From NCBI GenBank assembly GCA_027603065.1, contig JADGJP010000040.1, forward strand, positions 154,630 to 218,629: a stretch of 64,000 bases of DNA, written 5' to 3'. Source of the DNA: Geranomyces variabilis. Its lineage: Eukaryota; Chytridiomycota; Chytridiomycetes; Spizellomycetales; Powellomycetaceae. A program made the position numbers and the translations under genes. The notes beneath the pieces are model-generated. The model worked only from the letters and a program-made list of their open reading frames with translations, was not told the DNA's origin and searched no databases. Positions 1 to 64,000 of this stretch are shown piece by piece. The stretch's first letter is position 1. Every line of letters starts with the position of its first letter.

Positions 1-1977
1 TCCTCACGCCGGCAAACGCGGCTAACCGCCTTGGACCTTATTTCCCTTTGCGGCATGGACGAGAATCCCAGACGCTTCCTTCACATGCCCGAGGAGGATT
101 TGGATATCCTCGTATCGCAAGTAAAGGATCAGTCCTTGAAGCTCGCGCTAGGATTTGGCATAGGACTGCATCATGCCGGTCTTGTGGAGACGGACCGAAA
201 GATTTCTGAGGAGCTGTTTGTAAACGGCAAGATCCAGATTCTCATTGCCACAAGCACGTTGGCATGGGGAGTCAACTACCCGGCCCATCTTGTTGTTATT
301 AAAGGCACCGAATTCTACGACGCCAAGGTGCGAGGCTACGTGGACTTCCAGATCACGGACGTTCTTCAGATGATGGGTCGTGCGGGACGACCTCAGTTCG
401 ACGATTCCGGAGTTGCTCGTATTCTGGTCCAAGACGTGAAGAAAAACTTCTACAAAAAGTTTTTGCATGAGCCATTTCCTGTGGAAAGCAGCCTTCATAC
501 TTGCCTCCCCGACCACCTGTGCGCTGAAGTGGTCAGTGGGACGATTAAAAGCAAGCAGGACGCCATGGACTACCTGACATGGACATACCTGTATAGGCGC
601 CTCCAAATGGTAGGACTAAATGCGGTTTACCTCACTGGGAACTCCCTTCACTAAAACTACGTTTATTTACAGAACCCAACTTTCTACGGAGTTGAAGACC
701 CATCTCCGGAAGCTGTCAGCGCATACATGTCGAAGCTCGTCGAAGACACCCTCCAAGCTCTTCAGGATTGCGCGTGCGTGCAAATTGAGGGCGAGTTTTA
801 CGTGGCACCGACCATTTACGGCAAAATCGCATCCTACTACTATCTTCACTACACTACCATAAAAGTGTTGACAAAGCGACTAGGGCCCGGCTATCGGGCG
901 CCGACGGCCGCACTGACAAATGGCTCGAGGAAAGCCGGCGACGGCGACTTCCCGGAACTGCTCCGAGTTCTTTGCGACGTTACAGAGTACGACGAGCTGC
1001 CAGTCCGGCACAACGAGGACAAAATGAATATGGACTTGGAAAAGCTACTGCCAGTGGCGATCAATTCTTCTAGCGCCAACGCAGAGCCTTCGACATTTGC
1101 CACGACAAACTTTTACGAATACGACAATCCGCACGCAAAAGCGTTTTTGTTAATGCAAGGGCATTTGACTCGACAACGTTCTATGCCATGCGCGGACTTC
1201 TTTACCGACACGGTATCTGTGTTGGATCAGTCTATCCGCGTGATGCAGGCCATGGTGGACATCACTGCTGAGGATGGGCATCTGTCGACATGTCTGGGAA
1301 TCATGAACATGATGCAATGCGTTAAGCAAGCTCTTTGGCCTACCTCCTCGACGCTATTGACCCTACCAAGAGTGGACGAGTCGATGCTCTCTTCGTTCAA
1401 GCACAAGGGACGCACACTAGAGTCCGTTGCGGACCTGATGCAGCTTGGTAGCCGCGAGTTGAACGACGTGCTGGCCAAAGCCGGCATGTCGCCTGGCCAT
1501 CGTGAGGAAATCAAGCGCGTGATTGGAAGTATGCCACTAATCGAGCTCAAAGCCCGCGTGGAAGGTGCCGTGGAGAAGATTCCGGGCCTTTGGGGTGTAG
1601 AACGCGGACAGCAGTACGAGATTCGTGTCGATGTTGTGCGCAAGCGGCCGTTCCACGATGTTGCTAAAGACAAGGACCAGGGCCACCAGCAGCACCGGGT
1701 GTACTCACCCAAGTTTCCCAAGCCGCAGTACGAAGGGTATTGGGTCATTCTCGGTGACGTCGCGGAAGACGAGGTTGTTGCTCTCAAGCGCGTAGCCGCG
1801 CCTGGTTCTCAACGCGACGCTGGAAGTAAGGCGGAGCAGGCCACGTCCCGGATGAAAAGCGTGCTCAAATTCGTCGCCCCCGAAGAACCGGGCGAAATTG
1901 ATTTAGTAGTATTTGTGGTCTCGGACGCGTATGTTGGTCTCGATCAGACCTCAAAGATCCGTGTGCTAGTAAAGTAG
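1..1977 (+). CDS. ASCC3: ASCC3/Slh1-type Ski2-like RNA helicase, C-terminal part (5' end outside window)
   Basis: The gene runs in from the left edge; the frame is open from base 1. Exons are <1-609 and 673-1977 with a 63-nt intron that has a CTAAA branch-like site. The visible part is the second helicase cassette: RecA2 motifs ([15 protein letters not shown]), the winged helix ([16 protein letters not shown]) and a C-terminal Sec63-type region ending in a beta-sandwich. Retention of an intact MGRAGRP motif and overall sequence favour ASCC3/Slh1 over its paralogue Brr2/SNRNP200, whose second cassette is degenerate. In known organisms this helicase works in the ASC-1/RQT complex that splits collided ribosomes, and in alkylation repair in animals. 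It is convergent with Aquarius; the two stops are about 55 bases apart. Family assignment is firm; function is by homology. Confidence 0.94.
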
Positions 1978-2031
1978 CCTTTCCCCAATGTAATTACAAC
2001 GTAGCTATGCTACAGATTTTCCTATCGTGCT

Positions 2032-5000
2032 CTATTCGTCGACCTCCATCTCCTCCGCACTTTCTCCTGCGGCCGAGTCCGCATTTTCCGGTGACTTCGC
2101 CCTACCCTGCTTCAATGACTCGATGTGCTTTTTCACCATCGCTGCTACATGGGCACCCATTTGCTGGACCCCCTGAACGGCCAGGGTGCGTTTACCGAGA
2201 GCCTTCGATTCCGGTACCCACTTGCCCTTGTCCTTGGCCTTCTTTCCTGGAACTAGGCCCGTCGAGTCGACCTCGCGGTTTTTAAAATCGGTGAAGGTCT
2301 CGCCATTGCGGAGCCACAAGACATCCGATGGTCGCCGCTCCGTCAAGATGTTGTAGACGGGGGCAAGTTCATGGCAGCTTGCGAACAGTGGAACGCGACA
2401 AAAAACGTACAAGCCAAGGCGCGCGCGCGACATGGCTACTATCAACCGACGCACGTCGCGCAGGTGACCGACTGTCTTGGTGCGGACCAGCGAAAGGAGA
2501 ATGTAGTCGTTTTGTTGCCCCTGATATTTGTCCACAGTGGCGACGCGATGAGGGTTGCCGAACAGCGGATTCCAAGAGCATCGCTTTTCCAGCACGTCGA
2601 GAATGAGCTCTTTCTGACCATTGTAGGTGGTGAGAATAGATATTTTCTCGGCGGGGTAACCGAGCAAGCGCATGTATTGATACGTGGCGACAACGTATTC
2701 AGCCTCGCCGAGATTTTGAATAAAGTGCGGCCTCGGTTCGGTCTCCCCACTGTTCATAAAGTCCACGACATTGACGGCTTGATAATCGAAAGCGAAGCCC
2801 GGGTTAGCCAATTGATACTCCTTATTTTGCAGAACATTCGGGAGGTTTTGTAGTTGACTGTTGTATTTCCATTGAAACAGTTCGGCGAGCGAACTTCTCG
2901 CACGTCCCTGTGCGTCCAGTTGAATGGTCGGCACACCAAGCCGAACGAAACGAGCAAACAGTGACTGTTCCATGTTGCCGTAGCGCTGGAAAGCCATGTT
3001 CTTGACAACAGGCGGGAGCTGATTGTGGTCGCCGATCAATACCACGCGTTTGAGGCGACTCGCGCCGGTGTCTGGGTCAGAATTTTGCAGGAGCAGCGGG
3101 ATGAACGTCTCAACTTCCAAAATTTGTCCAGCTTCCTCCATTATGACATTGTCGTACTTGAATCCAAGCTCGACGAACTCCCGGCGTTTCAGAGCCGCAT
3201 GCGTGCATGTCATTGCAACAATTTTGGCCTCCTTCACCAACAGATAGTTCGACCGGTCGTGGCTTGACCGGAGTAGCTCAAAAGCCCTGATTTCGTCCAG
3301 TTCGTCGAACATATTCTTTATATGCCGCCAGCAGCCGTGCGCAATGTCGAGCAAATCTTGGAAGGACGCGTCTGGCGGAAAGAGGGGTTGAGGCGCATCC
3401 GCAAAGTACGCCTCAAACGGAAAGCCAGCGATTAGCGCTTCCGTCGCTCCGGATTGATCTTCGCCGCCCGATGCAGCGACCGTGACTTTGTGAATATATG
3501 GCTCCCAACGGCTGAGAATGTGGTACAGGTAGAAATACCCAGCCGTTTCGCAGGTGTGGCCGTGCGCTCCTTGAATCTCAAGACTCTGCGCCAACCTATC
3601 AACTTCGCCAAGTAGCTGGATCCGTTTTTCGAGAAATGCGTTGACGCGACCATATTTGCCCCAACTTCCAGCGTTCGCAAGCTCCAGTTCCTCCTGACCG
3701 TGGCCCAGTCGCAGAATGTGCCGCGGGTCGATATCGAGACCGGCAATTTTTTCGAAAAGCTGATTGAGGGCGGTGTTACTGTGGGTGATAATCAGAGTGT
3801 GCTGTTCCGGGAAGTTGTGATACAAATTGGCAATTATCTGCACGGCTACATCCGTTTTACCGGTCCCGGGCGGACCCACAACCAAAGTAAGTCCTAGAGA
3901 TGTGCCGGCGTAGATAGCTTCCACTGTGATCCGCGATAACACCGAAAGTCAACGCTTGGCAAGAGCAAAACAATCAAAAAAACGTTACTCCCGCTTACCT
4001 TGCGTCGGAGTAAATCGCACGGTGTTTGTCTTGGCGGTATCCTCAGGATACGGTCCGACGTTTTCCGTTTTGTAGGACCTAACGACAATGGCATCGCCAT
4101 GATCGGGCTCACTCAGATCGCCCAGTTTCCGCTTAACACCAGTAGCGACCGATGTGTCGGGTTTCCGATCGCTGCTGCTGTTTTCCGTGTCTAGGGCGTC
4201 ATATAACGACCTCGGGAAAGTCAGAACGTACGGCGGGCTGGGCTGTTCCTGCTCATTACCCGAGCTAATAATAAGACGCTGCAATTGAGGGAGGACTTTA
4301 GCCCAATGCGTTTCTACAACTCCGAGCATGAGCGTGCAACGTACTCTGTCGGGGAATGCCTCTTGAAGATGTTCCCAGTCCAAAAAGGTGTCGCGAAAGT
4401 CGATAGTCCTTACAGGGTTGGCGATTTTTGTATAATGTGCGCTTCCACGGTCTCCATAACCAAGAAAAACGTTGTGAAGCCAGGCCGGGACCACCAAATC
4501 GCTCTGCATCAAGTCGCGAATTGTGTCTAAGACCGCTTTGAAGTTATTCTCCTGCGGTTTCCGCCGTACGAGAACATTGAAAGTCGAATAAACGTCTGCT
4601 TCTTTGCGCTCGACACGAGCCATGTCTAGTTGATACTGATTTGGGTCCAGGCCGACGCGGAAGGACCGTCTGAAGCCTGTGATGCGCGGTCTGCCTTGCC
4701 CTTCGGTCGGAAATTTAGCGCTTGCCAAGTCCTCCACTGGTCGGCCGTCGTCTCCAAGAACGTGTGTAACTTCGCAGCCACGAACGGATTTAAGACCAAA
4801 CCGTCTGCGGAAAACCGATCCTTCGCTGCTATCTTCAGAAGCGGGCAGCTCATGATGCGCCTGACTCTGATCTTCCATTTTGATGGTCAAGAGGAAAAGG
4901 ACATCGTGAGGCCGTATGGACTCCCATTCCCTACAAATTGAATCGGTAAACTTCGAAATGTTGATAGAGACATCGGCTTTGACAAAGCCGGGCCTCGATT

Positions 5001-7129
5001 CGCCGAGCTTCGGGGGCCCTACATCCAAAATCTGGAACTGAGCATTCCGACTTGTTAGCGAGCTGGGGGAAATGCGACATCTTGGCAAGCACACTACTCA
5101 CTGATTCAATCAAAGCCCCCATCCGCGCCCATCCTTCAAATTTTGTTTGCGGCCGACCACCTCTCAGATCCACGTTACAGCGCGGGGCTAGACGCCGTAC
5201 TACGTCTTCAATATCCTGTCGGATCTCGTAGGTGCTTTCCAACCGGAAGAGCGTAAAATTGCGAAGCAGGTAGTCGTGGATGGTCAAAAATTGCAAGTTC
5301 AGCTTGGGAATTGCTAAACAGTGAGTGTTGGAGAATTGCTGTGTTCCCGGAACCGTCGTTTCATCAAATAGCAGGTCCTGGATGTGCGACATGAATCAGT
5401 AACGGTAGTTTTGGGAGGCCAAAACGGCAGAGTCCAGTACCTCATCGGGGTATAGAGGCATGTTGTTAATGGACTCAAGTTGGCTAGGGCGCTTTTCGTA
5501 AACGGAAACCAGCAACTCGAGGAGAAACTCCTTTCCAAAGTCGTGTTCGTCAACGAGATCGCGGGTCCGAAAGCCACACAGTTCACAAAGTGAATGCAAA
5601 GTCTCTTCGCCCACTTTATTTAAAGCAGCGTGCAGATCTTCTCGTTGCTCGATATTGCCCACATTTGCCAAGGCAAAATCTTCCAATTCCTCCCGTGCGT
5701 AAACGAAGGCCATCTTCTGCAAGCCTCTGACTTGCTCGTAGTGTCGACGCGTCGTCTCGGTTGCGGAAAGCGCGGCACCAGTGAAATCATCAATTTCAAA
5801 GCGCTCGTAGTATTTCAGACGCTCCAGTAACAACACAAACAGCGCCCCGCTCTCCGTACCGCGCGCGCTCCAATCCAGTGGCATTGACAAGGATATGTCG
5901 CGGTGCTGATCCAAGAATGACCTACCCCGTTTAGCGAGAGAACTCACGTCGCACATTGGCACGACAAGGTGATCCTGCAGCAAAACATTGAAATGGCGTC
6001 GCGTGGGCAATTGCGCTTCCAAATCGATCATCAACTCCAGGAATCGCTCGCAGTAGGGTATCGCATCAACGGGGGCGTCTCCCACTTCGGGAATGGACTT
6101 CAAGACACGGAAAAACGACTTTATCAAGGTGGACAAAAACGTCCGATCAAACACCATCTTCTCTTTGGCCGATGCCTTGGCTGTCAAAAATTCCCGTTAA
6201 TTAACAGGTCGAAATTGCGAAATTTGTGAGCAAAACGCACTTGTGCCTTCCAGTTTTGCTTGCGCCCGCTCCCAGAGATTTTGACGCTCCGGATGGCGAA
6301 TCAATTCGCGCTGCCTCCTCTTATCCAAAATCGTGGACCACGTTGAAATAGTCACCAGCCGCATGCATTCGTTTCGGACTGTGGGATTTTCCAGCGACTG
6401 GAACATTTCCACCACGAAAATCAACAAAAATCGCCGCAATTGTAAACTGAGATTGGGTCCTTTCCCTCCGTCCTCAGAGACCAGAAGGTTGAGGATTCTG
6501 GTGACGAGCCCGGAGAATCGTGTAGTGTCGTTTCCAAAGATATCCCACACGCCCGTGACACGCTGGCGGAATTTTTCGTTCACCATCACGACAATGGAAA
6601 GCACATGGGCAGGTGATGACTTTGTTTTGCCCTTGATAGTCTTTGGTACGAACGTTGGCCAAAGATACTATGCACATGGATTGGGTGGGTGAGCGAATCA
6701 TCTCAATTGCAGAGTGCATGGAATTCGTAAATGCTTTACCTTTTCCAAATACTGGCTAAATTCGAGCATCATAACTTTGCGGAGTGAGAACGAGCTTTGA
6801 TCCAGGTGAAGTTTCCACACCTGCTCCACAATTCCCGTATCCTCCATTGGCCCATCCGAATTAGTATCGTGCCAATGCTGCTCGGCGAGTTTTGTTATCT
6901 CGTCGTGTTCAATCTCCTGCACAGTCGGCGCGTACGGTTCTGCAATCTGCGACTTCTTCTCCTTTGCTGGAGGAGCTGCTGATTGCGGCGTCTCGGCAAC
7001 AGCATCTGGAGTTACGTCCTCCATGGGTGTCGGCTCACTAACAGGCGCGAGTTCAAGCTCAGCAGGCGGGTCGGCCTCCGGAACACTAAAGAAGCCCAAA
7101 TCCGCCGTTGAGCGTGCCGGTCGTGACAT
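2032..7129 (-). CDS. AQR: Aquarius, intron-binding spliceosomal SF1 helicase
   Basis: Six exons (7129-6740, 6667-6241, 6180-5441, 5377-5102, 5037-3999, 3923-2032) give 1587 aa; human AQR is about 1485. Introns are 60-75 nt. The N-terminus carries the AQR motif LEFSQYLE, followed by the armadillo-like region ([34 protein letters not shown]). The SF1 helicase core has Walker [10 protein letters not shown] near residue 974, motif II MEEAGQ near 1220 and GDHNQLPP near 1256, then [22 protein letters not shown] and [10 protein letters not shown]. The last 80 residues are Lys/acidic and probably disordered. The family binds the intron upstream of the branch site in the spliceosome. An intron-rich gene set such as this one fits a functional copy. 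Confidence 0.97.
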
Positions 7130-7382
7130 AGTTCAACAAGGACTGAGGATGCGGTCACCGGTTTTGGAAAAATGCTGCGATCTTTGCGAGGCCTGGACTA
7201 GGGGCAAGTGCATTGAGCGACGCCACGCCGCTGCGCCGCGCGAGACTCGAGTGGCGCAGTTTTGACAGGTCTTCACTAGTAACTTTTAAAACATGCATAT
7301 GCTTTTCCTTCGCCCGATTCTCTCTCTTTGTAAAATACATGTATGTATAGGGTGCAGTGCAAGCTTGACTTGCGCTACTGTT

Positions 7383-10300
7383 TTATGTGGCAAAGCTGAC
7401 TGCCTTCGATCCGACAATCGCTGGCAACTGATTGCCAGTAACCCCGGCATGTGCGACGGGTTGCATAGGCGGAACGTGACGAGCCTCAATGTTGATTGCC
7501 AAACGGCGCGGCACCTCGGCAATTGCAAGGACTTCCAAGTTCCGGATCTGCTTGTCACTGTGTTTACCTATCTGGCGCAGCTTGTTGATTTCCCTGTATT
7601 TTGATAGCAGTCAGTGGACAGGCAGTGGCCTCCAAAACATGCGGCAAGGCGTACCCTATTAAGCGGCGGTTGACCATGACCGTTCCGACGGAATCCAGCC
7701 TGAACTTGGCTGCGTTATTTTCTACCATTCTTCGCAGAGCCTTGACGCGTTGACGAAGGACCTGCTGCTGCATCTGATCTTCCCTTGCAACCTCGCTATC
7801 AACTTCAACCAGCGTCAACTCCTCGTTTGGCAACCCTGCGAGGTATTTGCTTGCCATGCGGCTGACTGCTGCTCGTAATACTGCCGAATCTTGTAAGTAC
7901 GTGATCACGCCATGAATGTCTGTGCTGAAAGCTTTGATCTGGTGCTGTAACTGATGAGCCTTCCGGTGCTGAATGGAGTAGTCTGTCTTGGTAACCCCAA
8001 GCTTGTCGGTCAAGTCTTGTATTGACACCTTAAAAGCTGCCTTGTGCGCAGATAAGGCCTCCAGCGAGTTGTTGATGTCTTTGATATGTCCAGTCATGTC
8101 TCGAATGTGATTTTCTCGGGGTTCAACTTGCTCTTTCAGTTCTTTAATCTTGGCATCCAAGACAAACTTAAACTTTTCCAGCTCCTGATTCTTTTTCTTT
8201 AAGTCGTATACACGCCGCTCCTTCTCCTGGATAGCAATGTCGCGCTCGGACATCTTTGAAAGCAACTTGTGAGCTGTAATTTGCGGAACGTTTTGATTCA
8301 GCGTGATAACTTACATCGCCCTTCAGCAGCGAGATTTCCTTTTCCAGAGTTTCAATCACGCCTCTCAGTCGCTTCTCATCGGCACGCATCCTCGCCGTTT
8401 CGATTCGATTGTCATCGATATCTTTGGTAAGGGTATTAAATTTCTTTCGCATAATTCCGTTCTCTCCTTTCAAGCGCGCGCCGTCTTCTCTTTCCGCAAG
8501 GAGCTTGCGCTGATAACGTTGATGTAGCCGTTCGATTTCAGTGTCGATGTCTTCCTGCACTTGTCGCTGTTCCTCAATGTGCTCAGCATATTGCGTGCCC
8601 ATTCTCGCTCGGAGCTGTAAAGTCAGTTTAGTAGCAAGCCGTGATGAGGTTCTCCAATGTCCTTCCACAACAAACCTTGTCCATTTCAGCCGTTTTCTGC
8701 TCCAGTCTTGATTCCCACAAGCCCTGTGCTTCCCTCAAAGTCGCTTGAAGCTCCTGTTCACGCATGGTGGTATGCGCTTGCCAGGTTGCTTGCATTCGGT
8801 TAGTTGCGCTCTGTGCATCCTGATACTTGTCGTATTCGGCCATCAACTGCTGACTGTACATTGCCTCACGGTCCTAACAAGCCAAGGCATGAGCCAATTG
8901 AGACGTTGATGTGGGCGCTGAAACCATATCCTACCTACATGTAGCTCGGCCGCGTGTTTGTCGACCGCTCTGCTGATGGCCTCCTCATGCATAATTTCCA
9001 GTTTCTCCTTGTCTAGCCGCAGCGAGGACGTTGTCTTTTTCAGCATATCGAGCTGATCCATAAAGCGTTCCGTCATTTCTTTCAATTTTTCGTTGAAATT
9101 CATATCTCGAAGCCGCAGTTGATATTCGTGCTCTATCTGCAGCTCTTCTAGGGATCGCGCAAGCTCCGAAGCTTGAATTGTCTTTTCTTCGAGATCGGAT
9201 TTTGTTATGAGAACCTTTCGTCCGAAATTAGAGTTAGTTTAAAATGAAAGGGCCATGAACAGCATGGGAGACTGCTCTCACCTCGTCTGCATACAGATTG
9301 AGCCTTTCTTTTTTGAGACCTCGTTCCTCCTTTTCCGAAATGGCAAACGAGTAAAGGATGCCGTCCTCCGATACGGTAAACAAATATTGGTCATCGTAGG
9401 AAACTCGCATCATGGTAACTGCTCCGCCATGAGCAACATGTTCTTGAAAGTCATCAGGGTGCCCGGAAAGTGGAAATCGGAGAGACCTAACCGTGCCGGA
9501 TTGTGTGCCTGATACGAAAGCATATGTTAGCGCACAAGGTCACCAATAGATAAATGCAGGAGGCAAACAAACCTGCAAACAGCATCCGTCCAGAGGTCGA
9601 CAGAACTATTTGCGTAAGCACCTGATCGGACTCCATCTCTAATGTAACTGTAGATTCTGTGATTTCCTACAGTTGCACGAGGACCGTTAACGCCTGCCCT
9701 GCGGATGTGTTGCTAATGAGGTTGGTAAGATTCCGCACCTTAAGTGTCCGGTCGGCGCCCACTGCCCACATGGTTTTCCCATCCGCAGATGTTATCGCAC
9801 AGCTATATGAAGTGCTCTTCAAGATATACTCGTTGTCGCGTTTCAATTCAGCAAGGTTCCAAGAGTAGACAGCTCCATCAGCGCCCGCTGACACGAGATA
9901 TGCGTCGTTTGGCGTCCAACAAAGCGATTTGATGCGACCATTATGGCCCTTAAAGTTTGCAACATTATCGCCGGTCCAAGTGTTGAAAATCTGAATTATG
10001 TTTCCATGCGTCGCGGCGAAAAGATGGCCACCTGTCGAAAATCGACACTACACACAGGCAAAGATGAGTCACAAATGATCTGTAACATATTTCGACTGCT
10101 TCGTACCTCGCGGCAGCCACGAACGCCAACTTCTCGAAAGACGCGGAGGTCATCCAGCAAAATGGTGTTTAAACGCAGCTTGTCGTTAAAACCGATGAGC
10201 AGGTGTAGACCACTTGGATGCATCGAGACAGAATGAGGCTCTTCATTATAGATTTTCACGAGCTGACATGTGTTGCTGAGGTAGTTCCAAATGCGTATTG

Positions 10301-11776
10301 ACCGATCCGCACTACAAGTGACGACCAACGGTTTTCGAATGCAAACATCTATGCTGATGATGGGGCCCTGATGGTAAGGCTGGCCTAGCGGCACAAACTT
10401 TGGGTCTTCGCCCTACAAAGCGCAAGCAGCCATCGTAAGAACGAGCAAAAAAAATGCACGCAGAAAGGCATTTATTACCTTGAGGCCCTTTTGTTCTGTA
10501 AGGTTGAACCTGTATATTTGCCCGTTCTCGGCCTCAAGAATCAGCACCTGCTCCGCGGCGTTGCCAATAATTGTGCGCACGTGCATGTCCTCGTTGACTG
10601 GGATTTTTCTGATGAGCTTGAAGGACACTTCCATTGGGTTGGAGTCGTCGCTATATCGATCGTACACGTCCAGCGTGCCAGTGCGACCGACGCTCACAAA
10701 ACCAATGATAAGACTAAAAATGCTCGATATGTTCAGCTGGTGGTCGAGGCGCTGAACAACGACGCCACTGTCAAGAATAAGAATTCCTTGACTGCGTGTG
10801 CCAAGTACAAGTCTGGAAGTGGATTGTTGCAGCCACGCATGGCAGGTGACTTCCTACAAGAAGGAAAAGTTCCTGCATTTTAGCCCACTATCGAATCGAG
10901 AGCTTGCGTGAGGCATGGTTGTCACCATACATAAGTTCCAATCCCGTGCAAGGGACTTTCTACCAATCCGCCTTCCTGGTATCGATACACTTTTGCCGAG
11001 TTATTTGCTAGCGTGCATATCTCGGTCTCGTCGCACGGATTGATGCTCATTTCATGGCTGCTTCCATCGTCCTCTTCAACGCTGCTTGTACTTAGTGTGG
11101 CAAGTAGCTTTCCCTTCTCCCACACGTAGAAGTGCAGCTGCCAGTCTGGTGCCCCTCCTTGAGCTGCCAGGTACTTGGTATCGGACGAGAAAGAAAGCGC
11201 GACAAATTCCTGCGTCAATTGCCCGATGAGTCTGACTGGAGCCGCACTTTTGAATCAAAAGCATTTTTCCCCCGCACCTTGGACGCACAGTTATCCGAGG
11301 CGTTCAAAGACCGCCGCTTCTTTGATGAGTAACCCTCGTAGACCGTGACCACCGGACGAGTGCCGGAGCGCTCGATTCGCGTCATTTTCGGGCTCACGTC
11401 CCACGGCGCTCCCTTTTCGGCCGCCGCAAAAAGTCTCCGGTCCAAGGAAAGCGTAAGTGCGGTAATTGCATAGCCGTTGCATGGCGTGTACCGCTGTGTG
11501 CCTGCCTCCACATTTAATGCTATCCATGTACTTGGTCAGCAAGCGACATGCCGAACAGCCTAAAAATATCCAAGATACGCGTATAATCCTACCAATGATA
11601 TTGCATCCCGCCGAGTACATCAAGGTATGCTGGTCGACATAATGGATATTTGTCCGAATCTGTGTGTTGATGCCAAAAACATGGCTAACCGGAAGCGAAT
11701 GGTTAAGAAGTTGCGCTAAGGGAAATGAGAGATTGTGTCTAGCCCCCTACCTGTATGACACGGAGGCGATTGACAT
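7383..11776 (-). CDS. CFAP57: CFAP57 (WDR65), WD-repeat and coiled-coil axonemal protein
   Basis: Fourteen exons (11776-11751, 11684-11593, 11519-11289, 11235-10931, 10853-10479, 10412-10107, 10047-9739, 9666-9573, 9508-9282, 9214-8939, 8873-8676, 8614-8315, 8253-7655, 7593-7383) give 1182 aa; human CFAP57 is about 1250. The first 640 residues are WD repeats with family-specific blocks (RKPLVVTCSADRSIRIWNY, SAGADGAVYSWNLAEL). From about residue 655 it is coiled coil, with the very conserved block DLKKKNQELEKFKFVLD. CFAP57 anchors inner-arm dynein g and the modifier of inner arms to axonemal doublets, so this gene by itself argues for a motile flagellum. The intron at 11236-11288 (53 nt) is the least certain; the N-terminal 26-nt exon is supported by the match to the family start. 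Confidence 0.95.
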
Positions 11777-12794
11777 TGCGCGCGACGCAGGGATGTAGTT
11801 GACAGGGCGAGTTTATCTTATTTACAAAATGAGTGGAGTGGCAGGACGGACGGAGCTGTCGGAAATGCGTTCGGACGACGCGACGACGCGACGCGAGGAG
11901 AGAACGACGCGACACTCGTACGTAAGCAGCCTGCGCAGCCGAACCTGATCAGCTTGACCATTGGCCAATCCGGCAGCTCTGAACCTAAAATGCTGTCCAA
12001 CTGTCGCTCAGTCAGCACCCGCACGGGAGCTCGACGATCTATACGGAAGTACGCTCTCGCGTTTTGTAGGAAAAGAACATCTCCATAACGCGAAAATTGC
12101 CAGCTCCAAAGAAGATGTTTTGAAGGAACAGGATAATTCATGATCACACGGTCTTAGACATGCGGGTGCGGATGTTGCTGTTGCTCGGCTGGGGCATTTG
12201 TTTAATTTGCGGGAGGTAAGCCTCGTCACCCGAGCACATCGTGACCCAAGGAAGCCCAGACTCCATGCTGATTATGGAATGTCTGTGTCAAGGGGGCCGC
12301 CTGTTTTGTGCTTTACGTGCTACAACCGTGTAATCTATCCGCTGCACCGGGCTGCAGCCTCGTTTCTTGCAATGAACGGGACCCCTCGCACGCACGCGTT
12401 TGGCTGTCTGCTTACGACGGGCTGCTGTTTATTACGCGAACGCGTCGGGCGTTTTGTTTGCGTGAGCTTCCTTCTGCTTCCTTCTCTCGCTCGCCCCGCT
12501 CACCCACCCAACCCACTACAGCATACCCAACGCTACGGGCCAGACGCTGATGACGGGCGAGCTCCTCATCATCGGTTTTGCGCTTATATAAAAGACTGTC
12601 TGGCCCCGCCCGCTCGCGAGCGCTGGTCCCCATTCTGTCTGTCATCTATTTATTTATTCTTGTCGCCCGTCCTCGGTTTGCCGGCAAGCCGCACACGCCT
12701 CAATATTCTCACCACCACCGAGCTCAAGTTTTGTTGGTCGACAATTAGACACTATAGACACTAAACAATTTACATCGGGTGCTTGCCAATAAAA
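11777..12794. other. Divergent intergenic region between CFAP57 and the bZIP gene
   Basis: About 1 kb with no supported gene; short open frames on both strands show no family features. A short CGACG-rich tandem run lies at about 11872-11912. The right part is CT-rich and holds a TATA box for the bZIP gene (listed separately). Confidence 0.6.
12585..12592 (+). promoter_or_regulatory. TATA box of the bZIP gene
   Basis: A TATATAAA match lies 203 bases before the bZIP ATG, preceded by a CT-rich tract. A start site about 30 bases downstream would leave a leader of roughly 180 nt. It is a sequence match only. Confidence 0.45.
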
Positions 12795-14558
12795 ATGAAC
12801 GGCATCAGTAATGACACCGGCGCTGCAAACATGGGCGGGTCGTCTGTGCCATCGATATCGCCAGGAGCGCCTGCCAAAATGCACGAAGATCTTGGAACTT
12901 CACCATCTGCAGAACCTGAACTTCCTCATCGTCATCTTCACCATTCGGATCACCATCATCAACAGCTGGTTCAGCAGGAGTACTACCTTCGTTCCGCTTA
13001 CGAGCAACAATACCCCGGATATGCTTTCTACTCTCACCCAGAGCCTTCCTACTACACTACCCGCGATGCTGCTCTTATGCACCCACCACTTATGCATGCG
13101 CCTTACGACGACGGTGCTGACGACGAGGAAGAAGAAGAAGACGAGCACGAGGCCAAGCGACGCGCCCATAGCCCAGGATCTGTCGACTCAGGTTCCAGTG
13201 CTCACGGCGCTGCAATCGGCGTGATTGGCGATTGCTGCAACTCCCTCAGCATGCATCACCACCACCTTCACCCGCAAGATCATGCTCCATACATGCATCA
13301 CGAGTTTAGCGGGATGCTACCCCTTATTCGTCCAGACCTGGCGCACCATCACCATGGCTCCCCACACCAGCAGCACCCCGGTGTCCTGGCTCAAGCGGCA
13401 GCCGCTCACGCTGCGGCTGCCGCATCGTTGTCCTCTTCATACGCGGCTAGGGTCCCGGACTCACGAAGTGCTCGCATTCGCATGATGCGTGCTGCGGCGG
13501 CTTCTATCAATGAACGGTCGAATGCTTATAAGACTGGAAGCAACAACGCTGGGGACTCGGCAAACGGGTCGGATGATGACATGGATGAGTTTGCCGTTGC
13601 AAAGCTCGCAGTCGCCAAGCTGAGTCAACGGCAGACGCAACCATTGCCCTTGCATCAGCCCCAGCAAAACCACAACCATCACCAGCAGCAGCTTCACTCA
13701 ACTCCACGGGCACCTCAGCAGCACAAGCCACCTACTCGCCGCGCCTCTGTATCCAGCAGCACTCACGAAGGCGACAGCACTGCCGCGGCTGCCGAGCCCG
13801 GATCGCTGTCCGGTGGCAATGGAAACTCTGGTGACCGCAAGACTTCGGCTCGTCGCGCGGAGCAAAATCGAACCGCGCAACGAGCATTCCGCGAGCGTCG
13901 ACAGCACTATGTCAAGGACCTAGAAGCAAAAGCGGCTCAAGCCGATACCCTCGACTCACGCATTTCGCATGCTGACAGACGCTTGGCGGACATCCAAAGC
14001 ATTGCCGAGCGCTTGGCCGCGGATCGCGAGGCATGGATGAGGGAGCGTGAGATGTGGTGGCGGGAGAGGGACGAAGCCGTGTCCCTTGCGAATTCATTGG
14101 TCACGGAGCTCGATGTGCTGAATAAGGAGAACTGCCGGTTTAGGGAAGTTTTGGACGGACTGTCATCTGCAGTCACAGCCGGAAAAGGCGAACTGCCTGC
14201 GAACCTTTTGCCAATGGCGCAGTTGGCGCTGCAGCTCCAGGTTTCCGGCGAGACAACCCCCGGTTCTCGGAAGCGCACGATCACGGAGCTTGAGTTTGAG
14301 GATATGATCATGGCTGCCCCGATGGACCACGGCAGCAACACCAGCACGGACGCTCAAAAGAGATTCAGAACATTGTCATCATCATCTACGTGCGGATCCG
14401 CGTCTGACGGGGACGAGTCCGCCAATGTTGCTGCGCTTCGCGACCTTCTCAAGAGCGCGCATGCCAAGCACGCAAACCAGTCGATGCCAATGGTGGAGCC
14501 GGCGCATTTATCTGAGGACAACAGCGGAAACCGCGGCGGAGGCGTTTCGAAATCTTGA
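12795..14558 (+). CDS. AP-1/Yap-type bZIP transcription factor
   Basis: Intronless, 587 aa from the ATG at 12795 (the frame is open a few codons upstream but without ATG). The N-terminal half is low complexity: long His-rich, Ala-rich and Gln/His stretches and an acidic run. The basic region at about residues 352-370 reads RRAEQNRTAQRAFRERR, with the fungal Yap/Pap1 signature NRxAQxxFR, followed by a coiled coil rich in Trp/Arg (MWWRERDEAV) and a leucine zipper to about 470. The classical Yap1/Pap1 cysteine-rich domains that sense oxidants are not visible; the few cysteines are scattered. It is probably a nuclear regulator of stress or metabolic genes, but which Yap subfamily cannot be decided. 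A TATA box lies upstream. Confidence 0.9.
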   Translation: MNGISNDTGAANMGGSSVPSISPGAPAKMHEDLGTSPSAEPELPHRHLHHSDHHHQQLVQQEYYLRSAYEQQYPGYAFYSHPEPSYYTTRDAALMHPPLMHAPYDDGADDEEEEEDEHEAKRRAHSPGSVDSGSSAHGAAIGVIGDCCNSLSMHHHHLHPQDHAPYMHHEFSGMLPLIRPDLAHHHHGSPHQQHPGVLAQAAAAHAAAAASLSSSYAARVPDSRSARIRMMRAAAASINERSNAYKTGSNNAGDSANGSDDDMDEFAVAKLAVAKLSQRQTQPLPLHQPQQNHNHHQQQLHSTPRAPQQHKPPTRRASVSSSTHEGDSTAAAAEPGSLSGGNGNSGDRKTSARRAEQNRTAQRAFRERRQHYVKDLEAKAAQADTLDSRISHADRRLADIQSIAERLAADREAWMREREMWWRERDEAVSLANSLVTELDVLNKENCRFREVLDGLSSAVTAGKGELPANLLPMAQLALQLQVSGETTPGSRKRTITELEFEDMIMAAPMDHGSNTSTDAQKRFRTLSSSSTCGSASDGDESANVAALRDLLKSAHAKHANQSMPMVEPAHLSEDNSGNRGGGVSKS

Positions 14559-14799
14559 ATATGTTGGGCTGATAAAACAATGGCGAAGGTGGGGAGGATT
14601 TTGCTAGAACTGTCGCAACTCTGCGGGCATCATGAGAAATTTTGCACATAAACTATACACACAAAGCGCGGCGCAAGAAGCGTTGCCACACGTAAATTAT
14701 TAACAGAGCAGTACTACCATACTTTGACATTCGCTTCGCTCTACCGAGGACCTGATTTCATTTGAGGCACTAAGATGCTCATTGCTGATACGCCCCCTT

Positions 14800-15396
14800 T
14801 CAGTATGCACTTTGCGCGCGCCGTATGCCCGTATGCCGACATAGGAGAACATCCCAGGCGTCGTCCAGCTTTTTGGAAGTTTTTACTCGCCAAAAGCGGG
14901 CAGGAACCTACGTTCAAAAAGTTATTAGATGCAGTTCTCAAGTCGTGTAAAAGCACGGCCCAACAAGATGACTCTGCCTTCTACAAACAATGTCTTTCGT
15001 TTGGATTATGATCTCGTGCTCGTGGCAGTCGCTGTCGCTGTCCTCTTGATCATGTAAATCATGTAAATAATCAACGGGAATGACCTTCCCGGTCACTGTG
15101 AGAGTGAGAATTCCGCCATAGAGGGAGAACCCTGTTACAATGTCGGGGCGCAGGCTCGTCGAGAAGCAGCCGTGAACGTAGGGAGATCGCCCGTGACAAG
15201 GATCTTCTGCGCCGCAACGGCGATATACGACGAGATTGACCACTGAAACTCCTTTTCCAGAATCAAAAATGCGTTGAATCTCGTCGCGGTTGGCAGTCGA
15301 TCCCTTAAATCTTGCCAAGGCGGCCAATTCCTCTTTCGTAAGCGAGCAGGCGAGGAACGCCGTCTCTTTCTGCAACTTTTCAACAGTGTGTGCCAT
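14800..15396 (-). CDS. Uncharacterised protein, 179 aa, two exons
   Basis: Exon 15396-14965 begins with ATG and codes MAHTVEKLQKETAFLA; a 57-nt intron with a CTAATAAC branch-like site (14964-14908) joins exon 14907-14800, ending ...RRAQSAY. Without splicing the first exon would stop after 152 residues. The protein has a helical N-terminus, a central beta-rich stretch (GILTLTVTGKVIPV) and an acidic Asp/Ser/His patch. I do not recognise the family. It is divergent from HEI10 and convergent with the bZIP gene. The coding call rests on frame length, a consistent intron and composition; the C-terminal exon is the weaker part. Confidence 0.5.
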
Positions 15397-15873
15397 GTGC
15401 GAAATTCTTCAGTCAAATGCAGTTAACCGGCGAGTGGAAGTTTGGCCCGAAAAAATATGGATCCCTCCTTCTGTCAGGTAATTCCAATCCACGGCCGGGC
15501 AAGAGGGTGAGCGAACGTAGAAATAAGTAAAAGGTTAACTTGTCTTTGATCTTCAGGTCAGTATGTGGGTCTCAAGCATACGCGACCCTGCCCGGTTTCA
15601 AGAAAGAATTCCGACAGCTCTGAGACATTCCCGCGGCGGCGAACACGGGAGGGCTCAGCCTGCCACTTCCAAAAGCATGTATCTTTCACTGCGTTCTCAG
15701 AGCTCATCAAGGCGCTTTCGGCAAGCCGTCGCTCCAAAAGCCTCGAAGGAGCAAAGGGGAAAGATGGGATGATGGCCTGTTAGGAAACATCAAATGCGCA
15801 GCGCTTGTGAGTCATCAGCTTTTCGCACGTCGTCGGCTTTCCCTACAGGCACTTCCATTTTGAGGACAATCGC
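15397..15873. promoter_or_regulatory. Divergent intergenic region, orphan gene / HEI10
   Basis: About 480 bases between two divergent start codons. No open frame with recognisable features and no clear TATA box was seen. An upstream non-coding HEI10 exon could lie here. Confidence 0.4.
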
Positions 15874-17435
15874 ATGGAGCTGGAACTCCACTGCAACAAT
15901 ATTCAATGCCGCAAGGGCCTCGGCAGCAATGCCAGGGCTTTCGTGACAACCTGCAGCCGTAAAGATAACTCCCAGCGCGTGAGCCGCGCGCCCCACAATA
16001 CTGACGCCTTGCTGCCTTGCTCTTGACTCTCCAGATATATTTTGCGTTGAGTGCGCGGAGAAGGCATTCAACACTGCCTTGATATGGTAGGTGCAGAACT
16101 CGGTCTCTCTTAATTGGGAACATGCTGATCACAGATGTGCAACTCACTCACGCTCGACGCCCAGCCCTGCGTGTGAAAGCTCGCTTACCGACGGGTGCGT
16201 CAGCTAGCAACTTGGCAGATCCATTCCGTGCTCATCTAGGAATCTGCAGGGATGACATTGTTTTTACCGAGCTGAATCCCAGCGAGGAATATAAATCCGT
16301 ACGTCAGAAAACTGCTGATCGATTACCGATCGAGCGCGAGGCTTGACGTGTCTGATGGCTGCAGAGCGTACTGGCGGGACTGCGACCAGAAGTTATCATT
16401 GAGATAGCCTCTCGCGGCCTCAGGTGAGTCTTGTGTTAGGTCTGACTGTCGCGCCGGGAGATGCATTGAGCTCGGTATATCCAGTTTTTGGGTTTATCAG
16501 ACGACGCAGGAAGGATGCTACCAAGAAATGGTAGCAACATATGCAGGGGCTAGCGTCTTCTTCTCTCTATGATCTCAAACAATGTGCCATGCAGGTTTAC
16601 AAAAATCTTTTACAAAAATACTCGCAACTAGAGCGTCAGGTGCAAAATATTGTTCGGGAAGCCAATCAAGAAATACAAGGTCTGCGTGAGAAGTTAGGAG
16701 GTGTGTGAAACCCGAAATAGATGTATTACAATCAGGGTTCGTCAGTAACTCTTGCTTAGTTCTTCAAAAGGAACAGGATCTTGCTAAACTTCGAAATCAC
16801 GAGCTTGGAGTGCAATATGCGGAACGGGGAAGACAATGTCAAAAACTACAAGTACACCAACGGACCTCGTGCCGCGACTTTCTGTCCACATCAACTCATT
16901 CCTCTCGTTCCAGCAAATGTACGACAAGCTGAAGAGAAAGAGTATGATGAGCCAGCAGACTGCGCCTGCAATAGAGACGGCAGAAATGGCTATGGACCAC
17001 GGGATGGCCGGTTTCTCCTACCAGGTATCCCAGTTCTCAAGCAAAGCCCTATCTCGCAAACTGAACGCCGACCTCACGATGACCATTCAGCAGAATTCTC
17101 ATACTGCAGCGCCGCTCCTGCATACGAACGTAGTGGCGCCCCTGCATCACCGTATGTCGCGACAGCCATTTGCACCGACTGTCGGACGCCAACTCCCGCA
17201 GGGCAATGGACTAAGTATCGAGACTGCTAATCCCCGATTATCTTCTCACATCCGCAACGCGGGGGCATTTCCACCTCGTCACAATCCCACGCCACCAGCA
17301 ACTCCGTCGGCCTCCTTCGCGCACGAGCCGTACGTTGGTTTCGGCGGCGGGCCGGGATCTGCTAACAGAGGAAAAGCAAGCTCGGGATCATACCAGAAAC
17401 GTGTGCCTACTCCACGAGATAGAGCGGCCTATTAA
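15874..17435 (+). CDS. HEI10/CCNB1IP1-type RING E3 ligase (meiotic crossover factor)
   Basis: Nine exons (15874-15958, 16035-16086, 16165-16194, 16250-16298, 16365-16423, 16485-16530, 16595-16700, 16760-16851, 16914-17435) give 346 aa; human CCNB1IP1 is 277. Several exons are only 30-60 nt, so the gene is invisible as a single open frame. The RING (residues 7-49) shows CNNIQC, TCSHIFCVEC and CPAC. It is followed by the diagnostic block DIVFTELNPSEEYK and VLAGLRPEVIIEIASRGLSFW, a coiled coil ending in RGRQCQKLQ, and a disordered Ser/Pro tail ending in VPTPRDRAAY. HEI10 family proteins are SUMO/ubiquitin ligases that mark crossover sites on the synaptonemal complex. Its presence implies a meiotic programme with class I crossovers. 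The gene is convergent with the next one, 32 bases apart. Confidence 0.92.
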
Positions 17436-17467
17436 TTTTCAGAGTTAGGAACGGACTGTGTTAAAGA

Positions 17468-20263
17468 TTAAATTGAGCGTAGCGGGGCCACAAGCTGATG
17501 ATAACCCTTTAAAATGTTTGCGAGCTTGACCTCGGCACAGTGCTTTCCCTCCTGTACTATGATCAAGTCTTTTTGTAACCCTTCGATACGTCTCATTTGC
17601 TGCTCTGTGGCGCGCTGTAAGGTCTCTATCTGGGCGCGTTCGGTCTCGTACCGCGCATCCAGCACGCGGTTTTGTTCTAGTCGCGTTTCGGCAAGCGCGC
17701 TAAGCGTTGACAGCCTCTGTTGGAGCGCGGCGGTTTGGTGACGAAGGGCCACATGCGCGTCGTGAAGGCGTAAGAACTGCGCGTCAAAGCCAAGGGGATG
17801 ACTGCCAGAGTCCCCAGGCGCGGTGGGTTGCGGGTGTGGAATTTCGGACTTGTCAATCATTGTGGAGAGCATCACAATCTTTTGGTGTTGACGCTCGTAG
17901 TCTTGCAGATGATGTGTCACTTTTGCGTGTTCGCCTTCTAACGCATGGAGGTCGTCCTGGACTGTTTTGCATTTTTCAGTCCACATTTCCTCTTGCTTTT
18001 TCAACTTCGCGCGTAGCTTCGCGAGGGAGCGCTGCAAGTCAACGTTCTCATCGCGCACGGCTGCTAATTGCGCGACGTGTTCTTCAACCATGCTGGTTAG
18101 CTGAGACAGCTGATGCGCAGCGTTTGGGGATGCGTTCTGCAGTTCCTTCATCTTTTCGCTCCAGCTGCGCTCCAACTCCTTGATAAAGTCGGGCGGAGAT
18201 GTCGCGCGCGCTACTTCGAGTTCGGTTCTGAGAGATGCGATAAGCTCATTCGCCTTGTCAGTCAACAACTTTTGGTCTTCGAGTTGAGTCGAGAGCTCCT
18301 GGATCTTTTGAGATAGCCTTAGGGTTACGGATGCAACGTCAGGCGGCTCCGGGACAGAACGAAGAGTTCTGCGAAGAGAGGCGTTCTCGTCCTTCCATTT
18401 CGATACAAGGCTCTCGAGGTGCGCTTGGTTGGATTGAAGACGAGCATTTGCGGCCGCAAGCTGTTCCGCCTGCTTTTGATATTTCATGGTCGCTTCATGC
18501 TTTGCCATGTCGGGGCTCATAAGGTTATCTGGGCTCGCGGGTTGGCTCGGTTCGGGTGACGGTGGTCTTTTCAGAACGTCTGCCGGTAGAATCTCTGTAC
18601 GGCGGCGTTTCTTTTCCTCCGACAAGAGCGTTTCAAGTTGCCGCTCCAACTCGCGATTATCCGAGCGTAAAACTTTCATTTGTTGCTCGTAATGTTTAGA
18701 GATTTCATCAACAGTCGCTTGGGTTTGTCGACGCAGCTGAGCGATCCGCTGGTCAAGCTGCTCCGTTTCGCGTTCAGACTCCGCAAAAGCTCGAGACGCG
18801 AGACCGATAATGCGGATGAGTTCGCGACAGCTGGGTATCACGTCTGGGGCTTGCAAATTCGATGCTGTGGAGTGAATTGACGACAATGCGGACAGCATTT
18901 GCTTCAATAGTAGAGCAACGCGCGAGTCAGCGCTCGGAGTATTCGAGGCAAAATCGGCCAGTGAGCTTTGCGAGTACTGTTTCCAAATTTCATTTTCGAT
19001 TATCTGCTTCTCCTCCTTTACAAGATCGTATATCGCTTGCCTTTGGTCTTCCGATACAGCGTGCGATTTCGCGTTTTGCAAAAGCTCGGCTCGAAGTTTG
19101 TCATTTTGTCCCGTCAAACGAGTATTTTCTTCACGCATATATGTGTTTTGATCCATAACCGCCTTGACTTCAATGTGGTGCCGTGAGGCTTCTGTTTGCA
19201 TTGCGCTGAGTTTGACCTCAAGCGAAGCGCATCGGGTGCAAGTAGGTGCAGGCTTGAGCGTTGTCGCCTGGTTCATTTGTATCTGTAAGTACCGGTTATC
19301 GTCTTCCAGCTGCTGAACTCGCCGCCGCAAGAATCCTAGCGCTTGGTTCTCCTGTCTCAGCTCTTGATTTTCGTGGGTCAGATAATCCATTTGTTTTCGC
19401 AACTGCGCATCTTGCGGTTTGGGTGTTTTTTCGACCAGCAGCTGTTGTCGTAACTCATTATTTTCACGCTCAAGGAACTTCACTAGACGATCGTTCTTGG
19501 TCTCGGACTCAAAAGCCCAGCTTGGTGGGGCGGAGGGAGGTGGTGGTGGCTGAGACACTGGTTGAACCTTTACCGGAGGAGCTAGAGTTGCGTCTTCTAC
19601 CATCGGTTCGGATGTGAGGTGGGTACTGATATTGTCCGGTTCACTTAGCTCCTCGGAAGGTTTGTCATGGCGCTTGGGAAGAGCTGTGGTCGGAGCAGGC
19701 TCTGTTACGTTTTCGACTTCGGGATCTGGCTTTGGGTCAGTATTCGGCGGCGCTATCGGTTTTGAGATCTTTTTCACCGGAGCATCTGGCGCTCTCAATG
19801 AAGAGCGGAAGAACGAGCCCGCATTGTCATCCTTCTGAAATATAGAAGACAAGATTTGACGCACAGGCGGTGCAGGCAGGGTAATATCGTCTGTTTGTTG
19901 CCCTTCGTCAACAACTGCATGCTCCCCCTGTCTCTCGTCGTGGCCACCAATCTCATTCTCGGCGCAGCTTTGATCGTTAGACTGCACCACGCGCTGCGTT
20001 GCAGCCACACCAGCAGCCTCCGAACTATCCAGCGTTTGTAGCGTCTGCGAGACTCGTTCCGCAGCGTTGATAAGCTCGAGGGTTTTGCGGCCCAGATTGC
20101 TGCCGTTGATTCGTTTCCGCGTGAGACCGGTTTTTGCGGGAAGTCGAGGCTTGGAGTTTTCATCTAATCTCCCCTGCTTGGACAGCTTTGTGCTCGCTTT
20201 AGAACCTTGAGAACCGGCCTTGGCGGCGGGCCGTGGTGGCAGGAGAGGACGAGCTTGCGGCAT
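17468..20263 (-). CDS. Large coiled-coil protein, 931 aa, unknown function
   Basis: Single exon; the frame extends to 20326 but the first ATG is at 20263 (MPQARPLLPP). Residues 1-260 are disordered and basic or Pro-rich (LPPRPAAKAG; PPPPPSAPPSWAF). From about residue 265 to the end it is almost continuous heptad coiled coil with Pro/Ser breaks around 570-600. No motor, kinase or other catalytic domain is visible. Length and architecture resemble centrosomal, basal-body or Golgi tethering proteins, but no family-specific block is recognised. It shares a 200-base divergent promoter with the Spen-like gene and sits in a window rich in ciliary genes, which is only suggestive. Confidence 0.75.
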   Translation of the reverse strand: MPQARPLLPPRPAAKAGSQGSKASTKLSKQGRLDENSKPRLPAKTGLTRKRINGSNLGRKTLELINAAERVSQTLQTLDSSEAAGVAATQRVVQSNDQSCAENEIGGHDERQGEHAVVDEGQQTDDITLPAPPVRQILSSIFQKDDNAGSFFRSSLRAPDAPVKKISKPIAPPNTDPKPDPEVENVTEPAPTTALPKRHDKPSEELSEPDNISTHLTSEPMVEDATLAPPVKVQPVSQPPPPPSAPPSWAFESETKNDRLVKFLERENNELRQQLLVEKTPKPQDAQLRKQMDYLTHENQELRQENQALGFLRRRVQQLEDDNRYLQIQMNQATTLKPAPTCTRCASLEVKLSAMQTEASRHHIEVKAVMDQNTYMREENTRLTGQNDKLRAELLQNAKSHAVSEDQRQAIYDLVKEEKQIIENEIWKQYSQSSLADFASNTPSADSRVALLLKQMLSALSSIHSTASNLQAPDVIPSCRELIRIIGLASRAFAESERETEQLDQRIAQLRRQTQATVDEISKHYEQQMKVLRSDNRELERQLETLLSEEKKRRRTEILPADVLKRPPSPEPSQPASPDNLMSPDMAKHEATMKYQKQAEQLAAANARLQSNQAHLESLVSKWKDENASLRRTLRSVPEPPDVASVTLRLSQKIQELSTQLEDQKLLTDKANELIASLRTELEVARATSPPDFIKELERSWSEKMKELQNASPNAAHQLSQLTSMVEEHVAQLAAVRDENVDLQRSLAKLRAKLKKQEEMWTEKCKTVQDDLHALEGEHAKVTHHLQDYERQHQKIVMLSTMIDKSEIPHPQPTAPGDSGSHPLGFDAQFLRLHDAHVALRHQTAALQQRLSTLSALAETRLEQNRVLDARYETERAQIETLQRATEQQMRRIEGLQKDLIIVQEGKHCAEVKLANILKGYHQLVAPLRSI

Positions 20264-20464
20264 TTCGGACAGCCGTATATCGCCGCGTGCTGCGCGCGCT
20301 GTCGAAAAACGGGATGAAGTTATCAAGATACTGTAGTTTTGTGTGTGGGGCTCAAGAAAAAATCACCCGCTTCAAGTTGGCGCTCAGTCAAGCGAGCAAC
20401 CAGGCGACATCACGGAAGACATACCGCGCAAGTGCAAGCCTTATCACATACCTTTTCTTTCATT

Positions 20465-23400
20465 ATGCCCGCAAACGGCGGGAGCCACTCGGGGCAGCAG
20501 GGTTGGAACGCAGGCGGGAGCGAGAGCAATTCTTACGGCAACAAGAGTGACCGCGGGAGCAGCAACACCGATCGCCGCCAACACCAGCCGCACCAACTAC
20601 CGCATCAACAGTCGCAGCAACAGGCCCAGCCGTTCAATCCGTTGCAGCAACAGTTCTCTCTATTGCAAAATTTTGCGGGAGGCATGCCTTCTGCGACGGT
20701 CCCTCAAGCAAACCAAGCACAAGGGATCAATTCCCTGCAAGCCATGCTCCAGCAATTACAACAGCAGCAGCAAGCGCCGAGCCAAGGAGCCCAATCAGGT
20801 TTTACGTCTCAGAGTCAAACAGCTCTTGGTGCCAATACTGGGCTGCAGCCCGTGGTTCCTTCGTTTGGTACGCCCAATGCTTTATTGAATCCTCAAGCAC
20901 TTGCTGCCTTTGGCTCGCCTTCCGGTGTTGCCGGTGGCATGGCGGGTCTCCAGCAAACGCCACAAGGCGCTGGCTCGGCTTTGAACATGGCCGGCTTGAC
21001 TCCCCTACAGCAAGCTCAACTACAACAGCTGCAGCAAGCTGCTCAGCAGCAACAACTGCAGCAGCAACAGCAATTGGCACGGCTCCTTGCCGCCGCTTTA
21101 ATGCCAACCGGACTTCCAGGCTTGGGTGTTGGAAATCCGCTTGTGAATGCCGCAACCCTCGGACTGCCAGGGGCATCCCAGATTCCAAGCAATCCAGTTG
21201 GAAATACCTTGGATCCCCGTGGCACTCCACAATCTGCCAATGGCTCTTATCAGCAAAACAGACCGACGCGCACCGATTCGCGCGTAGACCATCGCGACCG
21301 CCGTAGAGACCATAGTGCTGATGATCGCGATCGCAAGGGCTCGCGGAGGGAGAGGAGTAGAGACAGGGACAGGAGCCGGAGTCCCAACCGCCGCGATGGC
21401 CGGAGAGACGATCGCCGAAGAAATTACCGTAGCGACAGCGATTCTGAGGACGAGAGATCGAGACGTATGACGAGCAGCAGTGGTGGTCGCGATCGTTCCC
21501 GCGACCGTTCTCGTCCTGAATCTCCGTCCCGACGGGCGCCTACTCAATCCGGCGCGCATGACATCCCTCCCGGGCCTCTCAAAACGCGTCATCTTTGGTT
21601 GGGTGAGCTGCCGCGGGAAACCACGGAGGAAGACATTCGGCGCGAATTCTCGCGCCACGGCCGTATAAGTGAGATTAGGATGTTGCCTTTAAAACGAGGC
21701 AAAGCCTCGTGCTTCCTGGCATTTGCCACCAAGGCTGCCGCTTCCAGATGCAATAACTCGCAAAACTTCATTTTCAATGTGGAACCAATTATTCGCATGA
21801 ACGCGAGGTTTATTGGGCAGCCGGACCCAGACGAAGACGAGGAAGAACGGCACCCACCTTTAGGTTCGTTTCATGTTACCACAGGCAATTTCAGCGCTTA
21901 CATGGTGATGGGATGTTTGGATTAACTTCGGGAAAACTGCGGAGGGTGTTGTCGAGATCAGCCATTTGGCCGGCGTTCATCGCAATATCTTTTTCGGTTG
22001 TCCCGTTAGTTTCCATGGCAAAAGACAGCTTTTATTGACCCTGTGCTCATGGTCTATCACAACTTGCAGTGTCCCGCCGTTCGCTAGAGCCAGTGCCTGG
22101 CGGCTCACGATCACCAATAGAAGCTCGGAGCAATGTCAAGATTGTCGAACGTTCCACCCCTGTTGACCCTTTTGCGCAGCGTTCAAGAGAATCCGAGCGC
22201 GGTCCACCCTTTCCCCGAGCGCCTTACAGCCGTCGTGGCGATGTCGAGACGGCCTCACTGTACCTGCCCATGGTTCCCCCTACGCTCGACCAACAGGAGC
22301 TGGAACGCGAAATGGCTCCATTTGGACCCATTGAGTCCGTACGCGTTATTCCGGGCAAATACACGACACACTCGATGGCCTTTGTCAACTTCCGCACTGT
22401 TGAATCCGCAAAGCGTGCTTACGCGGAATTGAATGGCAAGATTCGCTTTGGCTCCCCTCATCCATTGAAAATTGAGTTTGCACAGAGCAGCAGCAATGCT
22501 CGCCGCCGCGATGGCCCGCCGCCGCCAGTCAACGGGGGCTCTTATGCTAGCAGGCCCGCCGCGAACGCGGACGGACCCGCGCACAAGCTCGAGATGTTGC
22601 CCAACTCACCAGTTGTTATCATGAAAAATTTCAGCCAAAGATTGAGCGGCCTTGAGATATCGGAGAACTTGAACAAGCTGCTAGCCACAAAGTATGCCAG
22701 AGCCAAAATTAACTTGTTTGACATTGGTTCTCTTGAAGAGTGCCATGCGGTTGTGCAGGGTCTCCGAGAATGGGAAGCTGATGCTGTGGTTCGTGATCTT
22801 GCCAATCTCGAGTTCTTCGGATCGCCGTTGTCAGTTCAGCTGTCGACGTTTGCGCAAGCAGTTACGAAAAGGATTCCAGCCAAGGATGTCGTCGAACCTC
22901 GGTCCGCAGCCATTAGCGACATTCGGTCCATTCACCCGCACATAACATACCAATTGGTAGAAGACCAAGTTGCATGGAACAATCGACCTCAGCCGGTGAT
23001 AGTGGTGGGCGGCCTCCCTACCAAGGACACCGCGGATGCCATTGTCCGCAGCGTTGTTGGCCTGACGGCCACGCCATTGGCTTGGACTGTGGGACCGGTT
23101 TCGGGGGACGCCGTCTCGGCTTCTGCGTATCTTCTATATCCAAATGGGGCGGATGCCCGCCAGGCACTTGAAGAGATTCCTCGCGTTTGCGCACCTTTGA
23201 CGGCACAGCCTGGTTCCTTTTCCTCGTCCCTCATTCGCATCCAGACTTCGGGCAAGGACAAGATTCCACAGCACGAGCTGAGTCGTGTTTTCTCGCGCTA
23301 CGGCACCATCGCTGAACAACTCTACACGCATGAAAACGTGGGGTCGGCCGATGAACAAGACGTCATCTACATCCGGTACGAAAACGTCGCACACGCTACG

Positions 23401-24378
23401 CGAGCCGTAAGCGCGATGAATGGCGAGACTGTCGGGGGTTACCCTGACGATTTGCTCGTGACATTCTTTGATCCTCGCTCATTGGGAGTGCACGTTCCTG
23501 GAAACGAGCACCACGGGGACGAGGAAGGCAGCGACGGCGAAGAGGAGATGGAAATATTGGAAGAATTTATGGTACCGCAAGCAGCACCAGCGCCGGATGG
23601 TTCCGGTGCAACGATATCAGTGCCCAGCCACGCCACTTCCGCTACGGTCAAGTTTGAGGGCACTCCTGCGACACCGTTGCGAACCGAGCCTCCAGACAGC
23701 ACGGAAATGGAATGGGAACATAGGCAATCAGCTGGCGATGACCTAGGCAAGCAAGAACTTTCTGGAGAAGAGCACGCTGTTATGAAGTTGGATGATTATG
23801 ACGAGAACGATGAGTCCATGGATGTGGATTCCCATCCTTCACCTGCAAAGAAGGGGTCCCCAGCATTCCCTACATTTACCACGATCATGGGTCTCAAGAG
23901 CAAGCTGACAAACATTACGATCCAGCCTCTGGCGGGCAGCACGGCAATCTTTGAGAGCTATTTGCCAGATGCAGGAGGCGTCTTAAAGCTGTCCCAGCGG
24001 TTTCAGATGACGCCGGTTACCTTGGGCGAACTGGCTCAAAAGCTTCGCCCGGAGGCGTCCAACTGGGTTCTTGCGCTATGCACGCCCAATGAGGCAGCCG
24101 ACTCGATGCCGCCGACGCCGACAGCGACCGCTACGGCAGGCACAATGCGAAGCATGGAGCAGTTTATGGCAATTGACCGATATTTCCGCGACCGGATGGC
24201 TGCGGGCATGGCTGTGGTTCAGCCGCGTGCATCTGTGGCCAGCACCCAGAGCGATAATGCCAATCCGGCGTCTGTTAGCATTGTGCCATTGAGTGAGGAG
24301 ACTAGGGCACCCTTTGCCGAGCACGTGCGGGAGGATGCGCAGGGAATGCTTATGATTTTTATTGCGCCGCTTGAGTGA
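20465..24378 (+). CDS. Spen-like RNA-binding protein (several RRMs and a SPOC-like C-terminus)
   Basis: Proposed exons 20465-21863 and 22070-24378 (phase 1 junction) give 1235 aa. The N-terminal 280 residues are Gln/Ala-rich with polyQ tracts; then an RS/RD-rich region (RDRDRSRSPNRR). A first RRM (LWLGELPRETTEEDIRREF, about 372-445) and a second (ASLYLPMVPPTLDQQEL, about 527-600) are clear; two further degenerate RRM-like folds follow (VVIMKNF; RIQTSGKDKIPQHEL). An acidic linker precedes a C-terminal region resembling a SPOC domain (ITIQPLAGSTAIF; LKLSQRFQM; VLALCTP). Spen proteins link RNA to transcription, RNA modification or silencing complexes. The 206-nt intron is unusually long for this region, so an extra small exon inside it is possible. 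Confidence 0.82.
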
Positions 24379-24588
24379 AAAAGGCGGGGAATGAGAAGGA
24401 GGGGGTTTTGCACGTTGCGGCAGCTCGACATAGTTGTCACTGTTTCATATGTTTTCGGTACCGCACAGAACTTGGTTTTCAATCAGACGGCGCCGTTCCA
24501 ATTTTTTTCACATGCTATATTTTCCGGCCAGTATCTTCTACATAGCCGGACTCTTCGGTTTGTTCCCACCGCTCGTTTGCTTCGGCTT

Positions 24589-25679
24589 CTATTGGAACAG
24601 GTCGGCAAAAAAAGCGTCCATCTCGTCAGCGGGCTTTATCTCATCACTCGCCGCTTCCTCTGCTCGTGGCGCACTCCAAATTGACGAAATCTCGGCCGCG
24701 GTGTACGCTTCGCCTGGCGCTCGATGTCGAAGCGAATTGGCTTGGATGTCCCTATCTGCGTCAGCCATATCATTGTCTCCGCTATCGCTGCTGCTGCCAT
24801 CATTTGAGGGTAGATGCGGCCCTCCAGTATCGTCTTGAGATTCAGCTTTCAATTTCTCATCATCATCGCTCCCTCCTCGCCTCCGTTTGCCCTTCCTGGC
24901 GCCGGCGACCTCATCCTCCTGCTTGCGCTTTCGTTTTTGTTCCTTTCTGACGTCTTTGATTTTGCGGTAGTTCAGCTTGTACGAGCAAGGTTCGCATAGG
25001 CGCACTTTCACCAAAGCGTTTTTGCGGACGCCGTCCTCTACATAAGCAAAATTAACCTCCCACGAGCGCAGATTGGCATCGGTGGTACATGCAATGTTTC
25101 CACACGAGAACTGCCCTTTGCCAGAGACAACCTCGCTGCGGGTGCGCCAACGGAGGGCGAGTTGCGACGATTTGTAGCGCGACAGATCGGCAAGGCAGTA
25201 TTCTTTGAAAAGTCGGTCGTAGTACTTTTTCGCCACGCGGGAGGCCCAGGAGACGGAGAGCGTTTCATCATCAGCGTCGCTGCGAAGAAATCTGCGGAGA
25301 CGGAAGAGCTAATGATAAGGGGTCCTAGAGCGGCGACGGTTGATTGACCCCAGACGCGGGCCTCCGCACCTGTGTTTCGACTTCAAGGCCTCAAGATCGC
25401 TAGAGCCGGTCGCTGGCACAGTGGTGCTTGGTGCGTTTCTTAAGTAGTATTTGAGATAGTCTGTCATCATATTTTTATGCCGCTGTAAAGGTTCCATGGT
25501 TTGAGCGGATATGCCCGGGCGCCGGTGGGCAGGAGCGATTGGGCGAGGCGGCCCAAGACTTGTACCTGATAGGCAGTGAGGCCGTCGGGATCTCTGCGCA
25601 ACAGCGGATTGGTGCCGCGGTCATTTGCAGAGGCGCGCGCCTGTGGGCGCCGGGTGACGCTCGCATGGTTTTCCGTCAT
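24589..25679 (-). CDS. FRA10AC1: FRA10AC1 homologue
   Basis: Three exons (25679-25566, 25482-25370, 25291-24589) give 309 aa; human FRA10AC1 is 315. Diagnostic blocks are AYQRHKNMMTDYL at the first junction, AKKYYDRLFKEYCLADLSRY, SGKGQFSCGN and RSWEVNFAYVEDG, with two CxxC-like pairs. The tail is Lys/Arg-rich, then acidic, and ends in the conserved DAFFADLFQ. The human protein is nuclear and associated with spliceosomal C complexes. The first intron boundary is fixed because the AYQ-RH junction reproduces the conserved block. It shares a 330-base divergent promoter with the Zn2Cys6 gene and is convergent with the Spen-like gene. Confidence 0.93.
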
Positions 25680-26009
25680 GGTATATATCCTGCAAGACAA
25701 CGTCGAGGATGAGGACGCTTTCGACCTTCGTCAGCCGTTTGCATCCCAGTGTCGCAGACTAACAGACAGGCAACCAAGACAGAAGGGCGAATGTAGGGTT
25801 ATCGAGTATGTTATTCTGTGATACGGAAGTAAAAGCTAAAAAGAAACGGAAGACACAGCTTGCAACTATCACAGTAAGAAGAATGCTCGTTATTAAGGTA
25901 CGCCGGCTCTCGCGTTCTTCAGTCCCTTGACCTACCTTCCCCACCCTCCCAATAATACCCCACAACATTTGGAAGGGGGACCCGCCCTGCACTCGCACTG
26001 GAAACAAAA
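25680..26009. promoter_or_regulatory. Divergent promoter region FRA10AC1 / Zn2Cys6 factor
   Basis: About 330 bases between divergent ATGs. The part before the Zn2Cys6 ATG is C-rich (CCTTCCCCACCCTCCC). No TATA box was seen. Confidence 0.4.
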
Positions 26010-28617
26010 ATGTCGCAAGCCGAGCAGCGTCCCCTCTGTGCGCCAGTCGCCTCGCCCGCCGTCTCTGAGCCGTCCGCAAGCTGCTCCTCGTCCTTCGTCG
26101 CTTCATCCTCGGAGTCTTCTCCAGCCTCCACCTCTTCGTCTTCATCCTCCTCAGCCTCCACGTCAGTCAGTTCGGCGCAAGCTGCCGAATTCAATCGCTC
26201 CCGCATGACCGCCGCACTCTCCGGCGGAGCCCGCTTGCAACGGCGCATAACAATCGCCTGCGACACTTGCAATAAGCGAAAGTTGAAATGCACTGGGCAA
26301 CACCCGTGTGAACGCTGCGTCAAATCAAAGGTGGATTGCATGTTTGGTCAGGAGCGTGTGAAACACGTTGCCGACCGCTTCTCTAGTGGTCCGGTAACCG
26401 TTTCCCAGAACCAACCGCCGTCTTCTAAACTTCCCGCGCCGTCTTGCTCTGCACCGGCTTCAGCAGTCGTAACAGCGCCTGCCGCCGAGCACTGGCAGGC
26501 TTTGGAACGCAAACAGGCGCTACTTGGCAAGGAACTCGAGCGTGCCGCACGTGAGCGCTCTTCTAGCAGCCAGCATCAATCGTGCTGTATACCCGCATTG
26601 GCTGGTGAATTGCCAGTTAACCCCAAGAGGGGCGCACGGGGAGACTGCTGGAACTTGTTCGAGCCCCTCGCGGCAAAAGTAGATACCCGCAACGTGTTCC
26701 CGTTAGACGCACCGGGGGTCTTTGACGAAAAAGCCGAGAAATCGCTTAAGCATTCTGCAACGGAACGTACTGACTTGGCGCTGCAACTGGCAATTGATGA
26801 ACTGCCAGAGCTTTTCTTTGAAAACATCAACGCCGCCATTCCTATCAACATGTTTCACCACGCTACGATTCGTCAGCGCATGAGAGAAGGAACCCTGCCC
26901 GACCACCTTTTATTCGCTATTCGGGCCGTCGCTGCGCCTTTTTCGAACAACCCGGCTATTATGAAGAGCCCTCTCTCACGCTATGAGGCTGCGGAACCCT
27001 TCTACACAGATGCCCGGCAAGCGTTGTCGCGGGCGACCTTGATTGAGGAGGAGCAGAGTCTTGAGCTTATCCAGGCGCTTCTGCTTTTAGGCTGGTTCTC
27101 AAATCTGTGTGGTAAACGTAAGTTGAAGTGGATCTTGCTATGCATTAAGCAAGGGATACCTTCATATTGCTGAAGCTAACTATCCATCCCTTTCAGTTTC
27201 CGCGGGCTGGATGCTGATATCCATGGCCATGATGATGTCCCTGGATATGAGGCTCACGGAGGATCCAGATTTTGGGCCGCTCGGTGAACGGCTGCCGACA
27301 TGGATTGACCGCGAAGTGAAGCGCCGTACTTGGTGGTGCTCCGTGCTCCTTGATCGATTTGGCTCATCATGGGCCAACAGGCGCCCGTTGTATTCCGACA
27401 GCGCACAGGGCAGAAGCGGTCTCAATAATGTTGCTTTGCCGTGCGACGACCGGGTGTGGCACCGATTATTGAATGACGAAAACGTGGGTGATCTTAGGAT
27501 GCGTGCCCACCTCCGCGGACCGTTTTACTTTCGCAAGAAATTGTCGCACAAGCGGGGCGAAGACGGCTGGAAAACTCCAACGACGTACAAAATTCTTCTC
27601 TCTGTGCATTTAGAGTTCACCATCGATGCTTTCGATGCTCTTTATGCGGCTCGCACCGCGTCAAGCGACATGAAGGACGTCGCGAACGGAAAGCTTCCCG
27701 AAGCGTTCTGCAAAGACGTTGAACAGACCACCAATGAGCTGATGGATCTTTACGGGTCACTTCCTCAGTGGATTAAATTTGACATGGACCACCAAACCCC
27801 GCTTTTTCCGCCAGAAGGCTCGGAGGGCGCGGATTGGCCGGAACCCAACGATGTCGAATGGCTGAATCTCTTTTTCCGGGGAGTTCTGATTCTGCTGCAT
27901 CGGCCGATGATGATTCAGGTCCTGGAGGACCAAGTGGCGGGCAAACAACCCCCACACGAACATCCAGCGTATCTAACCTGCACGCGCGCCGCTGACGAAG
28001 CCAACCAACTGCTGCGACGAGTGATCTGCCGGCTCCCGGGAGGCGTGCAGTACTTACGGCATCGCATTCCCTTTACACCCACTTCATCGACTGCGTCCGA
28101 TGAAACGCGAGATGCTATTGCGGTTCCACTTTACCTGCTGCAATTTCACCCGTTTGCTATGTGCTGTAACTTCCAAACCGCGCTCGTACACGCGCTCACG
28201 TGTCATCCATCGGCTGGCGGAGTCGCTCGGTCTCAACAAAGCATCGATTGCCTCCGGGTGCATTTACGCGCATACGCGGCAGCAAGTCCTTTTTGCGTCC
28301 CTACTCAGTGGATGATGGCCGCGCTGCGAAGACTTGTGACAAAATCTGGGTTCCCTCCGGACATACTGGATGAGGGGATTCAGGACCTCGATCCGGCTCT
28401 GGAGCAACTTGATGGGATAAAGGGTGCGGCCAATGGATCTTCCAACAAGAAGCCGCACCGCTCGTACCCTACCTATTCTGCATATTTGCAAGAACAATGG
28501 GAGTCCCCTCGGGAGTGGGTCGACAAGCGCGACGCCGTGAATGATCTGAAATTTTCACGCACCACCACTCCTCGAACCGACGGCCCCGTGATTGCGCGAG
28601 CCAATGGCAAGCATTGA
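26010..28617 (+). CDS. Zn2Cys6 fungal transcription factor
   Basis: Exons 26010-27111 and 27197-28617 (85-nt intron) give 840 aa. The N-terminus is Ser-rich with a run of seven Ser. The zinc cluster spans residues 84-110 with the canonical C-x2-C-x6-C-x5-C-x2-C-x6-C spacing (CDTCNKRKLKC). A large middle region carries the fungal-specific transcription factor domain: the block ALLLLGWFSNLCG is interrupted by the intron and continues VSAGWMLISMAMMM, then PTWIDREVKRRTWW and VLLDRF. Such proteins are nuclear regulators of metabolism, mostly restricted to fungi, which supports the fungal assignment of the window. The target pathway cannot be inferred. Confidence 0.95.
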
Positions 28618-28737
28618 GAAGAAGAAAAAAAAGAGCTAACATGTTGCGTGTTTGTATATAAATAGAATTTTGGGACACGTGACCCGTGATGAGTCAGCCG
28701 TGTCATTTTTCGCGCAGTTCTTGTCCGCCAATTTCTT

Positions 28738-28743
28738 TATAAA
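28738..28743 (+). promoter_or_regulatory. TATA box of the 28868 gene
   Basis: TATAAA lies 130 bases before the ATG at 28868, with a CCAAT immediately upstream. A second A/T match (TATATAAATA, 28655-28664) lies just after the Zn2Cys6 gene and may belong to its 3' end instead. Confidence 0.4.
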
Positions 28744-28867
28744 GAGGACGTGGCACTCCGACCCCGCCCCCTCCCGTTTCCCCCGTACAAAACCGTACAA
28801 AACGCAATTCTTGAAAAGCAACCACAACCCCCCATTTTACCTTGCGCGCATCGCTGTCCCCCTACAA

Positions 28868-29647
28868 ATGTCAGCAGGCCCACTCTCGCCTACACTCAAT
28901 TTCCACCAGCCACGCCGGCTGCTGGCAATGCGGAATAAAAACCTTGCGAAGTGTCCCCTCCCGCGCTCGGAAATCATGCCGGACGCCAAGCTTCCATTTT
29001 CCCACACTCCGCCTGCCTTGAGGGTGCTATCAGCTGGCTCTACTTCCTCAAACACACTGCGGCCGCATCGCTACCAACCGCGCTCCTATCACACAATGGC
29101 GCCAGGCTGCCGCCTTGCGAAACCACAACAAAATCGGATCGGTAAAAAGGGCCTTGTCGCTTCTGCGATAAAGAAAGCTTCTCGCCCACGATCTCGCCCA
29201 TTCCCACCTAGACCAGGTCGTCCTCGCCGTAATACCTTGCGAGCCGGTGACTTTTATCGGCCTTCACCCCTTAATCCGCAAGTCGCGTCTTGCGACGCCC
29301 ACCCACCGCCACCCGCACCTGAAGCACCCAAGACGTCACCCAGCGAAGAGTGCTTAGAGATAGACTTGGAAGCTTTGCTTGACGACGTCTTTGCGGATCT
29401 GGCACTTAATGCTGCTAATGAGGCCGTGTGCAACCCGACTTCTCACGATGAGACTTACGATACCGATGAAGACTGCAACTCGGTGGAAACGCCGCCCCTC
29501 GCCGGCTGGCAGTACCCGGAAGAGTATTACGAAGAAGAGAGGAGAAAGTTTTCCGCTTTCGGAGGAAAGAGCCTGGATCGAACGTTCATCGGACGCGCCG
29601 TTCCGCGGAATGAAGATTTGTTGAGCGGAGTCGACGCGCACTTGTAA
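28868..29647 (+). CDS. Uncharacterised basic/acidic protein, 259 aa
   Basis: Single exon; the ATG at 28868 (MSAGPLSPTLNF) is chosen because it follows a TATA box by 130 bases, although the frame is open further upstream. The N-terminal 150 residues are basic and Pro/Arg-rich with several R-x-x-L sequences (RRLL, RVLS, RNTL). The C-terminal third is acidic, with a short amphipathic stretch IDLEALLDDVFADLAL and a conserved-looking end (WQYPEEYYEEER, SLDRTFIGRAVPR). No domain is recognised. The basic N-half with R-x-x-L motifs and an acidic C-half is reminiscent of securin-like separase inhibitors, but that is composition only. No partner gene nearby helps. Confidence 0.6.
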   Translation: MSAGPLSPTLNFHQPRRLLAMRNKNLAKCPLPRSEIMPDAKLPFSHTPPALRVLSAGSTSSNTLRPHRYQPRSYHTMAPGCRLAKPQQNRIGKKGLVASAIKKASRPRSRPFPPRPGRPRRNTLRAGDFYRPSPLNPQVASCDAHPPPPAPEAPKTSPSEECLEIDLEALLDDVFADLALNAANEAVCNPTSHDETYDTDEDCNSVETPPLAGWQYPEEYYEEERRKFSAFGGKSLDRTFIGRAVPRNEDLLSGVDAHL

Positions 29648-31068
29648 CGAGCCCTCTGGCTTCGAGTAGATTAGACTTCTTCGCATTGAGCGCTGGGTTG
29701 GCCGTGACGAGCAGGGTCTCGTTATTTGCTTTCCCATTGAGTTCTGTGCTAATACCCCCGTCTGTTGTTTTTTCACAACAAGTTTTCTACGCTCAGATCT
29801 CGCACACAAAAGCCCGCGCTGTCGAGACCTCGCCTGACGACCTCCCCGCTCGAAAGAGACGGTGGCTCGCGCCCGAGACTATTTCGGCTTTGCCCTATGC
29901 CCCTCGACCCGTTCACGGTCGATGCTAAGGACGTATATGGCCGAAACAGTTTTCAGGGTACATTCTGAAGGCTTGCGATTCGCTCCTGTGTGGTTACACT
30001 TTTTTCATGGTCTTGTTTTCCTCCCCTTCAGTGTCCACCGAGCGCTTGGCACTTGCTGGTTTCGTGATTACTGGAGACAAATCTCGCCCAACCGCCGACT
30101 GCGTATTACTTTCGAGGCGAGTGATGTGGTGACTGAGAGGACGCATTTTTTTTGAAGGTCTCTCGCGCCTACCCCGGATCCGCAACGCCCTCCTGTCCGT
30201 TCCGCACTGGTCAAAGTTCTATGTCGGAACACGTCCACTCCCCACTCGAGAACAGTGCCCAACAGACGTTGGAATCACTCGACTCTCCACTTAAAGATGG
30301 GTCGCTAGGTGTCCGTCGTCCACACCGCACTTGCTGAAAGGATGTGAAACACCGGTCAAATCCGCGCAAACGGCGGGCTTACAATTCGTGAGAGTTAAAT
30401 TTCGCCAACTTCGTGTAAGCCGGTAAGTCTACAAAAACCATAGTTGTTGAAAGGAGATATATTTCCGCTTGGCCGACAATGATTATTTGTCGGGGATTTC
30501 TGATAAAGAATTTCAGCCACCGGTGATAGCTCAATTGTGAAAATCGCCTCAATCATAGAACAACTCCCTGCACAAGTTCAGGACATCCCTTATGCTCCCA
30601 GACGCTCCACATGGTGTTGCCTTTTGCCTTTTGGTTTGAATGACACGGGCAGAAGATATGCAGACCCCTCGAACTGCCTTATCTTTTGCCCCTGTGATCA
30701 AATTATTACGGCAAAAGTGTTGTTGCGCGAAGAACAGGCCAAGCTAGATAGAACACTAATAGAAGCACACTACCGCGCCACTCGCAGAGCAGGCCTGTCT
30801 TGTTTTTACTGTATGCTTATGGTGACGATAATTCTGGGGTAAAAAATTGGGAAAATCCCTCCTTCCGCTCTGTACCTATTGCTTAGCGCCGCCGCCCATT
30901 TTCAACTCCCTTCCTTCGCCAGCTTGCCACTTCCTCATATCCTACATACCGCAGGTGCGTGCGCCTGATTCAACAGCGCTGCACGCCCGTTTCGCTTGTC
31001 GTTCCGTGTGTTCGGCTTGATCCCCGCGCCTGCGGGCCCAATATCAGCACCTCGTCACTTTTTACACA
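29648..31068. other. 1.4-kb stretch without an assigned gene
   Basis: Only short frames (the longest about 100 codons at 30537-30842) with no family features or plausible splice chains. A 7-bp perfect hairpin (CCGACAA / TTGTCGG, 30473-30493) is present, of chance-level strength. I found no tRNA, snRNA or rRNA signature. It may hold a long 3' or 5' untranslated region, a non-coding RNA, or the promoter of the next gene. Confidence 0.5.
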
Positions 31069-32346
31069 ATGGAATACTCGTCCTACTTGCTTGATCTCGC
31101 ATGGTCTTTTCCGCAGCATGCGCCTGCTATATACTCAGTGTTCTCTCGCACGCACGCTTTTGTCTCGTCGCTTTCGCCCGACGTTCGAAGCCGGATTCAA
31201 AAAACCGCCTCTACTGCTGTGTCGCTCGCCTCGTCCGCCTCACGCAAAGGTCGATCTGTCTACTCGGCTTTAATGGAATTTCCGAAGACGCCGGACGAAA
31301 AATGGGTGCAGCCGAGCAGACTTATTTTGTCACCGCTAGCTCGCATTGTACTGTTGTGGATGCCAGTGGTGCAGGAGTGGGAAGGGACCACTACCGACTT
31401 GGAAGAGAAAGGCGCATTGTATGTCCTCGAAGAAGGACATGTGTACGGGCTTGGTGCTCCTGCTCTACATGCTGTCCTTTATCTTAAAATGGGAAAGCTA
31501 GTGCGCTTTTCGGTGGATCCGGTTCACTTTCGCATCCCGGCCTGGAAACATCTTTTGCAATACTTTGGCGCGGTACCTGGGGATGCGAAAATGCCTCTGT
31601 TGCTCTCCGCTGGCTATCACGTCGTACACTATTCGGCGCCTGGCTTGCCTTTTGCCGCCTGGGCTCTCGAAACGGGTGTGCCGGTGGTGCCCGCCGCCGC
31701 CCTCGGAATCAATGACATGCTTCCAGTGCGTGCTCGTATACCAGTTCGGCTCGTACATACAACTGCATCACGTATCTCGGCGGTTGTGCCGCGTTTCTTA
31801 AATCCGCTGCCTGCATCCCTCACCTCCACCGCAGTCCGCGATGCAGCGGTGCCTATTATCCTCCCAAGTAGCTGGGAGCGCCAATACATACGCTTTTCGA
31901 CGCCGATACGGACCCAAGGGCCGGCGCTCAAGCTTCTGGCTATCGAGGAGGCCGTGTCGGGCCATCAGGCCCACCGTTCTGCGCCATTGCAATTGCAAGA
32001 CCTCGTTGCCCGCCGCGCGCGCAGGGCAATCGCCCTGAATGCGGCATACCTTGAAGAGCTGCGAAGCGAAGATCCGAAGCGCTATGTACTCTCACCGCTG
32101 TACCGCGTGACTGGGGTTGTACGTGGCGGCGGCACACTTATACGACGTGCGTCGGCACGAGGGTTGCGGGCCGCCGCTATGCTTGTGGAGCCGCAAGCGA
32201 TACCTGAAAAGCAAGAGCGGGCGGCGGAGGGATTCGTCCCGGCCGTCACGCCAACGCCGCCGCCGGAGTACTTCCCCGTTACGATTACAAGCTTTACGAT
32301 TGACGATGACGTTTTGAGTGGTGAAGAGTGGTTCGATTGCGAGTAG
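31069..32346 (+). CDS. TMEM68/DGAT-like acyltransferase, catalytic motifs degenerate
   Basis: Single exon, 425 aa. Residues 75-225 follow the order of the TMEM68/DGAT-type LPLAT fold: a hydrophobic stretch (LARIVLLWMPVVQEW), the first active-site segment, FRIPAWKHLLQYFGAVPGD, the segment around SAPG, and ALETGVPVVPAAALGIND. In the usual HX4D-type motif the His is kept (H124, in EEGHVYGLG) but the acidic partner is Gly129, and the second motif (normally PGG/PEG followed by E) reads SAPGLP. The enzyme may therefore be inactive or use altered chemistry. The C-terminal 120 residues are basic, then acidic (SGEEWFDCE). Expected location is the ER or lipid-droplet membrane. Assignment is from the order and spacing of motifs, so moderate. 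Confidence 0.55.
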   Translation: MEYSSYLLDLAWSFPQHAPAIYSVFSRTHAFVSSLSPDVRSRIQKTASTAVSLASSASRKGRSVYSALMEFPKTPDEKWVQPSRLILSPLARIVLLWMPVVQEWEGTTTDLEEKGALYVLEEGHVYGLGAPALHAVLYLKMGKLVRFSVDPVHFRIPAWKHLLQYFGAVPGDAKMPLLLSAGYHVVHYSAPGLPFAAWALETGVPVVPAAALGINDMLPVRARIPVRLVHTTASRISAVVPRFLNPLPASLTSTAVRDAAVPIILPSSWERQYIRFSTPIRTQGPALKLLAIEEAVSGHQAHRSAPLQLQDLVARRARRAIALNAAYLEELRSEDPKRYVLSPLYRVTGVVRGGGTLIRRASARGLRAAAMLVEPQAIPEKQERAAEGFVPAVTPTPPPEYFPVTITSFTIDDDVLSGEEWFDCE

Positions 32347-32467
32347 CATTTTGTTTACATATTTAGTGTCAGCTCTAGGTACATTTGTGGCCCGCCTTTT
32401 TCTCCAAGTTTTGGGTTAGTCTCCTCATATTCTGCTTTTAATGAAATACCCAAGAACGACGTTTTTC

Positions 32468-35042
32468 TCATATAAGCTGTATAACCGATTTTTGGTCCGC
32501 TCGCGCCTTGGAGTCCACGATGTGGGCGAGCATCTGCCGCGCGTAAGGATTTTGTAGCAAACCTTTCTCGTGCAGCGCCAGACTGAGCTTTAACCTGTTG
32601 TTTAGCGTGAAAAAAGACCGCGCTGTCTCAGCATGCATGACTCTGCATATGAAGAAGTGAAGCGATGGCAGGAAAGACACTTACCGCGAGTCCCTCATGA
32701 CTTCGGCAGCTGTCCATCCATGCACCCGCCACGTTCTGCCGCTATCTTGAACCTCGCCCTCGGCTTGCGCTGCCGCCGCCAGTTTTGCGCTGCGCCAACT
32801 TTCCGTCTCGCCGCGCGCGCGCTCTTCGTCGGCTTCGACCTCGGGCCGGACCTGTCTGGCCAGATTCTCCAAGCGGGCCGCCTGTGCTAGGCGTTCGCGC
32901 ACTAGCCGTGCTTGGTCGGCGGCGGTCGCAAGATGTTTTTGGACAGCGAGTGAGTCGCGGTGCTGGATGCGGACGAGATTGTGCTAAAATGTAAATCCAG
33001 TTAGCGATGCGATGTTGAATCTTGCCCTCTCCCCCTTCCGTTATCTCCCTAAGAGATACCTTTGACCGCTCGAGTGCGTGATTGGCATATGCTTCACGCA
33101 GCTCCGCTGCCTTGGTCATTTGCTCGAGCAGCATGCTCTGTCTCTCCGCATGATACTCTGCAATTTCTCTAGCATGCGCTTGTCGAGCTGCGTCTGCCCG
33201 TTCCGCAACCAGGCGCTCGTCCTCCGCCCTTTCGGCTTCTGCCCTTTGCATTGCTTCGTCCTCCTTCTCCCTCTTGGCAGCTTGGGCGATTCGCCATGCC
33301 GCAACGGTCGCATGCCGAGCCTCAGCTGCTGCGTCCTCGCGCTCAAATTCCTCCCGCGCAAGTCCGGCGCGCCATACCACGCAGTTTGCGGCGGCAAATA
33401 TGGCAGGAGTCTCGGCAAGGTGTGCCGTGAGGAGAGCTGTCAATGTCCGTCGCCGAGCAGCGTGTTGATGCTTGCGGTGTGCGCGAGCTGTCAGCGTTCG
33501 TGTGTATATCTGGATTGAAATCAAGGTGAGACGCTAGAGAGGTATGTTCCTCCATGTTTGTGCGTTTGTTTTGTAACTCACTGCAACGTCCGCAGTTCTC
33601 AATATTGGTATCTCGAGACCGATTCGATGTGCACACAAAGCTCCTCGATTCGCGACATCCGCCATGCCCTCATACTCGTCGACGAGCTTCCGGATGTGGA
33701 AGCGCGTGTGCTCGTCAAGTTCCGACAGCGGTACACGAGGGTGTGGTAGCGCCGTGTTAGTGTGCACATCGTTTCGTAGCGCCGGAAGGTCCAGCGTTGA
33801 TGAGGCGTCGTGTAATTCAAGGGCTGCGATTATGCTGGAAAAGAGCCCCAAAGTTGTTAAACGCCGCTTCTGGTACCGTCTGCCCTTTTAGCCCGCGACG
33901 TATGGCTTACCTCTCATATTCCTCAAATCTTGCGGCCCGGACATCCGGATCTGCACACGGCGTGTCCTTGTAGCGCATGACCGTCCCTTCATCGTCAGCT
34001 ATCCATGGATCTCGCGCTTCAGCATTATCCGCTGCCCGATGCCAATGTAAGCTGGCATTTGCAGCATGTGACTCTGCCGCAGCCGCTGCATACTCGGCGT
34101 CAAGCTAATTCATGTGAGATTCGGAAAGAGTCACCAAAGACAACAGCACTCAATGCCGACTGCTACCTCTTGCTTAATTGCATCAAGCCGAACCCGCGTC
34201 TCGTTCAAGAATTGCAAACACTCTTGCCGCCTGGTTGTTCTGGACGCTTCCTTCCGCTCTCGTCGCAGTTGCTGCAGCGCCATTTCGACCGGCTCCGCGA
34301 TCTCTTTTTGAACATGAACGTACCCTCAGGACCCGTCACGCAAGCAACTCCACCGCAAATACTTGCAATTGTTCAACTCACCTCGAGCAAATTCATCTCG
34401 CTCCTCGTCCGCCCCATCCAGGTCAACAACTGCCGCATCCACGTGCTCGAGTGTCTCTACTCCGTCGTAGTCAGCGGGATCACACCGCGCGGCAAAAGCC
34501 CTCAAATGCGCACGCATGCCACTATCCAGCGTTGTGCTTCAATACCATAAAATTCATGGGTTAACAGTCAGAACATCGTCATATGGACATACGTGGAATT
34601 TCACTCACCTCATGACTTCCAGTCGTTCATGCTCGGCAATCCACACCGCTCGATGTTGCCGCAGAGCGCTGTCAGTTTCATTCCGCGCCACAGCTGCGTC
34701 CAGCGCTGAAATCTAACAAGCCAGAGAGTTAAATAAAGGCAGCTATCCCCTCCACACTCACTACGATCCTCCCAAAGACCGCGCGTTTAGGATGGCTTTT
34801 TCCCACCGTCCGCTCTGTACCTTTTCTTCCGCATGACTCCGGCCTCGCTTGAACGCCGCTAACAATGCAGCAGACCGGTCGGCAGCCGGCGGGCGATGCG
34901 TGGCTTGCCGAACAAGAAACGCGTCGACCGAGGAAGCTGACAGAAACAAAAAAAGGAGTACACTGAGTCCACTCAGCCAAGGCTTGCAATAGTTTCAAAA
35001 CAGGCCCTCTCTCGCAGTACCTGTACAGTACTTGGCAGGCAT
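32468..35042 (-). CDS. CCDC148: CCDC148 homologue, coiled-coil ciliary protein
   Basis: Ten exons (35042-35021, 34936-34821, 34712-34609, 34536-34382, 34303-34167, 34104-33911, 33834-33582, 33533-33060, 32983-32685, 32642-32468) give 642 aa; human is about 590. Matching landmarks are ALRQHRAVWIAEHERLE near the N-terminus, the repeated acidic/basic coiled coil, a long Ala/Arg/Glu-rich helix (residues about 350-500) and the C-terminal block AAEVMRDSR followed by LALHEKGLLQNPYARQML, equivalent to the ISDPR...ALREAGL...YA block of the family. Introns include unusually short ones of 42 and 48 nt and one of 108 nt. CCDC148 tracks the presence of cilia. The 22-nt first exon is the least certain part. 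Confidence 0.83.
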
Positions 35043-35460
35043 CAGGTTATAGCAGATAAAAGTTAAGCTGAGTAATATAGGTCTTTTGCGGTTTCTTTTG
35101 CCTACTTTGTCCAGCCTTGCTCGCCGCGGACGTAAGCAGTCGGGCGATGAGTCATGATGAGCCGATCTGGCAAAGGACGAGTGTTCGTGGTAAATCAAAG
35201 CACCCCATATAATAGCATATGTTATATAGCAAGCGGGCAAGAGTGAGCTTCTGGCCACTACACCTCACGTCTAAAGTATATAACTGGTAATCCTACAGCG
35301 TGCATGCCAAACGCCCTTCCCACAAGTCAGACCGACGTGGCTGTGCAGCAATATGCTGACATAAAGGTCCGTGAAGCGGAGTCGGGCAGTCGACAGCTTC
35401 GTTGGCCAGCCGATACAAGCCGTAGCATCCTTTTCTACAATCATAGTGCATCTTACATCC
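35043..35460. promoter_or_regulatory. Bidirectional promoter, CCDC148 / CSPP1-like
   Basis: 418 bases between divergent ATGs of two putative cilium genes. It contains a TATATAA at 35277-35283 facing the plus-strand gene, other A/T boxes, and a TGAGTCA at 35148. A short open frame from 35304 is out of frame with the spliced downstream exons and is not taken as coding. Confidence 0.45.
35277..35283 (+). promoter_or_regulatory. TATA box of the CSPP1/CCDC66-like gene
   Basis: TATATAA, 178 bases before the ATG at 35461. Sequence match only. Confidence 0.35.
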
Positions 35461-37634
35461 ATGGTTCGCGCATGGCAAAGTCAGGTACTGCACCCTTGTT
35501 TCTGACATCAAGCGTCACTTAATGCTTGTTAGGTTAATTGACGAAATAACACAACAGGACCGCGAGGAGGCCCGACAAGAATGGCTGCAAGACCTAGGTA
35601 TGGACCGCTAGCATTGTCCGCAATATTAAAAACAGCATCAGCTCTTAATTTACGAGGTTCCATATAGCAATCCAGACACGAGAACAGCAGGAGAAAAAGC
35701 AGCTTGAAGCCGCGCAGCGGAAAGGGTCCATGGCCGTAAGACAAACGCAACTTCGGTAGTCATCTTGGCAGCCGCGGAATTTCAACTGATCCGGCCGAAA
35801 CATTGCATAGAGCTATAGTGGTGTTTCTGAGTCATCCGGCACTGGAAAAGCGGTTCCCGATTCTGTGAGTTCGATGGCGGGTAGCGGTTACCGTTCCGTG
35901 ACATGACTGACAGCCGGTCTCGCTGCGCCAGAAATCATTAGAAAGTCTCAATCTAATAAGTACCGACCGCAAAACGCATTTCCCAAGTCGCAACTCAGGT
36001 ACTTGCAAAATTCGGGCGCTGGAATTGGGAACCGGTAATTGATTCTTGGATTGATACACAGGCCCCGTCACGCGAAGACTATCTCACTGCCCGGCGGTAG
36101 AGACTGGTGACTTTTTCTGGGGCTCCCGTCTCCTGGGAGGAGGTGGCGCTCCTATTCGGGATCGCCACGGACATGTGAGCACATCCCGGGTACGTCCGCA
36201 GTCTAGGTCGGACGACGATGGAGATGATCGTCAACAGGCAGCACCTATCGCCATTTCTGCCGAGCCCGCTGTCGCACCTCCCACGATATCCCGCACAAAC
36301 AGCAATTTTGTGGCCCCCTCTCGGTCTGGTTCTCTGCACGGGCGTGCAAAGACCGTATTCGGAGGCGACAATCCAGATGACGAACGCCGGCGTGCTGCGG
36401 CTCTTGAATGGCAAGCGATATTGAAGGAGCAGATCGCCGAAAAGAAGCAGCGCGACAAGGCTGAAAAGGCAAAGCTTCTCGAAGAAGAACGGAAGCAAAT
36501 GGAGACCGCTGCAAACAGTTTTACACGGGAGGGCGGGGGTGATCCGCCGCTTCCGAAGAACACAGCTTCCAGCTCCCTTTCGGTGAACTTTCTACTTGAG
36601 GATCCAAAGCAGTCTTCGAAAAGCACAGTCCCGCAGCGCATTCAGCGCTCGTTAAAAAATCATCCATCACATGAATCCGGTTGCCCGTCAGGCCTCGTGC
36701 GCAGTGCGTCAACTGCCTCCAAAATTCCTCGCTTTAGGCGGCCATCCGCAGCCCAGCCGCCCGCGCCGCAACCTCCACCACCGCCGTCACGTCTGATGCC
36801 GCCTACACGACGACCTTCGCAAGCCATTACGCAACCACCCATGCCCCCTAAGCGATTGCCTGCACTTACACATCCAGCGCGCCCGCCGCCTACGTCCCCG
36901 CCAACGAATCCAGCCCTGCAACGCAGGCGCGGAACGGGCAGCGCGGCAACAGCAAACTCGTCAAGCTCAGGAAGCGCTCCTCGAAATCCAAAGGCACGCC
37001 CAGATAATGTGCCGGACAACTCCCGTCGGAATGATCATTCCCACGTCTCGCGAACCCAGTTACGCTCCGAATCTCCGCCGCTTCCGGCGCAGCTAAAGCG
37101 ACAGACACATATTACCCCGCATCCGCCACCAGAGCCTGCGTCGCATTACAACCAGCAACAGCACCATCGTGTGCACCGTCGGAAAGAGCCTGGTGGATCT
37201 CGAGCCCAGCCAGCACCTGCCGAGCGCAAGCCTTTGGGTGAAGCGATAAAGCATGATCCATCCTGGCGGTCATCATCTCCACCATTGAAGAGCGCTGGAG
37301 TTTATGTTTTACCCCCGGAATATGACCAAACTGATAGTCCGTTCGCACAACCATTTGAACGCCGAACTGCCAAGGCAAGCGAGGTAGAATTTGAGGAAGG
37401 AATGCCTGTAATTTTTTTCAGCGTACTCTTGCTCACATACCTTCCTAGCCCACGCAATCTTTTCCACGCCGATCTGACGCTACACAAACTCGAGGGCGAG
37501 AGTCACAATTTTCTTCTTCAGCGTCAGCCGCCCTTGATCAACTGCGCAGCTTCTCGTGTCTTTTGATGGAAGAACAACGCCAACTAGTCGCGGACATGCA
37601 TGCCGTGCCAGCAACTGTACAGGCTATTGATTGA
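35461..37634 (+). CDS. CSPP1/CCDC66-like coiled-coil, probable basal-body or axoneme protein
   Basis: Seven exons (35461-35484, 35558-35597, 35668-35735, 35811-35864, 35932-35998, 36062-37407, 37449-37634) give 594 aa. The first exons code MVRAWQSQ-DREEARQEWLQDL and a Gln/Lys-rich helix; a second helix near residue 170 reads EWQAILKEQIAEKKQRDKAEK, the kind of Trp-containing charged repeat found in CSPP1 and CCDC66. The middle is Pro/Arg/Ser-rich and disordered. After a 41-nt intron the end reads ALDQLRSFSCLLMEEQRQL. CSPP1 and CCDC66 localise to centrosomes and cilia. Family level is moderate because the evidence is short repeats plus architecture; the divergent partner CCDC148 supports a ciliary role. 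Confidence 0.6.
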
Positions 37635-37939
37635 AAGCTTAGATGTTCTTGGCTACCGAGTCTGAAGGGATGGTTTTGGCGCACTATATCTTATTTGAAT
37701 TTATGTAACTTGCGCTTTTATCACGATCGTTGCCTGTCGATTTTGAGCGTGAGCAAGGCCGAGTTGTGTGTGACTCACAGTGACGAACTTAGGGACGATG
37801 GAGGGAAGTAACGAGACTGCCTCTCGGCGGCCAACGTCGGAGAGAGAGAAAAAGCGAGAGGTAACCTTATTATCTAAAGTTCTGTATATACTTCATAAAC
37901 ATCAAATTTTCATTCCGCGCCCACGTTGATTCAATTCCG
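37635..37939. other. Convergent intergenic region
   Basis: About 300 bases between two convergent stop codons, holding A/T-rich sequence (TCTGTATATACTTC) that may contain polyadenylation signals. No gene seen. Confidence 0.4.
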
Positions 37940-40848
37940 CTAAGGTCCCCCTCCCTCCAAATCCTCGAGCATTTCATCCGTCGGATTTGAAATTCGATGA
38001 AAAGCAATCCCTGAACGGTCTGTGTCTGTCAGCACATTTGATGCCAGCACCTGTGATCCAGCAGGTCCGGCGGCGGAAATATTTTGCGCCGACAGACCAG
38101 TTTTGTGCTCGCCCAACCGCATTTCCAAGTGTCGTACGCGCTGCCGAGCGGACTGCAGCTCCGCCTTCAATCGATCAATGCTAAGCCCATGACCAGCAAG
38201 GCTGGTGATGCCGTCAATGACTGAAAGACCGAACAGCCCAGACACTCCTCTCGAATCGCCATCCGCGTGACCGCCGGCGCGGCGCTTGTACAGAAAGAGA
38301 GTATTTCTGCCCAAAAAAACCAATTAGATGGCCATGCCGGTAAGCGAAGAGACATGTGCCACTTACAGCAATAGGTAGTGCACGGTGCCCCGTGCTAACA
38401 GTGCCAAGTTTGTAATTGATGCCAAAAACGGCGACAAGTGCCATCCATCCCGTTGCAAGATCAAGATTTCAATGCAAACTTGCGGAGAACGACCAACGAT
38501 AAAAGCTGCAAACGTACAGAATCTGCGGATCCATTAATCGCTGCACAATCATCGCGCTCAACCCTGCGCAAATACCTTAGCGCCGCGCATCCTTTTGGAG
38601 AGAACGGTGCTTGCGTATAGGTGAGCGTCTCGCCGATTTTGCTTGCTAAAATCTCTACCAGCTCCGGATTCAGCACAGATATCATTAAAACCGGCGGCAG
38701 GGCGCTCGAATTTGCCTCAGCCCATCGCCGAACGGAAGATTGCTGGAGCTCTAATTTGGTGTGTCAATGGGACAGCAATCAGTTAAACTCGAAGACATGG
38801 GCTTACCGTAGTACAGGAAGAGGATTACAATGCCCACTTGTAGAGCAAGCTGTACAGAAAAAGCCGTGATGGCCACAGCGAAATAATAAGGATGCGGATC
38901 CTGTACTAGGAGCCTTATGAACATAATGTCGAGGATCTGTAAGCCCAGCGTGGCCGCATGGTCAGCTTGGTGACAAGCAGGCTGGTCGCTTTTACGGAAG
39001 AAAACCGGTACCAGCTCAATGACCGCGCCTACAGCGTTTGGGATCACTTGCACGTGGGCAAGAGGATACTTGCGCTTGGCCCAAAAGTATGCAACGCCAG
39101 TTATGAAAATCGCGCCGAGCCAGACCGAGATCAAAACAACATTAGATCGAAAAAGGTCCATTATGGTGTCCTCTAAGAGAAAATCTTGTCAAAAGGAAAG
39201 TAATAGTAACTGGCCAGCAAGGAAAAGCGCTGAAGCTTACCGAATCCAGCCTTCCCGCACACCAGCCGTCCATCGGGCGCCGTGCGAGTCCCTGCGGGAC
39301 ATCCAAGGCATACAATCGCACCCGGCTGATCAGCGGCTGAAGAACTGAGCTGTGATGTCGCTGAAGAATAAGTTCCCGGGGCACAAGGCGCACAAGCGTT
39401 TCCGGTGCCCATGGTGCCTGAAAACGATCCCGGTGGGCACGGAGTGCATATGCCCGCGCTCTGTGGCTCGGTTCCAGGTGGGCAGACGGTTGCTTCAACT
39501 TCAGTGCAGACGTGAAAGGTGCTTTGTCCCGGGTTTTGACAGAAATGCAGTGAAGGCGCCGTCCAGTTCAAACCATAGATGTCATGATCTCCTGCTAAGG
39601 AGGCAAGCGCCCACTGCATATAAGAGTTGTCGGACATGGGAGATGAGCTAGGGTTTGCTGCTAGCGAGTTTGTATCGTTGAGAACTGCAACGGTCTTGGC
39701 TAACGCTACTGGGTCGATGTTCCCGACGCCAAGTTGACTTGGATTTAAACGTGTGAGACATGAAGCTTTACTAGCTCAGGGATTAGCGTAGTGAGCCTAC
39801 CTAGGCCAGACTAGCCGGTTCACTTCACGCATCATCCAAAGCTGATGGGGCCCGTGATCACTAAACATATTGACACATTCGAGTTCGTGATCGCGGCAGT
39901 ACATCCAGCCCCTTGCAGTAGCACGCAAAAAGCGCCGAGTAATGTTTTGATTGTACGGCACGGCCAGCCACTCGGATGAAGCAAACACATTGTCCTCCAG
40001 CATGGCGGTCCCGAGGTCTTCAAAATCGAAGATATTCAGCTCTGAAGGCTGGAAAAGCACGCCGGTGTTTGGATTCACAACCTCGTACAGTTGTGCCAAC
40101 TCGTTGTATACGAGTACGCTGACCGCGGCCACACGGCTGTCATCCGTTGCAAAAAGCTTGTATGGAGTGAACCCTTGCTGCCGCTAATCTGCATGCGTTA
40201 GGAAATTCTGCCCACTCTCGAAGATCTTCTTCCCGACGTACGATTGTAACATTGTGCATGCCATATTTGGTGATGGCCGCTCTTGCGGACATATCGTTTA
40301 GTGAGCCGACAAAGAGGGAAACGCTCTTATTATCCAAATCGCGAAAATCTTGGATGTCGCCGCGCAATTCAGTAACCAGACGGGAGCCCGTCCTTTGGAA
40401 GTGCTGCATGATGACCGTGACATTGCTGCCGCCTGAGTGAGCATTAACTACCTTGGACGTCCAAGAGTTTCCCAATACAGCACGGCTGTTAGAAGCAAGA
40501 TATGAGCAATAATGCCGTTTCAGGAAGGAATTGATGTTTTCCATACCCCTCTGAAACTTCTGACAGCCCATCAAACGTAGGATCTCCTTGGCGAATCTGC
40601 ACCCCCAAACACTCGTCCGCGTAGTATCCCATTGATGAAGCCTAAAAATTTGCGCCCAGAAAGCGCGTCAAGAAAACTGTCCCAGGAACACCACACCGCC
40701 GGGTACCTCGTACCGCCTGAAACCCTGCGAACTGGGCTTGCCATGACCAGTTCAACTGGAGCGAAACTTTGTCCGTCACACTGCATGTTAATGCTAGCCC
40801 GCCTCCCGCTAGAAGGCAGAGCGCACCGAGAGCGAAAGCAGTTTGCAT
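37940..40848 (-). CDS. Predicted surface protein: NMT1/THI5-like binding domain, Cys-rich module, membrane segments, coiled coil
   Basis: Nine exons (40848-40714, 40641-40565, 40485-40242, 40183-39801, 39737-39241, 39172-38807, 38750-38576, 38522-38367, 38306-37940) give 799 aa. Residues 1-22 form a signal peptide (ALGALCLLAGGGLA). An NMT1/THI5-type substrate-binding domain follows (about 25-330): VSLQLNWSWQAQFAGFQ, MGYYADECLGVQIRQGDPT, QQGFTPYKLF, AVSVLVYNELAQ, FEDLGTAML, GVGNIDPVALAKTV. It lacks the CCCFC signature of the yeast HMP-P synthase. A module with ten Cys (about 345-445) matches GCC2/GCC3 (CTPCPPGSFSG; CAPCAPGTYS). A clear membrane segment begins near 455 (VVLISVWLGAIFITGVAY), with three to five more hydrophobic stretches, and a C-terminal heptad region (RLKAELQSARQRVRHLEMRL). 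Such a layout suggests a ligand-binding surface receptor; the ligand is unknown. Confidence 0.78.
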
Positions 40849-41346
40849 TTTTGTCAAGGATAAGATTTTTAAGTCCGCACGATTGAAATTTGGGTGGCTA
40901 CAGCTATTTTTAGACAAAAAGCGGGAAAATGTGATTCAGCAAGGACTCTTCCGGTCAGTGACGAACAATTACTATCATATAATTTCCGGCGGTAGACGAA
41001 CAGTCGCCGGCCGCCCTCCGATTCATGCTATCTGAGGTTGCCGCTGACCGATGCGAACATGTAAATGAATAATATATCCAGTGCGCGCTTTTTGTCGTCA
41101 GCAATTGCAACGAATTTTCGACAGGTTATGAGTCATCACAGCATCTTGGTTTTTTTTGTTTGCTGCTCCCCGGTGAATGATTTTGTTTTTGGTTCACCAG
41201 CTTAACATCGTTCCAGCATATAGTAGAATCGATTGACACTGAGTCACGAGTTTTTCTTCACAAGTTTCTGGTTTTGTTCCCCCACAAATTGACGGTAGTG
41301 TTCGAACATTTTTCATTTCATTGGTACATTGTTTGCAAGCAGGATC
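40849..41346. promoter_or_regulatory. Upstream region of the NMT1-domain gene
   Basis: About 500 A/T-rich bases between tandem minus-strand genes. Two TGAGTCA sites (41129-41135 and 41240-41246) lie 280 and 390 bases before the start of the receptor-like gene. No gene seen. Confidence 0.4.
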
Positions 41347-42168
41347 TCATATTTTGCCGAACTCGCGCAGGACCGCCAACAGTGGCTCGGCGCGCTCAAA
41401 GGCTTGCGCGGGAACGACTGCCACCGCGGCTCCAAACGCCACTGGCCCTCGCGCAAGCCGTCTGGCAACCACAGGAAACGCCGTTAATGCTTCACCACTA
41501 CCTCCAGCGCCACCACTACTTGTCCGCGGCGTCTTTACCCGCTTCCGCGCTGGCGCCGAGAACACGGTTGGCGTTTCGCTCTCCTCCGGTTCGGATTCGG
41601 ACTCGGGTAAAATGTACACGGAACGCAGCCGGATCGGGCGATGAAACGTACTTCCTGTATTCTGCACCTCGACATGTGGTGCGGTGCGAGGGTGTGTTGC
41701 GGCCCACATCGAGTCAGTAGCCGTACGTCGGAGATACAGCTGGTGGCGGACGTACTCGCGCTCGCGATTGCGGAGTCGCTTTTCAGCGTACTCGTGAGAA
41801 CGGTGGCGAATGATGTACGCTTCGTCCGCGAGTTCCTGGGGCTTTCAAAGATACCATGTCAGCAACGGACGCGGAAGAAAGGCATATGCGCTTCTCACCT
41901 GCACTGGGCCCTCAGATGGGAATTTTTCTTTAATCCGTGTAGTTAACTCGTGGCTTGCTATAACGGAGACGTCCGGCGTTTCGATTGCGTCTACTGGCTT
42001 TTGTTCGGACGCCGGTGCAGGAACTGCAGACGGGTAGATCGTGCACCGAGCCAAGGACGCACCAGGCGGGCTAAGGAAAAGCAACGTTGAGGCCTTGACC
42101 GGCGGATGGGCTGGCAATGAACGCGGATGCAATGCAGGACGATGAATCAGAGAAAGGGGACAGCGCAT
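41347..42168 (-). CDS. PEHE-like (MSL1/NSL1-type) nuclear protein, 254 aa
   Basis: Exons 42168-41899 and 41841-41347, with a 57-nt intron. The N-terminus is Pro/Leu-rich and disordered. Across the intron junction the sequence reads IKEKFPSEGPVQ-PQELADEAY, then IIRHRSHEYAEKRLRNRERE and VRHQLYLRR. The order acidic-D-E-x-hydrophobic, RH, then a highly charged helix resembles the PEHE domain that binds MYST acetyltransferases in MSL1 and NSL1. The tail has a Ser/Glu run (PESESEPEESE) and an Ala-rich end. A role in histone acetylation would follow from the family, but the match is short. The start lies only 21 bases after the stop of the HAD gene on the same strand, so the promoter must overlap that gene's 3' end. 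Confidence 0.4.
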
Positions 42169-42189
42169 GGTATTGTGGCGGCGAGTGAA

Positions 42190-43282
42190 TCACAGCTTGT
42201 ATTTACGTGGTCCTATGGAGTCAAGAAGTGGGATCTCGACTAGCTTTTCTAACTGCTGCAGTGCTTCTCGTGATTTGCCCACAACAACACCTAAGACCAA
42301 AACGGTTAACTATGTGACTCGTCAGCACAGAGTGCGCAGCCTGACTTACGAACGGTAGCAAAGCCGAGCTCTTTTGCGGCTTTTAGATTTCTGAATAAAA
42401 ACAAGGCGCTTTGATTGAGCAACATCACATCAGTCAAAGCAATGATGAGCTGAACTCACGGGCCTATATCATCCACCATAATGGCGTCTTGCGGGAGTAC
42501 GCCAAGTCGGTCACACGCGTGTAGGAAAAACCTTGGGTCGGGTTTGCGCAAGCCCACAAGGGATGACTCTATGTAATCATCGCCGAACAGCTCCATGACT
42601 TGCGCTGGTGGCTTGCCAAATTCGGACGAGTCTTCGAACTGAAAGTTGTTCGTAAGGGCGGCAACTTTAAATTTACCGCAGGCTATCCAAGACGGTGCAG
42701 TAAGTGAGTCCTCTGACGACACGAATTCAAAATCCCGAAAGACGCGGGCAATTTTCTGTCATACCCTTCAGCTTCCGCACAGCGTCTAGCACGAGATCAT
42801 TGGGTTTCATAGCCTCCACCATCATAGCCGTAAAGAGCTCCTTGCCGTCGATCGGTACGGGTGGTATGTGCACAGCAGCTGAGGTGAAAACCTCGTGGTA
42901 AGGCTCACAGATTCTATAGCAGGTCAAGACCTGGACTCTTACGTTTTCCCTTCGACTTGAGCCACTGGTTATACGCTTTTCCGGTGACTGCTAAGTCGGA
43001 GCACTCTTTTCCAAATATCGGGTAGAACTCGCTCAAAGATAGCTCGCCACGTTCAAGTTTTTGAAAAGCACCATTTTCACCCCGCGCCTGACTGGCATGA
43101 ACCAGATTGAAACGTTAGTAGTCTGGATGCTATCGGCGTCTGCGGGTTTTGGCCGTGAGAACCTACATGGCTACGTTAAGGAAGTTTTCGGGCAGACCGG
43201 TTGCCTTTTCAAACTTGCGAATTCCCTGTAGCGGACTGTGCACGCAGACTCCTCCGATGTCGAAAATCACGGCCTTGTACAT
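42190..43282 (-). CDS. HAD superfamily hydrolase, ACAD10/EPHX2 N-terminal type
   Basis: Six exons (43282-43175, 43087-42943, 42878-42765, 42682-42460, 42390-42350, 42290-42190) give 243 aa. Motif I is FDIGGVCVHSP just after the ATG (MYKAVIFDIGG); note Gly where the second Asp of DxD normally stands, as in the EPHX2/ACAD10 type. The cap region reads GAFQKLERGELSLSEF, then PVPIDGKELFTAMM. Motif II is ALTNNF, motif III the Lys of LRKPDPRFF, and motif IV IMVDDIGPNLKAAKELGF. The family hydrolyses small phosphomonoesters; the loss of the second Asp may lower or change phosphatase activity. It is cytosolic or peroxisomal by analogy. Tandem with the PEHE-like gene, 21 bases apart. Confidence 0.88.
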
Positions 43283-43813
43283 TGTGCATGTGGGAGTTTG
43301 GGAAGGAAGTGCGTCAACGACGACACGGACAGGGAACGGTATGATAAAAGGCCGGTGGGCCGCGTCCCGCAGTCCCGGCAACAATTCCGGCTACCCGGTA
43401 ACAGGACCCAAATGTAACGAGCCAGCAGCTGCTTTGAGCCCGCACGAGTCTTCAATATTCCCACCGGCAGTCGAGCACTGCGATTTTACAATTATCCATA
43501 ATTTCCGGCATTCCCACTGGTCAGCATCCCTCTAAACGGGCGGGGTCAAGCGACCGGTATGCACTGATCAATCACGCTCATAGACCGAGTCGGTTTGCGG
43601 TGTCCAGAGCAAGCTCTGATACGAGCGGCCTTGCTGATTCAAGTCTCCGGCACTCTTGTGCACGAGAAACAGCGAGCGTTACAAATGGCAAATCAGAGAG
43701 AAGGTGCGCATTGGCGATGTAACACGGGCATGGATTTCCCATCCAGATATATGATACTTTATTGAGCCGGCGTACACGAAAGCGCTCGATTCGTTCGCGT
43801 ATCCTCTACCAAA
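43283..43813. other. Intergenic region upstream of the HAD gene
   Basis: About 530 bases between tandem minus-strand genes. No coding or RNA gene recognised; I examined a T-arm-like stretch near 43640 and rejected it. Confidence 0.4.
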
Positions 43814-44323
43814 TTACTGCTCCTCATCGGCGGCAGCGGTGGACGCGGCCGCTGCATCCCGGATCCAAAACGACTCTCCTCGCCGGACGCCAGTTGGTTG
43901 GTAGTTTCCCTAAAAGGCATTTACCGTTCAGTAATCTTATGTGGCAGGTGCCCGGCGTCTTCCATTAAATTACGTTGAAGGTCGAGCCAAAGTAGAAGAT
44001 AGCGGGCAGCGCAACTGTAAGCGCAAATCCGATTCCCATTGTCCGTCGGTTAAGCCTGTAGTAGGCATGCGTGTTTTCCTTCATGTGGTACCATTTTTCT
44101 TTTGAGGGAAATGGGAAAGGAGGTCAGCACCACATCATGCTTTAATAACTGGAGCTCAGGTGGGCATAAGTAGGTAGCAAGCTTTACCAATTGCCGGGTC
44201 CGTCTGCCAATCGCGAGGGAGAGTGGTCGTGGAGGAAGTGGTTAGCACCAGTCCAAGGAGACTTGGCGTTATCCAACAGCAGGTACTCACCAAGACGGGA
44301 GGGTATTTTCCGCCGCCACCCAT
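43814..44323 (-). CDS. NDUFB4-like complex I accessory subunit, 89 aa
   Basis: Four exons (44323-44291, 44203-44188, 44098-43974, 43909-43814), including a 16-nt micro-exon. The protein is MGGGGKYPPVL, then DPAIEKWYHMKENTH, a basic segment YYRLNRRT, one membrane helix (GIGFALTVALPAIFYFG) and GNYQPTGVRRGESFW, then an Ala-rich acidic tail. The order DPAxxKW-M-x-EN, basic patch, single helix and G-R-R-G-E-S matches the fungal NDUFB4/B15-like subunits of respiratory complex I. It would sit in the inner mitochondrial membrane. None of the exons is long enough to be noticed alone; the model rests on conserved block order and consistent phases. It shares a divergent promoter of about 360 bases with ETF-beta, another mitochondrial electron-transfer gene. 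Confidence 0.68.
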
Positions 44324-44686
44324 TGTTGATAAATCGCAAGAGGAGAAGAGGTTGGGGGAATGGGGAGAGCTCGGGAGCGGACGGGAAAGCTGGACGGGTG
44401 CCCGGCGACGACTGAAAGAAGTTGTCTGCTTTCCCAGCTGCTGCCCCGTTGCATTCGCTTTCTCCGCTGCGATCCCTAGCACCCGTAAGTACCCGCAGCC
44501 TTGGCCCATCTCGTTGACGGTCTTCCGCTCTCCCCAGTGCATCAGTATGGCAGCTCTTCGCTCGCACCCACGGCTGCGAAACCCCCTCTCTTGGATGAGG
44601 AGTAGAACTTGCGCTAATCTTCCGACCTGCCGCCTCGTTACCGTACACCCTCGTCTATTACTTCAGATAGCTCCTTTCATATCAGC
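44324..44686. promoter_or_regulatory. Divergent promoter NDUFB4-like / ETF-beta
   Basis: About 360 bases, C/T-rich on the plus strand. No TATA box was recognised. Both flanking genes are predicted mitochondrial redox components. Confidence 0.4.
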
Positions 44687-45717
44687 ATGTCTCTCAACCG
44701 CATTCTTGTGCCCGTGAAGCGGGTCATCGACTACGCCGTCAAAGTCCGCGTCACTGGTGGAAAGATTGACACCAATGTCAAGGTGCGCAAACGGGCCACC
44801 TCGCAAACAAAACACTTGCGAGGCATGCTGACCTTACTTGCGGCCCATCATTCCTCAGCACTCTATGAATCCTTTCGATGAGATTGCTGTGGAGCAGGCC
44901 GTCAGGATGCGGGAAGGAAAGCAGGTCAAGGAGGTCATCGCGATGACTGTCGGCCCGACAAAGTCGCTTGAGACCCTGCGCACCGCTTTGGCAATGGGTG
45001 CCGACCGCGCCATCCACGTCGAAACGCCGGAGGGTACCGAAGTTCTTCCTCTTCAGGTACGGGCTATGGGCCTTCTCTCTGAAAGAATTCGGGCCGCGTT
45101 GCTGACGCTTTTGTTGGCAAATCAGGTCGCCAAGCTTATCCGCGCCGTGGCTGAGAAGGAGAAGCCCGAAGTTGTTATTCTTGGCAAGCAGGCGATCGAT
45201 GACGACAGCTCGCAGACCGGTCAGATGCTTGCGGGACTTCTTGGATGGTCTCAGGCGACGTTTGCCAACAAAATTGCAGTCGCGGGTGACAAGCTCACGG
45301 TCGACCGTGAGGTTGACGGTGGCCTTGAGACCATCTCCACCAAGCTGCCAACCATCATCACCACTGACCTTCGGTATGTGGAGACTGGACATTTCGCTTG
45401 ATGCTGGTCACCACCTCTGACAAAAAGACGTTACCCAGCTTGAACGAGCCTCGCTACGCCACGTTGCCCAACATCATGAAGGCCAAGAAGAAGAAGGTCG
45501 ATAAGTTCACTCCCGCTGACCTCAAGGTTGACATCAAGGGTTCGATTGAGACCGTCAAAATTGAGGAGCCTGCTAAGCGGTCTGGCGGCAAGAAGGTCGA
45601 GTCCGTGGATGAGGTAGGCTTGTCTTCTCGTATTCACATGCGGCATCGCACACGCAACTAATGTTCCCTCTCCAAAAGCTTATTGAGAAGCTCAAGAACG
45701 AGGCGAAGGTTCTGTAA
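44687..45717 (+). CDS. ETFB: Electron transfer flavoprotein beta subunit
   Basis: Five exons (44687-44782, 44859-45056, 45126-45373, 45439-45613, 45679-45717) give 251 aa; human ETFB is 255. Sequence landmarks are [34 protein letters not shown], the AMP-site region [25 protein letters not shown], the ETF-beta signature [12 protein letters not shown], and [15 protein letters not shown]. In the mitochondrial matrix ETF takes electrons from acyl-CoA and related dehydrogenases and passes them to ETF-QO. The last exon is only 39 nt ([12 protein letters not shown]). The first two introns are at 44783-44858 and 45057-45125. Confidence 0.97.
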
Positions 45718-45822
45718 ATGCAAATGAAGTTATAGATCTATCGCATCAGTAACGAGCAAAACACATGGACTCCTGTGACAAACAATAAAACATTCATTCA
45801 TTCACAAAGAGCGGTGTTTGAG

Positions 45823-46911
45823 TTATTTTTTTGTTTTGATTGGTACAGGGACGATATCTGCCATTAGTTTCCGCTCCGTCTGCGATTCACGCTCGTCGGT
45901 AACTTTGCCCAGGTCCTTCAGTTCATCCACAATCTGCCGAAGTACCTCTCGGCTCTTTCGGTTCTTCTTGTCGACCACCGTAACCTTAACGCGGTGACGC
46001 GCAAGCAAAAACGTCCGTGCGCGGGCGATCTTGATGGACAGGTCGTGTGAACTTATTGTCGAGCCCACCTCAATCTCCTTTAATGATGTTTGAGATCCTG
46101 AAGACCCGGGCTTTTTCCGCGAGTCCTGCCGCGCCTTTTGTTGCGCTTCATGCGAAACAATCCGGCATGTCGGCGGTACGTTGGGGTTTGCTGCGGCTGC
46201 GTCTGGGTTTTCGAGCAGCAGGTCGTGGGTTCTTCGCGGAAACAGCTTCAGCGCTTCTGCGAGCGGCATCACACCAGCGTCCTTTCCGCTATCCGCCCAC
46301 ACAACACGGACTTGCGCCGCCGTAATCTTTTCGTTCTTCAGTGGTTTCACAAACGCGCCGCCAGTCCCTGTGGACCGAGGCCCGTCAGCGACGATCTGCA
46401 CCACGCGGTATACCGACAGGTCGTCTTTGGCGTTCACAATACTCAGCTCGTGAGTTGCCCGGTCAAAGGTTTTGAGAGCTTCCGCATAGGTAATTTCGCC
46501 GAGGTTGGCTCCCGTTGGTCCAATCACGATCATGCGGGTCGATGGTGTGAGTCGCTGGACGACTCGGTAGACTGGCGGGTCTTGCCTTGCATTGACAAGG
46601 CGGAGCTCGTGGGTCGTTGAATCAAACGTTCCGCATGCGGCTTGATACGTCATTGTGCCGAGTTTTGTGCCTGTAGCAGAAATGACCGCAATTTGGGTGT
46701 GTGAAAAGACTCCAGCAGGAGCGGGAGGGAGTTTGGAGTTTGCGAGAGGGCGGGCTGACGGTTTCGGTGGCGGCGGAAAGGAAAGACAGCGGCGGGATAC
46801 CAGGACTGCCGGGCGGCGAGACGGCAGTTCGAGGAGACATACTACCGAGGCGGGTCGGAGATGAAAGAAGCGCTTGCAGGACGCCGCGAGCCGGGCGTGT
46901 GTCGGTGACAT
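45823..46911 (-). CDS. Mitochondrial translation initiation factor IF-3 with two extra N-domain repeats
   Basis: Single exon, 362 aa, starting MSPTHARLAASCKRFF with an Arg-rich mitochondrial presequence. The canonical IF3-N domain is at about 193-253 (NEKITAAQVRVVW; PPTCRIVSHE) and IF3-C at about 275-350 (KEIEVGSTISSHDLSIKI; RVKVTVV; LADIVP-like end). Before these are two further copies of the IF3-N fold: residues 73-119 (IAVISATGTKLGTMTY; HELRLVN; VYRVVQ) and 126-172 (MIVIGPTGANLGEITY; HELSIVN; VYRVVQ). These two are more like each other than like the third, suggesting a local duplication. IF-3 prevents premature joining of mitoribosomal subunits. The extra copies are unusual for the family. 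Divergent from RNase H2A by 184 bases. Confidence 0.88.
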   Translation of the reverse strand: MSPTHARLAASCKRFFHLRPASVVCLLELPSRRPAVLVSRRCLSFPPPPKPSARPLANSKLPPAPAGVFSHTQIAVISATGTKLGTMTYQAACGTFDSTTHELRLVNARQDPPVYRVVQRLTPSTRMIVIGPTGANLGEITYAEALKTFDRATHELSIVNAKDDLSVYRVVQIVADGPRSTGTGGAFVKPLKNEKITAAQVRVVWADSGKDAGVMPLAEALKLFPRRTHDLLLENPDAAAANPNVPPTCRIVSHEAQQKARQDSRKKPGSSGSQTSLKEIEVGSTISSHDLSIKIARARTFLLARHRVKVTVVDKKNRKSREVLRQIVDELKDLGKVTDERESQTERKLMADIVPVPIKTKK

Positions 46912-47095
46912 TGTTGGATCAAAGCAAGGTGAAGTAAAGGAAGGCTGCGGAGCACCAGCAACCGCCGGGAATTTCCAGCAAAATTCGTCCGAAATGTCCG
47001 AGAATCACGCATTCGCCAAAAGCTCGCCCTCGCTCCCCACCACCACCATCTATCCTGACCTGTCGACCTGGCCCAGAAGCCAGTAACCTTCCAAC

Positions 47096-48374
47096 ATGCC
47101 GCAAACTCGAAGCGCATCATTACGCTCTGCCACCACCCGATCGTCGACTCCACCGCTTAACGACTCGCCACCCTCGCAGCCCAACTCACTCTCGCCCTCG
47201 CCGTCCCCTCCGCCAGCCCTTTTACCTGAAGACGCCGAACCGCTACCGGGATCATATTTCCATCCTACTCATGTCCCAACAACCCCATGCACGGCTTCGT
47301 GGACTCACCATACTCCCGTTCCTGCCGCCCTAGCTAATGGCGAAAAGGCATGTTTGGGCGTCGATGAGGCCGGACGCGGGCCAGTCCTCGGACCGATGGT
47401 GTACGCGTGCGCCTACATGCCTCTCGACAAAAAGGACGAACTGGCAGCACTTGGAATGGATGGTGAGCGTCCGCGGCACATGCGGCACCTCGGCCTTTAC
47501 GAAACGATTGGCGCTTCACTAAGGCGTTTTGTGTACAGATTCGAAAGTTCTCAAAGAAGAGCAGCGCGACGAACTGTTCAAGCTGATGGAAGGTCACGGC
47601 GATTGGATTGGGTGGGGCGTGCATGCCTGCAGCCCACAGGACATATCTGGATGCATGCTCCGGCGGGCGAAGCATAGTCTGAATGCGCTGGCGCATGACA
47701 CGACAATCGAGCTGATCCGAGAAACAATCGCGCGTGGAATCAATGTGGCAGAGGTTTACGTTGACACGGTCGGCCCACCAGCATCATATGCAGCCAAGCT
47801 GCAGACATTCTTTCCGGGAATCCGAATCACGGTCGCCAAGAAGGCAGATTCCCTATATCCTTGTGTTAGCGCGGCCAGTATTGTCGCGAAAGTATCTCGC
47901 GACGCGGCATTAAAAGGCTGGAAGTGGGTGGAAGGCGTTGACGGAGTCTTTACCAAAAGATTTGGGAGCGGGTATCCATCCGGTAGGCTCAAGCTGTTAT
48001 GCGCAACTCAGGAAAGCGGAGGTCACCTTGCTGACTTTTCCACATTTGTAGACCCAAATACCGTGAAGTGGTTAAACGAGCATGTGGACCCCGTGTTTGG
48101 CTATCCAAGGCTCATGCGGTTTAGCTGGTCTACGTGTGTCAAGATTCTGGAGGATAAAGCGGTTGGGGTCATGTGGTGAGCTCATCAAAATTTAACTGCA
48201 TCTGGCACATATGGCAACTCGTACTTATGCGGTCGTCGTCCTGCTTTCAACAGGCCCGCAGACGAGGAAGAAGAGGAAGGGGCGGACATCCGTGGCTATT
48301 TTGCGAAAAAGGACGCACCAGTAGCGTCTAGAGACACACTTCTATCTTCTTTTAAGCACCTTTCTCGTATTTAG
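47096..48374 (+). CDS. RNASEH2A: Ribonuclease H2 catalytic subunit A
   Basis: Four exons (47096-47462, 47539-47982, 48052-48175, 48254-48374) give 351 aa. Residues 1-80 are a Ser/Pro-rich extension not found in human RNASEH2A (299 aa). The active site begins [16 protein letters not shown] (D90, E91), followed across the first junction by [10 protein letters not shown], then [28 protein letters not shown], and FGSGYPS-DP across the second junction. [20 protein letters not shown] is also typical. The C-terminus is acidic, then a possible PCNA-interacting-like end (GYFAKK...LLSSF) is seen. The enzyme removes ribonucleotides from DNA and RNA:DNA hybrids in the nucleus, normally in a trimer with subunits B and C, which are not in this window. 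Confidence 0.96.
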
Positions 48375-48420
48375 CCAAACTCTTTGATAATTTATTCTAC
48401 CACGCTTTCTAACCAGCCGA

Positions 48421-49146
48421 ATGACTCACTTGCCTCACGTGATCAGTGCAAGTCCCGAAGGTTCTTGCCTGTCCGTCAAAAGGGCGGACTCGCCTCGCAT
48501 CTCTCCTGTTCTTTCTTCGCACGTAGAGCAAAAACAAGGCACCGTTGTCCAAATGGCAACACTCCTATACCCACCACATTACCACCGGCGCGCTACACTT
48601 CACCGCAGGACCACTTCAGAAATGCGAGGCAAAAAGCGGGAACGCGAAGAATTGCCATTACCAAACGACGCTGCCCAAGTTTCCGCCGACCACCCTTACT
48701 CAAAAGAGTACGGCAGTACGCCAAACCCTCTGTTTTTGGCGCCGCAAGTCGTAGACGCCGGCAGGCGTGTAGCAGCGGCTGCGGAGCCACTTGAGCACGG
48801 AAAGCGCGCTCGGTTCGAGCAGTCTGGAGGACGCTCCGATGGGAACGATCACAGCAACGGCACTCGCTCCAATCTCGAGCCTCCTCCACCTTTCTATCCG
48901 GCCTATAGCCTTTCTCCTGTGCGCATATCACTGCGTTCGCAACCTCGACTGTCGTCACCGTCAATTTCTAGCTCTTACGACGATATCAACCATCTGTTAC
49001 ATGACTTGAACACCACTCGCGCACACCGGGAGGACTCTGCACGGCCGCCGCCAAATGTGGAGGAAACCAAGGAATGCAACTATACCCCTATGAATGACCT
49101 GTTACGGGCTCTGCACATGGCGAGAAATGGAGGAGGAGGAGGCTGA
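48421..49146 (+). CDS. Uncharacterised disordered protein, 241 aa
   Basis: Single exon starting 46 bases after the RNase H2A stop on the same strand. The protein is Pro/Ser/Arg-rich with several Arg/Lys patches (MRGKKRERE, EHGKRARFEQ) and Pro runs (EPPPPFYPAYSLSPVR). Short hydrophobic elements near the C-terminus (DDINHLLHDL; PMNDLLRALHMAR) precede a run of five Gly. No known domain. The call rests on frame length and non-random composition, so a shorter or spliced gene is possible. Its close spacing to RNASEH2A leaves little room for a separate promoter. Confidence 0.5.
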   Translation: MTHLPHVISASPEGSCLSVKRADSPRISPVLSSHVEQKQGTVVQMATLLYPPHYHRRATLHRRTTSEMRGKKREREELPLPNDAAQVSADHPYSKEYGSTPNPLFLAPQVVDAGRRVAAAAEPLEHGKRARFEQSGGRSDGNDHSNGTRSNLEPPPPFYPAYSLSPVRISLRSQPRLSSPSISSSYDDINHLLHDLNTTRAHREDSARPPPNVEETKECNYTPMNDLLRALHMARNGGGGG

Positions 49147-49303
49147 AACAGAGAAAATGCCCTATTTTCTGTAGCATGATTTGAAAATACTAAATATAAA
49201 GATTTTTGGAAACGCAGTGCAGCATTTGAATACAACGAAAATGACTGTGTGATCGCATCGTCCGTGCCCGCCGAGACTCGGGTCACAACTACTTGTCATC
49301 TGC

Positions 49304-49561
49304 CTAGTCGTTCGCAACCATTTGCTGCACAATTGCGTGCGCCTCCGCGATATCGTCAGATTCCCAGGGCTTGAGACCATAAGCTTGCATGAAGTTGGTC
49401 CACCCGCCGTAAGATTTGATCACTTCACGCTCAGCTCTGGTGACAAAAGACACGTCAGTTGACCGCGCCTTATTCCGTTCTCACAAGCATGAGAGCCGGC
49501 GGGGCCGATAATAGGTCTCCGAGTCGGTCGTTTACTTACGGAGACCGTCCGTAGCAGGCAT
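49304..49561 (-). CDS. Small conserved protein, 50 aa (YGGWTNFM...GLKPW type)
   Basis: Two exons (49561-49540 and 49434-49304) with a 105-nt intron code a 50-residue protein beginning MPATDGL. Its core SYGGWTNFMQAYGLKPW is followed by an acidic helix (ESDDIAEAHAIVQQM). I recall similarly sized uncharacterised fungal proteins with a GGWTNFM...GLKP core, but cannot search for them here. No signal peptide or membrane helix. The upstream 22-nt exon supplies the ATG; the splice acceptor could also be two bases upstream, but only the chosen one keeps the frame. Divergent from the expansin-like gene by 170 bases. Confidence 0.6.
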
Positions 49562-49731
49562 CGTGAAAGTTGGTTTAACTGTTGCGAAAGACAACCTTGT
49601 GCTTCAACCAGGCGAGAGGCTCTTAATGAAAGGCTGCGCCCCCCACACGAAACGCAGCCCGTCACGCACCTTTTCGCACGAAGGCTTAAGGCTCATTTCC
49701 TTCGCCATTCTGTACCCGCCGTCGCATCCAA

Positions 49732-50684
49732 ATGCAAAGCGGAACAAAGTCAACGTTGCCAGCTCCTGCCGCTAGGCTGCTCGCTGGCCTCCTGCTTGCT
49801 TGCTCATTGTCCAGCTCCGCTGCATGGACCGCCGGCAAAGCAACTCATTACGGTAGGAAAGTGTGTGGCTCGTGAGCGGGGAAAGAAGGGAACTTTTGCT
49901 GATGTATTATCCCGCTTGGCCAGGCCCATACCCATCGGCCCCGCAGTATGCCGACGCAGGATATTTGCCAAACGAACAAGGAATCGGGTGTTCCACCGGC
50001 ATTCCCGGAAACGACCCGAGGTGGAATGCTATTGTCGCCGCAGGCGTGTATCCAGTCCCGCCTCCCTTCACCACCACCATTTATCCGAAACAGGCAACCG
50101 TTGCTGTCTCGAAAGCCGCTTACCCGTCAAAGGTCACCGCAAATAGCATGTGCTATCGGACGCTGCAGCTTAGAAGCCGGACGAATTCCTCACTACCAAC
50201 AATCAGTGCTATCGCCGTGGACTATTGCCCGTTCGGAGCATGCAACTGGCCAGCAAAAGAGCTGGCTAATAATGTGGATATTTACGGCGAGTACACTTGG
50301 AAAGCGCTCGGTGGGCAAGACGGTGGCGGAACTATCGATCTTGAAATTCTGTGGCCTGCGGACGTCAAGCCATGGGGCCCTTGGGATGCGGACGATCCGG
50401 ACCTTCCCAGCGGCGTAACTCCTGGCCCCGCTAGCGCTGGCGCTGGCGCCGATGGTAACGCTATTCCAGCAACGACAGGCGTACCGCTCTCTGCAGGCGG
50501 AGATAGTGACAGCAGTGGGCTCGGCACAGGCGCCATCGCTGCCATAGTTGTCGCGTGCGTCGCAGGAGCCGCCGCCGTTTCGTTTGGCGCTTGGTGGTAC
50601 GCTCGCAAGAGAGCTCATTTTGCGGCGAAAGCGAGGGCATCCGGTTCTGCGACCGAGAAGCCCTCCGCACAATGGGCAACCTAA
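49732..50684 (+). CDS. Expansin/RlpA-like double-psi barrel protein with C-terminal membrane anchor
   Basis: Exons 49732-49852 and 49924-50684 give 293 aa. The first exon codes a signal peptide (ARLLAGLLLACSLSSSAAW) and begins the domain with TAGKATHYG, spliced to PYPSAPQYADAGYL. The double-psi beta-barrel features are GIGCSTGIPGNDPRWNAIV, VTANSMCYRTLQL, VDYCPFGACNWPAKEL and IDLEILWP. The usual catalytic-type His-Phe-Asp set of lytic family-45 enzymes is not evident, consistent with expansin-like loosening or binding. A Gly/Ala/Ser linker leads to one membrane helix (GAIAAIVVACVAGAAAVSF) and a short basic tail (YARKRAHF), so the domain faces outside as a type I protein. A role at the cell wall or in substrate attachment is inferred. 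Confidence 0.72.
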
Positions 50685-50941
50685 TCGATTCATGCTGGCG
50701 TTTTCGAACTAGTTTAGCTTTTTCTCGGCGTATCGAGTCTCGCTCTTCTTTCCCCATTAGATTTCAGTGTAGTATAGGCTGCAAAGCAACCTCAGCCGTA
50801 GATTTTTGCAAAACCGACCCTGTAACTAAACATCAAGATATCTCCTTTGCTGGGTATTCAAAACACTGTCACAAAAATCCTTCGCCTTTCTTTCAACCCT
50901 CTCCCTCCCTCAGTCCCCAATGGTCTGGTCCTAATCAAACC

Positions 50942-53583
50942 CTAAACAACTGGTCTGGCGTGAGCGTCTGCGTCAACAAAGTTTTGCAAATTCTTGCTCA
51001 TGTAGTACGGCCGCTCTCGTGAGCCGTCGTTCCGCTGGCTGTCCTCGCAGAAGCTGAGGAAGATTGTAGTGACCGTCATCGAATACGAGGACAGGATCGA
51101 AGACGCCGTCAGGTACGAGAAGATAATGATGAAGATGAGCGGGACGGCGTAGTTGGAGAACACCTCCGCGTCGCCCTCAAGGTGCACCAGCAGGCCGAGA
51201 CCGCCAAGTGTGACGATAAAAACGACCGCGAGCTTGCCGACAAAGATCAAGAAGCCCGACACTTTGTGTACCACAACGAGGCTAAAATGCGACAAGGAAT
51301 AACAGGGGGAGTATAATGTGAGCGAAATGAACGACCACATGAAGAACATGCAAGCTTTCTTCTCTTACCGAACGACATTAGCCGCAATCAGCTGCACCGC
51401 CATCCTAGCAGCGGTGCAAAAGCTGTATCCGTACACCGCGATCTCCACGTATGCGTTCTTGGTCAGCATCTTGAGCAGCGACTCGAGACACTTGAAGCAG
51501 CACTGCAAACAGCACAGAGTGTACTTTGCGCACTTGTTGCCCGTGCCGTTCACTCGGCGCTGCGCTTCGACAATCAGGATTCTGATCAGCTGCACCGTTG
51601 CAATGAGGAGAGAGCCGAGCGCGAGCGAGCCGAGGTGGTATCGGAACACCCTGCCCAGCGAGGACAGCACGGGGAACCTCGGAAGCGATTTTTTGCCGTT
51701 AGGGCCAGGCCTGCACCAATACCTGTACAAGGGAGAAAAATCGCATGTGGTTTTTAAGCTCTCGATGCGGGCGGGCGGGGATGACAGAAAAACACGGCCA
51801 AATGGACTTACCATGATGCAATAGCCCCGGCTATCGTAGTTTGTCCAATTGCGATGATCCAGTTGTACACCCACAAGAAGCCAAAGGTAAAGTAAATCTG
51901 AAGATACTGCAGCGTGTGGTCCGACGAATAAGTGCGACCGGTTTTCGTTTTCTCAAGACCGTCATTGACGTCGACTGTGACGGCCGTTGCAATGGCGGTG
52001 CCTGATGTGGCCAGCAGTGCCATCACGGCGACGAAAATCGCCATCCATATCAGAATGACAAAATACTTGACAAAGGGGAAGAGCGCGACAAATGGCATGG
52101 CCCGGAGGGCGTGTGATGCCTCCTTGATGATGTGCGTTGCGAGGCGGATACGGCGGACGAGGCACAGAACGAGGATGCTGATAATCGCCGCAATGCCTCC
52201 GATTATGCATCCTATAAGATGAGAAGAATTGAATGGCAGCTGTGTTAGTGCATAGAGTGACCCTGACAGGTACTCTTCCGACCCGCCCCAGACTTACCCA
52301 GCACGAGCAGGAGCTTCTCGTTATACAAAATGCTGTCGACTTGCTCAAAACCGACGCTGAGAAGACCTTGATGCAAGACGTGGATCCGTACGTAGTTGTA
52401 AATAAAGTACGCGGCGAGCACCCACGCAACAATCACCACAATCATGATAGTGAGCCACACAATGGCGCCGGCGAAAAACTGCAGCAGCAGCAGGTATGCA
52501 TAGCCGATGACGAATGCGGCGCCGACGCAGACAAGGATGACCCACCAATTGGTGGCAAGGTCCTGGAAGATAATTGACGACACGTCACGAGCGTTGAGCT
52601 CAATTGACAGCGCCTGGCCCCAGCTTTGTGAGTTCACGAGCGTATATGTTTCGTTGTAGTAACTTGCATTAGCGGCGGATTTGATGTCAGACAAAAGCTG
52701 CAGCGGGATGCAGCGGTTGAGGACGGACTTTGAATCGATGGTGTAAGTGCAGCTGTAATTGGAGACCTGGTTGAAGATTTCAGTGTGCGTGGACCCGAGC
52801 GTGATATCATAGCGGCACACAGCGGTGAGGTCCGAGGCCGTCGAGGTTGGGCATGAGGCCACGCAGCGGTGGTAGCTGTCCGGGTCGTCAACAAAGAACA
52901 GCAGGTTGGTTTGGTTGGATAAATCACGGGCAGAGTCCTCGCCGATTGGCGCACCGCATAAGTTGCCCTCAGAATCGCGACCATAGATCAGCCTTGACAT
53001 TGAGATGCCAAAAAAGTGATTAGCGAGACAAGAAGCAATGCAGGAAACTCAAACTACAAACTACCCTCGTAACATACCGGTTGACATTGCCGTAGCGAAT
53101 TGCATAATACGAAATCGCAACCATCCCGCCAAACATCAAAATAAACACAAAGAGCCAGAAAACGTCGTGGCACTTCCTGCCACGGACGTTATCGCCACTG
53201 GGAGCCGGCAGCATGTCGTACCCCTTTTTGCCTTTGACTCCACGGTTGCCAGCACCATTATTGCTCCGGTCGTTATCATCATCGTCGTAGCTGCGCGGAC
53301 CGGGGTTTTGTCGCGGTTGCTCGTAGTATTGTTCTTGCTGCGGCGGCGGAGCGTACTGCTGCTGATGCGGAGGAGCGTAATAGGTTGGTTGCTGCTGCAT
53401 CGGAGGCTCCGAGTAATATTGCTGCTGGGGCTGGTACTGCGGCTGATGCTGCTGACGTTGAGGCTGGTTATTCATGCGAGGCGGTTGAGGACGGTTATAC
53501 TGCTGCGGGCGCTGGTAGTTGTTAGGCGAGCCGTTGTAGCCGTTGTCGTCATGGGCGGACGGATACACAGCGCGATTGGGCAT
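50942..53583 (-). CDS. Choline-transporter-like protein (CTL/PNS1, SLC44 family)
   Basis: Five exons (53583-53078, 52992-52298, 52211-51812, 51722-51369, 51281-50942) give 764 aa. The N-terminal 115 residues are Gln/Pro/Tyr-rich (polar, cytosolic). Membrane segment 1 (DVFWLFVFILMFGGMVAI) is followed by the family block RLIYGRDSEGNLCG, then a large extracellular loop with paired Cys and N-glycosylation sites (NYS, NAS, NET). A block of hydrophobic segments follows (VILVCVGAAFVIGYAYLLL; LTIMIVVIVAWVLAAYF), then the CTL signature around SLGRVFRYHLGSLALGSLLI and QLIRILI. Introns are 85-89 nt, longer than most in the window. The family moves choline or organic cations at plasma or organelle membranes; transport by the fungal PNS1 branch is less sure. 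Confidence 0.93.
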
Positions 53584-54133
53584 ATCGTCGCTCGTGATGG
53601 CGGCGGTTGTCGGTTTTGGTCAGGCGAAAAAGGGCTGCTATGAGATTTGAGATTCAGAGACGGGGTAGGACTAGGGGTATGCAGAGAAATCTCACAACGG
53701 AAGCAGCTGGGTATAAATTCAATGAGAGACGGCCCGCGGTCAACGCTCGGTTGCTGCGTAGTTATAGTAGTGCCAAGCTCCGCTTGCCCTCGTAAACAAA
53801 AATTCGGAGGCGCCTTGCTCCTGTCGCATGAGTTGAGTATGCTTCTTAAAGAACCATGCCAAGGCAACGATAATAATAGCTGTGGCTCAATGGGATCTAT
53901 TTTTGGCATCATGCTCGCGGAGGTCGAGCGGAGTTTCGACAGCTCGCCTGGTGTGAGTCACACAGTTAAGGAACCACGACCTGACCTTATCCCCACCTCG
54001 CGCAATGTCTTTCGCAACAAGACTTGTATATAAATAAGAGCGCTAACTAATTCTACGTCTATAGCTTCCTGTACAGTAATACCGTGCGCACAAAATTGGT
54101 AAATCAAACCGCTTGCAGCTACTAGGCGCTAGA
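53584..54133. promoter_or_regulatory. Upstream region of the CTL gene
   Basis: About 550 bases between tandem minus-strand genes. It contains the palindrome GTGTGAGTCACAC at 53952-53964. No gene recognised. Confidence 0.4.
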
Positions 54134-56464
54134 TTAGCGGGAGCTTCCGCGCATAAGGGTTAGAAAGGCCTCTTGAGGGAGCTGGACACCGCCTGCCATT
54201 GTCTTGAGCCTTTTCTTTCCAGCTTTTTGTTTGTCCAGCAACTGTAGTTGTCGAGATTTGCGTTAGTCTTCCGCAAACGGCGGCGATCACACAAAAACAC
54301 TGCGTACCTTCATCCTCCGCGTAATGTCCCCGCCGTAGCACTTTGCCGTAACATCTTTTCGCACAGCTGTGATTGATTCTCTGCACACAACGCGATTGTT
54401 GACCGCCGCTTGAATAGTAATCTCAAACAACTGCCTGCTCATAACGCCTTTCAAGCGTTTCGCCCAATCCTTGGCAACGCGATCGGCAGCCGACCGGTGT
54501 ACAATTGTCGCAAGAGCATCGACCGCCTTCCCGTTGAGCAGAATGTTGACTTTGACAAGGTCTGCGGCCTCATATCCAATCTCTTCATAGTCAAAGCTGG
54601 CGTATCCAGACGTCCGCGATTTGAGCTGGTCATAAAAGTCCGTCAAAATTTCCGACATCGGGAGCGTGTACTTCATCATCACGCGGTTGTCGTCTATAAA
54701 TGTGTAATCCTGCTGTTCGCCGCGATGCGCTCCGCAAAGATCCATCAGGGGACCAAGGTATTCGGACGGAAATACCAAAGTGCCCGAAACCATCGGTTCC
54801 AAAAACGCCGCGACCTTGGCGTGTTCTTCAATATCTGGGAATTGAGCTGGATTTCGAATGATCTTTTCGGTGCCGTTCGTGTACTTGACGATATACGGCA
54901 CAGTAGGCGCCGTGTTGATAACTGTGGAATCGTATTCCTCTTCCAGACGCTCCCGAAACACGTCCATATGCAGGGTTCCCAAAAAACCCAACCGAAATCC
55001 TTGACCAAGCGCCACGCTAGACTCTTTGGCGACGCTGACGCTCGCGTCGTTCAAAGTAAGTCGATCCAGGGCCTCTTGCAGCTTGGTGTAGTCGACAGAG
55101 TCTATCGGATACATTCCGGCAAAGACCATTGATTTTGCTGGTTCGAATCCGGGGAAGGCTTCGACCGGCGAGCCCTCGCGATAGAATGTGTCTCCAATGT
55201 GGGCATCCCGAGTTGTCTTCATCCCAAGAACAACATAACCGACTTGCCCGCTCTCCAACGAGGCCGTAGAAACTTGGTTTGGGAACATTATTCCAAGATC
55301 TGTAACCTCATAGGAATTGCGGGTATGTGCGCTGACAATCCTATCGCCTAGTATGCACGTCGTTTCAGAAGAAAAAGTGGTATTTCGTCCGAATGGGAGT
55401 ACACCTTACCCTTGCGAAGATTGCCGTCACGAACGGCGACAAGACACACCACGCCGACAAATTTATCGTACCAGCTGTCAAACAAAAGCCCGCGAAAAGG
55501 AGCGCTTGCGTTTGCAGTAGGAGCATCCACTTGCTCGATGATGCGAGGGAGCACGTCCTTGACTCCCAGTCCAGTTTTTGCTGAAATTGACAAAACGTTG
55601 GACACATCAAGCTCGAACGTCGTCTCGATTTGACGGGCTACTTTTTCAGGGTCTGCGCCGGGAAGATCGATTTTGTTTAAGACGGGTATAATGTTGAGGT
55701 CTTCGCCGATGGCAAGGAAAAAGTTGGCGACCGTTTGCGCCTGGATGCCCTGACATGAGTCGACGAGCAGCACGGTGCCTTGACAAGCTGCTAGCGACCG
55801 CGAGACCTCGTAGCTAAAATCCACGTGTCCGGGTGTATCAATAAGATTTAATAAATAGTCTTCGCCGTTGTGATTGTAGATCATCGACGCAGTCTGTTGC
55901 GGTCTTTATCAGTATTGTGCAATGGGCTTTTGCTGCGGACTCCGTGGACAAAGACTTACCTGAGCCTTGACGGTAATGCCTCGCTCTCGCTCCACCTTTA
56001 ACTTATCGAGAACTTGCTTGTTGACCGAGTCTTTTGAGATTGTCCCGGTCAATTCGAGCAAACGGTCCGCGAGCGTACTCTTTCCGTGGTCAATGTGAGC
56101 AATGATGCTGAAATTTCGTACTCGCTCCGGCGGAAAGTCCCGCATGTCAATTTTATCTGAAGCCTAATTCGAACATAAATATGGCATCCAGACGGGCAGC
56201 TTTGCCGCGAGGGGTTCTTACAGTGGCAAACGTTCGACAGCGGAGTCTTGTATCCGCGCCACAAAAAGGAGCACGCCCTCGCGAGACCAGTGAGGGCCAG
56301 ATGGCAGATAAACCATTCCGTTGAATCGCTCGTGCTTGATGATATTGGCGGTCAGACTGGCAAAAGCAGCAGCGGGAACTTTGGAGCGACCTCGGTCGCG
56401 GACGAGGAACGTTCCTTCTAAGAGCGCAAGCGCCCAGTACCCGGAGGCCAGCAGGAGCAACCAT
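54134..56464 (-). CDS. GUF1: GUF1/LepA (EF-4), mitochondrial back-translocating GTPase
   Basis: Five exons (56464-56222, 56163-55960, 55893-55410, 55347-54308, 54241-54134) give 692 aa. Exon 1 is a long Arg-rich mitochondrial presequence with no Asp before residue 70. The GTPase motifs are AHIDHGKST (103-111), [20 protein letters not shown] and SAKTG. Downstream are the LepA-specific regions [45 protein letters not shown] and the C-terminal [18 protein letters not shown]. The first splice acceptor used (at 56163) is the one that keeps the frame; the next AG downstream does not. GUF1 supports mitochondrial protein synthesis under stress. It shares a 227-base divergent promoter with a PPR gene, also probably mitochondrial. 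Confidence 0.96.
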
Positions 56465-56691
56465 GCGCTGACGTACTAGTCCAGGAAAAGTAGCAATATG
56501 AGAAGCGACAAAGAAACGCCGGGACGAAGGAGGAGCTGCGAATTGCAAGGTCGAGTCTTCGAGTCGCTATCAACGCACGCGAGGAAGAATGCTGCGCGCA
56601 ACATCCTTAATATAGGATAGCATGCTTCTCGCTTGACTCGCTTTTTGACGTTCCGCCTGTCCAGCTCTGTTTTTCCAGCTGCCTCTCGACG

Positions 56692-58233
56692 ATGTCCGCT
56701 CCAGGACAGGCGCTGAACCGATGCTTCCGTCTACTTTGCCCAGCCGTGGCGAGGCCGTCTAAAGCGAGCTTGTCGTCATCTGCCTGTCGTCGTTGGCCAC
56801 GCTTACAGCGCGACCAGGAGTCGGAGGAGCAGCAGCAGTCGGCGACCTCACCAGCTGCTCCCTTGCTTTCATACGCACGCCCTCCACGACCTGAGAAACC
56901 TACTCGTCGCCACTATCCAGAACCTGTGATCACAAAGCATCGTCGCGTCCGCATCAACCTCGACCGTATCCGCGCGCTATCCGGCTGGGAAAAGCTGGAG
57001 CTCATGCGCGACTTTCTGCAGCACAAGCAAGTCGAGGATGCTGTGTACACATACACGATTTTGAAAGAAAACGAGCTTGTGGCGCGACTCAAGTATCAAG
57101 AGTATCACGACTTGTTCCATTTACTCCTCACAAATCCAAATACTTACCGGAATGTCATGCTGGACGTACTGTCAAACATTCGGCGATTTGGATACTCACC
57201 AACCCCAAGCATGCTGGCGACACTGATCAAATGCTGCGTCAAATGGCGCGACTTGGAACTTGCCGGTCGAGCGTTTGAAGAGCTGAAGGAAAAGGATCTC
57301 GGCATAGAGGTGGACGCTTACAACTCTATGCTGGAGCTATACGCCGGCGCACACGGCACCGCTCAATTGCAGCGCGGCGCCGACTTGTGGCGCGAGATGG
57401 TCGATTGTGGTGCTGAGCGAAATCAAGAGACGAGTATCCGAGCGATGGAAATTTTCGCGAGGCTGCACCAAGTGGAAACAGTCAAAGAAATATATTCCGA
57501 CCTTATCTCGGACCTTGCCCAGAATCGCCCATCCCCGCGGCACACTTCCGCGCCGTCACAGCAAACGCTTGACAATGCGTATCTTTCGGCTTTGGTGACT
57601 AGCGGCGCCTACGAGGACGCAAAAGCTTTCTTTCAAACTTTCTCTAGGCCGGGAGGTATCCTCGCCGGCGAAGGCCTCAAATCTCCAAAACACTTGGCGA
57701 AAACATTCAACATATTGCTCAAAATGTGCGCGGCTCAGGGTGATGCGTCCCTCGCTGCCGTGTATTGGAAGCAGCTGACCTTGCGCGGCCTACAACCCGA
57801 CGTGGTGCTGTACGGACGCATGATTAGCATCCTTGGCAATGCGGGCAAGCCGGAGACGGCGAGAGAGCTTTTTGACCTCGCCGTTGAGCGCCTTCCCGCT
57901 TCTCCTGGAAGCAAAAAGCTCATGCAGCTGCGCTGCTCGTTACTGGCGGCATATGCTGACGCTGGCGACCTCCCCGCTGCTAGCAAGCTTTTTGAAGAAT
58001 TGCGATCAGAATGCGCGGCTTCTGGAAAGCCCATGCTTCGGAGCGCCGTAGCGGCAATGATTAATGCTCACATCCGCGCTAAGGATTTGACCGGCGCTCT
58101 GCGCATCTGGGAGGAGGCGTATCCATCAAATGAAGATGGGACGGAAGACAATGGCGGACGCGGAATGCTCAGGGCTGATATCATCATGCGGTATCGGGAA
58201 GTAAATCCGGAAACGGAGCCGCTCCCCGCTTGA
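56692..58233 (+). CDS. Pentatricopeptide-repeat protein, probably mitochondrial
   Basis: Single exon, 513 aa. The N-terminus has an Arg/Ser-rich presequence (LNRCFRLLCPAVARPSKASLSS). From about residue 155 there are PPR-like helical pairs: PTPSMLATLIKCCVKWRDLELAGRAFEELKEK, then VDAYNSMLELYAGA, AYLSALVTSGAYEDAKAFF, KTFNILLKMCAAQGDASLAA and VVLYGRMISILGNAGKPETARELFD. Such proteins bind organellar RNA and act in its processing, stability or translation. No SMR or other catalytic C-terminal domain is present. The gene is intronless, unlike nearly all neighbours. Head-to-head with GUF1 and tail-to-tail with IFT74 (54 bases). Confidence 0.87.
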   Translation: MSAPGQALNRCFRLLCPAVARPSKASLSSSACRRWPRLQRDQESEEQQQSATSPAAPLLSYARPPRPEKPTRRHYPEPVITKHRRVRINLDRIRALSGWEKLELMRDFLQHKQVEDAVYTYTILKENELVARLKYQEYHDLFHLLLTNPNTYRNVMLDVLSNIRRFGYSPTPSMLATLIKCCVKWRDLELAGRAFEELKEKDLGIEVDAYNSMLELYAGAHGTAQLQRGADLWREMVDCGAERNQETSIRAMEIFARLHQVETVKEIYSDLISDLAQNRPSPRHTSAPSQQTLDNAYLSALVTSGAYEDAKAFFQTFSRPGGILAGEGLKSPKHLAKTFNILLKMCAAQGDASLAAVYWKQLTLRGLQPDVVLYGRMISILGNAGKPETARELFDLAVERLPASPGSKKLMQLRCSLLAAYADAGDLPAASKLFEELRSECAASGKPMLRSAVAAMINAHIRAKDLTGALRIWEEAYPSNEDGTEDNGGRGMLRADIIMRYREVNPETEPLPA

Positions 58234-58287
58234 TTTAGTTTTCGTAGTTTTTGTATAAATACATTGGCATGTGACGAGGCCCTCAGT

Positions 58288-60419
58288 TTACCGCGCTGGC
58301 GGTATCGACTTCATTCGAATTATTTGTTGGTTGACCTCATCCATCAATGCGGCTACCTGTTTTGAAATGCCCTTATAGTCGCTCTCCGAGTTTTTGGTGC
58401 TTATATCTTGAACGAAAAAAGCACAATGAGTGAGATATTATCGCTCGACCGCGCCGGTCCCAGATATGGCGACTTACATTCTTTCAGATGGAAATTTGTT
58501 CCTTCAATGTGCCGCAAGCGCTGCTCAAGCGTCCCAAGCTGTGCTGCGGTCTCGTTTTCATGCAGGGACGCTTTTTTGGCGTCGTGCTTAGCTGATAAGT
58601 TTTGCTGCACCTGATACCGAAGGGTATCCCGAAGCGTCAAGAGCTGGGTGCGCTCCTTTTCATTTCGCTGTGAAAGATAAAGATAACTGTGTCAGCCAGG
58701 ACGTCGAGTATCGTAAACAAGGTTTATGAACCAACCTCTTTCGCTTCCTCGACGTCGCGCTTGATGCTTTCAACGTCCGAGATTTTCCCAAGTTCACTGC
58801 GAACATTCGACAGCTTGGTACGCAGGTGTGCAAGTTCAGCTGTCATTTTCGTTTCGAGCGAGTTTACTTTCTCGAAATCGCTCAAGCGGCGGTCGCGCTC
58901 TGAATTCATAACAATTCAAGGTACATCAATACGGCTAGCGTGCACGATGCGTGTGTATGAGTCGTGGATTGTACCTTGAATGAGCGCTTCCATGGTCGTT
59001 TCCGAAGTCCGCATCTCTTTCTCCTTAAACTTGAGATCGCCTTGCAAGTCATGAAAGACTTCCGGGGAGGGCAGCGTATCCGGTTTTACCAGTGACTGGC
59101 GGGATGAAGCAGGTCAACATCGAATCTCAAGCGCTTTTAGACTGGGAGTAGCAGCAACTCACACGCATGCGCTCGAGCAACTCGACAATCGTCTGTTCTA
59201 CTCCGGTGTTTCTTTCCTCGGCGTCCGCTTTGCGCTTCTCGAACGAGTCGAGAAATGCTTGCATATCTCGATCGCGCTTAAGCAGTTCCTCGTACTTTGC
59301 ATTCTTTTCCGCCTGGTTCGAGTCAAGCTCCATATCAAGGCCGCTGACCGTTTCTTTCAGCTTGGCAGCCTGGTCTTCGAGTTCCAGGATTTTTCGCTCC
59401 ATGCCCGATGTTTCTTGATTGGCCTCTTTCACCTGGCGTGTGACCGTCAGGTCAGCTTTCTAGCTCGTCGCGAATGCATTGAAAGGGTGAATAACCCGCG
59501 TACCTGTTGTAAGAGTCTGCTCTTCTCCTGAGGACCAGACTCGCCCTCTAGTTCTTTGATTTGCGCCTCCATCTCGGTTTTCTTCTTTGCCAGCTCGGCA
59601 ACTTTTTCACCGAGATGCAAAGCGCGCAATTTGACAGGCTCCTGCTGCAGTTCCTCCTGCAAGTCCGCAGCCTGTTTATCCAACACCGCTAACTCCGCCT
59701 GCTTGGCACCGATCTCTGCGGCGTACGTTCGATTCTCTTCTTTGAGCTCAAGGAAAATGGCCCTTCGCGTGTCGTCAAGCTCCGCAACTTGTTTCTCAGC
59801 CCGCTCTTTCTCAACTTCGATCTGAGACTCTAAATCCCGCACCGCCGCCTCCCTCGCCTGACGCTCCTGAAACACATCATCCAGAACAATCTCGTCGCGC
59901 TCGTTTTTGGCCCGCAATTGCTGGCAATGCCGCTCAATGTCCTCGAGGTCGGTGTCAGTATGCAGTTTGTCGACTAGGGTGTTGAAGTCGCCTAGTGTGC
60001 CCTGAAGCTCACGCAGCTCGCCGGCAAGCCCATCGGCACGTCTTTCAAATGAGGCGTAGTTTGCGTTTTCTTTTGACAAGACATCGTATTCGGCGTTGAG
60101 ACGCGCGAGCTCGGCTGAGAGCAAGTTGATTTTTTGTCGAAGCTCGGATTGAAAGTAGGTAATGTCTTGGATCATCCGTCCAGGACCTAGATGAGAAAGA
60201 GCGTTTAGTAATACCGACAGGGAAAAAGCGTCGCCGCATCCAATAAGCAGGAAGGGTTGTACCCTGCGCTCCGGTTCGCATGCCTCCCAGTCCCTGTTGG
60301 GTCATTGGACGGTCTACTACCTGATACCCGAAACTACCGCGCATGTTGGTTCCAGGTCGTCCGGTAGCGGGCGGACCTGCTCTCGTCTCTATAGCGAGCG
60401 TGTCAGAATTTTCGGCCAT
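58288..60419 (-). CDS. IFT74: IFT74, intraflagellar transport complex B core protein
   Basis: Seven exons (60419-60263, 60186-59504, 59432-59163, 59095-58975, 58899-58736, 58667-58478, 58406-58288) give 567 aa; human IFT74 is 600. The N-terminus is shorter than in animals but keeps DRPMTQQGLGGMRTG. The rest is coiled coil with family blocks: ITYFQSELRQKI, YASFERRADGLAGELRELQG, DFNTLVDKLHTDTD, ERQAREAAVRDLE, EELLKRDRDMQAFLDSFE and the C-terminal TNFHLKE-Y..KNSESDYKGISKQV. IFT74 pairs with IFT81 to bind tubulin cargo. In animals the basic N-terminus strengthens tubulin binding; here it is reduced. Shares a promoter region with kinesin-II, the motor that moves IFT trains. Confidence 0.95.
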
Positions 60420-60844
60420 TTCCGTCGAAAATTCAAGCTGCAGAGTCCTTACTAGGTCCGGCCGCAGTGCCCCCTCCCCGACCTCCCCATGCTGTTGGCA
60501 AAGGTTTTTAGCTCGCTGCAAATACTCTTATGCATCCCGAGTCCCCGTAGACGTACATGAAGTTGCGCCTGACCGGCTGCTTGGCCGGTTCGCCAAAGAT
60601 CCAGTTGGTGGACGGCCTTGAAGCGGGCAATCAATCGTGGGTTAAATTTCTTGTTACAATTGGTGTTCAAACCCTTTTGAACGTACCGTACATTCTTGAT
60701 CAGCGACCGTGAAGTTGCTTCTAAGGTACTGATAACACGGACTGCTTTACGGGAGTTGCTGTTGCACGCGTGCCTGAGAAGACGCGTTGAACGTGTTTTT
60801 AATTGTGAGCTGTCGGAAAATTTCCCCGACCAGCAAATTCGACA
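60420..60844. promoter_or_regulatory. Bidirectional promoter IFT74 / kinesin-II
   Basis: 425 bases between divergent ATGs. I looked for an RFX X-box (GTTNCC...GGNAAC) and found only partial matches (GTTGGCAAAGG near 60493; GTTGCTGTTGC near 60757). No TATA box. Confidence 0.4.
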
Positions 60845-63266
60845 ATGTCGGCCGCCAAAGTCTCTGCCCCAAAACCCTCAACCGAGAATGTCATCGTCAC
60901 GATTAGATGCAGACCCTTTTCTCAAAAGGAAGCAGCAGCAGGGCACAAAAAAATAGTGGCAATCGACCCGCAAACAGCTTTCATCTCGCTCACAAATCCA
61001 AAATCCGAAACCGACGTCAAGAATTTTACGTTTGATGCCGCATTCGATGAAACGTGCAAGCAAGTTGAAGTGTATGATTCGACCGCGCGCATAATTGTGG
61101 ATGCAGTGCTGAGCGGCTTCAACGGGACGGTTTTCTGTTATGGTAAAGCCCGCAGCGTAGTGCGCCTAGAAAAGTGCGACTTTGGTCTCAGCTAACGCTT
61201 GGAACCCCGCCCCATGAGATCAGGTCAAACGGGCACGGGCAAGACCTTCTCCATGCAAGGGATCAGCGAAGTTCCCGAATTGCGTGGAATCATTCCGCAA
61301 GCTTTCCACCACATTTTCTCGCACATTTCGCACCGCTCTACGGAGAAGAAGTTTTTGGTTCGGGTTTCATTCCTGGAAATCTACAATGAGGAGATCAAAG
61401 ACCTCCTCGTCAAGTCGCCGAAAGGTGGAGCGAAAACTGCAGGCTTGGAATTGAAAGAGCATCCCGAAACCGGCGTGTACGTCAAAGATCTTGGCACGCA
61501 TATCGTCAAAAGCGTGCCCGAGATGGAGGCTTTGATGACGCTGGGCAACAAAAGCCGGTCGGTTGGCGCAACGCTGATGAATGAAAACTCGTCGCGTTCG
61601 CACTCCATCTTTACTATTACGGTCGAGAGCTCGGAACCTGGACCGGATGGAAAGGATCGCATCGTTGCGGGCAAGCTGCATCTTGTTGATCTCGCGGGCA
61701 GTGAGCGACAAAATAAAACGGGAGCAAGCGGAGACAGATTGAAGGAGGCTGCAAAGATCAATCTCAGTCTGAGTGCGCTCGGCAACTGCATTAGCGCGCT
61801 TGTGGACGGCAAGAGCTCACATGTTCCATATCGCGACTCAAAGCTGACTAGTAAGCGTTCATACACACAGAAACATAGGTGCACATACCTGTCAGCAGCC
61901 CTAACACACTTTTATCCATTCTCTTTCAGGACTTTTGCAAGACTCGCTAGGTGGAAATGCCAAAACTCTGATGATTGCGACGCTGTCGCCAGCGTCGTAC
62001 AATTACGAAGAGACCGTTTCCACCCTCCGATACGCAAACCGCGCAAAGTCAATCAAGAACAAGCCCAAGGTCAACGAGGACCCCAAGGACGCCATGCTCA
62101 AATCGTGCCAGGAGGAAATCGAGAAGCTAAAGATGGCACTCGCAGCACGGCAAAAGGGCGCTGGCGGAGGTACCCCGGGCCAGCCACGAATCATCACAAA
62201 GGTTGTCAAGAAGCTGGTTGTTAAAAAAGTGCCAAGAATTCGGGAACATCATGCGCAGGCCGATGAAGAAGAGACGGAGGACGAGGAAAGCGAAGACGAT
62301 GTGGAGGAGGAAACTGACGACGTGATTGTGGAGGAGCGCACGGATCAGAACTCTGATACGGAGAACCCGCTCGCTGACTTGGATCCAGAAACGATCAACA
62401 AACTCGAGCAGCAGGTCGAAGCGGAAAAGCAGGCCCTTCTGGCGTCCAAGGACATGCTAACATCCGAAAAGCAGCGGATAGCTGCGGAGCTAGAGCAGCG
62501 TGCAAAAGAGCTCGAAGACGAACGCAACATGCGCGAGATCCTGGCCCAGAAACTTCGCGCGCTGGAAACGCAAATGGTTGTTGGAGGAGGCGAAGAAGGA
62601 GAAGAACCGGATGTTGTCGGAGGATTCCTTAAGCGCATTGAGCATCAGCAGATTCAACTGCAAGAGACCCAGAGCAAGCTACAGGAGCAGGCACTGCGAG
62701 AAACGCTCCTCCAACAACAGCTCGAAGCGCGGCAGGACTTGCATCTGCAAATGGAGGAACATTACGCTTCACTGCAGGAAGAAGTTGACATCAAAACGAA
62801 AAAGCTGGGAAAGCTGTTCACACGGTTGCAAGCTGCCAAGACAGAAATTGGGGACCTTGAGGACGAATTCCGCGCCGAGCGAGAGGACTTTTTGGATACG
62901 ATTCGCGAGCTCACGAGAGAGCTTTCGCTCAAGACAACAATCATTGACAACTTTGTGCCGATAGACGAGCGAAAAAAAGTAGAGTCCGGTGCCGTGTTTG
63001 ACGAAGAAACCGATGAGTGGTTTGTGGCAGGAGTGCTCGAACGGCATCTCGCAAAACGGTGTGAGCGACCGCGGAGCCTCGGGGACACAGTCCGGCGACC
63101 GATATGTAGATATGCAAGAATGATGATGAGCGTCGGCGACCCGAGTCCACGATGGCGGATAGACAACATTTTGACACTGAAGGTATTGGCACAGGAAAGC
63201 ACTCGTCCGGATTAGACCGCGCTCTGACGCACTTTCTCTTTCCAGTTGGACAGCTCTGATCGATAG
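60845..63266 (+). CDS. Kinesin-II (KIF3/FLA10-type) anterograde IFT motor
   Basis: Four exons (60845-61142, 61224-61850, 61930-63182, 63246-63266) give 732 aa. The motor domain starts with [16 protein letters not shown]-loop GQTGTGKT at 100-107 spans the first intron. Switch I is [13 protein letters not shown], switch [17 protein letters not shown], then [14 protein letters not shown] and [18 protein letters not shown] across intron 2. The neck reads [25 protein letters not shown], a kinesin-II hallmark, followed by a Lys patch, an acidic segment and a long coiled coil. The tail [12 protein letters not shown] and NILTLKLDSSDR matches kinesin-II C-termini; the last exon is only 21 nt. Whether it corresponds to KIF3A/FLA10 or KIF3B/FLA8 is unclear. 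With IFT74 it confirms intraflagellar transport. Confidence 0.95.
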
Positions 63267-63620
63267 ATCCCTCAGCACACGTCGCCTTGATGTAATATAT
63301 ATATATTCAAAAAAATGCAAACTACCAGCTGGTCGCTCATGAGACGAAAGAGCTGTTTGGTAGAAATTAGATCTCTCGGATGAGAAACAGACTGAGACAG
63401 GCGTTTGGCGCGGTCGAACGGACAAGGTCAACACAAAAAGGTTGCAATAACATTGGACAGCGAGTGCAAGAATGAGGAAGAGTGAGGAAGATATGATTGA
63501 ATGCAACAAGATCACAGTAAACAACGAATATTATTTATTTTATAACAACAACACAGGTGCCCTTTCCCACACTCTTGCGCTTGCCAAAGTCGTCGTCGCC
63601 GTATCGAGAAAGAGGAGCGG

Positions 63621-63655
63621 AGAAGAGAGGGAGAGAGAGAGAGAGGAAAAAAAAC
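63621..63655. repeat. GA-rich purine tract
   Basis: Purine-only run dominated by GA dinucleotides, followed by poly-A. Lies between kinesin-II and the window end. Confidence 0.7.
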
Positions 63656-63978
63656 GATGGTTAGAAGAAGTTCAGAAACAGCATGAAAGAAAGGCAATCT
63701 CGAACAAAAAGGCAAAGGGAAGCCCCTTGATAGCCTCCTCAGAGTTCCACCGTTTGCATGCCCTTAACATAGCCAACCACCTCGGAGATCCCGCTCCCAA
63801 AGAGCTGACAGTTTTAGACTCACGGAGACGGCAAGGATGGAACTCTTTTGGACCTTAAACACGCCCACTACTCTCTGCATCTCCAGAGCGCAATTAAGCG
63901 TTACGTGCTGCTCATGGCCTCCTCGTCGTGCTTAAGGTGCTACCAAGGGCAGATCGGGATGTGAAAGTACTTGCCTGA

Positions 63979-64000
63979 TGTGTGTGTGTGTGTGTGTGTG
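63979..64000. repeat. (TG)n dinucleotide microsatellite, running off the window
   Basis: At least 11 perfect TG units reach the last base, so the true length is unknown. Confidence 0.9.

What the first reader, a model, noticed from the sequence alone, without database searches (positions are those of the whole stretch)
37940..40848. Signal peptide + NMT1/THI5-type binding domain + GCC2/GCC3-like Cys module + membrane region + coiled coil in one protein
Seen: after splicing nine exons, one 799-aa frame has a signal peptide, substrate-binding motifs (QLNW, GYYADE, QQGFTP, YNELAQ, GNIDPVALAKTV), ten cysteines in a GCC2/GCC3 pattern, four to six hydrophobic stretches and a C-terminal heptad helix. 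Known: NMT1/THI5 domains are periplasmic binders in bacteria and HMP-P synthases in fungi; here the fungal CCCFC catalytic motif is missing and the domain is predicted to be outside the cell. Inference: a sensor for a pyrimidine-like or other small ligand, possibly for zoospore chemotaxis. This is my best candidate for an undescribed system.
Basis: partly seen in the sequence, partly recalled or inferred. Interest (0 to 1): 0.78.

Follow-up and report, generated by a model that had tools for sequence, protein, structure and literature searches.

The report
Fungal receptor with bacterial pyrimidine-binding-type domain
A fungus, probably one with swimming spores, carries a gene that joins a bacterial-type small-molecule binding domain, whose bacterial relatives often sit beside uracil-breakdown genes, to a cysteine-rich stalk, a hydrophobic membrane region and a coiled coil, so it looks like a cell-surface sensor whose ligand can now be guessed and tested.

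Summary
It is not a THI5 enzyme: CCCFC and the aligned catalytic His are absent. Its best prokaryotic relatives are ABC-importer binding proteins, 29-39% identical in the 80 loci kept. Of these 80, 37 carry a dihydropyrimidinase homologue and 5 others a uracil phosphoribosyltransferase, against 0 of 20 more distant NMT1 loci. This supports a pyrimidine-related ligand, though one pocket-lobe motif is changed. The membrane region matched no Pfam family, 7tm_3 included; the number of passes is unresolved. PBP-II receptors are already in print for zoosporic fungi, as class C GPCRs with other binding domains (PMC3251606, PMC5168858), and secreted NMT1-domain proteins for algae (PMC9544697). I read this as a new variant of a known kind: a ligand-gated membrane receptor built on a probably horizontally acquired bacterial binding protein. 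Chemotaxis is unproven.

The parts
37940..40848 (-). whole coding span, 9 exons: 40848-40714, 40641-40547, 40485-40242, 40183-39801, 39737-39241, 39172-38807, 38750-38576, 38522-38367, 38306-37940; 805 aa
   Evidence: splice model; coding bias
40789..40848 (-). signal-peptide-like hydrophobic N-terminus, residues 1-20
   Evidence: hydropathy only; no signal-peptide program was available
39590..40776 (-). NMT1/THI5-type PBP-II domain, residues about 25-335, across exons 1-5
   Evidence: PF09084 E 2.8e-24, residues 38-257; 29-39% identity to the 80 best prokaryotic loci
39257..39541 (-). cysteine-rich module, ten Cys at residues 352-446, in exon 5 with the end of the binding domain
38288..39167 (-). 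hydrophobic, probably membrane-spanning region, residues 454-690; strongest segments 463-481 and 558-576
   Evidence: exon 6 alone folded as helices at low confidence (pLDDT 64)
38096..38179 (-). C-terminal heptad (coiled-coil-like) segment, residues about 727-754
39173..39240 (-). intron 5, which joins the ectodomain exon to the membrane exons; if kept, the frame ends about 22 residues into it, before any membrane region

Best explanation
The gene encodes a plasma-membrane receptor. Shown by sequence: a bacterial-type PBP-II domain of one NMT1 subfamily, fused in one exon to a ten-cysteine stalk, followed across one intron by a hydrophobic region and a heptad segment. Inferred: the domain lies outside the cell, closes on a small ligand, and passes the movement through the stalk to the membrane helices, with the coiled coil holding a dimer inside the cell. 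The ligand is most likely a pyrimidine or pyrimidine breakdown product (uracil, dihydrouracil, N-carbamoyl-beta-alanine or beta-alanine class), because about half of the best bacterial relatives lie in uracil-catabolism or uracil-salvage neighbourhoods. The ectodomain was probably acquired from bacteria. A role in nutrient finding by zoospores is plausible but not shown.
For: Gene model and motifs; NMT1. Closest solved sequences to the subfamily profile are 4nmy, the formyl-aminopyrimidine-binding 3ix1 and THI5. A high-confidence model of bacterial relative L023 (pLDDT 95.3, 24 rows) has as nearest folds thiamin-bound 4nmy, 3ix1 and Thi5. Dihydropyrimidinase homologue in 37 of 80 loci and uracil phosphoribosyltransferase in 5 others, against 0 of 20 other NMT1 loci (Fisher p 4e-5 for 37/80 against 0/20, rows not independent). 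Within the five genomes that gave the controls, 2 of 5 subfamily loci have dihydropyrimidinase and 3 of 5 have dihydropyrimidinase, Zn ureidopropionase or PreA, against 0 of 20 (p 0.033 and 0.004). The protein keeps 40 of 52 positions that are at least 90% conserved in the subfamily, among them YNE and HQ. It falls on the Actinomycetota/Chloroflexota side, apart from Alphaproteobacteria and Bacillota. Bacterial precedent for an NMT1-type ectodomain on a signalling output: L127, with PAS and GGDEF.
Against: Twelve of 52 conserved positions differ, among them most of the GVWxxGN loop of the second lobe, so the ligand may have changed. The conserved QAQFAG stretch was the search pattern, so its conservation among the 80 loci is partly by selection. 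Bacterial neighbourhoods do not prove a ligand: 37 of 80 loci had none of dihydropyrimidinase, uracil phosphoribosyltransferase, Zn ureidopropionase or PreA (43 had at least one). No output domain was recognised in the membrane or cytoplasmic part. No eukaryotic collection was on hand, so conservation of the architecture is untested; viral contigs gave no relative. Membrane predictions are weak. Whether the protein lies inside or beside the bacterial clade is open (p-AU 0.101), and its branch is long.
Confidence: 0.55

Rival explanations
1. It is a strongly diverged class C GPCR: flytrap domain, cysteine-rich linker, seven helices and a coiled coil as in GABA-B receptors, signalling through G proteins.
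For: Same order of parts; seven hydrophobic stretches by Kyte-Doolittle; weak NCD3G match, E 0.022. Fungal class C GPCRs with PBP-II ectodomains are known in Allomyces and Spizellomyces (PMC3251606, passages) and gut fungi (PMC5168858, passages).
Against: No 7tm_3 match with the limit at E 10 (HMMER filters drop most matches above about 0.1). The published fungal class C receptors were collected by a 7tm_3 match (PMC3251606), so this protein would not have been counted among them; very diverged ones would be missed by both. Only two helices are strongly predicted.
Confidence: 0.25
2. It is a transporter, channel or capture protein: the flytrap domain hands the ligand to, or gates, a membrane pore. 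A salvage variant is that the ligand is a thiamine-type pyrimidine, as proposed for secreted diatom NMT1-domain proteins.
For: The bacterial relatives feed importers: ABC ATPase homologues in 75 and permease homologues in 75 of 80 loci. SBP-II proteins with TM helices of unknown homology occur in gut fungi (PMC5168858, passages). Diatom, haptophyte and cryptophyte NMT1 proteins with signal peptides are hypothesised to serve pyrimidine-moiety salvage (PMC9544697, passages). 3ix1 and 4nmy bind such compounds.
Against: No permease or ATPase domain was recognised in this protein; weak hits to ATP synthase A (E 0.05) and Ninjurin (E 0.27) are far below cut-off. The solved thiamine-type binders are more distant (best E 7.9e-5) than the uracil-neighbourhood proteins.
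Confidence: 0.15
3. The gene model joins two genes, or intron 5 is normally kept, so that a secreted binding protein and a separate membrane protein are made.
For: Without splicing intron 5 the frame stops after about 22 residues. No transcript data.
Against: GTAAGC donor and pyrimidine-rich CTTAG acceptor keep the frame; coding bias continues in exons 6-9.
Confidence: 0.05
4. It is an HMP-P synthase (THI5) or a decayed one.
For: Same Pfam family and PDB matches to THI13/THI5.
Against: CCCFC absent; the residue aligned with His66 is Lys88 and that aligned with the Lys four residues before it is Ser84; hydrophobic leader; higher identity to bacterial SBPs.
Confidence: 0.01

Closest known systems
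Bacterial NMT1-subfamily ABC substrate-binding proteins beside dihydropyrimidinase or upp (e.g. L023 Ruicaihuangia, L028 Chloroflexota, L003 Qingshengfaniella)
   Same: Binding domain; 36, 37 and 31% identity over 291-329 aligned positions for these three; 40 of 52 subfamily-conserved positions
   Different: Those stand alone beside importer genes; here the domain is fused to a stalk and membrane region in a eukaryote, with an altered second-lobe loop
Fungal class C GPCRs with PBP-II ectodomains (Allomyces, Spizellomyces, gut fungi; PMC3251606, PMC5168858)
   Same: PBP-II ectodomain, multi-pass membrane region; GCC2_GCC3 is listed among domains in the receptor-family figure legend of PMC3251606
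   Different: The binding domains named there are LysR_substrate, PBP_like_2, OpuAC, SBP_bac_1 or sugar-SBP-like; the word NMT1 does not occur in either text; they were collected by 7tm_3 or class C matches, which this one lacks
Secreted NMT1-domain ('SSUA/THI5-like') proteins of diatoms, haptophytes and cryptophytes (PMC9544697)
   Same: Eukaryotic NMT1 domain with signal peptide, likened to bacterial ThiY (passages)
   Different: Likened to ThiY; no receptor architecture is described in the passages that I saw
THI5 HMP-P synthase
   Same: NMT1/THI5 family
   Different: Catalytic residues absent; membrane-protein architecture
Bacterial NMT1-PAS-GGDEF sensor (L127)
   Same: NMT1-type domain ahead of signalling domains in one protein
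   Different: Output is diguanylate cyclase; bacterial; more distant binding domain (26% identity)

Membership tests
NMT1/THI5-like (PF09084) | match above curated cut-off | tested here: met
   86.7 against 20.5 bits, residues 38-257
Bacterial pyrimidine-neighbourhood SBP subfamily | subfamily-conserved residues | tested here: met
   40 of 52 positions kept, 18 of the 28 that are rare in controls; QAQFAG was itself the search pattern; one lobe loop changed
Bacterial pyrimidine-neighbourhood SBP subfamily | tree placement within the clade | tested here: inconclusive
   falls on the Actinomycetota/Chloroflexota side (98-99 SH-aLRT); nested or sister unresolved, p-AU 0.101
Bacterial pyrimidine-neighbourhood SBP subfamily | binds a pyrimidine or its breakdown product | not testable with these tools
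   no binding data for this protein or, in what I read, for its close relatives
   no CCCFC; aligned residue is Lys88 (His66 from the PDB title of 4esw; its catalytic role is recalled)
Class C GPCR | 7tm_3 membrane domain | tested here: not met
   no match at E up to 10 for the 355-residue C-terminal part
Class C GPCR | NCD3G cysteine-rich domain | tested here: inconclusive
   E 0.022, 15.1 bits against a cut-off of 38.9
Class C GPCR | type-I ANF_receptor flytrap | tested here: not met
   ectodomain is PBP-II NMT1; gut-fungal members also lack ANF (PMC5168858)
GCC2_GCC3 / Ephrin_rec_like (PF07699) | match above cut-off | tested here: inconclusive
   21.5 against 23.1 bits

The most novel reading that the evidence does not exclude
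Zoosporic fungi evolved a receptor family, outside the GPCRs, with an unrecognised multi-pass membrane module, and captured from soil bacteria a uracil-pathway binding protein as its ectodomain, so that spores detect pyrimidines leaking from decaying or living cells.
Probability: 0.3. Interest if true: 0.72.

Novelty: new variant of a known kind. Interest (0 to 1): 0.52.

Why it matters
What zoospores of early-diverging fungi sense, and with which receptors, is to my knowledge largely open. A receptor whose binding domain can be traced to bacterial proteins of known metabolic context gives a short, testable ligand list. It would also be a further case of a bacterial transport component turned into a eukaryotic sensor, with a membrane part that current family models do not recognise.

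Tried and rejected
Whole-genome search of the source: none held. Relatives of the full protein in viral contigs: 4 pattern hits, none confirmed. Membrane-region relatives: PDB by sequence only Ninjurin-2 at E 0.43, Pfam only ATP-synt_A 0.05 and Ninjurin 0.27. From memory I thought the membrane region resembled an 'EDIPQ' region seen in chytrid proteins and XK-related scramblases; a motif scan of viral contigs found 0, a looser one in the window 0, and the window protein has GRSPQ there, so this stays an untested recollection. I also recall 'SsuA/THI5-like' annotations in chytrid proteomes; no held collection could check that, and it lowers my novelty claim. A second copy in the window: none. 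Rfam and tRNA: nothing found in the window. Paper searches for NMT1-type receptors in zoosporic fungi; no listed title or abstract start named one (open-access library only). Passages were read in PMC5168858, PMC3251606, PMC12842992, PMC8778642, PMC10406608, PMC6572847 and PMC9544697; no whole paper was read. sought ligand evidence for the bacterial SBPs; passages of PMC3546935 and PMC6801745 show dihydropyrimidinase beside or with ABC-transporter genes but no ligand for an NMT1 protein. Rejected: THI5 enzyme.

The 20 controls are a choice from 62 NMT1 matches in six genomes and come from five of them (none from G003); six subfamily members were left out; L124 is cut short (9103 bases); 8 of the 20 still match the window domain weakly (22-29% identity). 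Two of the 20 controls have an aldehyde dehydrogenase hit. Opened plasmid loci against the pattern: L006 (LLM oxidoreductase, nucleoside hydrolase), L008 (F420 genes), L001 and L009 (no dihydropyrimidinase listed); L005 carries no annotation. L006, L008 and L071 were left out of the second tree, L006 and L008 out of the conservation count.

Full report
What is there. The minus strand of 40848..37940 splices through eight short GT-AG introns into one open frame of 805 residues. The frame that the splicing gives scores best of the three sense frames by codon use in all nine exons, as a near tie in exon 5 and narrowly in exon 7. The end of the binding domain and the whole cysteine module are in one exon, so this fusion is visible in the DNA. 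The link to the membrane exons depends on intron 5.

Parts. Residues 38-257 match NMT1/THI5-like PF09084 at E 2.8e-24. Ten cysteines, with three CxxC pairs, lie at 352-446; Ephrin_rec_like scores just below its cut-off and NCD3G weakly. Residues 454-690 are hydrophobic, with seven merged stretches by Kyte-Doolittle but only two strong ones by a rough insertion scale with recalled values, a number that 74 of 300 shuffles reach. Exon 6 alone was predicted helical at low confidence. A heptad segment follows near 727-757. Seven N-x-S/T sites lie in the first 345 residues, as expected for a secreted domain but not proof.

What the binding domain is. Plasmid records gave 37 with matches; ten were opened, one of them without annotation. 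Four of the nine annotated ones (L003, L004, L007, L010) have a dihydropyrimidinase within the stretch shown; L002 has a methylmalonate-semialdehyde dehydrogenase, an aminotransferase and, next door, a chemoreceptor gene; L001, L009, L006 and L008 have other neighbours. In these 80, tblastn finds dihydropyrimidinase homologues in 37, class III aminotransferase in 32, methylmalonate-semialdehyde dehydrogenase type in 27, nitrilase/ureidopropionase type in 20, Zn ureidopropionase type in 8, and PreA in 3. Dihydropyrimidinase hits are 38-80% identical to the two queries, which NCBIfam names dihydropyrimidinase. Five Chloroflexota loci without dihydropyrimidinase carry a uracil phosphoribosyltransferase, named so by NCBIfam in the three that I tested; three of the five (L011, L014, L024) are among the five rows nearest to the window protein. 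In 20 loci of other NMT1 proteins, from five genomes that also hold a subfamily member, none of dihydropyrimidinase, Zn ureidopropionase, PreA, nitrilase, aminotransferase or uracil phosphoribosyltransferase was found; two had the aldehyde dehydrogenase. In those five genomes 2 of 5 subfamily loci have dihydropyrimidinase, 3 of 5 any of dihydropyrimidinase, Zn ureidopropionase or PreA.

Tree. With 20 controls the window protein falls among mainly Actinomycetota and Chloroflexota rows (98 and 99 SH-aLRT for the sets of 61 and 49 rows). Without controls the split from Alphaproteobacteria and Bacillota is kept (99), but whether the window protein lies inside or beside the remaining clade is open (p-AU 0.101). 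Its branch is long. Bacterial origin of the domain is the simplest reading, but no eukaryotic collection could be searched.

Pocket. Of 52 positions conserved at 90% or more in the subfamily, 40 are the same here, against 25 of 124 poorly conserved ones; the QAQFAG stretch counts among the 52 and was the search pattern. The GVWxxGN loop is changed; a gap can be placed so that its glycine is kept. I take this as a related but possibly shifted ligand. Closest solved proteins bind thiamine, a formyl-aminopyrimidine, or are THI5. THI5 function is excluded by the missing residues.

How it likely works. Ligand closes the flytrap, the stalk transmits, the membrane region responds, the coiled coil pairs two chains: this is inferred from the order of parts, by likeness to class C receptors and to bacterial sensors such as L127, an NMT1-type domain with PAS and GGDEF. 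No output domain was recognised.

Prior knowledge. Krishnan et al. 2012 (PMC3251606; passages) found class C GPCRs of Allomyces and Spizellomyces with LysR_substrate, PBP_like_2, OpuAC and SBP_bac_1 domains; NMT1 does not occur in that text. Seppala et al. 2016 (PMC5168858; abstract and passages) found such receptors with sugar-type SBP-II domains in gut fungi, and SBP-II proteins with TM helices of no known homology. A 2025 classification (PMC12842992; passages) counts class C homologues as enriched in Blastocladiomycota and Chytridiomycota and has no occurrence of NMT1 or periplasmic. PMC9544697 (passages) reports NMT1-domain genes in nine of 19 diatom genomes, most with a signal peptide, hypothesised to serve pyrimidine-moiety salvage; so a secreted eukaryotic NMT1 domain is not new as such. 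The present protein differs in its fusion, in its subfamily and in lacking a 7tm_3 match.

Source organism. Not identified. A kinesin gene is present, and two other frames look to me, from memory only, like IFT74 and CFAP57, which would fit a flagellate fungus. That it is a fungus at all is inferred, from gene content and from memory.

Noticed in passing
61196-63215 (+): Kinesin motor gene (Pfam Kinesin); from memory like kinesin-2, a flagellar motor.
   Followed up: partly
59447-60301 (-) and 7564-8310 (-): Coiled-coil-like frames that resemble, from memory, IFT74 and CFAP57; no Pfam match at 0.001.
   Followed up: partly
L127:4765-6810 (-): Bacterial protein with NMT1-type ectodomain, PAS and GGDEF: binding protein turned sensor.
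   Followed up: partly
L002:5929-9353 (+): Relative of the binding domain followed by a methyl-accepting chemotaxis protein gene in Azospirillum.
   Followed up: no
L016, L037, L054: Relatives for which no ABC gene was found in the held stretch with the two queries used; not examined further.
   Followed up: no
47523-48179 (+) and 54287-55405 (-): RNase HII and LepA-type GTPase genes, ordinary.
   Followed up: yes
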